From contig CATJZR010000035.1 in the NCBI GenBank assembly GCA_949745625.1, positions 1 to 36,788 on the forward strand: a stretch of 36,788 nt of DNA, read 5' to 3'. Numbering within the stretch: position 1 is the stretch's first letter; every line of letters begins with the position of its first letter. Position numbers and translations under genes: made by a program. Under the pieces are notes generated by a model that saw nothing but the letters and a program-made list of their open reading frames with translations, was not told the origin of the DNA and did no database searches. Below are positions 1 to 36,788 of this stretch, piece by piece. This stretch comes from an uncultured Eubacteriales bacterium (GTDB taxonomy: Bacteria > Bacillota > Clostridia > Christensenellales > Borkfalkiaceae).

Positions 1-2
1 AC

Positions 3-725
3 TTCTACGCCCTTGCGGCGTGTTTTGTTGTGCTGGTAACTACCATAATCGCGTCGCGGGTGCCGTTCGGCAGTGTAATGCGCTCGATAAAGGCAATAAT
101 CGTTCTGCTTATTTTTACCGCCGTTCTAAATTTGTTTTTCCACGGCGGCGAGCATCTTTTGGTTCAGTGGGGCATAATAAAAATTTACCGCGAGGGAATA
201 ATATTTACGGTATTTTTCGTGTTCAGACTGTTTTTCCTCGTAATGGGCTCGGCGCTGCTTACGCTTACGACAACACCGGTGGAACTTACGGACGGAATAG
301 AAAGCCTGCTGACGCCGCTCAAATGGGTACGTTTCCCGGTGCACGAACTTGCGCTCATAATGTCAATCGCGCTTCGGTTTATACCGACGCTTATCGACGA
401 AACCAACCGTATTATTTCCGCGCAGAAGGCGCGCGGCGCAGACTTCGAAAGCGGAAATATTTTCAAGCGCATAAAGGCTATCGTTCCCATACTCATCCCT
501 TTGCTTATCAGCGCGTTCAGGCGCGCTGAGGAACTTGGCGACGCAATGGATGCCCGCTGCTATTCGGGCTCGAAAAACAGAACCAAATATAAAAAGCTTA
601 AATTCGGCTGGCGCGACATAATAATCGTTTTGTTGTTCGCCGCGTTGATTACGGGTGTGGTATTGCTTAATATTTATGCGCACCGCATATTCCCCGCAAT
701 ATACGAATATATAAGGTTAAGCTGA
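3..725 (+). CDS. ecfT: Energy-coupling factor transporter transmembrane protein EcfT (5' end outside window)
   Basis: This is the scaffold membrane subunit of an ECF-type vitamin/metal importer. It joins the EcfA1/EcfA2 ATPases to interchangeable substrate-binding S components. The visible 240 codons show several hydrophobic helices and then the cytoplasmic coupling region with both signature motifs: AQKARGAD and, about 50 residues later, AMDARCY followed by the SGSKNRTKYKK stretch. The second motif has Cys where many members have Gly, a variant I recall in clostridial EcfT. The N-terminus is cut by the window edge, so no start is assigned. The stop codon overlaps the truA start by one base (TGATG), indicating one operon. 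In Bacillota the usual order is rplQ-ecfA1-ecfA2-ecfT-truA, so the ATPase genes probably lie just outside. Family assignment is firm; substrate cannot be inferred. Confidence 0.88.
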   Translation, partial: FYALAACFVVLVTTIIASRVPFGSVMRSIKAIIVLLIFTAVLNLFFHGGEHLLVQWGIIKIYREGIIFTVFFVFRLFFLVMGSALLTLTTTPVELTDGIESLLTPLKWVRFPVHELALIMSIALRFIPTLIDETNRIISAQKARGADFESGNIFKRIKAIVPILIPLLISAFRRAEELGDAMDARCYSGSKNRTKYKKLKFGWRDIIIVLLFAALITGVVLLNIYAHRIFPAIYEYIRLS

Positions 726-1471
726 TGAGATACGCGTTGCTTTTATCTTATGACGGCACGCATTACGGCGGTTGGCAGATACAGAAAAACACCGTTACCG
801 TACAGCAGAAGCTTGCCGCCGCGCTCGAGGAAACTCTTGGCAGTAAGATTGCCGTTACGGCAAGCGGAAGGACGGATAGCGGCGTGCATGCAAGGGCGCA
901 GGTCTGCCACTTTGATGCACAGACGTCAATTCCCGCCGAAAAGCTTGCCGACGCGCTCAATGCACGGCTTCCTGACGATATAAGCATTTTGCGGTCTGTC
1001 GCCGCACCCGAGGGCTTCGACGCGCAGTCGGGCGCAAAGAAAAAAACCTACTGTTACAGGATTTATCTTTCTCAGCGCAGGCAGCCTTTAAAGGACAGGT
1101 ATTTCGTACAGATTAAATACGGCGTCGATTTGCCAAAGCTTTTGCAGGCGGCGGCTATGTTCGAGGGCGAGCACGATTTCAAGGCGTATTGTGCTGCGGG
1201 CTCGCAGGTAAAAACCACCGTGCGCAGGATTTACGGAATAGAGGTAAAGACGGACGGAGACGACGTTGAGATATACGTCACGGGCAACGGCTTTTTGTAC
1301 AATATGGTTCGCACGCTTGTGGGGACTATGCTTTATTACGCTGCGGGCAGGCTCGAAAAAGAGGATATTGACCGTTCGCTAAGCGAGGGCGACAGAAACA
1401 GAGTTGGTAAAACCATGCCCGCTAAGGGGCTTACGCTCGAAAGCGTAGATTACGGGTTAAAGCTTTTTTAA
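725..1471 (+). CDS. truA: tRNA pseudouridine(38-40) synthase TruA
   Basis: It converts uridines 38-40 in the anticodon arm of many tRNAs to pseudouridine. The 248-residue protein has the normal length for the family. The catalytic motif is clear at residues 48-56 (GRTDSGVHA), with the nucleophilic Asp at residue 51. The N-terminal YDGTHYGGWQ segment and the late GNGFLYNMVRTLVG block are also typical. Translation is coupled to ecfT through a one-base stop/start overlap. No terminator is evident in the short gap to the next gene, which has its own TATAAT at 1516-1521 and a Shine-Dalgarno sequence. Confidence 0.96.
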   Translation: MRYALLLSYDGTHYGGWQIQKNTVTVQQKLAAALEETLGSKIAVTASGRTDSGVHARAQVCHFDAQTSIPAEKLADALNARLPDDISILRSVAAPEGFDAQSGAKKKTYCYRIYLSQRRQPLKDRYFVQIKYGVDLPKLLQAAAMFEGEHDFKAYCAAGSQVKTTVRRIYGIEVKTDGDDVEIYVTGNGFLYNMVRTLVGTMLYYAAGRLEKEDIDRSLSEGDRNRVGKTMPAKGLTLESVDYGLKLF

Positions 1472-1545
1472 CAATAATTTCACCTAAATGTTTTAATATC
1501 GCCATTAACGGAAAATATAATAATAGTAAAAACAACGGAGATTAT

Positions 1546-2376
1546 ATGGATTTTTTCAAATACACGTCTATTGCCGTAGAGTTTGCACCCAAGGAGCTAT
1601 GGGTGCAGCTCCTTCTCGGCGGACTATGCTTTGCCATAGTGTTTATATTCGAAGCTATAGCATTGTATACGATAGCGGTAAGGAACGGCTATAAAAACAA
1701 ATGGATGGCGTTTATTCCATTTTTCAATACCTACTATATCGGCGTGTGTTCCGAGAAAAACAGGTTTTATAACGTAAGCACTAAAACAATAGGTCTTGCT
1801 ACGGCTATTTTAGAGGTCGTGCTGGTGGGGCTTTATACTTTTTCTTTGGTATCAAGTACGCTGATAGACCCCTACCTCGTCGAGGTGGAGGACACCTATT
1901 TAGGAATGTCGGTTATAACCTATCAGATAAACGTCGACGCGGTGCCCGAAAATTTGAAATGGGCTGCCTGGGTGTTTATGTATATGGACAGATATATTCT
2001 GAGAATATTTAACCTCATTTTCATTATTCTCGATATGATACTGCTTATCTGCTTTTTCCAGACTTACGCCAGCCGCCGATACGTTCTCTTTGCGGTCACG
2101 AGTATTCTGTTCCCCATAATGGGTATTCTGTTCTTTATAGTCCGCAATAACAAGGGAGTCACCTATAAGGACTTTGTGCGTGCCGAGCAGGCAAAGCAGT
2201 ACGAGCAGTATCAGCAGTACCGCCAACAGAATTATAACAACCCATATAATCAAAACAATAATCAGAACCCTTATAACCGCAACAATTCCCAAAGCGGAAG
2301 CGACCCGTTTGACGGGCTCGGCGGTACGGGAGGCAATGCGGGCGGTGACCCGTTTGACGATTTTGATAAAAAATAA
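1546..2376 (+). CDS. Unrecognised multi-pass membrane protein with Asn/Gln/Tyr-rich tail
   Basis: I do not recognise this 276-residue protein as a named family. It has about four to five hydrophobic segments, near residues 22-45, 80-105, 140-180 and 185-200. A charged cytoplasmic-looking tail follows. From about residue 210 the tail is low complexity, rich in Gln, Tyr and Asn, and it ends in a Gly-rich stretch carrying two DPFD motifs (DPFDGL and DPFDDF). Such tails are usually disordered. The start is supported by ACGGAGA about 8 nt before the ATG. TATAAT at 1516-1521 gives a plausible promoter, and a strong terminator follows at 2383. The gene therefore looks monocistronic. No function is assigned. 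Confidence 0.75.
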   Translation: MDFFKYTSIAVEFAPKELWVQLLLGGLCFAIVFIFEAIALYTIAVRNGYKNKWMAFIPFFNTYYIGVCSEKNRFYNVSTKTIGLATAILEVVLVGLYTFSLVSSTLIDPYLVEVEDTYLGMSVITYQINVDAVPENLKWAAWVFMYMDRYILRIFNLIFIILDMILLICFFQTYASRRYVLFAVTSILFPIMGILFFIVRNNKGVTYKDFVRAEQAKQYEQYQQYRQQNYNNPYNQNNNQNPYNRNNSQSGSDPFDGLGGTGGNAGGDPFDDFDKK

Positions 2377-2382
2377 AATTAA

Positions 2383-2406
2383 GGTGCGTGTATGCGCACC
2401 TTTTTT
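2383..2406 (+). terminator. Rho-independent terminator after the 1546-2376 gene
   Basis: A perfect 6-bp stem (GGTGCG/CGCACC) with a 6-nt loop is followed directly by six T residues. It starts 6 nt after the stop codon and separates the upstream gene from the mnmE promoter. Confidence 0.85.
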
Positions 2407-2407
2407 A

Positions 2408-2436
2408 TTGCGGAAAAACCGATAAAATGTTATAAT
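2408..2436 (+). promoter_or_regulatory. mnmE promoter, predicted leaderless
   Basis: TTGCGG (2408-2413), a 17-nt spacer, then TATAAT (2431-2436) preceded by TG at 2428-2429, an extended -10. Only 7 nt separate the -10 from the mnmE ATG, so transcription should start at or within a base of the start codon. No Shine-Dalgarno sequence is present. Confidence 0.75.
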
Positions 2437-2443
2437 CGGTTCT

Positions 2444-3748
2444 ATGGATATTATATCGGCAATAGCGACGGCTGCGGGAGTAGGCGGTGTGGCTATAATA
2501 AGACTGAGCGGAAGCGGCTGTCTGGATTTGGCACAAAAAATGTTCAAGCCCTTCGGCAAAACTGCGGTGAGAGATTTCATACCCAACTTAATGTATACGG
2601 GCAGCATAGACGGCGGCGACTTCGAGGATTACGGAATGTGTGTGTATTTCAAGGGACCGAAGTCGTTTACCGGTGAGGACACTGTCGAGTTTCACTGTCA
2701 CGGCGGGGTGCAGATTACGCGCGGTTTGCTTAAAAGAACGCTTCTGCTCGGCGCGCGGCTTGCGGACAGGGGCGAGTTTACCAAACGCGCCTTCGTAAAC
2801 GGCAAGCTGTCGCTGTCTTCGGCAGAGGGTATGATAAATATGATTAACGCCGACAGTCTTGCCGCATTGCGTGCGGGAAGTATGCTTTATGGCGAAAAGC
2901 TGACTGCGGAAATAAAAGATATACAGCAAAGGCTTACCGATATTTTGGCGCGTATTGCCGTGGATATAGACTATCCGGAGGAGCAGAGCGATGACGGCTT
3001 TGCCGAGGTGTGTTCGCTGGTAGCCGAGCTTTCGTGCAATCTCGATGCACTGGCTTCGACCTATGACACCGGCAAAAGAATAAAAAACGGCGTTACCGTT
3101 GCGCTATGCGGAAAACCCAACACGGGCAAAAGTTCTATTTTAAATGCGCTTTTAGGTTACGACAAGGCGATAGTTTCCTCTCAGGCGGGGACCACCCGCG
3201 ATGCGGTAGAGGGCGAAACGGAAATAAACGGGGTCAAGTATAATCTTATAGATACCGCAGGTATCCGCTCCCGTGCAGGCGAAGTAGAAAGCATGGGAAT
3301 AGAACGCGCAAAAAAAATTATTTCGTCTGCAGATTTAATTCTTTCCGTTACCGACGGAAGCGGAAAAGCGGAAATCGGCGAATGTAGCGGGCCAGTGATA
3401 GAGGTTTTCAATAAATGTGACGTGAACAGTCCGAAAGGACATTTCGACGTTGCGGTTTCCGCAAAGACCGGTGAGGGTATAGAGCAGCTTAAAAAATTGA
3501 TATCCGAAAAGTCGGTCGGGGAAACTGCGCTTGATAAAGCCTATATTATAGAAGAGCGGCATTACGATGCGCTCAGGCGGGCAAACGGTGCGTTGAAGTC
3601 TGCGGTTGCAAACTTAGACGGGCTTTCGCCGGATATGCTCTCAATCGATTTAAAGGACTCTTGGGACGCGCTCGGCGAAATTACGGGAGAAACGGCCAAC
3701 GAGGAAATTATAAGCACCGTATTTGCAAAATTCTGCGTCGGCAAATAA
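2444..3748 (+). CDS. mnmE: tRNA uridine-5-carboxymethylaminomethyl modification GTPase MnmE (TrmE)
   Basis: With MnmG it installs the cmnm5 group on wobble U34 of tRNAs. The 434-residue protein is slightly shorter than the usual 450-460 but complete. It has an N-terminal folate-binding domain, a helical domain and an inserted Ras-like G domain. The P-loop GKPNTGKS is at residues 223-230, followed by GTTRD, DTAG and NKCD motifs. The C-terminus is FCVGK, matching the conserved C-(I/L/V)-G-K end with the functional Cys. The ATG at 2444 is set by homology (MDIISAIAT) and lies 7 nt after a strong -10 box with no ribosome binding site, so the mRNA is predicted leaderless. mnmG is not in the window. 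Confidence 0.97.
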   Translation: MDIISAIATAAGVGGVAIIRLSGSGCLDLAQKMFKPFGKTAVRDFIPNLMYTGSIDGGDFEDYGMCVYFKGPKSFTGEDTVEFHCHGGVQITRGLLKRTLLLGARLADRGEFTKRAFVNGKLSLSSAEGMINMINADSLAALRAGSMLYGEKLTAEIKDIQQRLTDILARIAVDIDYPEEQSDDGFAEVCSLVAELSCNLDALASTYDTGKRIKNGVTVALCGKPNTGKSSILNALLGYDKAIVSSQAGTTRDAVEGETEINGVKYNLIDTAGIRSRAGEVESMGIERAKKIISSADLILSVTDGSGKAEIGECSGPVIEVFNKCDVNSPKGHFDVAVSAKTGEGIEQLKKLISEKSVGETALDKAYIIEERHYDALRRANGALKSAVANLDGLSPDMLSIDLKDSWDALGEITGETANEEIISTVFAKFCVGK

Positions 3749-3752
3749 CCGC

Positions 3753-3781
3753 TTGATTTTTTTGATATAAAATGTTAAACT
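3753..3781 (+). promoter_or_regulatory. holA promoter, predicted leaderless
   Basis: TTGATT (3753-3758), a 17-nt spacer, then TAAACT (3776-3781) with TG at 3773-3774 forming an extended -10. The -10 ends 7 nt before the holA ATG, the same geometry as for mnmE. No Shine-Dalgarno sequence is visible. The -10 is only moderately close to consensus. Confidence 0.5.
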
Positions 3782-3788
3782 TTAACCG

Positions 3789-4763
3789 ATGAAATTTACC
3801 GAGCTTAAAAACGACTTGCCTAACGGCGCAAGAAGCATATACCTTCTCGAAGGCGACGACGCGTATTTTCGTATGAAGGGCGAAGATATGATAAAGTCTG
3901 CATTCGTGTCTATGCCCGAGTTGAATTTTACCGTAATGGACGGTGCCGCTCTCAAAGGCAACGCCCTTACGACGCTTGTTTCCGCAATAGAAAGCGTACC
4001 GTTTATGTCTGAAAAACGGCTCGTCAAGGTTACGGAATTTCACCCGAGCGACGCCGAATATGAAAAATATCTTAAAAAGACTTTTGATAATTTTCCTCAC
4101 GAAACTATTTTGCTTATAGTAAATTCCGAAGGTAAAAAAGGCGTAGAGTTAAAGCGCAAGGCGTGCGTTACGTTTGTAGACTGTAACTGTGCCGACGAGG
4201 AAACAGTTGCAAAATGGGCATATATAACGCTTAGAAACGCAGGCGTTTCCGTATCCGTCGAGGTGTGCACTTTAATAGCGCGGTATTGCCGCTGCAACAT
4301 GTCGCGCGTTGCACTTGAAGTCGAGAAAATAATCGACTATAAAAAAGAGGGCGAGCTGACGCGGGCAGAGGCGGACGCGCTTGTTTACAAGGACAACGAT
4401 TATAGAATTTACGAAATGACCAACGCCGTTGCCCGCCGCGATTTTGATACGTTTTCCGCAATCCAGACGGAGCTTTGTCGAAAATCCGGCGATGAAACTG
4501 CCGTGCTGTCGGGGTTGTTTTCGTACTTTAAAAATTTACTTACCGTGTTCGAGTCGGGCGGTAGCGACAGGCAACTTTCCGAGCTGCTTAAAATGAAAGA
4601 ATACGGCGTAAAAAAAAGCCGAGAACAGGCGCGCGCAATAGGCGCCGACAAACTTAAAAATTTGACGGCGGAAATTTATTCCGCTTTGACGGAGATAAAG
4701 TGCGGCAATCTAACGCCGCAAAGCGCCCTTCAAGCGGTAAACTGTAAAATATTTTTCACTTAA
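3789..4763 (+). CDS. holA: DNA polymerase III delta subunit (clamp-loader wrench)
   Basis: HolA opens the beta sliding clamp as part of the replicative clamp loader. The 324-residue length fits. The protein starts with the typical SIYLLEGDDAYFR block and shows the AAA+-like fold without a nucleotide site. It has the family features LVKVTEF at about residue 75, the RYCRCNMSRVALEVEKI region at about 165-185 and a helical C-terminal collar domain. It follows mnmE by 40 bp, has no Shine-Dalgarno sequence and carries a promoter-like element directly upstream. A long perfect terminator stem follows the stop. holA is often next to rpsT in Bacillota, but no rpsT is seen here. Confidence 0.93.
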   Translation: MKFTELKNDLPNGARSIYLLEGDDAYFRMKGEDMIKSAFVSMPELNFTVMDGAALKGNALTTLVSAIESVPFMSEKRLVKVTEFHPSDAEYEKYLKKTFDNFPHETILLIVNSEGKKGVELKRKACVTFVDCNCADEETVAKWAYITLRNAGVSVSVEVCTLIARYCRCNMSRVALEVEKIIDYKKEGELTRAEADALVYKDNDYRIYEMTNAVARRDFDTFSAIQTELCRKSGDETAVLSGLFSYFKNLLTVFESGGSDRQLSELLKMKEYGVKKSREQARAIGADKLKNLTAEIYSALTEIKCGNLTPQSALQAVNCKIFFT

Positions 4764-4766
4764 AGT

Positions 4767-4800
4767 AAAATAAAGCGTATGAAACGCTTTATTTTTTCTT
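4767..4800 (+). terminator. Rho-independent terminator after holA
   Basis: An 11-bp perfect stem (AAAATAAAGCG / CGCTTTATTTT, 4767-4777 and 4785-4795) with a 7-nt loop runs into a T-rich tract. It begins 3 nt after the holA stop. Confidence 0.85.
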
Positions 4801-4847
4801 TTTTAAATTATATAATATTTAATGTAATTTATTGTCGGAGAATAGCG

Positions 4848-5672
4848 ATGGCGCAATGGGAAGTAATTAAACAGAATATAATAAACAATTTCGGCAACGG
4901 GTTTGCAGACAGATGGTTTACCTACGTATTACAGCTTATATTGTTTTCTATTTTGTACTATCTTATATTCAAGGTGCTAAGAAACAACAAGGCGGATAAA
5001 TTCGTCGGAATAATCGTGTTTTTTATAGTGCTTATGGGGGTTGCCGTTGCATTCTCGGATAATTTAAATCCCGGATTTATGTTCATAATCGTCGCAATGA
5101 TTGCGCTTTTGGTGTTTACAATGTACCATACGGAAATCAAGCGTTCTCTGCTTGACGCAGGCGTCAAAAAGAGTAAGGCGGAGCCCGTAACCGTAACGGG
5201 GGTCGAGCTGATTATGGACGAAATTGTCCGTGCGGTTCAGAATATGTCAAAAAACGATATCGGCGCGCTTATGGTTCTTTCCAACGACAACCTGCCCGAC
5301 GGAATTATCGAAAGCGGCACTAAAATCAATGCGCAGATAACATCGCAGATGATAGAGGCTATTTTCTATCCCAAAGCACCGCTGCACGACGGCGCGCTCG
5401 TTATAGAGGGAAATAAGCTTTACGCCGCAGGCTGCTTTTTGCCGCTTGCGCAGGACGAAAGATTGCCAAAGGAAATGGGTAGTCGCCACCGCGCCGCACT
5501 CGGTGTAACGATGGTGGCAAGCGTAACCGCGATAGTCGTTTCCGAAGAAACGGGAATTATTTCCATAGTGAAAAACGGCGTTATCAAAAAGAAGTATGCC
5601 GACGCAACCGATATAAAGGAAGCGCTCAGCGATTATTACTGGTCCGATTTAACTGCGGAATCCGTTATTTGA
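4848..5672 (+). CDS. cdaA: Diadenylate cyclase CdaA (c-di-AMP synthase)
   Basis: It makes the second messenger c-di-AMP from two ATP at the membrane. The ATG at 4848 is chosen because CGGAG lies 7 nt upstream. An in-frame ATG at 4779 sits inside the preceding terminator hairpin. The protein is then 274 residues, the normal CdaA length. Three transmembrane helices occupy roughly residues 20-95 and the DAC domain follows. The catalytic DGA motif is at residues 181-183 (PLHDGAL) and the RHR motif at 213-215 (GSRHRAA). TATAAT at 4811-4816 is a plausible -10. The normal operon is cdaA-cdaR(ybbR)-glmM. Here the second gene is reduced to a 35-residue peptide and glmM is absent. Confidence 0.95.
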   Translation: MAQWEVIKQNIINNFGNGFADRWFTYVLQLILFSILYYLIFKVLRNNKADKFVGIIVFFIVLMGVAVAFSDNLNPGFMFIIVAMIALLVFTMYHTEIKRSLLDAGVKKSKAEPVTVTGVELIMDEIVRAVQNMSKNDIGALMVLSNDNLPDGIIESGTKINAQITSQMIEAIFYPKAPLHDGALVIEGNKLYAAGCFLPLAQDERLPKEMGSRHRAALGVTMVASVTAIVVSEETGIISIVKNGVIKKKYADATDIKEALSDYYWSDLTAESVI

Positions 5673-5684
5673 CAGGTGAATTAA

Positions 5685-5792
5685 ATGAAAAAGTTCGGTA
5701 AATTTTTAAAAGATTTTTTCACTAAGAATATCCCCGTAAAGCTGCTTGCCCTGGTGCTTGCCGCGCTTACGGTGTTGTTTATAAATATATAG
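5685..5792 (+). CDS. 35-residue single-helix membrane peptide in the ybbR/cdaR position
   Basis: A short frame starts at ATG 5685 behind AGGTG, 12 nt after the cdaA stop, and ends at TAG 5790-5792. Residues 1-16 are basic and aromatic, with a Lys/Phe-rich start and the KNIPVK junction. Residues 18-35 form one hydrophobic helix rich in Leu, Ala and Val. This matches the N-terminal anchor that begins YbbR/CdaR proteins, the regulators encoded after cdaA in Bacillota, but all extracellular YbbR repeats are missing. The 106 bp that follow contain no YbbR-like coding in any frame. It may be a functional minimal CdaA partner or a truncated remnant. The intact ribosome binding site and clean frame favour expression. 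Confidence 0.6.
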   Translation: MKKFGKFLKDFFTKNIPVKLLALVLAALTVLFINI

Positions 5793-5798
5793 CGCTCT

Positions 5799-5831
5799 GC
5801 CCGCATCGCGGATTGATAACGCGATGGGGGC
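5799..5831 (+). other. Strong hairpin upstream of aspartate kinase
   Basis: A 12-position inverted repeat with one G-G mismatch (GCCCGCATCGCG / CGCGATGGGGGC) encloses a 9-nt loop. No T run follows, so it does not look like a simple terminator. It may be an RNA processing or stability element, or a factor-dependent terminator, in the 106-bp gap before lysC. Confidence 0.5.
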
Positions 5832-5898
5832 AATTTACTGTTATAGTAACTGTTATGCGACAAAATTCATATCTTGTAATAGTAAAGGTTGATGTGCA

Positions 5899-7218
5899 AT
5901 GTCGGTAAAGGTATGTAAATTCGGCGGAACGTCTATGGCGGACGCCAATATAATCAGAAGCGTAAAAAGCATAGTCGAAAGCGATTCGGAGAGGCGTTTT
6001 GTCGTCGTGTCTGCGCCAGGTAAAAGATTTTCGGGCGATAAAAAAATTACCGATTTGCTTTTTGCATGCCATAAAGAGCTTGTTAAAATCGGAAGTTGCC
6101 GAAAAAGCTTTTCGGCGGTTCGTTCGCGTTTTACGGATATTGCCGCACAGCTTGGGCTTAATGTCGATTTAAATAGCGTACTTGACTCAACGCTTGAAAG
6201 GATAGAGCGCGAAAAAAGCGAACAGTTTACCGCTTCGCGCGGGGAATATCTATGCGGTCTCGTCATAGCGGAATACCTCGGCATGCCTTTTATTGACGCA
6301 GAGGACGTTATTTTCTTTAATGATAACGGCACGCTTAACGCCGAAAAATCGTATCGCGCGGTTGCTGCTGCGTGTAGAGAGGGCAGGGCTGTCGTACCCG
6401 GCTTTTACGGCGTTGACGAAAACGGAAAAGTGAGGACCTTTTCCCGCGGAGGTTCGGATATTTCAGGCGCGGTAGTCGCGCGTGCGGTGAACGCGTCGCT
6501 TTATGAAAACTGGACGGATGTTTCCGGCTTTCTAGCGTGCGACCCGCATATAGTAGACAGTCCCGCACCCATAGAAGCGCTGTCGTATAAAGAGCTGCGC
6601 GAGCTCAGCTATATGGGAGCAAACGTGCTACATGCGGAATCGATTTTTCCGGTGCGCAAGGCAAATATTCCAATTCAGATAAAAAACACCTTTCGTCCCG
6701 AAGATACGGGCACGACTATCGTACCGACATCGCGGTATATGCCGAGCGGCAGAATTGTAACGGGCATCGCTGGCAAAAAAAGCTTTACCGTAATTTATAT
6801 AGAAAAATCGCTTATGAATTCGGAAATCGGCTTCGTACGCAAGGTACTTTCTTTGGTGGAAGCCGAAAACGTGTCTGTCGAGCATATCCCTACGGGGATA
6901 GACACGATGTCTCTTTTGATTGAGGACGGCGAATTGACCGAGCTTAAACTTGGCAGAATACTCGAAGGGATAAAGTGCGAGGTCGAGCCGGATATTATCA
7001 GGGTAATGGAAAATATCGCGCTTGTTGCAACGGTTGGCCACGGAATGTCTTCTTCCGTAGGTACCTGCGCGCGGCTGTTCAAGGCCATTGCGGAGGCTGA
7101 AATAAGTATAAAGCTTATCGATATGGGTTCGAGTGAGCTCAATATCGTCGTAGGCGTTAAAAATGAAGATTACGAACGCTGCATAAAGTCGATTTATAAC
7201 GAGTTTTTCGGCGGTTGA
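5899..7218 (+). CDS. lysC: Aspartate kinase (aspartokinase)
   Basis: It phosphorylates L-aspartate, the first step toward lysine/diaminopimelate, threonine and methionine. The 439-residue protein begins with the diagnostic KFGGTS motif at residues 7-12. It has the central amino-acid-kinase domain (FSRGGSDISGA, NWTDVSGF) and two C-terminal ACT domains, from about residue 300 and about 375, that bind feedback inhibitors. The length is like the monofunctional lysine-sensitive enzymes. AAAGG lies about 10 nt before the ATG. The gap to the preceding microprotein is too short for a lysine riboswitch, so allosteric control is the visible control. The next gene follows 9 nt later. The isozyme name is less certain than the activity. 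Confidence 0.95.
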   Translation: MSVKVCKFGGTSMADANIIRSVKSIVESDSERRFVVVSAPGKRFSGDKKITDLLFACHKELVKIGSCRKSFSAVRSRFTDIAAQLGLNVDLNSVLDSTLERIEREKSEQFTASRGEYLCGLVIAEYLGMPFIDAEDVIFFNDNGTLNAEKSYRAVAAACREGRAVVPGFYGVDENGKVRTFSRGGSDISGAVVARAVNASLYENWTDVSGFLACDPHIVDSPAPIEALSYKELRELSYMGANVLHAESIFPVRKANIPIQIKNTFRPEDTGTTIVPTSRYMPSGRIVTGIAGKKSFTVIYIEKSLMNSEIGFVRKVLSLVEAENVSVEHIPTGIDTMSLLIEDGELTELKLGRILEGIKCEVEPDIIRVMENIALVATVGHGMSSSVGTCARLFKAIAEAEISIKLIDMGSSELNIVVGVKNEDYERCIKSIYNEFFGG

Positions 7219-7227
7219 GGTGGTTTA

Positions 7228-7449
7228 ATGGTATTACTTGCTGGTGACGTAACCAAGGGACAAGTTGTCGCTCTGATTTTGCTTTGCGTGGTGCTGTTTC
7301 TTTTTATAGTATTTGACATTTATCTCGTGCTATCGTTGCGAAGAAAAAACAAAAAGCTTGTCAATCGTTCGGGGCCTGTTTCCGACGACAAAAGAGGGAC
7401 AAGCACTCTTGAAGATAAAACCGACGCGTCGGAAACGGAGAACTTATGA
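7228..7449 (+). CDS. Small single-pass membrane protein coupled to thyA
   Basis: This is a 73-residue protein with GAGGTGG 4-10 nt before its ATG. After a short N-terminus, residues 13-36 form one strongly hydrophobic helix. A basic cluster follows (RRKNKK), then a polar, acidic Asp/Ser/Thr-rich tail, giving a predicted cytoplasmic C-terminus. Its stop overlaps the thyA start (ATGA, 4 bp), so translation is coupled. I know no named family that fits. Its placement between lysC and thyA-folA suggests co-expression with these genes but does not reveal a function. Confidence 0.7.
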   Translation: MVLLAGDVTKGQVVALILLCVVLFLFIVFDIYLVLSLRRKNKKLVNRSGPVSDDKRGTSTLEDKTDASETENL

Positions 7450-8276
7450 GTAAGGCTGACGAAATATTTATATCGAATATTAAGGATATACTTGAAAATG
7501 GCGTATGGGATACTGATTGCCGCGTCCGTCCGAAATGGAGCGACGGGACAAGCGCACATACCGTAAAAAAATTCGGTATAGTAAACAGGTACGACCTTCG
7601 GGAAGAGTTTCCCATTCTCACAATCCGCCGTACTTTTTTTAAATCGTGCGTGAACGAGTTGCTTTGGATTTGGCAAAAAAAGAGCAACAACATTAAGGAT
7701 TTGAATTCCAAAATATGGAATCAGTGGGCTGACGAAAACGGTTCGATAGGCAAAGCGTACGGCTATCAGCTCGGGCTGAAACATAAATATGCCGAGGGTG
7801 AGTTCGACCAGGTCGACAGGGTGTTATACGATTTAAAGAATAACCCCGCAAGCCGAAGGATAATGACTAATATATATAATTTCGAGGATTTGCACGCAAT
7901 GAATTTATATCCGTGCGCTTATTCAATGACCTTCAACGTGTCGGGCAATACGCTTAACGGAATTTTAAACCAGCGGTCTAACGATATGTTAACGGCGAAT
8001 AACTGGAATGTTGCGCAGTACGCAGTGCTTTTGTATATGTTTGCACAAGTTTCGGGCTTAAAGGCTGGCGAACTCGTACACGTAATTGCCGATGCGCATA
8101 TTTATGACAGGCATATTCCCATAGTTAAGGAAATAATAGAAATGCCGCGACGAAAAGCTCCTGTTTTGAAAATTGACGAATCCGTCAAAAACTTCTATGA
8201 TTTTACAGCCGACAGCTTTTCACTCGACGGCTATGAGTGCAACGAAAAGAAGTACGACATTCCCGTTGCGGAATGA
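7446..8276 (+). CDS. thyA: Thymidylate synthase (ThyA type, clostridial subgroup)
   Basis: It methylates dUMP to dTMP using methylene-tetrahydrofolate. The 276-residue protein has the catalytic Cys at residue 157 in a NLYPCAYS context instead of the PPCH of the E. coli enzyme. This is followed by the dUMP-binding QRSNDM segment and the C-terminal ADAHIYDRH block, which are characteristic. The overall sequence matches the clostridial form I recall (starting MSKADEIF). It overlaps the upstream small membrane gene by 4 bp. It is followed by folA, which regenerates the folate cofactor oxidised in this reaction, so the two enzymes form a functional pair in one operon. Confidence 0.95.
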   Translation: MSKADEIFISNIKDILENGVWDTDCRVRPKWSDGTSAHTVKKFGIVNRYDLREEFPILTIRRTFFKSCVNELLWIWQKKSNNIKDLNSKIWNQWADENGSIGKAYGYQLGLKHKYAEGEFDQVDRVLYDLKNNPASRRIMTNIYNFEDLHAMNLYPCAYSMTFNVSGNTLNGILNQRSNDMLTANNWNVAQYAVLLYMFAQVSGLKAGELVHVIADAHIYDRHIPIVKEIIEMPRRKAPVLKIDESVKNFYDFTADSFSLDGYECNEKKYDIPVAE

Positions 8277-8294
8277 CGCTTAGGGAGGAGCTTA

Positions 8295-8795
8295 TTGAAG
8301 GCAATTTTACACGCTGACATCGAGTGGGGTATCGGCAAGCGCAATTCGCTTATGTTTAAAATCCCCGCGGATATGAAATTTTTCAAGGAAACTACTACGG
8401 GCAACGTCGTGGTTATGGGCTCTAATACTCTTAAATCGCTGCCGAACGGCAATCCGCTTAAAGACAGAATAAATATCGTGCTTTTTCCGAACGGTCAAAA
8501 GAGAGAGGACTGTACTGTTGTCGGTTCGCTTGACGAGCTGTTTGCCGAAATTAAAAAATATGATACCGACAGGGTTTTTGTTATCGGTGGGGCAATGATG
8601 TATAAAACGCTTTTGCCTTATTGCAGCGAGGTTCTCGTAACAAAGGTCGATGCGGTTGGCGGGGCGGACGTTTTCTTCGAAAACCTCGATAACAACGATT
8701 GTTTTGCGCTCGTTCGGGAAAGCGAGCCTATGGAAACGAACGGATTTCAAATAAGGTTTACTACATATAAAAATTTGTCGGTAAAGCCTCTGTAA
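8295..8795 (+). CDS. folA: Dihydrofolate reductase
   Basis: It reduces dihydrofolate, produced by ThyA, to tetrahydrofolate. The start is TTG at 8295, supported by GGGAGGAG ending 4 nt upstream. No better ATG precedes the conserved N-terminus. The 166-residue protein has the DHFR features: WGIGKRNSLMF, the catalytic Asp at residue 26 in IPADMKFFK, VVMGSNTLKSLP at about 39-50 and FVIGGAMMY at about 96. It lies 18 nt downstream of thyA and 5 nt upstream of the next membrane gene. Confidence 0.95.
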   Translation: MKAILHADIEWGIGKRNSLMFKIPADMKFFKETTTGNVVVMGSNTLKSLPNGNPLKDRINIVLFPNGQKREDCTVVGSLDELFAEIKKYDTDRVFVIGGAMMYKTLLPYCSEVLVTKVDAVGGADVFFENLDNNDCFALVRESEPMETNGFQIRFTTYKNLSVKPL

Positions 8796-8800
8796 CCGCT

Positions 8801-9709
8801 ATGAGTAAAAAGGAAAGGATACTTATTTTAATATTGAATGCTCTGCTATGCGTTGCGGTTATAGTTTTTACCGCTACGCTTATGAGCGGTTGGGGCGTTT
8901 TTGTTACGGCGGTCTGTTACGCCTTGCCTTCGGCAGGACTTATTGTGGGCGCCGTTGCTTTTGCTTTGAGTAAGCATGCGCTGCTTAAAAGCTGCTTCGT
9001 TATTATTGTCTGTATGTTCGTAATTATGGGGGCGATAGCTATAACTAGCAAGGTTGCAGGGCTTGAACAATATAAGTCCGATGCCGAAAAAATAGAAAGA
9101 ATAACGCAGCTTATAAGGAATACCGGCGAGTGGGGAATGGTTGTATTTGTTGCAATTCAGATATTACAGGTAGTCATACTGCCGTTACCCGCAATCGTAT
9201 GCTACGTCCCGGGCAGTCGCATTTGGGGCGCAGGCATTGCAACATTGCTTGCATCTGTCGGTGTTATTGTCGGCTCGTCAATAGCGTATTTTATAGGCAG
9301 GTTTTTCGGTAAAAAAGCCGTTATTTGGATAGCTGGCAAGGAAACCACCGAAAAGTATGTTGGATATATCGGTAACAGGGGCAAAGTAATTTTCGTGCTT
9401 ATGCAGATATTACCATTCTTTCCCGACGATATTTTATGTATGATAGCGGGACTTACTTCCATGAGTTTTCCCTTCTTTATTGGCGTTATCGTTCTTGTTC
9501 GCCCGCTTGTTATTGCGGTTTACTGCTTTCTCGGCGACGGCAGTATAATTCCGTTCAACGGCTGGGGTATACCGGTTTGGATAGCAATTTTTGCAGTGTG
9601 CGCGGTGCTTGCCGTTTTATCGTTTAAATATCAGGACAGAGTAGAAAAGTGGCTGATAAAAAAATTCAGAAGAGAAAAGGATAAATCGACGGGAGATAAA
9701 GAGGAATAA
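8801..9709 (+). CDS. TVP38/TMEM64-type VTT-domain membrane protein
   Basis: This 302-residue polytopic protein has three N-terminal hydrophobic helices, then a VTT (DedA-superfamily) domain from about residue 100. Diagnostic segments are the glycine-patterned GSSIAYFIGRFFGKKAV around residue 165-180 and the FPDDILCMIAGLTSM re-entrant motif around 205-225. A basic cytoplasmic tail ends the protein. Members of this superfamily act in lipid scrambling or lipid-carrier transport across membranes, but the substrate here is unknown. The ATG is 5 nt after the folA stop. No separate ribosome binding site is obvious, so coupling to folA is likely. Confidence 0.85.
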   Translation: MSKKERILILILNALLCVAVIVFTATLMSGWGVFVTAVCYALPSAGLIVGAVAFALSKHALLKSCFVIIVCMFVIMGAIAITSKVAGLEQYKSDAEKIERITQLIRNTGEWGMVVFVAIQILQVVILPLPAIVCYVPGSRIWGAGIATLLASVGVIVGSSIAYFIGRFFGKKAVIWIAGKETTEKYVGYIGNRGKVIFVLMQILPFFPDDILCMIAGLTSMSFPFFIGVIVLVRPLVIAVYCFLGDGSIIPFNGWGIPVWIAIFAVCAVLAVLSFKYQDRVEKWLIKKFRREKDKSTGDKEE

Positions 9710-9773
9710 TCACAAAAATACACACCGATTCATAAACTGAAGTGTACAAAAGTATTACTTAGGAGAAATCAGT

Positions 9774-10547
9774 GTGGAATGGTTTGCAAATTTAGAAGGC
9801 TGGCAACAAGCTTTAATGGCGACTACGTTTACTTGGCTGTTGACTGCGCTTGGCGCGTTGCCCGTCTTTTTCTGTAAAAGCGTAGGTAAAAACGCTTTTT
9901 CGTTTATGATGAGTAGCGCTGCGGGAATAATGCTTGCGTCTACTTTTTTTTCGCTTCTGGTGCCTGCAATGGAAACCGCGACGGATTACGCGTTTTTAAT
10001 ACTTACGTCAGGCTTCGTCCTCGGCGGGCTAACTATTATTCTTACGGATATTATAACTTCAAAGCTGCATATATTTTCGGACAATGCGAAAAAGCAGAGT
10101 TGCGCCGTAATGTGTATTGCGGTAACGGTACATAATATTCCCGAGGGGCTTGCGGTCGGTATAGCTTTCGGTGCGCTTGCGCTCGGAAACGGCGTTGAGG
10201 CGGTAGCGGCGATTATGCTTGCTGTGGGAATAGGTATACAGAATTTCCCGGAGGGTATGTGCGTTGCTTTTCCGCTACGAGCAAACGGAATGGGCAGGTT
10301 TAAATCATTTTTTATCGGTCAGCTTTCGGGTGCGGTGGAAATCGTCGCGGGAGTGTTCGGTGCGTTCGCCGTAACGGTTGCAAGCGGAATTCTTCCGTAT
10401 GCGCTTTCGTTTTCTGCCGGAGCAATGGTGGCGGTTGTCTGCTCTGAGCTTATTCCGGAAAGTTTTGCGGCTGGCAAGGTTAAGGCAACGCTGGGCGTGA
10501 CATTCGGTTTTGCTTTGATGATGATACTCGACCTTGCGTTCGGTTAA
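9774..10547 (+). CDS. ZIP family divalent metal transporter
   Basis: ZIP proteins import zinc, iron or manganese into the cytoplasm. The start is GTG at 9774, with AGGAGA 7 nt upstream. The 257-residue protein has eight predicted helices. It carries the metal-binding motif HNIPEG in the fourth helix region (about residue 122) and the second motif QNFPEG (about 157), where GufA-like bacterial ZIPs have an equivalent. A short His-poor loop separates helices 3 and 4. The gene has its own terminator and a 64-bp upstream gap, so it is probably monocistronic. Metal specificity cannot be read from sequence. Confidence 0.92.
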   Translation: MEWFANLEGWQQALMATTFTWLLTALGALPVFFCKSVGKNAFSFMMSSAAGIMLASTFFSLLVPAMETATDYAFLILTSGFVLGGLTIILTDIITSKLHIFSDNAKKQSCAVMCIAVTVHNIPEGLAVGIAFGALALGNGVEAVAAIMLAVGIGIQNFPEGMCVAFPLRANGMGRFKSFFIGQLSGAVEIVAGVFGAFAVTVASGILPYALSFSAGAMVAVVCSELIPESFAAGKVKATLGVTFGFALMMILDLAFG

Positions 10548-10554
10548 ACAAAAT

Positions 10555-10583
10555 AAAAGCAGCGGCTTATGTCGCTGCTTTTT
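10555..10583 (+). terminator. Rho-independent terminator after the ZIP gene
   Basis: A 10-bp perfect stem (AAAAGCAGCG / CGCTGCTTTT) with an 8-nt loop ends in a T run, immediately after the ZIP transporter stop. Confidence 0.88.
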
Positions 10584-10597
10584 AAGTTAAAATTTGG

Positions 10598-10627
10598 GAA
10601 TAATTAGCCGATATTATTCCCATTATA
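10598..10627 (+). promoter_or_regulatory. Sigma-G-type promoter of the spoVA operon
   Basis: GAATA (10598-10602), exactly 18 nt, then CATTATA (10621-10627) match the forespore sigma-G pattern GHATR-N18-CATnnTA. The spoVA operon is a classical sigma-G target in Bacillus, so sequence and context agree. The -10 ends 5 nt before the dehydrogenase ATG and no Shine-Dalgarno sequence is present, so the transcript would be leaderless. Confidence 0.65.
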
Positions 10628-10632
10628 TTTGT

Positions 10633-11430
10633 ATGGAAAATAAAAGGACTGCGATAGTCGTCGGCGGAAGCTCGGGAATAGGCTGCGAAACCTGCGCCAA
10701 GCTCGTAAGCCGTGGCTGGAACGTAATCAATATTTCCCGGACGCCGTGCAAAATATCCATGATAAAAAATGAAATTGCCGACGTGGTTGCGGGTAGTACG
10801 CTTGCGGACGTAATCACACGCACGGGCGAAGCGTGCGGCAATATCGATGCTATCGTCTACTGCGCCGGCTTTTCGATGGCGGCGCCCATCGAGTGTGCTA
10901 AGGAATGCGATTACAGGTACCTGTTCGACGTAAATTTTTTCGGTGCCCTCAAAGCAATTCAAGCGGTAATTCCTTTTATGAAAGTTAAGGGCGGCAGGAT
11001 AGTTCTGGTAGGCTCTCTCGGCGGCGATTTGCCGATACTTTTCGACTCGTTTTATTCGGCATCGAAGGCGGCTCTCGAAATGCTTGCGCGCGAGGCTTAT
11101 CTCGAGCTTAAACCGTACAAAATAAAGGTAACGGCATTTTTGCCGGGCGGCACGCGGACGGAATTTACTTTCAAGCGCAAGGTTTATTCCGCAGATGAAA
11201 ATATGACTTATTCCCAAAAGGTAACAAGCGCAGTCGAAGCGCTTGCCGACATAGAGCAGAGGGGTATGTCGGCTTCGAGAGTCGCGGACGATATTTTAAA
11301 GGTGTTGTATGCGGACAAGCCGCCCGTGGTCAAGGCAAGCGGTTTTAAAAATTCGGCTTACAGAATAATGTCGCATGTTATGCCGGAAAAGGTTACTCTT
11401 TATTTTGACGACAGGATGTACAGACAATGA
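10633..11430 (+). CDS. Short-chain dehydrogenase/reductase leading the spoVA operon
   Basis: This 265-residue NAD(P)-dependent oxidoreductase has the classical SDR fold. It has the nucleotide-binding GGSSGIG at residues 11-17, a YCAG segment at 76-79, Asn101, catalytic Ser128 and the YSASK motif with Tyr141 and Lys145. The FLPGGTRTEF region follows. The ATG at 10633 is chosen because it starts the conserved MENKRTAIVVGG strand. An in-frame ATG at 10594 lies inside the promoter. The stop overlaps the following small frame by ATGA and the run continues into spoVAC. The substrate is unknown. A role in forespore or spore metabolism is inferred only from the shared sigma-G-like promoter. Confidence 0.88.
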   Translation: MENKRTAIVVGGSSGIGCETCAKLVSRGWNVINISRTPCKISMIKNEIADVVAGSTLADVITRTGEACGNIDAIVYCAGFSMAAPIECAKECDYRYLFDVNFFGALKAIQAVIPFMKVKGGRIVLVGSLGGDLPILFDSFYSASKAALEMLAREAYLELKPYKIKVTAFLPGGTRTEFTFKRKVYSADENMTYSQKVTSAVEALADIEQRGMSASRVADDILKVLYADKPPVVKASGFKNSAYRIMSHVMPEKVTLYFDDRMYRQ

Positions 11431-11534
11431 GAAAAGAAATTGATTTGACGCGCCGTGACGAGCGTGAAAGCTTGGTTAAAAATATTAACGAATCAGGGGT
11501 TAAAAATGACAGGCAAGACAAAGGAAAATTATAA
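11427..11534 (+). CDS. Possible 35-residue peptide between the dehydrogenase and spoVAC
   Basis: A short frame starts at ATG 11427 overlapping the dehydrogenase stop (ATGA) and ends 29 bases inside spoVAC. The peptide is highly charged (many Arg, Lys, Asp and Glu) with no hydrophobic segment. It may only serve to keep ribosomes moving into spoVAC. I recognise no family, and chance occurrence is possible. Confidence 0.3.
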   Translation: MRKEIDLTRRDERESLVKNINESGVKNDRQDKGKL

Positions 11535-11955
11535 CAGCAATTATCTTAACTACGTTAAAACCCAAATACCGCCCACGCGGCATTTCAAAAACTGTCTTTC
11601 CGCTTTCGGGGTCGGCGGCTTGATTTGCTGTATAGGTCAGTTTATAAGATTTATGCTGGAATATATCGGGTTGTCAGGTGACGAGCTTGCGGGGACAACC
11701 TCGGTCGTGCTTATATTTCTCGGTTGCCTTTTGACGGGACTCGGCGTATACGACAGGATAGGCAGATATGCGGGCGCAGGCTCTATCGTTCCTATAACGG
11801 GATTCGCAAACAGCGTGACCTCGCCTGCAATAGAATTTAAAACGGAGGGTTGGATTTACGGGATGGCTGCAAAGATGTTCACCGTAGCGGGCGCAATCGT
11901 CGTATTCGGGGTTATCTCGGGCGTTATCGTAGGTCTGATATATTATTTTATTTAA
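11506..11955 (+). CDS. spoVAC: Stage V sporulation protein AC
   Basis: SpoVAC is part of the inner-spore-membrane channel for dipicolinic acid uptake during sporulation and release during germination. The ATG at 11506 is preferred because AGGGG lies 6 nt upstream and it gives the usual 149-residue length. A GTG at 11455 would add an unsupported extension. The conserved opening region (HFKNCLSAFGVGGLICCIGQ) and the later GAGSIVPITGFANSV motif are diagnostic. Several transmembrane helices follow. The stop overlaps the spoVAD start by one base (TAATG). Confidence 0.96.
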   Translation: MTGKTKENYNSNYLNYVKTQIPPTRHFKNCLSAFGVGGLICCIGQFIRFMLEYIGLSGDELAGTTSVVLIFLGCLLTGLGVYDRIGRYAGAGSIVPITGFANSVTSPAIEFKTEGWIYGMAAKMFTVAGAIVVFGVISGVIVGLIYYFI

Positions 11956-12950
11956 TGAAAAAAGGTAATACTGTTTTTTTTAAAAACAAACCCAGAGTAG
12001 AATCCTTTGCGGCGGTTTGCGGCAGCAAGGAAAAAGAGGGGATTATAGGTCAGTACGCCGATATTGCTCTTGACGACGATATGTACGGCGAAAGCACATT
12101 TGAAAAAGCGGAGTGCAAGATGCTCACCACGGCAATTTCCCAGTGCATGGAAAAGGGAGGCAAAAGCGAAAAGGACGTAGATGTTCTGCTTTCGGGCGAC
12201 TTGCTAAACCAGATAATTTCCGCAAGCTTTGCCGCACGTGATTACGATTTACCGTTTTTGGGCGTGTATTCTGCGTGTTCCACTATGTCGGAAAGTATCA
12301 TGCTTGCTGCAATGCTTGTAAATGCGGGCTACGTAAAGCGCGCAATCGCCGCAACGGGCAGCCATTTTGCCTCGGCTGAAAGACAGTACCGCTATCCGCT
12401 TGAATTAGGCTGTACTCGACCTCCTCAATCTCAGTGGACCGTTACGGGTGCGGGCGGTTGTATGATTGCGGCCAAGGACGAAGGTGTAAAGATAGTCAGT
12501 GCGACTATGGGTAAGGTGTGTGATTATGGCGTTACCGACGTGAACAATATGGGGGCGGCTATGGCGCCCGCGGCGGCGGATACAATAATTCAGCATTTGA
12601 AGGACACAGGCACGCAGCCTTCCGACTACGATATGATTCTTACGGGCGATTTGGGTGCGCTCGGTAGTCGAATAGTCAAGGATTTAAGCTGGGAAAAGGG
12701 GTATGATATTTCAAAGGTTCATGTCGACTGCGGCGAAATTGTTTACAAGGTTATAGAAAGCGAGTTTCAGGGCGGTAGCGGCGCTGGCTGTTCGGCAATA
12801 GTGTTTAATTCGTACGTACTCAAAAAGATGCAAGCGGGACTTTACAAGCGAATTTTGTTTGCGGCTACTGGTGCGCTACTTTCAACTGTTTCGTCTGGAC
12901 AGGGCGAAAGTATCCCCTGCATAAGTCATGCGGTGGAATTGGAGTTATAA
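11955..12950 (+). CDS. spoVAD: Stage V sporulation protein AD
   Basis: SpoVAD is a thiolase-fold protein that binds dipicolinic acid and sits on the outer face of the inner spore membrane. The ATG at 11955 follows the one-base overlap with spoVAC and gives 331 residues, near the usual 338. An open extension upstream runs through spoVAC and is not coding. Conserved segments include the Ser/Cys-rich LGVYSACSTMSESIM block around residue 100, TGSHFASAERQYR, the GAGGCMI region and ILTGDLGALGS. Confidence 0.97.
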   Translation: MKKGNTVFFKNKPRVESFAAVCGSKEKEGIIGQYADIALDDDMYGESTFEKAECKMLTTAISQCMEKGGKSEKDVDVLLSGDLLNQIISASFAARDYDLPFLGVYSACSTMSESIMLAAMLVNAGYVKRAIAATGSHFASAERQYRYPLELGCTRPPQSQWTVTGAGGCMIAAKDEGVKIVSATMGKVCDYGVTDVNNMGAAMAPAAADTIIQHLKDTGTQPSDYDMILTGDLGALGSRIVKDLSWEKGYDISKVHVDCGEIVYKVIESEFQGGSGAGCSAIVFNSYVLKKMQAGLYKRILFAATGALLSTVSSGQGESIPCISHAVELEL

Positions 12951-12952
12951 TT

Positions 12953-13336
12953 ATGGGACAGGAAATTTTAATGATAGCTTTGGCGTATCTGAAAGCCTTT
13001 GCCGTGGGTGGAAGTATATGCCTTATAGCGCAAATTATAATAAACTTTACCGACCTGACCGCAGGTAAAATTCTGGTTTACTTTATGCTTGCAGGGGTTG
13101 CATTGACGGCTATCGGTGTTTATCAGCCGCTTGTCGACTTCGCCGGCGCGGGGGCGACTGTTCCTATTTCGGGCTTTGGTTACCTCCTTGCCAACGGCGC
13201 GATGAAGGGGGCGGAAAAAGGATTTTTCTATGCTGTTACGGGTTCGCTGTCGGCGGCAAGCGCGGGCGTGACCGCAGCGGTTGTGTTCGCGTTTATAATG
13301 TCTTTAATTTTTAAATCAAGAACTAAGCGCAACTGA
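12953..13336 (+). CDS. spoVAE: Stage V sporulation protein AE (SpoVAEb type)
   Basis: This 127-residue membrane protein completes the minimal spoVAC-AD-AE set needed for dipicolinate movement. It is homologous in pattern to SpoVAC, sharing the FAGAGATVPISGFGYLLANG motif around residue 62-81 and FAVGGSICLIAQ at about 16-27. GGAG overlaps the spoVAD end, about 8 nt before the ATG. The final residues are basic. SpoVAA, SpoVAB, SpoVAEa and SpoVAF are not present here, as in many Clostridia. Confidence 0.95.
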   Translation: MGQEILMIALAYLKAFAVGGSICLIAQIIINFTDLTAGKILVYFMLAGVALTAIGVYQPLVDFAGAGATVPISGFGYLLANGAMKGAEKGFFYAVTGSLSAASAGVTAAVVFAFIMSLIFKSRTKRN

Positions 13337-13344
13337 CATACAAT
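13337..13344 (+). promoter_or_regulatory. Sigma-E-like -10 box just before yunB
   Basis: CATACAAT matches the mother-cell sigma-E -10 consensus, and yunB is in the sigma-E regulon of B. subtilis. I see no convincing -35 at the expected distance. The box ends 5 nt before ATG, overlapping a 10-bp palindrome (ACAATATTGT, 13340-13349). Confidence 0.35.
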
Positions 13345-13349
13345 ATTGT

Positions 13350-14012
13350 ATGGCGAAGAAAAACCGAAAATTTAAGCGTTTCAAAATTATATTCGTGCTT
13401 ATCTGTTTTTTAACGATAGGCACGCTTATATATTTTCAGCGTAACGTGACGCGCGTGCTTATATCGATAAGCGAGGCGACTATTCGTTCGATTACCACGG
13501 TAGCTGTCAACGATGCGATTTATTATACGTTGAATGATGCGATGAGGTACGACGACCTTATCAGTATCGAGCGCGACGGCGACGGCAACGTAACGTCGAT
13601 TACTACGGACAGTCTCAAAATAAACAGAATTGCGCGAGATACCGCTTATCTTTCGCAAGAGAATTTAACCAAAATGAGCGAGGCGGGAATCATGGTCCCG
13701 CTCGGCGCGTTGACGGGAATAGAAGCGCTTGCGGGTTTCGGACAGAAAATAAACATAAAAATAATTCCTATAAGCAATGTGGAATGTCGCTTCGTTTCAA
13801 AGTTCAGACAGGCGGGAATTAACCAGACTCTTCATTCTCTGTATCTTGAAATCGTTTCGGATATTTCTATTATTTTACCGTCGAAAAGCACTAACCTTGC
13901 TTCGACTATCGAGGTTCTTATATGCGAAAGCGTAATTACGGGTAAAATTCCCGATACTTATCTCAACGCCTCGCTTGCGGGGTCCGACAGCGCGCTTGTA
14001 CCGAAAAAATAG
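13350..14012 (+). CDS. yunB: Sporulation protein YunB
   Basis: YunB is a membrane-anchored sporulation protein of unknown biochemical function, produced in the mother cell in Bacillus and linked to spore morphogenesis. The 220-residue protein has a basic N-terminus, one transmembrane helix at about residues 12-30 and an extracytoplasmic domain. It shows the typical AVNDAIYYTL, NRIARDTAYLSQ, VPLGALTGIEALAGFG and GINQTLHSLYLEI blocks. It starts 13 bp after spoVAE with no Shine-Dalgarno sequence, and a sigma-E-like -10 sits just upstream. It may therefore be transcribed both from the spoVA promoter and on its own. Confidence 0.92.
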   Translation: MAKKNRKFKRFKIIFVLICFLTIGTLIYFQRNVTRVLISISEATIRSITTVAVNDAIYYTLNDAMRYDDLISIERDGDGNVTSITTDSLKINRIARDTAYLSQENLTKMSEAGIMVPLGALTGIEALAGFGQKINIKIIPISNVECRFVSKFRQAGINQTLHSLYLEIVSDISIILPSKSTNLASTIEVLICESVITGKIPDTYLNASLAGSDSALVPKK

Positions 14013-14037
14013 CCGTTTACGAATTTTTCGTAAACGG
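14013..14037 (+). other. Hairpin after yunB (weak terminator candidate)
   Basis: An 11-bp perfect stem (CCGTTTACGAA / TTCGTAAACGG) with a 3-nt loop directly follows the yunB stop. The downstream sequence is AT-rich but has no T run, so termination is uncertain. Confidence 0.5.
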
Positions 14038-14062
14038 AATATTTATATTAATGCCGTTGGTG

Positions 14063-14091
14063 TTGACTTGTTTTATCTTTTATGATAAAAT
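14063..14091 (+). promoter_or_regulatory. Promoter of the hybrid histidine kinase gene
   Basis: TTGACT (14063-14068), 17 nt, then TAAAAT (14086-14091) with TG at 14083-14084 giving an extended -10. The start point would be near 14098, leaving a leader of about 33 nt. Confidence 0.65.
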
Positions 14092-14130
14092 AATTCATAA
14101 TACGATAGAAATTTTAGCAGGTATGCGGTG

Positions 14131-16341
14131 ATGAAACGTATCACGAAATATATTTACGCTATCATTGCGCTTATAGCCATGGCGACGGTCGGAATAGTCG
14201 TCGGAATTTATTCGGTGGTTATAAGCAATATAGTGGAAAATACTACCATAGATAATATCAGCGAAATAGTAACGCACGACAGAAATTCTATTACTATGTT
14301 CGTTGAATATAACTGGGCAAATCTTAAACGGGTGGGCGAGCGATTGAAGCGCCATGCAGGCGAGCTGCGGGACGTTGCGCTTATTAACGAGTATCTCGGG
14401 CACGAAGCTTACGAGTCGAGCTTTGACAAAATTTTCCTGTTAATGGAGGATGGCTCTTACTATACCGACATATCATACAGGGACGAGCACACGCACGATT
14501 ATTATCCATTCAAAGATTTGTTCGACGGCGAGAACGACAAGGTTATCGGATTCGGTAAAATACCGGTAATGAGCTCTGATACTGCGGTTATTTACGGTTA
14601 TAAGCTCAACGAACATGATGTTCTTGCAGACATTACTATCGGCGAAAGCCGCAAAAAGGTTTCGGGCGTAATAGGAATAAGCAAGCGCTCTACGATAGTC
14701 GAGGGGTTGGTAATAGAAAGCTTCGTGGACGATGACGGAACCGTCCGCGGGTACAGCTCGCTGGTCAATTATAACGGCGATTACATAGTCGACAGATACA
14801 ATACCGCAAGTTCGGACGTTGACAATCTGTTCGAGCAGGTTGCCGAAAGCTCTGACTCGGATTTGACTGCCGAGCAGGTAGAAGAAAAAATCAAGAACGG
14901 CGAAACTTTCTGGTTTTATCAGGAAATCGGTGGCGTTCGCAGGTTAAATTATTGCAGTCCATTGAACGGCGACCTGGGTTGGTATTTTTTGTTGTCGGTT
15001 GACGACGATGCTCTTGACGAACAAAGCGTTTCATTTGTGAAAATGGTTGTCGTTGCGCTGAGTATAGTAGTTCTTATAAGTATTGCCGCGTTGGTAATAA
15101 TTCTTATTATGCAGAAGAAGACCGCAAAGGCGTATGCTCAAGAAAAGGCGCAAAGCGAATTCCTTTCGAATATGAGTCACGAAATCCGTACGCCTTTAAA
15201 CGGTATTATCGGACTCAACTATTTGATGATTAACGCAGTCGACAATCCCGAAAAGCAAAAGCTTTTCAGAGAATGGCTGACGAAATCGCACCGAACAGCA
15301 AATTATTTGCTGTCGTTAATCAACGACATTCTTGATATATCCAAGCTGCGCGCAGGCAAGATTGAAATCGCGCAGGAGCCCGTGCTTGTAGAGGCTATTG
15401 TAGACTCGATCTATTCTATGCAGTGCGAAAATATTACGAGCCGGGGAGTAGAGTATATAACCGACGCGAATATTACCGTACCCTGTATTATCGGTGACGA
15501 TATGCGCATAAAGCAGGTGCTTATGAATATTATAGGCAACGCTGCAAAATTTACCCCTGCGGGCGGTTGGATAAAGCTGACCGTAAAGCAGGAGCTTGCC
15601 GACGAAAACCGCGTTATAACATCGTTTATCTGCGAGGACACTGGCTGTGGTATGAGCAAAGAATTCGTTGCAAAGATATTCGATAAATTCACTCAGGAGC
15701 GTAACAGCAATTCTTCGTCTACAAAGGGTACAGGTCTCGGTATGACTATAAGTAAGCTGCTTGTCAACGCAATGGGTGGCGAGATAAAGGTGGAAAGCGA
15801 GCTGGGTAAGGGCAGTAAATTTACTATTACCATACCTGCGGAAATATCGGATATTCCCGATTATATGAAGTATAACGTGGATGACGAGGCAAATCGCATT
15901 GCGGGTAAGCACGCAAAGGATTTCAAGCGCATTAAGGTGCTTATTGCAGAAGATAACGACTTGAACGCAGAAATTCTAACCGAAATTTTACACGATGCAG
16001 GTTTTAACTGCACTCACGCGCCTAACGGCAAAGCTGCGGTTGAAACATTTGAAGAGTCTGCTATAAACGAATACGGCGTCATTCTTATGGATATGCGTAT
16101 GCCGGTGCTCGACGGTTGCGAAGCGGCAAGCGCAATAAGAAAACTTGACAGGGTAGACGCAAAGACTGTGCCCATACTCGCTTGTACGGCAAATACATTC
16201 CAGGAAGATAAGCTGAAAGTGTTTGACAGCGGTATGAATGATATTCTGACAAAACCTATCGACGTTAAGATACTTTTGCGCAAAATGGAATGTATAAGAA
16301 ACGGCAAGAACTCCGACGGTAGTGAAAAGGAGGAGTCGTAA
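14131..16341 (+). CDS. Membrane-bound hybrid sensor histidine kinase with receiver domain
   Basis: This 736-residue protein senses an extracytoplasmic signal and phosphorylates its own receiver. Transmembrane helices at about 8-32 and 305-330 flank a large extracellular sensor region that looks Cache-like. A HisKA domain follows, with the phospho-accepting His at residue 350 in SNMSHEIRTPLNG. Then come the HATPase domain (N box NIIGNAAKF, GCGMS, GTGLGM) and a C-terminal receiver with phospho-accepting Asp654 in LMDMRMP. No HPt or output domain is present and no response regulator gene lies nearby, so the final output is unknown. GTG at 14128 is an alternative start. The downstream lipoprotein begins 1 nt after the stop and may be its ligand-binding partner. 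Confidence 0.93.
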   Translation: MKRITKYIYAIIALIAMATVGIVVGIYSVVISNIVENTTIDNISEIVTHDRNSITMFVEYNWANLKRVGERLKRHAGELRDVALINEYLGHEAYESSFDKIFLLMEDGSYYTDISYRDEHTHDYYPFKDLFDGENDKVIGFGKIPVMSSDTAVIYGYKLNEHDVLADITIGESRKKVSGVIGISKRSTIVEGLVIESFVDDDGTVRGYSSLVNYNGDYIVDRYNTASSDVDNLFEQVAESSDSDLTAEQVEEKIKNGETFWFYQEIGGVRRLNYCSPLNGDLGWYFLLSVDDDALDEQSVSFVKMVVVALSIVVLISIAALVIILIMQKKTAKAYAQEKAQSEFLSNMSHEIRTPLNGIIGLNYLMINAVDNPEKQKLFREWLTKSHRTANYLLSLINDILDISKLRAGKIEIAQEPVLVEAIVDSIYSMQCENITSRGVEYITDANITVPCIIGDDMRIKQVLMNIIGNAAKFTPAGGWIKLTVKQELADENRVITSFICEDTGCGMSKEFVAKIFDKFTQERNSNSSSTKGTGLGMTISKLLVNAMGGEIKVESELGKGSKFTITIPAEISDIPDYMKYNVDDEANRIAGKHAKDFKRIKVLIAEDNDLNAEILTEILHDAGFNCTHAPNGKAAVETFEESAINEYGVILMDMRMPVLDGCEAASAIRKLDRVDAKTVPILACTANTFQEDKLKVFDSGMNDILTKPIDVKILLRKMECIRNGKNSDGSEKEES

Positions 16342-16342
16342 A

Positions 16343-17710
16343 ATGATTAAATCGGTTAAAAAAATTCTTTCATCGCTTTTAATTGCGTTTTTTCTGTTGC
16401 TTGCATGCCTGCCTTGGTTTGTTGGTTGTGGCGAAAAGTCGGTCAAAGAAATAACTATTAAGGTCCCGCGCTCAAGCACGCTTAATAGCGTTGCACGCCC
16501 TGATTTGGAAAGTGTAACCGCTCTTTTGACACACGCAAGCGAGGATTTTGCGGCGCAGTACGGCAAGGAAATCAAAGTCAAGGTGGTTGAATTTGAGTCG
16601 GGTGAGGAAACCAAAGCGGTTTATAACACTTTCGGTACGCCCGACGCGGCGGATATTCTTTACGACAGCTTTTTTAATATGAGCTCTTTTATCCATACAG
16701 GCAATGCCGTTCCTCTCGACGATATTTTATCCGACGAAATGGCTAAGGATTTGAATTCAAAGTATGTGGATAACGGACGCTTCGATAAAAAGCTGTATAT
16801 GATGCCTTATATGGTATCGCAGAATATTCTTATCTATAACAAGCAACTACTCAGGCAGTGCGGACTGGAGGCTTATATCGGTGAGAACGGAGCCATATCC
16901 GACTGGCCGATTGAAGACTGGACGGCAATACTCAACACGCTTGCCGAAAAACTGCCTACGGGGTACGTTCCCACTATGATGTATGCAAAGGACAATGAGG
17001 GCGACACGCATATAATGACGTTGCTGCGCTCGTACGGCAGCGATTTGTTCGACGAGGACGTAAATTTTAAGCTTGACGGCAAAGCGGTAGAGGCGTTGCG
17101 CTGGATTCAGAACGGAGTAACAAACGGTTGGTATTTGCCCGTTCCTTATTTTAAAACTATGTCGGATAACAGCAGTAAGTTTAAAACGGGCGAAATGGCG
17201 TTTTTCAACTTCAATTCGGCGGGTCCCATGTACCGCAGCGTTATTGCCGAAGGGGGGTTGGACAAATACGGATTTGTCAATTATCCCGGAAACAACTGTA
17301 CCTTCTTTTGCGAGGGGTTCGAGATTTTTGATAACGGCGACAGCGAAAAAATAGAAATAGCAAAAGATTTCGTTAAATACTTCTATGCAACCAATAAGTG
17401 GATGGAATGTTCGGCAGGAAGTATTCCCGTAAGCACTAAAGTGCTTGAAAAGTATGAGGATAAGATTCTGCTGCTCGACGCGTTTCTGGATAACGCTGTA
17501 AACGAGGTCGATTTCAGAAGGAACCTTCCTAACTGGCAGGGCGCCGACAATTCCGTCGGTAGCGTATTCCATAAGGAAATAGCAAATTTGCTAATCCGTG
17601 ACGCGAACGGCAATTTTGCGCTTACGCCCGAGGAATGTGCAAGAATTCTTGAAATCAAACTTAACGAAGCAATAAACAGCGGTAGGACCAACAGTCACCC
17701 GCACGACTAA
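16343..17710 (+). CDS. Extracellular solute-binding lipoprotein (family 1), orphan
   Basis: The 455-residue protein is an ABC-type solute-binding protein anchored as a lipoprotein. The signal segment ends in FVGC with Cys29 as lipidation site; Phe at -3 is slightly off consensus. The body has the family-1 pattern: an early VVEFESG strand, DILYDSFFNMSSFI, a MPYMVSQNILIYNKQLL hinge-like segment typical of sugar-binding members, and a late WQGADNSVG region. The start at 16343 is set by AAGGAGG 8-10 nt upstream. No permease or ATPase genes adjoin, and it is translated directly after the histidine kinase. A role as sensory co-receptor for the kinase is therefore at least as likely as transport. 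Ligand unknown. Confidence 0.88.
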   Translation: MIKSVKKILSSLLIAFFLLLACLPWFVGCGEKSVKEITIKVPRSSTLNSVARPDLESVTALLTHASEDFAAQYGKEIKVKVVEFESGEETKAVYNTFGTPDAADILYDSFFNMSSFIHTGNAVPLDDILSDEMAKDLNSKYVDNGRFDKKLYMMPYMVSQNILIYNKQLLRQCGLEAYIGENGAISDWPIEDWTAILNTLAEKLPTGYVPTMMYAKDNEGDTHIMTLLRSYGSDLFDEDVNFKLDGKAVEALRWIQNGVTNGWYLPVPYFKTMSDNSSKFKTGEMAFFNFNSAGPMYRSVIAEGGLDKYGFVNYPGNNCTFFCEGFEIFDNGDSEKIEIAKDFVKYFYATNKWMECSAGSIPVSTKVLEKYEDKILLLDAFLDNAVNEVDFRRNLPNWQGADNSVGSVFHKEIANLLIRDANGNFALTPEECARILEIKLNEAINSGRTNSHPHD

Positions 17711-17814
17711 AACAGAGCTTTAATTGTTTTTTTAATTGACGGTACGGTAAACAGTAATTTAACGTTGCCTGTTTAAACAATAAAGAATTAACATTTCTGA
17801 TAGAGAGGTGCGAT

Positions 17815-18372
17815 ATGGGTATTTGGGATACATTGATTGTTTTACTGTTAATTGCACTAACATTGCCTATTGTTTTTTCGTTTTTTTGGTTTTTTAAGGT
17901 TCGCGGCGAAAAGAAAATTTCATCTCAAGAAGTTATTCGCACTCGTCCACCTAAGACACTTTCTGGATTTTTTCTTGGCTTTGCATTTGTTGTGCTTTTG
18001 GGCGGTATAGCGGCTATTATTTATTGTTGTGTTTCAGATAGTGAAAACACAACTGTTTCGGCGATAATTGCAATATCAGTGTGTGCTGCAGCTTTCTCGG
18101 TGCTTGGTTTTTTTGGATATGCATTTGTTCGCTTTAACTATGTGGTTTCGGATACTGGGGGAATATTTGCATATCGACTTTTTCGAAAAAAAAGATATTA
18201 TCGTTATGAGGATATTGGCTACTTTAAAGATACTATTAATTTGGGTATGATGGGGGGTGTGATAGGTTATGACAAAAACAATGCTAAAATTTTCGCTATA
18301 GAAGCAGTTCATATAGGCGCTTCGGCTGTTGCACAACGATTACGTGAGCACGGAGTTCAAGAAATATTATAA
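17815..18372 (+). CDS. Unrecognised AT-rich membrane protein, possible PH-like domain
   Basis: I do not recognise this 185-residue protein with confidence. Helices lie at about 5-25, 48-72 and 80-105. They are followed by a soluble C-terminal part with a beta-rich pattern (NYVVSDTGGIFAYR, YYRYEDI, GVIGYDKNNAKIFAIE) and a final helix. That arrangement resembles membrane-anchored bacterial PH-like domains, which is an inference only. GAGAGGTG about 6 nt before the ATG supports the start. The gene is visibly richer in A/T, and uses more A/T-ending codons, than its neighbours. It lies beside an IS remnant, which suggests later acquisition. Confidence 0.7.
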   Translation: MGIWDTLIVLLLIALTLPIVFSFFWFFKVRGEKKISSQEVIRTRPPKTLSGFFLGFAFVVLLGGIAAIIYCCVSDSENTTVSAIIAISVCAAAFSVLGFFGYAFVRFNYVVSDTGGIFAYRLFRKKRYYRYEDIGYFKDTINLGMMGGVIGYDKNNAKIFAIEAVHIGASAVAQRLREHGVQEIL

Positions 18373-18461
18373 AAAGGGACTTAATCTAACTAGATAGTAT
18401 TTATACGCTAAATTTCAGTTTATCGCTATAAACTTTAAAAAATAACCCGCTAAATTACAAC
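18373..18461 (+). other. AT-rich gap before the IS remnant
   Basis: This 89-bp stretch between the 17815-18372 gene and the left inverted repeat contains no convincing gene, terminator or promoter that I can see. Confidence 0.5.
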
Positions 18462-18650
18462 TGATATGCACCCCAAAAGTTAGACAAACATTTGGAGGTG
18501 CATAATTTATGTCAAGGAAGAAAGAATTTAACGCAAAGTAATCGCCAACGAACGTATTATTTTAAAACTGAAAATGAGTCCTGTGCAATACCGAACTCAT
18601 TCACAATTATAATTATTTATTTTTTTGTCCAAACTTTGGGGTTCACTTCA
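18462..18650 (+). mobile_element. IS3-family insertion sequence remnant (internally deleted, 189 bp)
   Basis: The left end (18462-18486) and the reverse complement of the right end (18627-18650) share TGA, then ACCCCAAA and a GTT..GACA pattern, as in IS3/IS150 terminal repeats. Inside the left end is a ribosome binding site and the start of an OrfA-like frame at ATG 18510 (MSRKKEFNAK, then stop). Just inside the right end, 18547-18612 encodes an OrfB C-terminus: NERIILKLK, then MSPVQYRTH and a stop, the standard IS3-family ending. Everything between is deleted, with the junction near 18538-18546. No target duplication is visible. The element cannot make transposase but keeps both ends. Confidence 0.85.
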
Positions 18651-18669
18651 CTTTGGTCGGGTTGTTTTT

Positions 18670-21078
18670 TTATCTTAGCGTTATATTCATTTTGAATTTA
18701 AGGTTGTTAAGTATCTTTTTTACGTATCCGTCAACCTTGTCGTCGATGGGTTCGTCCTTAGGGGTGAAAGTGATTTTGAACGCCATGCTCTTTTTATTTT
18801 TTTCTATCTGCTCGCCTGCGTATATATCGAAAAGGTGCACGTCGGTCACGTATTTGCACGCGGAATAAATTTCCTTTTCTATTGCGCCTGAGGTGACGCC
18901 CAAATCGCAAATCAGTGCCAAATCGCGAGAGTATTCCGCAAACTTCGGAATGGGAACGTATTTTAACGGTTTGGAAAGCTTTTCAAGCGCTTCGTAGTCA
19001 AGCTCGGCTATTACAACGGTTCTGTCAATTGCAAGCTCGTCCGCAACGGTGGGGGCGAGGATTCCGATATAGCCGACGTAATTTTCACCGCACGTAATTT
19101 TAGCAGTTTTCCCGGGATGCAGGAAAGGTTTTTCGAATGACTCGTATTCGAATTTGATATTCAGGTGTGCTGCAATATTGTCTATAACGCCCTTTAAGTG
19201 GAAGAATGTGCAGCTACCCCACATTCCGAGACAAAGCGTTTTTCTTTCAACGGGGAAGTTTTTTATAGGCAGGTCGCCCGCAAGATATATCTTCGCAAGC
19301 TCGAACAGCTTTCCGTTCATGTTTCCGCGGCGCAGATTTCGTACAATTACGTTGACCATAGAAGGAGCGAGGGTGGTGCGCATTACGGATAAATCCTCGC
19401 TTATAGGATTGAGTATTTTTATTGCTGCGCGTTCTGGACTGTCGCTGTCGAATTTCAGCATATCGAAATCTTTTTCGGAAATAAACGAGTAGCTTGAAAT
19501 TTCGTAAAGCCCCTTACCGACCAGCACGTCTTTAATCTTGTTCTCAGCCTTTTGCCTTTCGCTGAGCCCGCCGCTCGTTACTGCTGCGGTGGGAATAAAC
19601 GTCGGAGTTATGTGATTGTATCCGTACATTCTTAGTATTTCTTCCGCGATGTCGGGGTAGTCGTCGACGTCCTCCCTGTAGCGAGGAACGGCAAGCTTCA
19701 TCGTATCGCCGTTTACTGTAACTTTGAAATTAAGGCTTTTTAAAATACTTTCCATTCTCTCTGCGGGTACGGTAATCCCCAACAGAGCGTTAATTTTGTC
19801 TATGCTTACGGTCAGTTGTTTTTCGGCAGTATTAGAATACTCGGTTTTAACGTCGACGTGCACTTCGGTCACTTTTCCGCAGTACAGCGCGTCGATTAAA
19901 TGCAGCGCCCTCAGCATAGCCGTTTCAACCGTATATTCGTTTACGCCCTTTTCGAAAATCGCCGAAGAATCGGAGTGCTGCCCTAATGCTCTAGCGGTGC
20001 GCCTTACGTTGTCACGTGCGAATTTTGCGGCTTCGAAAAGGACCTCGGTAGTGTCTTCGCGTATTTCGCTGTTCAACCCGCCCATAATTCCCGCAAGCGC
20101 ACACGGCTTCGACGCGTCGCAAATGACTAAATTTTCGCTGTTCAGCTCGAATTCGTTTTCGTCGAGCGTGACAATTTTTTCTCCGTTTTCAGCTCTGCGT
20201 ATATTTACAGTCGCGCCGTCGAGCGTTCTCATATCGAATGCGTGCATGGGCTGTCCCTGCTCGAGCAGGACAAAATTAGTTATGTCGACCACATTGTTGA
20301 TGGAACGAATTCCGCAAAGAGCAAGCTTCCTTTTGAGCCATGCGGGGGAGGGGGCGATTTTTACGTCTTTCACGTAATGCGCTATATATCTTGGGCAAAG
20401 CTCGGGTGCGGAGTTCGTAATGTGTACGGACTTTTCGCTATTTACCGTTTTGAAGGAGCAATCGGGAATTTTTATCTGTTTGTTTAAAACTGCGGCAACC
20501 TCGCGCGCAATACCGTAAATGCTTTGGCAGTCGGGGCGGTTTGCCGTAATCGAAATATCGAAAATGTAGTCGTCAAGGCCGAGCTCGTGCTTGACGTCAT
20601 CGCCGTTTTTAAGTGCGGCGGGTAAAAGTAAAATTCCGTTACAGTCAGCGCCCTCGTACATATCGCCGCTAACGCCGAGCTCCACACCCGAGCACAACAT
20701 TCCCTCTGAATCGATACCGCGAAGCTTTCCTTTTTTAATTGTCATAACGCCTTCGACCGTAACGTGGTCTTTTGCGGTTGCGTACACCGTCGCGCCTACA
20801 AGCGCGCAGGGTGCCTTTATGCCTTTTTTTACGTTGTCTGCGCCGCAGCAAATTTGGAAGATGCCTTTTTCGCCGCAGTCAACCTTACAAACGGAAAGGT
20901 GTGTCCCCTCGACTTTTTCACATTCGATAACTTCGCCGACTAGTACACCCGAAATATCTTTACCTATTTCAAGCAGTTCTTCAACCTCGAACCCGCACGA
21001 AAAAAGCTTATCCTGAAGCTCTTTAGCGGTAACATCTATATCTACGTAATCTTTAAGCCAACTTAAAGGTGCTTTCAT
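18670..21078 (-). CDS. pheT: Phenylalanine--tRNA ligase beta subunit
   Basis: With PheS it forms the (alpha-beta)2 enzyme charging tRNA-Phe. The 802-residue length is normal. Domains in order are an N-terminal EMAP-type tRNA-binding domain (about 40-150), the B3/B4 editing region (about 210-370), B5 (about 400-470), a catalytic-like core and the C-terminal FDX-ACB anticodon-binding domain ending in NITLR. AAGGAGA precedes the ATG and the gap from pheS is 12 bp. It is read from the pheS T-box promoter. Its stop lies 20 bp from the IS3 remnant, and no obvious terminator of its own remains. Confidence 0.97.
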   Translation of the reverse strand: MKAPLSWLKDYVDIDVTAKELQDKLFSCGFEVEELLEIGKDISGVLVGEVIECEKVEGTHLSVCKVDCGEKGIFQICCGADNVKKGIKAPCALVGATVYATAKDHVTVEGVMTIKKGKLRGIDSEGMLCSGVELGVSGDMYEGADCNGILLLPAALKNGDDVKHELGLDDYIFDISITANRPDCQSIYGIAREVAAVLNKQIKIPDCSFKTVNSEKSVHITNSAPELCPRYIAHYVKDVKIAPSPAWLKRKLALCGIRSINNVVDITNFVLLEQGQPMHAFDMRTLDGATVNIRRAENGEKIVTLDENEFELNSENLVICDASKPCALAGIMGGLNSEIREDTTEVLFEAAKFARDNVRRTARALGQHSDSSAIFEKGVNEYTVETAMLRALHLIDALYCGKVTEVHVDVKTEYSNTAEKQLTVSIDKINALLGITVPAERMESILKSLNFKVTVNGDTMKLAVPRYREDVDDYPDIAEEILRMYGYNHITPTFIPTAAVTSGGLSERQKAENKIKDVLVGKGLYEISSYSFISEKDFDMLKFDSDSPERAAIKILNPISEDLSVMRTTLAPSMVNVIVRNLRRGNMNGKLFELAKIYLAGDLPIKNFPVERKTLCLGMWGSCTFFHLKGVIDNIAAHLNIKFEYESFEKPFLHPGKTAKITCGENYVGYIGILAPTVADELAIDRTVVIAELDYEALEKLSKPLKYVPIPKFAEYSRDLALICDLGVTSGAIEKEIYSACKYVTDVHLFDIYAGEQIEKNKKSMAFKITFTPKDEPIDDKVDGYVKKILNNLKFKMNITLR

Positions 21079-21090
21079 AATTATTTCTCC

Positions 21091-22119
21091 TTAACCCTTG
21101 AACTGTTTTAAAAAGCGCGTGTCGCCGTCATACAATAGCTTTATATTGTTAATGCCGTACTTAAACATTGCAATTCTTTCTATTCCTAGACCGAACGCAA
21201 ATCCGGTGTATTCGTCTGGGTTTATTCCACAGCCCGCCAAAACATGTCTGTTAACCATACCTGCGCCGCCAAGTTCTATCCAGCCCGTGCCCTTACAAAG
21301 TCTGCAACCCTTACCACCGCATTCGAAGCAGCTTACGTCAACCTCGACCGACGGTTCTGTAAAGGGGAAGTAAGAGGGGCGAAGTCTGGTTTTAACTTCA
21401 TTCCCGAATATTTTTTTAACGAATTCGTCAAGCATGCCCTGTAAATCGCATAGAGTAAGTCCTCTGTCGACAACGAGCATTTCCAACTGCGAGAACATAG
21501 GGGAATGGGTGGCATCGTCGTCGCTGCGGTATACCTTACCCGGTGAAAGTATCTTTATGGGCGGTTTTTTATTTTCCATAACCCTAATCTGTCCCGATGA
21601 CGTCTGCGTTCTCAAAAGCAGGTTTTCGGCAAGGTAAAACGTATCTTGCATATCCCGCGCAGGGTGGTCCTTGGGGGTATTCAGTGCGGTAAAATTATAA
21701 TAATCGTTCTCTATTTCGGGGCCCTCGAATATTTCGAAACCCATTCCGAGGAAAATATCTATCAGCTCTCTCGTAACGAGTGTAGTGGGGTGATAGGCGC
21801 CGTCGGACACAACCTGACCGGGCATCGTTACGTCAATCTTTTCTTCGGCGTATCTCTTTGCAAGCTCTATCGTTTTCAAGCCGCTTTCAAGCTTGTCGAA
21901 TCGCTCTTCCGTCCACTGTCTCAATGCGTTCAGAAGCTTGCCCATATTGGGGCGTTCCTCGGGCGGCACGTCGCGCATATTCTTCATAAGGGAAGAAATT
22001 TCGCCGCTTTTGCCAAGAAATTTCATCTTTATTTCCTGCGCGGTGCGACTGGATTTAATTTCCTTGACCGTGTTTTCGATTTGTTCTTCGATTTGTTTGA
22101 TTTTTTCCTTAATATCCAT
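21091..22119 (-). CDS. pheS: Phenylalanine--tRNA ligase alpha subunit
   Basis: This is the catalytic subunit of Phe-tRNA synthetase, 342 residues. The start at 22119 (MDIKEKIKQ) follows GAGG by 5 nt and lies just after the T-box terminator. A longer in-frame opening to 22197 reads through the leader RNA and is rejected. The N-terminal coiled coil is followed by the class II catalytic core: motif 2 region [16 protein letters not shown], the FTEPSVEVD stretch and motif 3 [14 protein letters not shown] CxxC-type cluster ([17 protein letters not shown]) lies between, as in many Bacillota PheS. Expression is controlled by charged/uncharged tRNA-Phe through the upstream T-box. Confidence 0.97.
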
Positions 22120-22128
22120 AAAAACCTC

Positions 22129-22377
22129 ATAAAAATATAATCGCCCCGTGTCAACACAGGGCGATTCAATTCGCTGTACCACCTGATTTCGCGGCATAAG
22201 CCGCCTCGTTCTATCCTTAACGCGGAATTACGGAACGCATTACTTGAAAATCTTTCACGTGTTCGGCTCGCGAGTGAATAACGGTTTTCATTCTTTAAAG
22301 AACCTTTCAGCCCATCGGATTCTTCTCTCTGAAAAGAACGGTTAAAACCGTCTGTCTCGGTCAACGCTTTTAAAATT
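22129..22377 (-). promoter_or_regulatory. T-box riboswitch, Phe-specific, upstream of pheST
   Basis: The leader has a Stem I specifier loop enclosed by CGAG/CTCG (22356-22359 with 22271-22274) and ACGGTTTT/AAAACCGT (22344-22351 with 22281-22288). Its right side, 22275-22280, reads TATTCA and so presents the Phe codon UUC at 22276-22278. The T-box core AGGTGGTACAGCG is at 22172-22184. CAGG and GCG can pair with CGCCCTG to form the antiterminator, leaving a TGGT bulge to pair with the ACCA end of tRNA. The competing terminator is a 12-bp stem at 22139-22166 followed by ATATTTTT. Uncharged tRNA-Phe should therefore allow read-through into pheS-pheT. Confidence 0.95.
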
Positions 22378-22383
22378 AATACA

Positions 22384-22412
22384 ATTATATTAGATAGGTA
22401 AAATAAAGTCAA
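22384..22412 (-). promoter_or_regulatory. Promoter of the pheST T-box transcript
   Basis: TTGACT (22407-22412), 17 nt, then TATAAT (22384-22389) on the minus strand, close to consensus. It lies only 6 bp past the stop codon of the upstream fumarase beta gene, with no terminator between. Confidence 0.85.
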
Positions 22413-22418
22413 CGCTTT

Positions 22419-22940
22419 TTATAGGTATATTTTACCGCCGTGGCAATCGTAAGCGACGATTGCGGGAAAATCTTCCACGTAAAGCTCAAAAACGCCTTCG
22501 GATAAAAGGTCGTCGAAGGCTATAAGCTCGCTCCGTTTTATTTTGCTCGCGTATAGCGCGCCCGCCCCGCCTATTGCGGCGAAGTACACGGCACGGTTTT
22601 TTATAAGCGCGTTGCGCACATCGTCAGACATTTCGCCCTTGCCGATAATCGCGGCAATCCCGCTATTCAATAGCCGCGGGGCAAATGCGTTCATACGCGC
22701 GGAAGTTGTCGGACCGCAGCTACCGGAAGGCATATCTGATTTAGCGGGGCACGGACCGGCGTAATAGATTACGCTGCCTTCGATTTTAAACGGAAGATTT
22801 TTGTTGCCGTCAAGCAATTCGCAAATGCGCTTATGCGCGCAGTCTCTTGCCGTGAGCACAGTGCCCGATATTAACACGCAGTCGCCTGCTTTTAATTTTT
22901 CAGCCTCTTGCTTTGAAAGGGGCAGGGATATTCTTTTCAT
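22419..22940 (-). CDS. Class I fumarate hydratase / L-tartrate dehydratase family, beta subunit
   Basis: This is the C-terminal-domain partner of the iron-sulfur fumarase, 173 residues. The start at 22940 overlaps the alpha-subunit stop (ATGA). A longer frame to 23021 only re-reads the alpha gene. The conserved beta motifs are GDCVLISGTVLTARDCAHKR at about residues 20-39, YYAGPCPAK and GSCGPTTSARMN at about 77-88, and the late GGAGALYA. Together the two subunits interconvert fumarate and malate, or a related hydroxy acid, using a 4Fe-4S cluster. No other TCA gene is nearby. Confidence 0.93.
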   Translation of the reverse strand: MKRISLPLSKQEAEKLKAGDCVLISGTVLTARDCAHKRICELLDGNKNLPFKIEGSVIYYAGPCPAKSDMPSGSCGPTTSARMNAFAPRLLNSGIAAIIGKGEMSDDVRNALIKNRAVYFAAIGGAGALYASKIKRSELIAFDDLLSEGVFELYVEDFPAIVAYDCHGGKIYL

Positions 22941-23776
22941 ATAACCGCCTTTTGGCAGCGCACACAGTGGCATTGAATATTTACCGCTACAGGCAGACCC
23001 GCGATGTGTGTGGGCGCCCACTCGCAGGTTACGCCGAGAGCGGTAACTTTTCCCTGAAAGCCTTGACAGCCTATTCCTAGGGCATTAATTCTTTTAAGAG
23101 CTTCTTTTTCTATATAGGCAATATCGGCGCGTGCGCTCGGTATACCGATATCCCGCGCCAATGCTTTCTTAGCTAAATATGCACCCGTGTCGAACCTTCC
23201 GCCTTTGCCGACGCCGACGTAAACGGGCGGGCAGGGGCGCGAGCCTGCAAGCTTGACCGTTTCGACAATCACTTCGATTATTCCGTCCGTTCCCTGCGAA
23301 GGGGTAAGCATAAATATTTTGGACGTGTTTTCACTACCGAAGCCTTTGGGCATAAAGGTAATGCTTACGGTGTCCCCGTCGGTAATTTCGGTATGTAAGG
23401 CGGCGGGGGTGTTGTCGCCGGTATTCACGCGGGTCAACGGGTCACAAATCGACTGTCTGAAGCATCCGTCAGCGTACGCTCGTCGCGCGCCTTCGTTCAC
23501 TGCTGATATAAGCGAGCCGCCTTTGATATATACTTCTTGACCGATTTCCATGATTACGACTGCCATACCGGTATCCTGACACACTGGGATATTAAGATTT
23601 TCTGCGGCGTCGCAGTTTTCGATAAGCGTTTTCAATGCAAACGCGCAGGTTTGTCCGTCTTCGTTTGCGTAGGCGGATTTCAGTGCCTTTTTGCAGGGCT
23701 CTGTCAACGAAACGCACGCTTTCAATGCAAGATTATAAATGCAGTTTTCAATAGCTTTACAGTCAATTTTTCGCAT
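22937..23776 (-). CDS. Class I fumarate hydratase / L-tartrate dehydratase family, alpha subunit
   Basis: This is the iron-sulfur-cluster-binding catalytic subunit, 279 residues. Diagnostic segments are NIPVCQDTGMAVV around residue 60 (with a cluster Cys), NTGDNTPA around 120, MPKGFGSEN and the late GIGCQGFQGKVTALGVTCE, which contributes further Cys ligands. The C-terminal AVNIQCHCVRC pattern is also typical. The ATG at 23776 has no Shine-Dalgarno sequence, and a TATAAA/TAAAAT -10 ends 6-8 nt upstream, so the mRNA appears leaderless. Fumarase and tartrate dehydratase activities cannot be separated from sequence alone. Confidence 0.92.
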   Translation of the reverse strand: MRKIDCKAIENCIYNLALKACVSLTEPCKKALKSAYANEDGQTCAFALKTLIENCDAAENLNIPVCQDTGMAVVIMEIGQEVYIKGGSLISAVNEGARRAYADGCFRQSICDPLTRVNTGDNTPAALHTEITDGDTVSITFMPKGFGSENTSKIFMLTPSQGTDGIIEVIVETVKLAGSRPCPPVYVGVGKGGRFDTGAYLAKKALARDIGIPSARADIAYIEKEALKRINALGIGCQGFQGKVTALGVTCEWAPTHIAGLPVAVNIQCHCVRCQKAVI

Positions 23777-23782
23777 ACCATA

Positions 23783-23847
23783 ATTTTATAACATTTGGCG
23801 GTAAAAGTAAAATATTTGTTTACAATAATTTTTTTTTAAGTTATAAT
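23783..23847. promoter_or_regulatory. Divergent back-to-back leaderless promoters (fumarase alpha / CPBP protease)
   Basis: Rightward: TTTACA (23819-23824), 17 nt, TATAAT (23842-23847), then 6 nt to the CPBP ATG. Leftward: TTTTAC (complement of 23807-23812), then TATAAA (complement of 23785-23790) preceded by TG, or the overlapping TAAAAT (complement of 23783-23788), 6-8 nt from the fumarase ATG. The two -35 boxes are only 6 bp apart and the whole intergenic gap is 77 bp. Neither side has a Shine-Dalgarno sequence. Confidence 0.7.
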
Positions 23848-23853
23848 TGGATT

Positions 23854-24843
23854 ATGGAAAATAATTCTAACACTTCCGATATGCAGACGGTCAACGTCGG
23901 ACTTAATTCGAAGAACGGCGGTATTTCATTTAGCTTGCTGGCTATAATTTATTGTATATTTACCGCTGCGGCTTCGTTAGTGACGGCAATAATAGCTAAA
24001 TCAATAATGGGCAAGTACGGTTATACCGAAATTTCAGAGGCGCTGGAACACGTTCAAAACACTGACGCATTCGTATACGTAAGCTATATGCTTACGCCGA
24101 TAATGATTGCGCTTTGCGTGCTGTTTACGGTAAAACGCAACAGAATAAGTTTCGGTGCGGTATTTCCCGTTAAATGTAAGCCTAAATATTATTTAATCGC
24201 CGTACTGTTTATTTTCGGACTGCTTTTTTCCGTAAGCTATATAAACGGACTGTCAGTGGAATTTTTCAAGCTTTTCGGTTATAAGCCGAGGGAGTCGTCA
24301 AGCTATTTCCCCGATACCTCTGGCGGACTTATCGTGCCAGTGTTTATCGTAATTGCAATATTGCCTGCTTTTTTTGAAGAGTTGATGTTCAGGGGGCTGC
24401 TTCTTAATTGTTGCGAAAACGGTATGGGAAGCATAAGGGCGATACTCGTTACCGGTTTTTGCTTTTCTCTTTTCCACACCTCGCCGGAACAGACGGTTTA
24501 CCAGTTTATAGCAGGCTGCGCGTTTGCATTTATTGCGGTGCGTTCGGGCTCGGTTCTGCCGTCTGTGCTGATGCACTTTATAAACAATGCGCTTATAGTA
24601 ATTTTCAATGCGTGTAATCTTTTCGACGCGTCGGGAAACCTTATTATGCCGAATACGGCGTTTATAATTGTTACGGTCCTTTCCTCGCTGTCTTTCGTGG
24701 GAGCAGTCGTGTGGCTGGTGTTGGATAAGACTGCAATCAAAAAGTGTGAAAAGGGCGGTGTGAAGGCGTTTTTCTCTTATGCGTCTGTTGCAATCGGCGC
24801 ACTGGGGATTCTCTGGATATTGCTGCTTTTCGGGGTTTCGTAA
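23854..24843 (+). CDS. CPBP family intramembrane glutamic endopeptidase
   Basis: This 329-residue membrane protein belongs to the CAAX-protease and bacteriocin-processing (ABI) family. A polar, disordered N-terminus of about 25 residues precedes about eight helices. The three active-site motifs are present: EE in FFEELMFRG near residue 174, FxxxH in FSLFHTSPEQ near 205, and HxxxN in MHFINNA near 240. Substrates are unknown. The ATG is 6 nt after a consensus TATAAT and is predicted to be the first codon of a leaderless mRNA. The stop overlaps rlmH (TAATG), making this the head of a run to tadA. Confidence 0.92.
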   Translation: MENNSNTSDMQTVNVGLNSKNGGISFSLLAIIYCIFTAAASLVTAIIAKSIMGKYGYTEISEALEHVQNTDAFVYVSYMLTPIMIALCVLFTVKRNRISFGAVFPVKCKPKYYLIAVLFIFGLLFSVSYINGLSVEFFKLFGYKPRESSSYFPDTSGGLIVPVFIVIAILPAFFEELMFRGLLLNCCENGMGSIRAILVTGFCFSLFHTSPEQTVYQFIAGCAFAFIAVRSGSVLPSVLMHFINNALIVIFNACNLFDASGNLIMPNTAFIIVTVLSSLSFVGAVVWLVLDKTAIKKCEKGGVKAFFSYASVAIGALGILWILLLFGVS

Positions 24844-25280
24844 TGCAGAAAATAAATATCGTCTGCGTCGGTAAAATAAAGGAAAAATTTTACGTTGACG
24901 CCATAGCGGAATACGTTAAGCGCTTATCTCGGTTTGCCAAGGTGGAAATTCGCGAAGTGGCGGAATGTAGAAACTTAAACGAAGAAGCAGAGCTGATTTT
25001 GAAAGCTGCTCGCGGGAAAATTATCGCGCTTTGCATAGAGGGCAAAAAATATTCAAGTGAAGAGTTTGCCGCATACGTGCGCGGTCTTACCGACTTCGGC
25101 AGCGAGTGTACCTTTGTTATCGGCTCTTCGTGCGGGCTTTCCGACAGCGTCAAGAACGCAGCGAGCTTGAAACTTTCGTTTTCGGATATGACTTTTCCGC
25201 ACCAGCTGATGCGTGTTGTTCTCGTCGAGCAAATATATCGCGCGTTTATGATAAACGGCGGAGGCGAATATCACAAATAG
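24843..25280 (+). CDS. rlmH: 23S rRNA (pseudouridine-1915-N3)-methyltransferase RlmH
   Basis: This SPOUT-fold methyltransferase modifies the assembled ribosome in helix 69. The 145-residue protein is slightly shorter than the usual 155-160. It has the typical N-terminus INIVCVGKIKEKFY, the FVIGSSCGLSDSV SAM-binding knot region near residue 97-109, and the C-terminal signature LVEQIYRAF followed by GGGEYHK. It overlaps the CPBP gene by one base. Whether it is expressed only from the CPBP promoter is not clear. Confidence 0.96.
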   Translation: MQKINIVCVGKIKEKFYVDAIAEYVKRLSRFAKVEIREVAECRNLNEEAELILKAARGKIIALCIEGKKYSSEEFAAYVRGLTDFGSECTFVIGSSCGLSDSVKNAASLKLSFSDMTFPHQLMRVVLVEQIYRAFMINGGGEYHK

Positions 25281-25299
25281 TTTCGGAATATTCTATTGT

Positions 25300-26031
25300 G
25301 TGATATACGAAGCTATAGAAAAATTTTATAACGGTTACGACGGAAGAAAATGCGTAATAGGCTATTCGTTGAAGTGTAAGGACATATTTGCTTTTCATAT
25401 CGGCGACCCTACGGGCAGACAGTTCATTTCTACGTACGCAATACACGGTAGAGAGTGGATAACCGCAAAGCTTGCCTTAAAGCATATAAAGGCGGGGGTG
25501 AAGAAGGGGGGCGGTTGGATAATTCCGCTAGTCAATCCGGACGGCGCTGCAATCAGCGAAAGTGTGAGAACCATGTGGAAGGCGAACGCGCGCGGTGTGG
25601 ATTTGAATTGCAATTTCGACGCCGATTGGGGCAGCGGCAGGCTTAATACCAAGCGTCGCGGCGGTGAAAACTGTATAGGCGACAGTCCGTTTTCTGAAAG
25701 CGAAACGCGTGCTTTAAAAAATTTTACACAGAAAATCCGACCGTACGTCACGTTCAGCTTCCACACCAAGGGCGAGGAAATTTACTGGCAGTACAACGGG
25801 CTAGGCGATAAGCGTGGCGCGGATATACTCGCGGAGGCGACGGGTTATAAACCAGTAATAATATACGGCTCGGCGGGAGGATATAAGGACTGGTGTATTC
25901 AGAAACTGAAAATTCCCGCATACACGATAGAGTGCGGCGCGGACAGTCTGGAACACCCTATAACCGATATACGCAAGCTTAAAAGGTGCTTTAACGCGCT
26001 TAAAATATTTACGGAAAATTATGCAGAATAA
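25300..26031 (+). CDS. M14 family zinc carboxypeptidase, probable gamma-D-glutamyl-diamino-acid peptidase type
   Basis: The 243-residue protein has the M14 zinc site: His49 and Glu52 in IHGREW, His155 in SFHTKGEE, and the catalytic Glu211 in YTIECG. The GVDLNCNFDADWG segment (residues 99-111) carries Cys where classical carboxypeptidases have the carboxylate-binding Arg. This is compatible with the MpaA/gamma-D-Glu-diaminopimelate subgroup acting on cell-wall peptides. There is no signal peptide, so it is probably cytoplasmic and used in peptidoglycan recycling. The start is GTG at 25300 without a Shine-Dalgarno sequence; TATTCT ends 5 nt upstream but lacks a good -35. It overlaps tadA by 11 bp. 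Confidence 0.88.
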   Translation: MIYEAIEKFYNGYDGRKCVIGYSLKCKDIFAFHIGDPTGRQFISTYAIHGREWITAKLALKHIKAGVKKGGGWIIPLVNPDGAAISESVRTMWKANARGVDLNCNFDADWGSGRLNTKRRGGENCIGDSPFSESETRALKNFTQKIRPYVTFSFHTKGEEIYWQYNGLGDKRGADILAEATGYKPVIIYGSAGGYKDWCIQKLKIPAYTIECGADSLEHPITDIRKLKRCFNALKIFTENYAE

Positions 26032-26473
26032 ATTTATGTTAGCCGCGCTGAAATGCGCGCAGCAAGCCTTTGATGACGGCGAGGTGCCGATAGGCGCTGT
26101 GGTCGTTGCCGACGGAAAAATTATTTCCCGCGGGCACAACCGCCGCACGAAAAGACAAATTGCAACCGCGCACGCCGAAATAGAGGCAATAGAAAAGGCG
26201 TGCAAAAAACTTAACAGCTGGCGTTTGCCGGAGTGTGAACTTTACGTTACTCTCGAACCGTGTCCTATGTGTATGGGGGCAATGCTCAACGCGCGAATTA
26301 AAAAAGTTTACTTCGGCGCTTACGAGGCGAAGGGCAGGTCGCTTACGGAGCAGCTTGCCGAGGCGAATCTCGTCAACCATAAGATAGAGGTCGAAGGCGG
26401 AATAATGAAGGAAGAGTGCGCGGGCATACTTTCCGCATTTTTTTCTCAAATGCGTGAAAGAACCAAACAGTGA
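26021..26473 (+). CDS. tadA: tRNA-specific adenosine deaminase TadA
   Basis: It converts adenosine 34 of tRNA-Arg(ACG) to inosine. The 150-residue protein has the zinc/catalytic HAE motif at residues 51-53 (ATAHAEIEAI) and the PCPMCMGA cluster around 81-88. The usual GEVPIGAVVV and KKVYFGAYEAKGR segments are present. It overlaps the end of the peptidase gene by 11 bp, so translation is probably coupled. The long gap that follows contains the prs promoter. Confidence 0.96.
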   Translation: MQNKFMLAALKCAQQAFDDGEVPIGAVVVADGKIISRGHNRRTKRQIATAHAEIEAIEKACKKLNSWRLPECELYVTLEPCPMCMGAMLNARIKKVYFGAYEAKGRSLTEQLAEANLVNHKIEVEGGIMKEECAGILSAFFSQMRERTKQ

Positions 26474-26493
26474 CCGATACTTCGGCTTTTTAT

Positions 26494-26522
26494 TTGACTT
26501 TGCAGCGATATAATAATAAAAT
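26494..26522 (+). promoter_or_regulatory. prs promoter
   Basis: TTGACT (26494-26499), 17 nt, then TAAAAT (26517-26522). The predicted start near 26529 leaves a leader of about 50 nt with GGGAGGA before prs. A TATAAT at 26509 has the wrong spacing for this -35. Confidence 0.7.
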
Positions 26523-26579
26523 ATAGTCAGTATCTTTCGCGGATTTACTTTAAGAACCTTCGGGAGGATTATTCTATTA

Positions 26580-27527
26580 ATGATTAATCACGGCAGCGAA
26601 ATCAAAATTTTTTCAGGCTCCTCGAATAGACCGCTTGCGGAGGCTATTGCCTCTAAGCTTAACACTTCGTTGGGTGAAATGGAAATAACGCATTTTTCCG
26701 ATGGCGAAATTTACGTGCGCTACGATGAATCTATTCGCGGTAAGGATGTGTTTTTAATTCAGTCCACGGGTGCACCCGTCAACAACAACCTGATGGAGTT
26801 GCTGATAATGATTGATGCCGCGCGCCGTGCAAGCGCGGGCAGAATTACTGCGGTAATACCGTATTTCGGATATGCAAGGCAGGATAGAAAGGCGCGCTCG
26901 CGCGAGCCGATTACTGCAAAACTTGTTGCAAACTTGATTACCTCCGCCGGTGCGGACAGGGTTATGACTATGGATTTGCACTGCCTGCAAATTCAGGGCT
27001 TTTTCGATATTCCGCTCGACAATCTCGTCGGAGGACCCACGCTTTATAACTATTTTAAACCCAAGGTCGACGACGATTTTGTGGTAGTTTCTCCCGATAT
27101 TGGCTCGGTTGCGAGGGCGAGGAAGGTCGCTACTCGTATGAATGCGAAGATGGCTATAATAGATAAGCGCCGTCCCAAAGCCAACGTAATGGAAGTTATG
27201 AACATTATCGGTGAGGTAGAGGGCAAGAATTGCCTTATGGTCGACGACATGATTGACACCGCAGGGACTATGACGCAGGGCTCGATAGCTTTGAAGGATG
27301 CGGGGGCAAAGGAAATTTACGGTTGCTGTTCACACGGGGTGCTGTCGGGCGCGGCGATAGAAAGACTTTCCAAATCGCCGATAACGCAGCTTGCAATTTT
27401 GGATACAATCAATATTCAGAAGGATAAGCTGTTGCCTTTCTTTAAAATAATTTCTACTGCGCCGATATTTGCGTCGGCGATAGAAAATGTTTATCTTGAC
27501 AGGCCCATGTCAAAAATATACGATTAA
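26580..27527 (+). CDS. prs: Ribose-phosphate pyrophosphokinase (PRPP synthetase)
   Basis: It makes PRPP from ribose 5-phosphate and ATP for nucleotide, His and Trp synthesis. The 315-residue length is standard. Conserved features are FSDGEIYVRYDESIRG near residue 40-55, YARQDRKARSREPITAK near 98-114, MDLHCLQIQGFFDIPLDNL near 128-146, and the PRPP-binding loop VDDMIDTAGTM near 220-230. GGAGG lies 12 nt before the ATG, slightly distant but with no better start. In Bacillota prs often precedes pth and mfd, as it does here. Confidence 0.97.
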   Translation: MINHGSEIKIFSGSSNRPLAEAIASKLNTSLGEMEITHFSDGEIYVRYDESIRGKDVFLIQSTGAPVNNNLMELLIMIDAARRASAGRITAVIPYFGYARQDRKARSREPITAKLVANLITSAGADRVMTMDLHCLQIQGFFDIPLDNLVGGPTLYNYFKPKVDDDFVVVSPDIGSVARARKVATRMNAKMAIIDKRRPKANVMEVMNIIGEVEGKNCLMVDDMIDTAGTMTQGSIALKDAGAKEIYGCCSHGVLSGAAIERLSKSPITQLAILDTINIQKDKLLPFFKIISTAPIFASAIENVYLDRPMSKIYD

Positions 27528-27538
27528 AATTAAGAATC

Positions 27539-27563
27539 GCCGCAGTAATTGCGGCTGATTTTG
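27539..27563 (+). terminator. Weak terminator or attenuator between prs and pth
   Basis: A 6-bp GC-rich stem (GCCGCA / TGCGGC) with a 5-nt loop is followed by an interrupted T-rich stretch. It may terminate only part of the prs transcripts. Confidence 0.45.
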
Positions 27564-27574
27564 GTTTTGGAAAT

Positions 27575-28150
27575 ATGAAAATTATTGTAGGACTCGGCAA
27601 TCCCGAGGAAAAATATTTAAAGACCTTTCACAATATGGGTTATATAGCCGTCGGTGACGTTGCTTCAAAGCTTAACGTCAAGTTTAAAAAAAAGGAATGC
27701 GAGGCATTCACCGCAGAGGCTAATGTCAACGGTGAAAAGGTCATTCTTGCCAGACCCGTTACTTATATGAACAACAGCGGAAGGGCGGTTAAACAGCTTT
27801 TGGCAAAATATCGCGCGTCCGTTTCCGATTTGATAGTGTTGTACGACGATTATGACATCGCCAAGGGCGGGCTCAGAATTCGTCCATCGGGAAGCGCCGG
27901 CACGCACAACGGTATGCGTTCAATCATTGCGGAAATCGGCACTTCGGATTTTACGCGTATCCGCATAGGCATACGTGACAGCGAAATAAATATCCCCATT
28001 ATCAACTATGTTCTTGCCGAAGTAAGGCGCGATGATTACGAGCTTTTTATTTCCGTATGCGGCAGGGCTGCGGACGCGGCTATCGCCATAGCCTGTGGCA
28101 ATCCTGTGGAAAAGGTAATGACAGAATACAATTTAAACGTAAAGGATTAA
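27575..28150 (+). CDS. pth: Peptidyl-tRNA hydrolase
   Basis: It releases peptides from peptidyl-tRNAs that drop off ribosomes. The 191-residue protein has the family opening GLGNPEEKYLKTFHNMGY with the catalytic His19. Other conserved parts are VTYMNNSGRAV with its substrate-binding Asn pair, the YDDYDI block and the GSAGTHNGMRSI stretch. Spacing to mfd is 1 bp, so the two genes are cotranscribed. Confidence 0.97.
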   Translation: MKIIVGLGNPEEKYLKTFHNMGYIAVGDVASKLNVKFKKKECEAFTAEANVNGEKVILARPVTYMNNSGRAVKQLLAKYRASVSDLIVLYDDYDIAKGGLRIRPSGSAGTHNGMRSIIAEIGTSDFTRIRIGIRDSEINIPIINYVLAEVRRDDYELFISVCGRAADAAIAIACGNPVEKVMTEYNLNVKD

Positions 28151-28151
28151 A

Positions 28152-31100
28152 TTGAACGCAAACTTTTTTACTTACAAAAGTATGGGGACGGAATATACCG
28201 CCCTGCAAAACGACATCCGCCTCGGCACGCCGACGGCGGTTTTCGGCGTTTCGGACGCTCATAAATATTTAATAGCGTCGCTTGCCGAACGCAAAACTCT
28301 CTATATAACGGCGGACAGCGTGCTTGCAAACAAAGCGTACGCGTCTATCAGCGCGCTTTCGGGTAAAAGATGCGTGCTTTTACCGGCGAAAGACGAGGTA
28401 GTCCTTTATAAGGACGCGCTTTCGAAGGACGCCCTTTTTAAAAGACTTACCGCTATAGCTGAAATTATAAACGGTGCGGAAATAGTAATTTGCAATATCG
28501 AGGCTGCGATGCAACTGTTTCCTTCGCATCTTCCCTGTCTTGAATTTTGCGTGGGTAACGAATACGACTATCAATCTATTCCGCAAAAGCTTGTTGAAAT
28601 GGGCTATACCCGCATGTATTCCGCAGAGAGCAAGGGTGCATTTGCGGTGCGCGGTGATATACTCGATATTTATCCGGTAAACAGCGAAGAGCCGATAAGG
28701 ATAGACTTTTTCGGCGATACCGTCGAAAAAATCCGCCCTTACGACGCGGTTAGCGGCGAGCGGCTTAAAGAGCTTGAACGCATTACTTTGGTTGGCGCAA
28801 CCGATGCAGTGTTTACTTCCGCAGACGTTGAGACTGTTAAAAACGCTTTGCGCGAAGGTACAAAGAAATGTGCCGACTCCGCTGCATACAATAGAGCGTG
28901 CACTATAGCGGACGACGTGAACATGAAATTCGAGTCGGGCATTCCGTTTGCGGGCGTATCTTTCGTAATGCCGCTTTTAGCGGGAACCTGCACGCTGTTC
29001 GACTTGCTTGGTGATGATACGCAGGTAATATTCGATGAGTGCAAGCTTATAAACGATATAATGAACGGCTTATATAAAGAGCACACCGAACGCGTGCGCG
29101 AGCTTAAAAGGGGAGGAGAGGCTTTCGATTTTTCGCTTGACCAGCTAATGGCGCCACAGACTTTGTCGGAAGAGTTTAAAAAATACCGTACTTTGGCTTT
29201 ACAGACATTTACTACAAGCACGCAGTTTTTTCAGCCGCTAAAGACTTATAATTTCAAATCCGCGCCTTCACCGTCATATCTTAACTCGGTTCCGCAACTT
29301 ATCGTCGATTTGAAGCACTGGCTTTCGAACGGCTACAGGGTGCTGATTTTTACGGGTAATTTGCAGCGTTCGGACAAGCTGTCCGAAATGCTTTCTGAAG
29401 AATATTTACCGCTTTATCCCGTTCCCGACAGGCTGGAAGCGCTTCACGGCGTTGCAGTAACATCGGAGGAAATGCCGCACGGCTTTATTATTCACGAAAG
29501 CAAATTGGTCGTTATCGGCGACGGTGATTTATACACCAAACCGGTGGCGAAGCGCATCCGAAAGAAGCGCGGCGATATGTTTACCGCGCCCGAGATAGGC
29601 GATTACGCGGTTCACGAAAAACACGGTGTCGGTAGAATTACGGGCACGAAAAAAATAGAAACTACAGATGGAATTAAGGAATACGTCGCTATCGAGTACA
29701 AGGGCGGCGACATTCTTTACGTTCCCGTCGAGCAGATGGACGTTCTGTCCAAATATATCGGCGACGGCAATCCGACACTTTCCAAAATCGGCGGCGCGGA
29801 TTTCGATAGGGTGGTTGAACGAGTAAAAAAATCCATTCGCGCACTTGCGTTCGATTTAAAAAAACTTTATGCCGAGCGCGGCGAGAAAAGAGGATTTCGT
29901 TTTCCCGAGCATGCGGCAATGATGCGCGAATTCGAGGATGCGTTTCCTTATGATGAAACCTACGACCAGCTGGCGTCAATAGAAGAGATAAAGGCTGATA
30001 TGTGTTCGGATAAGGTTATGGACAGATTGCTCGTTGGCGACGTAGGCTTCGGTAAAACAGAGGTTGCACTAAGGGCGGTGTATCAGTGTATACTCGGTGG
30101 CAAGCAGGCGGCGCTTATGTGTCCGGGGACCGTACTTTCGGAGCAGCATTTCAATACCGCAATCGAGCGCTTTGCCGACTTCGGTGTTTGTGTTGAAAAG
30201 CTTAACCGCTTCAAAACGCCCAAGCAGCAGGCGGAAACGCTCAAACTCCTTGCGAACGGCGATATCGATTTTATTATCGGCACGCACAGACTGCTTTCCG
30301 AGGACGTGAAGTTTTACGATTTGGGACTTTTGGTTCTCGACGAGGAGCAGCGTTTCGGAGTAGAGCATAAGGAAAAAATCAAACACATCAAAAACGACGT
30401 CGACTGTCTTACGATGACAGCAACGCCGATACCGCGTACGCTGCACATGTCGCTTGCCGGTATAAGGGATATAAGCACTATAAGCACGCCCCCGCAGAAG
30501 CGCCTGCCTGTGCAGACCTACGTCGTGGAGGAAACGGAAACGCTTATCCGCGATGCGTGCATTAAAGAGTTGTCGCGCGGAGGGCAGGTGTTTATTCTCT
30601 ATAACAGAGTGGAAACGATTTCATCTTTTGCCGGAAGAATTGCCGAAATTATTCCCGAAGGAAATGTTTGCTACGCTCACGGCAGAATGGATAGAGATGC
30701 GCTTGAAAACAGCGTATTCTCATTCTACCGAGGTGATAAAAATATTTTAGTAACGACAACTATTATCGAAAACGGCATAGACCTTCCGAATGCAAACACC
30801 ATAATTATAATAGACGCGGACAGGCTAGGTATTTCCCAACTGTATCAGCTGCGCGGGCGCGTGGGAAGGGGTAGTCGCCTTGCAAACGCGTATTTTATGT
30901 TCAAGCCGCAGAAGGTGCTTACTTCGGATGCTGCCGAACGGCTTAAAGCTATTATGCAGTTTACCGAACTTGGTTCTGGCTTCAAGCTTGCAATGCGTGA
31001 CCTTGAAATCCGAGGTGCGGGCAACGTCCTCGGTGCAGAACAGCACGGACACATGGATAAAGTAGGTTATGAGTTGTATTCAAAGCTTTTAAAAGAGGAG

Positions 31101-31565
31101 CTTACGGGCGAAAGCCAGTTTACTGCAGAGCTCGATATAAAGGCTACGGCGTACATACCGGAAGCGTATATCGAGTCGAGCGCAGGAAGAATGGATTGTT
31201 ATAAACAGATTGCCGAAATCCGCACTGTCGAGGACTATAAAAGAGTTTGTCTGTCAATTGAGGATAATTACGGCTCAATGCCCGACGAGGTACTAAATCT
31301 TATGATTATAGCGGTTTTGAAGTCGCTTGCGGCTAAGTTCAACGTCAAAAAAATAGGTGTCGACGGTAACGAGGGGTCGTTGGAGCTTCCGTCAATCAAT
31401 TCGCTCAAAAACGCAGGACTTAAAGCGGCGCTTGACAAATATTCTGACAGAACCTCGCTTTCTATGGCGAAAGCGCCGTCGGTTATATTCCGCCCCCATG
31501 CAAATCCCGCAAAAACGATGCTTGATATGACAAAATTTTTAAAATTTGCTTTAAGTTTTGTTTAA
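28152..31565 (+). CDS. mfd: Transcription-repair coupling factor Mfd
   Basis: Mfd removes RNA polymerase stalled at DNA lesions and recruits UvrA. The start is TTG at 28152, supported by AAGGA 5 nt upstream; the next ATG is 10 codons in. The 1137-residue protein has the UvrB-like N-terminal module (to about 340) and the RNA-polymerase-interacting domain around 475-545 (GDYAVHEKHGVGRI). The RecG-like motor has a Walker A motif GDVGFGKT near 628-635, then LVLDEEQRFG, MTATPIPRTLH and QLRGRVGRG. The C-terminal TRCF domain is complete. No terminator is seen after it. Confidence 0.97.
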   Translation: MNANFFTYKSMGTEYTALQNDIRLGTPTAVFGVSDAHKYLIASLAERKTLYITADSVLANKAYASISALSGKRCVLLPAKDEVVLYKDALSKDALFKRLTAIAEIINGAEIVICNIEAAMQLFPSHLPCLEFCVGNEYDYQSIPQKLVEMGYTRMYSAESKGAFAVRGDILDIYPVNSEEPIRIDFFGDTVEKIRPYDAVSGERLKELERITLVGATDAVFTSADVETVKNALREGTKKCADSAAYNRACTIADDVNMKFESGIPFAGVSFVMPLLAGTCTLFDLLGDDTQVIFDECKLINDIMNGLYKEHTERVRELKRGGEAFDFSLDQLMAPQTLSEEFKKYRTLALQTFTTSTQFFQPLKTYNFKSAPSPSYLNSVPQLIVDLKHWLSNGYRVLIFTGNLQRSDKLSEMLSEEYLPLYPVPDRLEALHGVAVTSEEMPHGFIIHESKLVVIGDGDLYTKPVAKRIRKKRGDMFTAPEIGDYAVHEKHGVGRITGTKKIETTDGIKEYVAIEYKGGDILYVPVEQMDVLSKYIGDGNPTLSKIGGADFDRVVERVKKSIRALAFDLKKLYAERGEKRGFRFPEHAAMMREFEDAFPYDETYDQLASIEEIKADMCSDKVMDRLLVGDVGFGKTEVALRAVYQCILGGKQAALMCPGTVLSEQHFNTAIERFADFGVCVEKLNRFKTPKQQAETLKLLANGDIDFIIGTHRLLSEDVKFYDLGLLVLDEEQRFGVEHKEKIKHIKNDVDCLTMTATPIPRTLHMSLAGIRDISTISTPPQKRLPVQTYVVEETETLIRDACIKELSRGGQVFILYNRVETISSFAGRIAEIIPEGNVCYAHGRMDRDALENSVFSFYRGDKNILVTTTIIENGIDLPNANTIIIIDADRLGISQLYQLRGRVGRGSRLANAYFMFKPQKVLTSDAAERLKAIMQFTELGSGFKLAMRDLEIRGAGNVLGAEQHGHMDKVGYELYSKLLKEELTGESQFTAELDIKATAYIPEAYIESSAGRMDCYKQIAEIRTVEDYKRVCLSIEDNYGSMPDEVLNLMIIAVLKSLAAKFNVKKIGVDGNEGSLELPSINSLKNAGLKAALDKYSDRTSLSMAKAPSVIFRPHANPAKTMLDMTKFLKFALSFV

Positions 31566-31581
31566 ATTAATGCAAAATGAT

Positions 31582-31610
31582 TTGCTTAAATTTTTTAGAT
31601 ATTATATAAT
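31582..31610 (+). promoter_or_regulatory. Promoter of the PrsA/SurA-like lipoprotein
   Basis: TTGCTT (31582-31587), 17 nt, then TATAAT (31605-31610). The predicted leader of about 60 nt contains a normal GGAG ribosome binding site, in contrast to the leaderless genes elsewhere. Confidence 0.65.
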
Positions 31611-31676
31611 TATCATTGATATTTTATATTAGGGTAATTGCGTTCGATTATTCTAACCTGACGGCAGGAGAACTTT

Positions 31677-33800
31677 ATGAAGAAAAAAACGATTGCGGCT
31701 ATTGCATTAACTTCGTGTCTGGCGCTTAGCGCTACGTTCACGGGTTGTTCGCTTGTTTCTACAAACAATAAGCTAGATATGGAACAGGTTATTGCACACG
31801 TCGATATTTCAAAATCCGACAAATTTGATACCGCCGAGCTTGAAATTTATAAAAGCGCGGTATCGTCGTCGCAGATAATAAAGAGGGAGCTTATTTCTTA
31901 CTTCCTCAACGTCGGTTATTCGTATATACAGAATGGTTCGACTTACGAAGAGACCTTCAATATGCTTATCGACGCGCTCGTCGACAATGCTGTGCTCGTC
32001 CAGTATTCCACGGTTGAGTTGCTAAAAGCAAATACTTCGGTTCTTTCCGATTTTACGAGTGAAACCGACGAAGCTAAAAAGTATGAGTTGCTACTTGATA
32101 ATCAAGAGATAAACCTTGCCACGTATAAGCTGTATTCTTCAATCAATTCGGCTATAGACAATTTTGAAAAGGATGTTATAGAAGAAGAGGACGGATACAA
32201 GGGAACTGCAACCAGAACTACTCCGACCAATCTAAATACCGAGCAGGATGATTATTATCCTTCTAAAACGGTTGACGGCAAAGAGGTCCTTGATTACGGT
32301 ATATATACGGGTTACGGCGATTACACTCTTGCAAACAGCGGCGCCTATCAGGACGACGCTTTGGATGGAACAACCCGTTCGACACGTATTAAGGCTTACA
32401 ACAGCTTTTTGAATAATCTGCGCCGCAACAACCTAGTTGACGGCGAAGCCGAAGCGGAAAATCTTACCGATATTCTTAAGCTCAATTATATACAGGTAGA
32501 ATATGTTTCGCAGCTTGAATCGCGCATTATCAATAAATATTACGATATTTACGAGGAAGAGCAGGAAGATAAGCTGCTTACTGATAATTATATAGAAAAC
32601 GTGTATAACGAAGTTTTGGCTTCGCAAACCGAAAATTACAGCAAGTCGGTTTCTTCGTTCGACAGCGCAATGAGCAGTATGTCGTCAAGCTCGTTTATCC
32701 TTTACTCGCCCGAAACGGACGACAGCGATTGGAATATCGAGTATGGCGAGAAGTTTGCGAAATTCGGTTTTATTTACAATATACTTCTGCCGTTCAGCTC
32801 GCGTCAGAGCATCCAGCTTAACGCGCTGAAAAGTATTCAGTCTGCCGACGGCGACGACAATTACTATTTTGCCGAGAGAAACAAGCTTTTAAAGAGCATT
32901 AAAACCGAGGACCAGCGTTCTGCTTGGTTCAACGGAGAAGAGGATTACAGCTTTAAGCCCGAAGAGGGTTTCGAGTATTACAGCGGCGGTAAAGATTATC
33001 GTAGCTATTTGTTCTTCGAGGATAATCTTACAGACAGTGAAGAGGGCGGAAGATACAAAAAGCTTCAAGCTTACGATGGCAGATATTCATATAACGGCCG
33101 CGTAATAGAAAACGAGGACGAAAGCTATACGCTTATTCCGAATAAGCTCGACATAGACGGTATGCTCAATGAATTTTCGGATTACGTTAATTATGTCGTC
33201 GGTTCTGACGTGGTCGAATATAAGAAGACTTCCGGCTATTACGACATTGAAAAGTTCGGCAAGATTGATAACGAGGACGAAATAGACTATTCCAAATTCA
33301 TTTACGCGGAAGGCAAGGTTAAGTTCGATTTTGATAATAAAAATCTTATGAAACCCGATTCTGAACAGTATAAGGCAATGAGTGCGGTTAACGAGCTTCA
33401 GTTTGCCTATACTACCGACACCAGCGTTCTTTCTAACTATATCGGTTATTCGGTTACAGCGTACGATACCAGTTATATCAAGGAATTCGAATATGCGGCA
33501 AAGAAGGCTGTCGGTGACGGCGTAGGCTCGTTCTCGGTTTGCGCAGGCGACTACGGCTGGCATCTGATTTACGTTACAAATGTATTCGATGCTGGCGAGA
33601 CCTACAAAAATCTTGACTGGGTCAACAACGTCAAGGTTGAGGGAACCTTTGAAAATCTGTTCTTTGAATGGATAAAGGGCAACGACCTTTCGGATATAAG
33701 CACTACACAGAGAACGAAAATTCTTAACGACTTTAATAAAGATACTACCGTTACAAAATATCAGAAAAGGTATCAAGACTTGCTTGATTTAGATAAATAA
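31677..33800 (+). CDS. Lipoprotein distantly like PrsA/SurA foldases
   Basis: This 707-residue exported lipoprotein has a signal peptide ending in FTGC with lipidated Cys24. Two regions hint at a SurA/PrsA-type folding factor. The N-terminal helical part (about 35-115) resembles a degenerate SurA N domain. Near residue 615-640 a GSFSVCAGDYGWHLIYV segment matches the end of a parvulin isomerase domain. The long middle is rich in Asp, Glu, Tyr and Ser and is not recognised. GGAG lies about 7 nt before the ATG. uppP overlaps its stop by one base. A role in folding secreted proteins is a hypothesis; isomerase activity is unproven and the catalytic half of the parvulin fold is not clear. Confidence 0.7.
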   Translation: MKKKTIAAIALTSCLALSATFTGCSLVSTNNKLDMEQVIAHVDISKSDKFDTAELEIYKSAVSSSQIIKRELISYFLNVGYSYIQNGSTYEETFNMLIDALVDNAVLVQYSTVELLKANTSVLSDFTSETDEAKKYELLLDNQEINLATYKLYSSINSAIDNFEKDVIEEEDGYKGTATRTTPTNLNTEQDDYYPSKTVDGKEVLDYGIYTGYGDYTLANSGAYQDDALDGTTRSTRIKAYNSFLNNLRRNNLVDGEAEAENLTDILKLNYIQVEYVSQLESRIINKYYDIYEEEQEDKLLTDNYIENVYNEVLASQTENYSKSVSSFDSAMSSMSSSSFILYSPETDDSDWNIEYGEKFAKFGFIYNILLPFSSRQSIQLNALKSIQSADGDDNYYFAERNKLLKSIKTEDQRSAWFNGEEDYSFKPEEGFEYYSGGKDYRSYLFFEDNLTDSEEGGRYKKLQAYDGRYSYNGRVIENEDESYTLIPNKLDIDGMLNEFSDYVNYVVGSDVVEYKKTSGYYDIEKFGKIDNEDEIDYSKFIYAEGKVKFDFDNKNLMKPDSEQYKAMSAVNELQFAYTTDTSVLSNYIGYSVTAYDTSYIKEFEYAAKKAVGDGVGSFSVCAGDYGWHLIYVTNVFDAGETYKNLDWVNNVKVEGTFENLFFEWIKGNDLSDISTTQRTKILNDFNKDTTVTKYQKRYQDLLDLDK

Positions 33801-34612
33801 TGGAAATCTGGCAGGCTATAGTATTAGGTCTTACTCAAGGATTAACCGAATTTCTGCCAGTATCGTCAAGCGGACATTTGGCGTTTATGATGCGAGTGTT
33901 CGGAATACAGCAGGGTGGATTGTTCTTTTCGATAATTTTGCATCTCGGAACATTGGTTGCCGTGTGCGTGGTGTATTACAGGGATATAATCGCGCTTTTT
34001 AAAAAGCCGTTTAAAACCTTGGGTTTTTTGGTAATCGCTTCGATACCCGCTGCGATAGTCGGCTTTTTACTCGAAGACGTGATAGACGAGCATTTGCTCG
34101 GCTCGGCTCATTTGGGAATAATACTCGCCGTATTCTTTACCGTAACGGCGTCTGTATTGTTTGTAACCGAAATTTTTGCAAAAAGGCGTCAAAACGAGCT
34201 TCCGCTTTGTTGGCGTACTATAATCCCTATGGGCGTTGCACAGGCAGTTGCGGTGCTTCCCGGAATTTCAAGAAGCGGTTCGACGATATGCGCCGGTACG
34301 TTTGCGGGCGGAAAAAGCGAAGAGGTTGCGAAATTTTCGTTCTTAATGAGTATCCCCGTAATTTTGGGCAGCTTCGTCGTATCGCTTGCCAAGGGACTTT
34401 ATAAAGGCGAAATACAAGCCGACTTTGCCGCAAACGGCTCTGTATACGGTTGGTGCATAGCTCTCGGTTTTATAATTTCCGCGATTTCGGGTCTTGTTGC
34501 AATAAAAGTTATGCTTAAAGTAATTCAAAAGGCTAATTATAAGTGGTTCAGCTTATATCTCGTGCTTTTGGCAATAGTGTGCATAATTTTATATTGCTGC
34601 AATAGTTTTTAA
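33800..34612 (+). CDS. uppP: Undecaprenyl-diphosphate phosphatase UppP (BacA)
   Basis: It dephosphorylates undecaprenyl pyrophosphate to recycle the lipid carrier for cell-wall synthesis, and its activity underlies bacitracin tolerance. The 270-residue membrane protein has the two inverted active-site motifs: GLTQGLTEFLPVSSSGHL at about residues 10-27 and VLPGISRSGSTI at about 152-163. The ATG overlaps the upstream stop by one base, so it is coupled to the lipoprotein gene. A strong terminator follows. Confidence 0.97.
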   Translation: MEIWQAIVLGLTQGLTEFLPVSSSGHLAFMMRVFGIQQGGLFFSIILHLGTLVAVCVVYYRDIIALFKKPFKTLGFLVIASIPAAIVGFLLEDVIDEHLLGSAHLGIILAVFFTVTASVLFVTEIFAKRRQNELPLCWRTIIPMGVAQAVAVLPGISRSGSTICAGTFAGGKSEEVAKFSFLMSIPVILGSFVVSLAKGLYKGEIQADFAANGSVYGWCIALGFIISAISGLVAIKVMLKVIQKANYKWFSLYLVLLAIVCIILYCCNSF

Positions 34613-34623
34613 AATACTTAAAA

Positions 34624-34648
34624 GAACGGTAAATAAACCGTTCTTTTT
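34624..34648 (+). terminator. Rho-independent terminator after uppP
   Basis: A 7-bp perfect stem (GAACGGT / ACCGTTC), extended by A-T pairs, encloses a 6-nt loop and is followed by TTTTT. It ends 2 nt before the -35 box of the next gene. Confidence 0.88.
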
Positions 34649-34650
34649 AC

Positions 34651-34681
34651 TTGACAAATATTTTAGGGGGGGGGGTATAAT
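34651..34681 (+). promoter_or_regulatory. Poly-G spacer promoter of the ABC exporter (candidate phase-variable switch)
   Basis: A perfect -35 TTGACA (34651-34656) and a perfect -10 TATAAT (34676-34681) are separated by 19 nt, the last ten of which are all G (34666-34675) and abut the -10. The optimum spacer is 17, so gain or loss of G by slippage would change promoter strength. Predicted transcription starts near 34688, which leaves about 24 nt of leader before the ATG at 34712. Confidence 0.75.
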
Positions 34682-34711
34682 TAAATGGAAAATTCTAAGG
34701 ACGGAGTACAA

Positions 34712-35488
34712 ATGGAAGAAATTTTGAAGGTAGAAAACTTAACTAAGACATTCAAGCTTTCAAAAAAACAGCAAAAGCTTGAGCGTACGCAGACCAAAGT
34801 CAAGGTGGCTGTGGATAAGCTGTCTTTTACGGCTTATAAGGGTGAAATATTCGGTTTGCTCGGTCCGAACGGCGCGGGCAAGACGACTACGCTCAGAATG
34901 TTGGCTACGCTTATTAAGCCGGACAGCGGAGACGCGTTTATTGACGGCAAAAGTATAATCACGCAGGAGGATGAGGTTCGCCGCAAAATCGGATTTTTGA
35001 CCAGCGAATTAAAGCTGGAAGATTTTTTCACGCCGAACTATCTTTTTAACTTTTTCGGCGAGCTTTACGGAATGGAAAAATCAGTGATAGCCGAGCGAAG
35101 AAAACAGCTTTTTGAAAGGTTTGGCATCGATAAGTTTGCGGAAGTGAAATTTTCAAGCCTTTCAACTGGTATGAAGCAAAAGGTTTCGCTTGTGGTATCT
35201 ATCGTTCACGACCCCGAGTTTATCATTTTCGACGAGCCGACTAACGGACTTGACGTGCTTACGGCGAAGGTGGTAACGGATTTTTTAACCGAACTGAAAA
35301 GTGACGGAAAAACGATAATTCTTTCAACTCATATTTTCAGCCTGATAGAAAAGCTTTGCGATAGAGTCGGTATAATAATAAACGGCAAACTTGCAAAAAT
35401 AGACACGCTTGAAAATCTGACAAAGCAGAGCAGTCTTGAAGATACCTTTTTCGGCATTTACAAAGAGGTTGCGGGGGACATATTATGA
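34712..35488 (+). CDS. natA: ABC transporter ATP-binding protein, NatA-like
   Basis: This is the ATPase of an ABC-2 exporter. The ATG at 34712 is preferred because GGAG lies 5 nt upstream. An in-frame ATG at 34685 is only 3 nt from the -10 box and probably is not transcribed. The resulting 258 residues contain Walker A GPNGAGKTT at 51-59, the signature LSTGMKQK, Walker B FIIFDEP with NGLDV, and the switch His in STHIF. A basic Lys/Gln-rich stretch (residues 15-32) is inserted in the N-terminal strand. It overlaps the permease gene by 4 bp. NatA exports sodium in Bacillus, but the substrate here is not proven. Confidence 0.85.
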   Translation: MEEILKVENLTKTFKLSKKQQKLERTQTKVKVAVDKLSFTAYKGEIFGLLGPNGAGKTTTLRMLATLIKPDSGDAFIDGKSIITQEDEVRRKIGFLTSELKLEDFFTPNYLFNFFGELYGMEKSVIAERRKQLFERFGIDKFAEVKFSSLSTGMKQKVSLVVSIVHDPEFIIFDEPTNGLDVLTAKVVTDFLTELKSDGKTIILSTHIFSLIEKLCDRVGIIINGKLAKIDTLENLTKQSSLEDTFFGIYKEVAGDIL

Positions 35489-36621
35489 GAAACGTAATAG
35501 CGGTTTTAAAAAAGGAATTTGCCCGTTTCTTTAAGGACAGAAGAATGGTAATGTCCATTTTCTTGCCAGGAATAATGATTTTTTTGGTATATACCGTAAT
35601 GGGCACGGTAATGGCGGAGGTCAACAAGCCTGACGAAAATTATAAATATACGACCTACGTTGAAAATATCCCGCAAGATTCGGCACTGGCTGCGGTGCTG
35701 AACGCGACGCTTGATTTTAAGGAATACGAATCGGCGGATAAGGCTAAGCAGGCGGTTGCCGATGGCGAGCTGGACCTTGCCATTATATTTCCCGTAAACT
35801 TTAACGAAAACGCTGACGGCGAAGCAGTGCCGAACGTGAGCGTTTATTACAATTTGGCGAACGACAATTCTTCAAACGGTTTCACGATTGTAAGCAGTAT
35901 ATTCGAAGAATTTAAAAAGCCGTCGTTTACGGTCAATAACGGCGAAAACGGCAACCTTGCCGAGGACCGCGCGACCGTAGGCAAAATTCTTTCTATGATT
36001 ATGCCCATGCTGATGTTTTCGCTTTTGGCGTCGGGCTGTATAGCGTTTGCGCCCGAATCGATTGCGGGCGAGAAGGAGCGCGGTACTCTTTCAACCGTAC
36101 TGATTACACCCATAAAGCGGTGGCAGCTTGCCTTCGGCAAAATAATCAGTCTTGCGTGTTTTGCTACTTTAAGCGGACTTTCTAGCTTTATAGGCTTGAT
36201 TTTATCGCTTCCTAAATTTATGAACGGAATAGTTTCGGGCGATACCATGATGTACTATTCGGTGGGCGATTATTTTATGCTGTTTGCCCTTATAATCTCG
36301 GTAGTTCTCGTAATAATTTCCGCGTTTTCGATAGTGTCGGCATTTGCAAAGACTGTAAAGGAGGCAAACTCGCTGATTGCGCCGCTTATGATTGTTATTA
36401 TATTAATGGGTGTCTTTTCGATGTTTACGGCTACTCCTGCGCTCGGAATGTATGCAATACCGTTGCTCGGCAGCGGACTGGCGTTCTCGTCGATAATGAC
36501 GTTTACGGTTTCACCGCTTGGCTTTGCACTGTCTGTTATTTCTAATTTGGCGGTGGCGGCGGTGCTTATCGTACTTTTAAGCTTTATGTTCAAAAGCGAG
36601 CGTATAATGTTCAACAGATAA
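35485..36621 (+). CDS. natB: ABC-2 type permease, NatB-like
   Basis: This 378-residue membrane partner of the upstream ATPase has one N-terminal helix (about 22-45, with the FLPGIMIFLVYTVMG pattern). A large extracytoplasmic domain of about 130 residues follows, then a cluster of five to six helices from about 170 to 375, the layout of NatB/ABC2_membrane_3 proteins. The cytoplasmic EKERGTLSTVLITPIKRWQL loop is highly characteristic of this permease class and contacts the ATPase. It overlaps the ATPase gene by ATGA and ends in a bidirectional terminator. Sodium or small-toxin export is possible; specificity is unknown. Confidence 0.85.
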   Translation: MRNVIAVLKKEFARFFKDRRMVMSIFLPGIMIFLVYTVMGTVMAEVNKPDENYKYTTYVENIPQDSALAAVLNATLDFKEYESADKAKQAVADGELDLAIIFPVNFNENADGEAVPNVSVYYNLANDNSSNGFTIVSSIFEEFKKPSFTVNNGENGNLAEDRATVGKILSMIMPMLMFSLLASGCIAFAPESIAGEKERGTLSTVLITPIKRWQLAFGKIISLACFATLSGLSSFIGLILSLPKFMNGIVSGDTMMYYSVGDYFMLFALIISVVLVIISAFSIVSAFAKTVKEANSLIAPLMIVIILMGVFSMFTATPALGMYAIPLLGSGLAFSSIMTFTVSPLGFALSVISNLAVAAVLIVLLSFMFKSERIMFNR

Positions 36622-36627
36622 AAAATT

Positions 36628-36657
36628 AACCGTCCGATAATCGGACGGTTATTTTTT
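36628..36657. terminator. Bidirectional terminator between the exporter and SRP RNA
   Basis: A near-perfect palindromic stem (AACCGTCCGAT / ATCGGACGGTT, 36628-36650) is followed by TATTTTTT on the plus strand and, on the minus strand, by AATTTTTT. It can serve both the permease gene and the SRP RNA coming from the other side. Confidence 0.85.
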
Positions 36658-36661
36658 AATA

Positions 36662-36788
36662 AGCTGTGCAGTCTTTTTTGCCGCAATATGCCGAAGCGTA
36701 AACTTTACAGGTGGCTACTTCAAAGCTACCTTATGGCACACCGAATTAGCTGTTTAGTGCTGCTATATCCCTATCCTGACACGGTTCG
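36662..36788 (-). ncRNA. ffs: Signal recognition particle RNA, 3' half (5' half outside window)
   Basis: On the minus strand the sequence contains the universal SRP helix-8 core: GTCAGG, then ATA-GGGA-TAT with a GNRA tetraloop, then AGCAGCAC (about 36757-36780). It continues with GGTGTGCCATAAGGTAGC, matching the GUGUGCC..GUAGCU part of bacterial SRP RNA. About 117 nt follow the core before the terminator, compared with about 65-70 in E. coli 4.5S RNA. This points to the large Bacillus/Clostridium type with an Alu domain. The exact 3' end is approximate. Confidence 0.85.

What the first reader, a model, noticed from the sequence alone, without database searches (positions are those of the whole stretch)
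34651..34681. Ten-G tract inside a consensus promoter: likely phase-variable ABC exporter
The -35 (TTGACA) and -10 (TATAAT) are both perfect, yet the spacer is 19 nt because a run of ten G residues abuts the -10. Slippage in such tracts is known to switch promoter strength (Neisseria porA is the standard case: poly-G between -35 and -10). At 8 G the spacer would be the optimal 17, at 10 G it is weak. Promoter-spacer G tracts are rare in Bacillota. A surface-acting exporter under phase variation would give population heterogeneity in toxin or ion resistance.
Basis: partly seen in the sequence, partly recalled or inferred. Interest (0 to 1): 0.78.

Follow-up and report, generated by a model that had tools for sequence, protein, structure and literature searches.

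The report
Slippery G-run promoter driving an exporter
A run of ten Gs sits between the two halves of a gut bacterium's exporter promoter, and because related bacteria carry the same kind of G-run in the promoters of many surface lipoproteins and transporters, with lengths that differ between species, it looks like part of a lineage-wide random on/off switching system, although switching itself has not been observed.

Summary
It is not a one-off. In the same GTDB family, TTGAC...Gn-TATAAT promoters are common (140/398 genomes at n>=5; reversed control 3 hits). Run lengths are bimodal (n=5, then n=9-10). Promoters with n>=8 have scattered spacers (13-21) and mostly drive lipoproteins or transporters; n=5-6 promoters keep 17-18 and drive housekeeping genes. 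In other Bacillota the n>=8 form is essentially absent (1 of 398). Exporter orthologs in several other species have a tract, or an assembly break exactly at it; eight syntenic relatives instead have an adjacent XRE regulator whose putative operator fills the same 17-nt spacer. Near-identical promoters in sister species differ by one G. The best reading is slippage-driven promoter phase variation of the porA type, deployed lineage-wide in gut Clostridia. Switching within a population, and its effect on transcription, are inferred, not shown.

The parts
33800..34612 (+). uppP/bacA undecaprenyl-diphosphatase, conserved upstream neighbour (not part of the exporter operon)
   Evidence: Pfam BacA 3e-64; the same neighbour in many genus orthologs
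34620..34647 (.). terminator-like hairpin (GAACGGT...ACCGTTC, T-run) that insulates the exporter promoter from uppP; conserved in sister species G056
   Evidence: L187 sequence
34651..34656 (+). -35 box TTGACA (perfect)
34657..34675 (+). 19-nt spacer AATATTTTA-G10
34666..34675 (+). G10 tract, inferred slippage switch
   Evidence: family-wide class
34676..34681 (+). -10 box TATAAT (perfect)
34697..34706 (+). ribosome-binding site AAGGACGGAG
   Evidence: read from sequence
34712..35488 (+). ABC exporter ATPase (258 aa; Walker A GPNGAGKTT, Walker B IIFDEP)
   Evidence: Pfam ABC_tran 2e-28; nearest NCBIfam DrrA, below cut-off
35485..36621 (+). ABC-2 permease, overlapping the ATPase stop by 4 nt
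   Evidence: Pfam ABC2_membrane_2/3 about 1e-20
36627..36651 (+). terminator at the end of the two-gene operon
   Evidence: 11-pair stem followed by a T-run

Best explanation
The G10 tract is a slippage-prone spacer in a housekeeping-sigma promoter. Replication slippage adds or removes single Gs, moving the -35/-10 spacing between about 17 (near-optimal, 8 G) and 19 or more (weak, 10 G), so cells in a population express the ABC exporter operon at different levels. It belongs to a lineage-wide set of promoter-spacer G tracts in this Clostridia family and some sister families that mainly drive surface lipoproteins, secreted proteins and ABC transporters. At this locus the tract stands where related species have an XRE-family regulator gene and its putative operator, so stochastic switching appears to have replaced regulator-based control. 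Shown: the sequence anatomy, family-wide recurrence, bimodal length, scattered spacer, target bias, differences between species, and the regulator/tract alternation. Inferred: slippage within a population, the ON and OFF lengths, and the fitness role.
For: Family search: 140/398 genomes with TTGACN{6,18}G5TATAAT against 3 reversed-control hits. Run lengths 5:60, 6:10, 7:4, 8:5, 9:51, 10:17, 11:2, 15:1. Spacer SD 1.68 (8 or more G) against 0.85 (5-6 G), Levene p 3e-7; exactly 17 nt in 12% against 71%. Tracts also occur next to the -35 or mid-spacer; over 100 matches in 32 mostly tract-rich genomes, reversed control 0. Targets: lipoproteins 37/64 against 3/40 for short-G promoters (Fisher 1e-7), controls being IlvC, ArgG, RpoB, MnmA and similar. 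Order: 35/297 genomes; rest of phylum 1/398. Near-identical promoters differing by one G: G095/G110 with 98% protein identity; G220 paralogs on one contig with G10 and G9. Exporter orthologs with tract: G066 (G9), G093 (G10), G132 (G9); G056 and G059 contigs break exactly at the tract, matching the reported Illumina 'G's end' artefact at G tracts (PMC9187656). porA has 9-11 G between -35 and -10 with graded expression (PMC3639595).
Against: No read-level or isolate data: within-population variation was not seen. Several duplicated promoters keep the same length (G589 four copies at G10, G141 two at G9, G597 two at G9). MutS is present, so slippage is not accelerated by loss of mismatch repair. 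The genomes are MAGs, so G-run lengths may be off by one. Most genus exporter orthologs lack a tract.
Confidence: 0.8

Rival explanations
1. The G tract is a stable structural or regulatory element (stiff G-run spacer, G-quadruplex, or protein site) that sets promoter strength, with no meaningful switching.
For: G9 dominates (51 of 76 tracts of 8 or more) and some duplicated copies share one length.
Against: The tract floats within the spacer (next to -35, middle, next to -10), spacer length is scattered, orthologs with identical flanks differ by one G, and similar tracts occur inside reading frames. A fixed site or fixed spacing would predict the opposite.
Confidence: 0.12
2. Neutral accident: slippage grew a G run in a spacer where it was tolerated; the exporter is simply weakly expressed.
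For: G runs of 9 or more also occur in coding and 3' regions of the same genomes.
Against: Strong bias to lipoprotein and transporter genes relative to short-G promoters; near absence in the rest of the phylum; orthologous exporters in two genera carry a tract.
Confidence: 0.06
3. Sequencing or assembly artefact (two-colour poly-G calls).
For: Poly-C artefacts do cap contigs at this locus in G056 and G059.
Against: The window tract is internal to a contig with correct flanks on both sides; the same architecture recurs in well over a hundred separate assemblies, with a reversed control near zero.
Confidence: 0.02

Closest known systems
Neisseria meningitidis porA (also opc, fetA) promoter-spacer homopolymer
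   Same: G/C homopolymer of about 9-11 between -35 and -10; length change alters the level of expression (PMC3639595; PMC2791445)
   Different: Gram-negative pathogen, a few outer-membrane genes; here gut Clostridia, many lipoprotein and ABC transporter promoters per lineage, tract at variable positions in the spacer, consensus TTGACA/TATAAT; switching not yet demonstrated
Bifidobacterium breve G-tract replication slippage (sortase pili)
   Same: G tracts in a Gram-positive gut commensal; authors mention promoter-spacer G tracts in passing; the same Illumina 'G's end' behaviour (PMC9187656)
   Different: The demonstrated case is an intragenic frameshift, in Actinomycetota
Invertible-promoter phase variation in gut bacteria and Clostridioides difficile
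   Same: Stochastic promoter switching in gut bacteria (PMC11868660)
   Different: Site-specific inversion with recombinases; none is needed here
DrrAB/NatAB-type ABC-2 exporters
   Same: ATPase plus ABC-2 permease pair
   Different: All NCBIfam scores below curated cut-offs; substrate unknown

Membership tests
porA-type promoter-spacer homopolymer phase variation | homopolymer between -35 and -10 | tested here: met
porA-type promoter-spacer homopolymer phase variation | tract length differs among related genomes with conserved flanks | tested here: met
   G095/G110 promoters identical except G9/G10; G220 paralogs G10/G9; at the exporter itself window G10 against G066 G9, with less conserved flanks
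porA-type promoter-spacer homopolymer phase variation | length varies within one population | not testable with these tools
   no reads; one genome per species
porA-type promoter-spacer homopolymer phase variation | transcription changes with tract length | not testable with these tools
   needs reporter or RNA data
porA-type promoter-spacer homopolymer phase variation | controls surface or envelope functions | tested here: met
   37/64 lipoproteins family-wide against 3/40 control; window operon is a membrane exporter
MerR-type long-spacer (19-20 bp) activated promoter | dyad operator within the long spacer | tested here: not met
   spacer AATATTTTA-G10 has no dyad
XRE-operator regulated exporter (state of related species) | divergent XRE gene plus GAACA..TGTTC dyad in the promoter spacer | tested here: not met
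   present in 8 genus orthologs, absent at the window locus; best XRE match elsewhere in this incomplete genome 48%
DrrAB/NatAB-type ABC-2 exporter | ABC ATPase with adjacent ABC-2 permease | tested here: met
DrrAB/NatAB-type ABC-2 exporter | named subfamily cut-off reached | tested here: not met
   DrrA 223 bits against cut-off 312

The most novel reading that the evidence does not exclude
A whole lineage of gut Clostridia (this family plus about three sister families of the order) runs a multi-locus set of phase-variable promoters made of G tracts in the -35/-10 spacer, switching lipoproteins and ABC exporters combinatorially, and at the exporter locus the tract alternates in evolution with an XRE repressor and its operator: random switching substituting for sensing.
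Probability: 0.65. Interest if true: 0.75.

Novelty: new member of a known kind. Interest (0 to 1): 0.64.

Why it matters
Phase variation described so far in gut Clostridia is mostly DNA inversion. A lineage-wide set of slippage promoters would be a second, recombinase-free route to surface and exporter heterogeneity in mostly uncultured gut bacteria. Tract length can be read from sequence, so ON/OFF states could be scored directly in deep metagenomes. The XRE-operator versus G-tract alternation at one locus is a natural test of when bacteria bet-hedge rather than sense.

Tried and rejected
Lengths on two contigs of G204 (C74 G8, C88 G7) first looked like strain variants; alignment shows a 114-bp promoter cassette at two different loci, so paralogs. 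Loss of mismatch repair as the cause: rejected, MutS is present in G000 and in 54 of 55 other genomes tested. MerR-type activation of a 19-nt spacer: no dyad. Fixed element next to -10: rejected because the tract position floats. My first upstream scans of exporter orthologs read minus-strand loci from the wrong end; they were redone. Literature searches found no report of these promoters in this lineage, but the library is open-access only.

Full report
Observation. The sequence is as described: TTGACA 34651-34656, AATATTTTA plus ten G (19-nt spacer), TATAAT 34676-34681. It is the only perfect promoter of its kind in the window and the only G10 in the genome, where two other G9 runs exist. 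The start codon is 34712, not 34685. The operon is ATPase plus ABC-2 permease, with a terminator-like hairpin on each side, so expression should depend on this promoter.

Not a one-off. I searched the pattern TTGAC...GGGGG-TATAAT in 398 genomes of the same family: 140 have it, against 3 hits in total for the reversed pattern. In the 150 listed promoters (the list was cut there), G-run lengths are bimodal: 60 with 5, falling to 4-5 with 7-8, then 51 with 9 and 17 with 10. Extrapolating the 5-to-6 decline would give under one run of 8 or more. Promoters with 8 or more G have spacers from 13 to 21 (SD 1.68; 12% exactly 17); those with 5-6 G stay mostly at 17-18 (SD 0.85; 71% exactly 17; Levene p 3e-7). 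The tract can sit next to -35, mid-spacer, or next to -10. This fits a spacing switch better than a fixed binding site.

Targets. The first gene after 64 tract promoters of the family is a predicted lipoprotein in 37 cases; after 40 short-G promoters it is a lipoprotein in 3 (Fisher 1e-7), the rest being genes such as ilvC, argG, rpoB and mnmA (names from sequence recognition, not a database search). The lipobox call is crude but was applied equally; the control holds several ilvC orthologs and the tract set also holds orthologs, so counts are not fully independent. Non-lipoprotein targets include several ABC transporters, a glycosyltransferase and a glycoside hydrolase. In sister families the tract promoters also drive lipoproteins and ABC transporters.

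Distribution. With 8 or more G: 35 of 297 genomes across the order, mostly four families, reversed control zero; outside the order 1 of 398. So the class is clade-restricted. By record titles the genus includes 'Candidatus Coproplasma'; the family name is not given by the tools.

The exporter locus. Tract promoters precede its orthologs in G066 (G9, spacer 18), G093 (G10, 20) and G132 (G9, 19). In G056 and G059 the contig ends exactly at the tract, capped by artefactual poly-C; in G056 the other side of the break carries uppP, the same hairpin and a G11 run, with error-prone flanking bases. That artefact matches what was reported for Illumina reads through G tracts (PMC9187656). Eight other genus members keep a 68-aa divergent HTH_3 (XRE) gene between uppP and the exporter, with two GAACA..TGTTC dyads, one inside a 17-nt spacer of the exporter promoter. 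On the ATPase tree tract and XRE species interleave, with a poorly resolved backbone, so the two control modes seem to have exchanged more than once. G000 has no close copy of that regulator (best 48%; the genome is 86% complete).

Length change. G095 and G110 share a promoter identical over all compared flanking bases except G9 against G10 (98% identical protein); G136/G157 and G576/G622 pairs also differ by one G. G220 has paralogous promoters on one contig with G10 and G9. Other duplicates keep one length. These are differences between species or paralogs; variation within a clone was not testable here.

Mechanism and standing. Best explanation: slippage changes the spacer and hence promoter strength, as in porA, where a G tract between -35 and -10 gives graded expression (PMC3639595) and is thought to alter sigma-factor binding (PMC2791445). 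The assembled 10-G allele is predicted weak and 8-9 G stronger; this follows from the known optimum of about 17 nt, not from data here. Mechanistically this is a new member of a known kind; what is new is its lineage-wide use in gut Clostridia and the exchange with a regulator. I found no earlier report in the open-access library.

Noticed in passing
G000 contig C32, about 4730-4738 (- strand; L194, L002): G9 run in frame just before the signal peptide of a secreted protein (HKNI-GGG-YAPC...): a candidate frameshift switch in the window's own genome.
   Followed up: partly
G000 contig C144, 1753-1761 (L195): Nine-base C/G run just after a gene's stop codon, beside a hairpin; purpose unclear.
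   Followed up: partly
L098, L100, L104, L106, L109 and others, upstream of exporter: 68-aa XRE regulator with two GAACA..TGTTC dyads, one inside the exporter promoter spacer.
   Followed up: yes
G071 C5 about 83229 (L166); G072 C49 7487 and 8357 (L172, L173): Intragenic G9-11 runs at or near the starts of genes, one right after a lipobox cysteine: candidate frameshift switches.
   Followed up: partly
G589 C10, C30, C33, C38; G204 C74/C88; G220 C159; G141 C24: Tract-promoter cassettes duplicated within genomes, some in near-identical copies.
   Followed up: partly
G196 C7 about 34229 (L316): mutS reads as two adjacent pieces in different frames in a tract-bearing genome; frameshift or assembly error.
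   Followed up: partly
window 31677-33800: 707-aa ORF upstream of uppP with no Pfam or NCBIfam match; a large ORF occupies the same place in relatives.
   Followed up: no
G060 C77 about 8671-8698 (L190): Two facing tracts GGGGGGGGGGG-TATACG-CCCCCCCCC near a contig end; may be an artefact.
   Followed up: no
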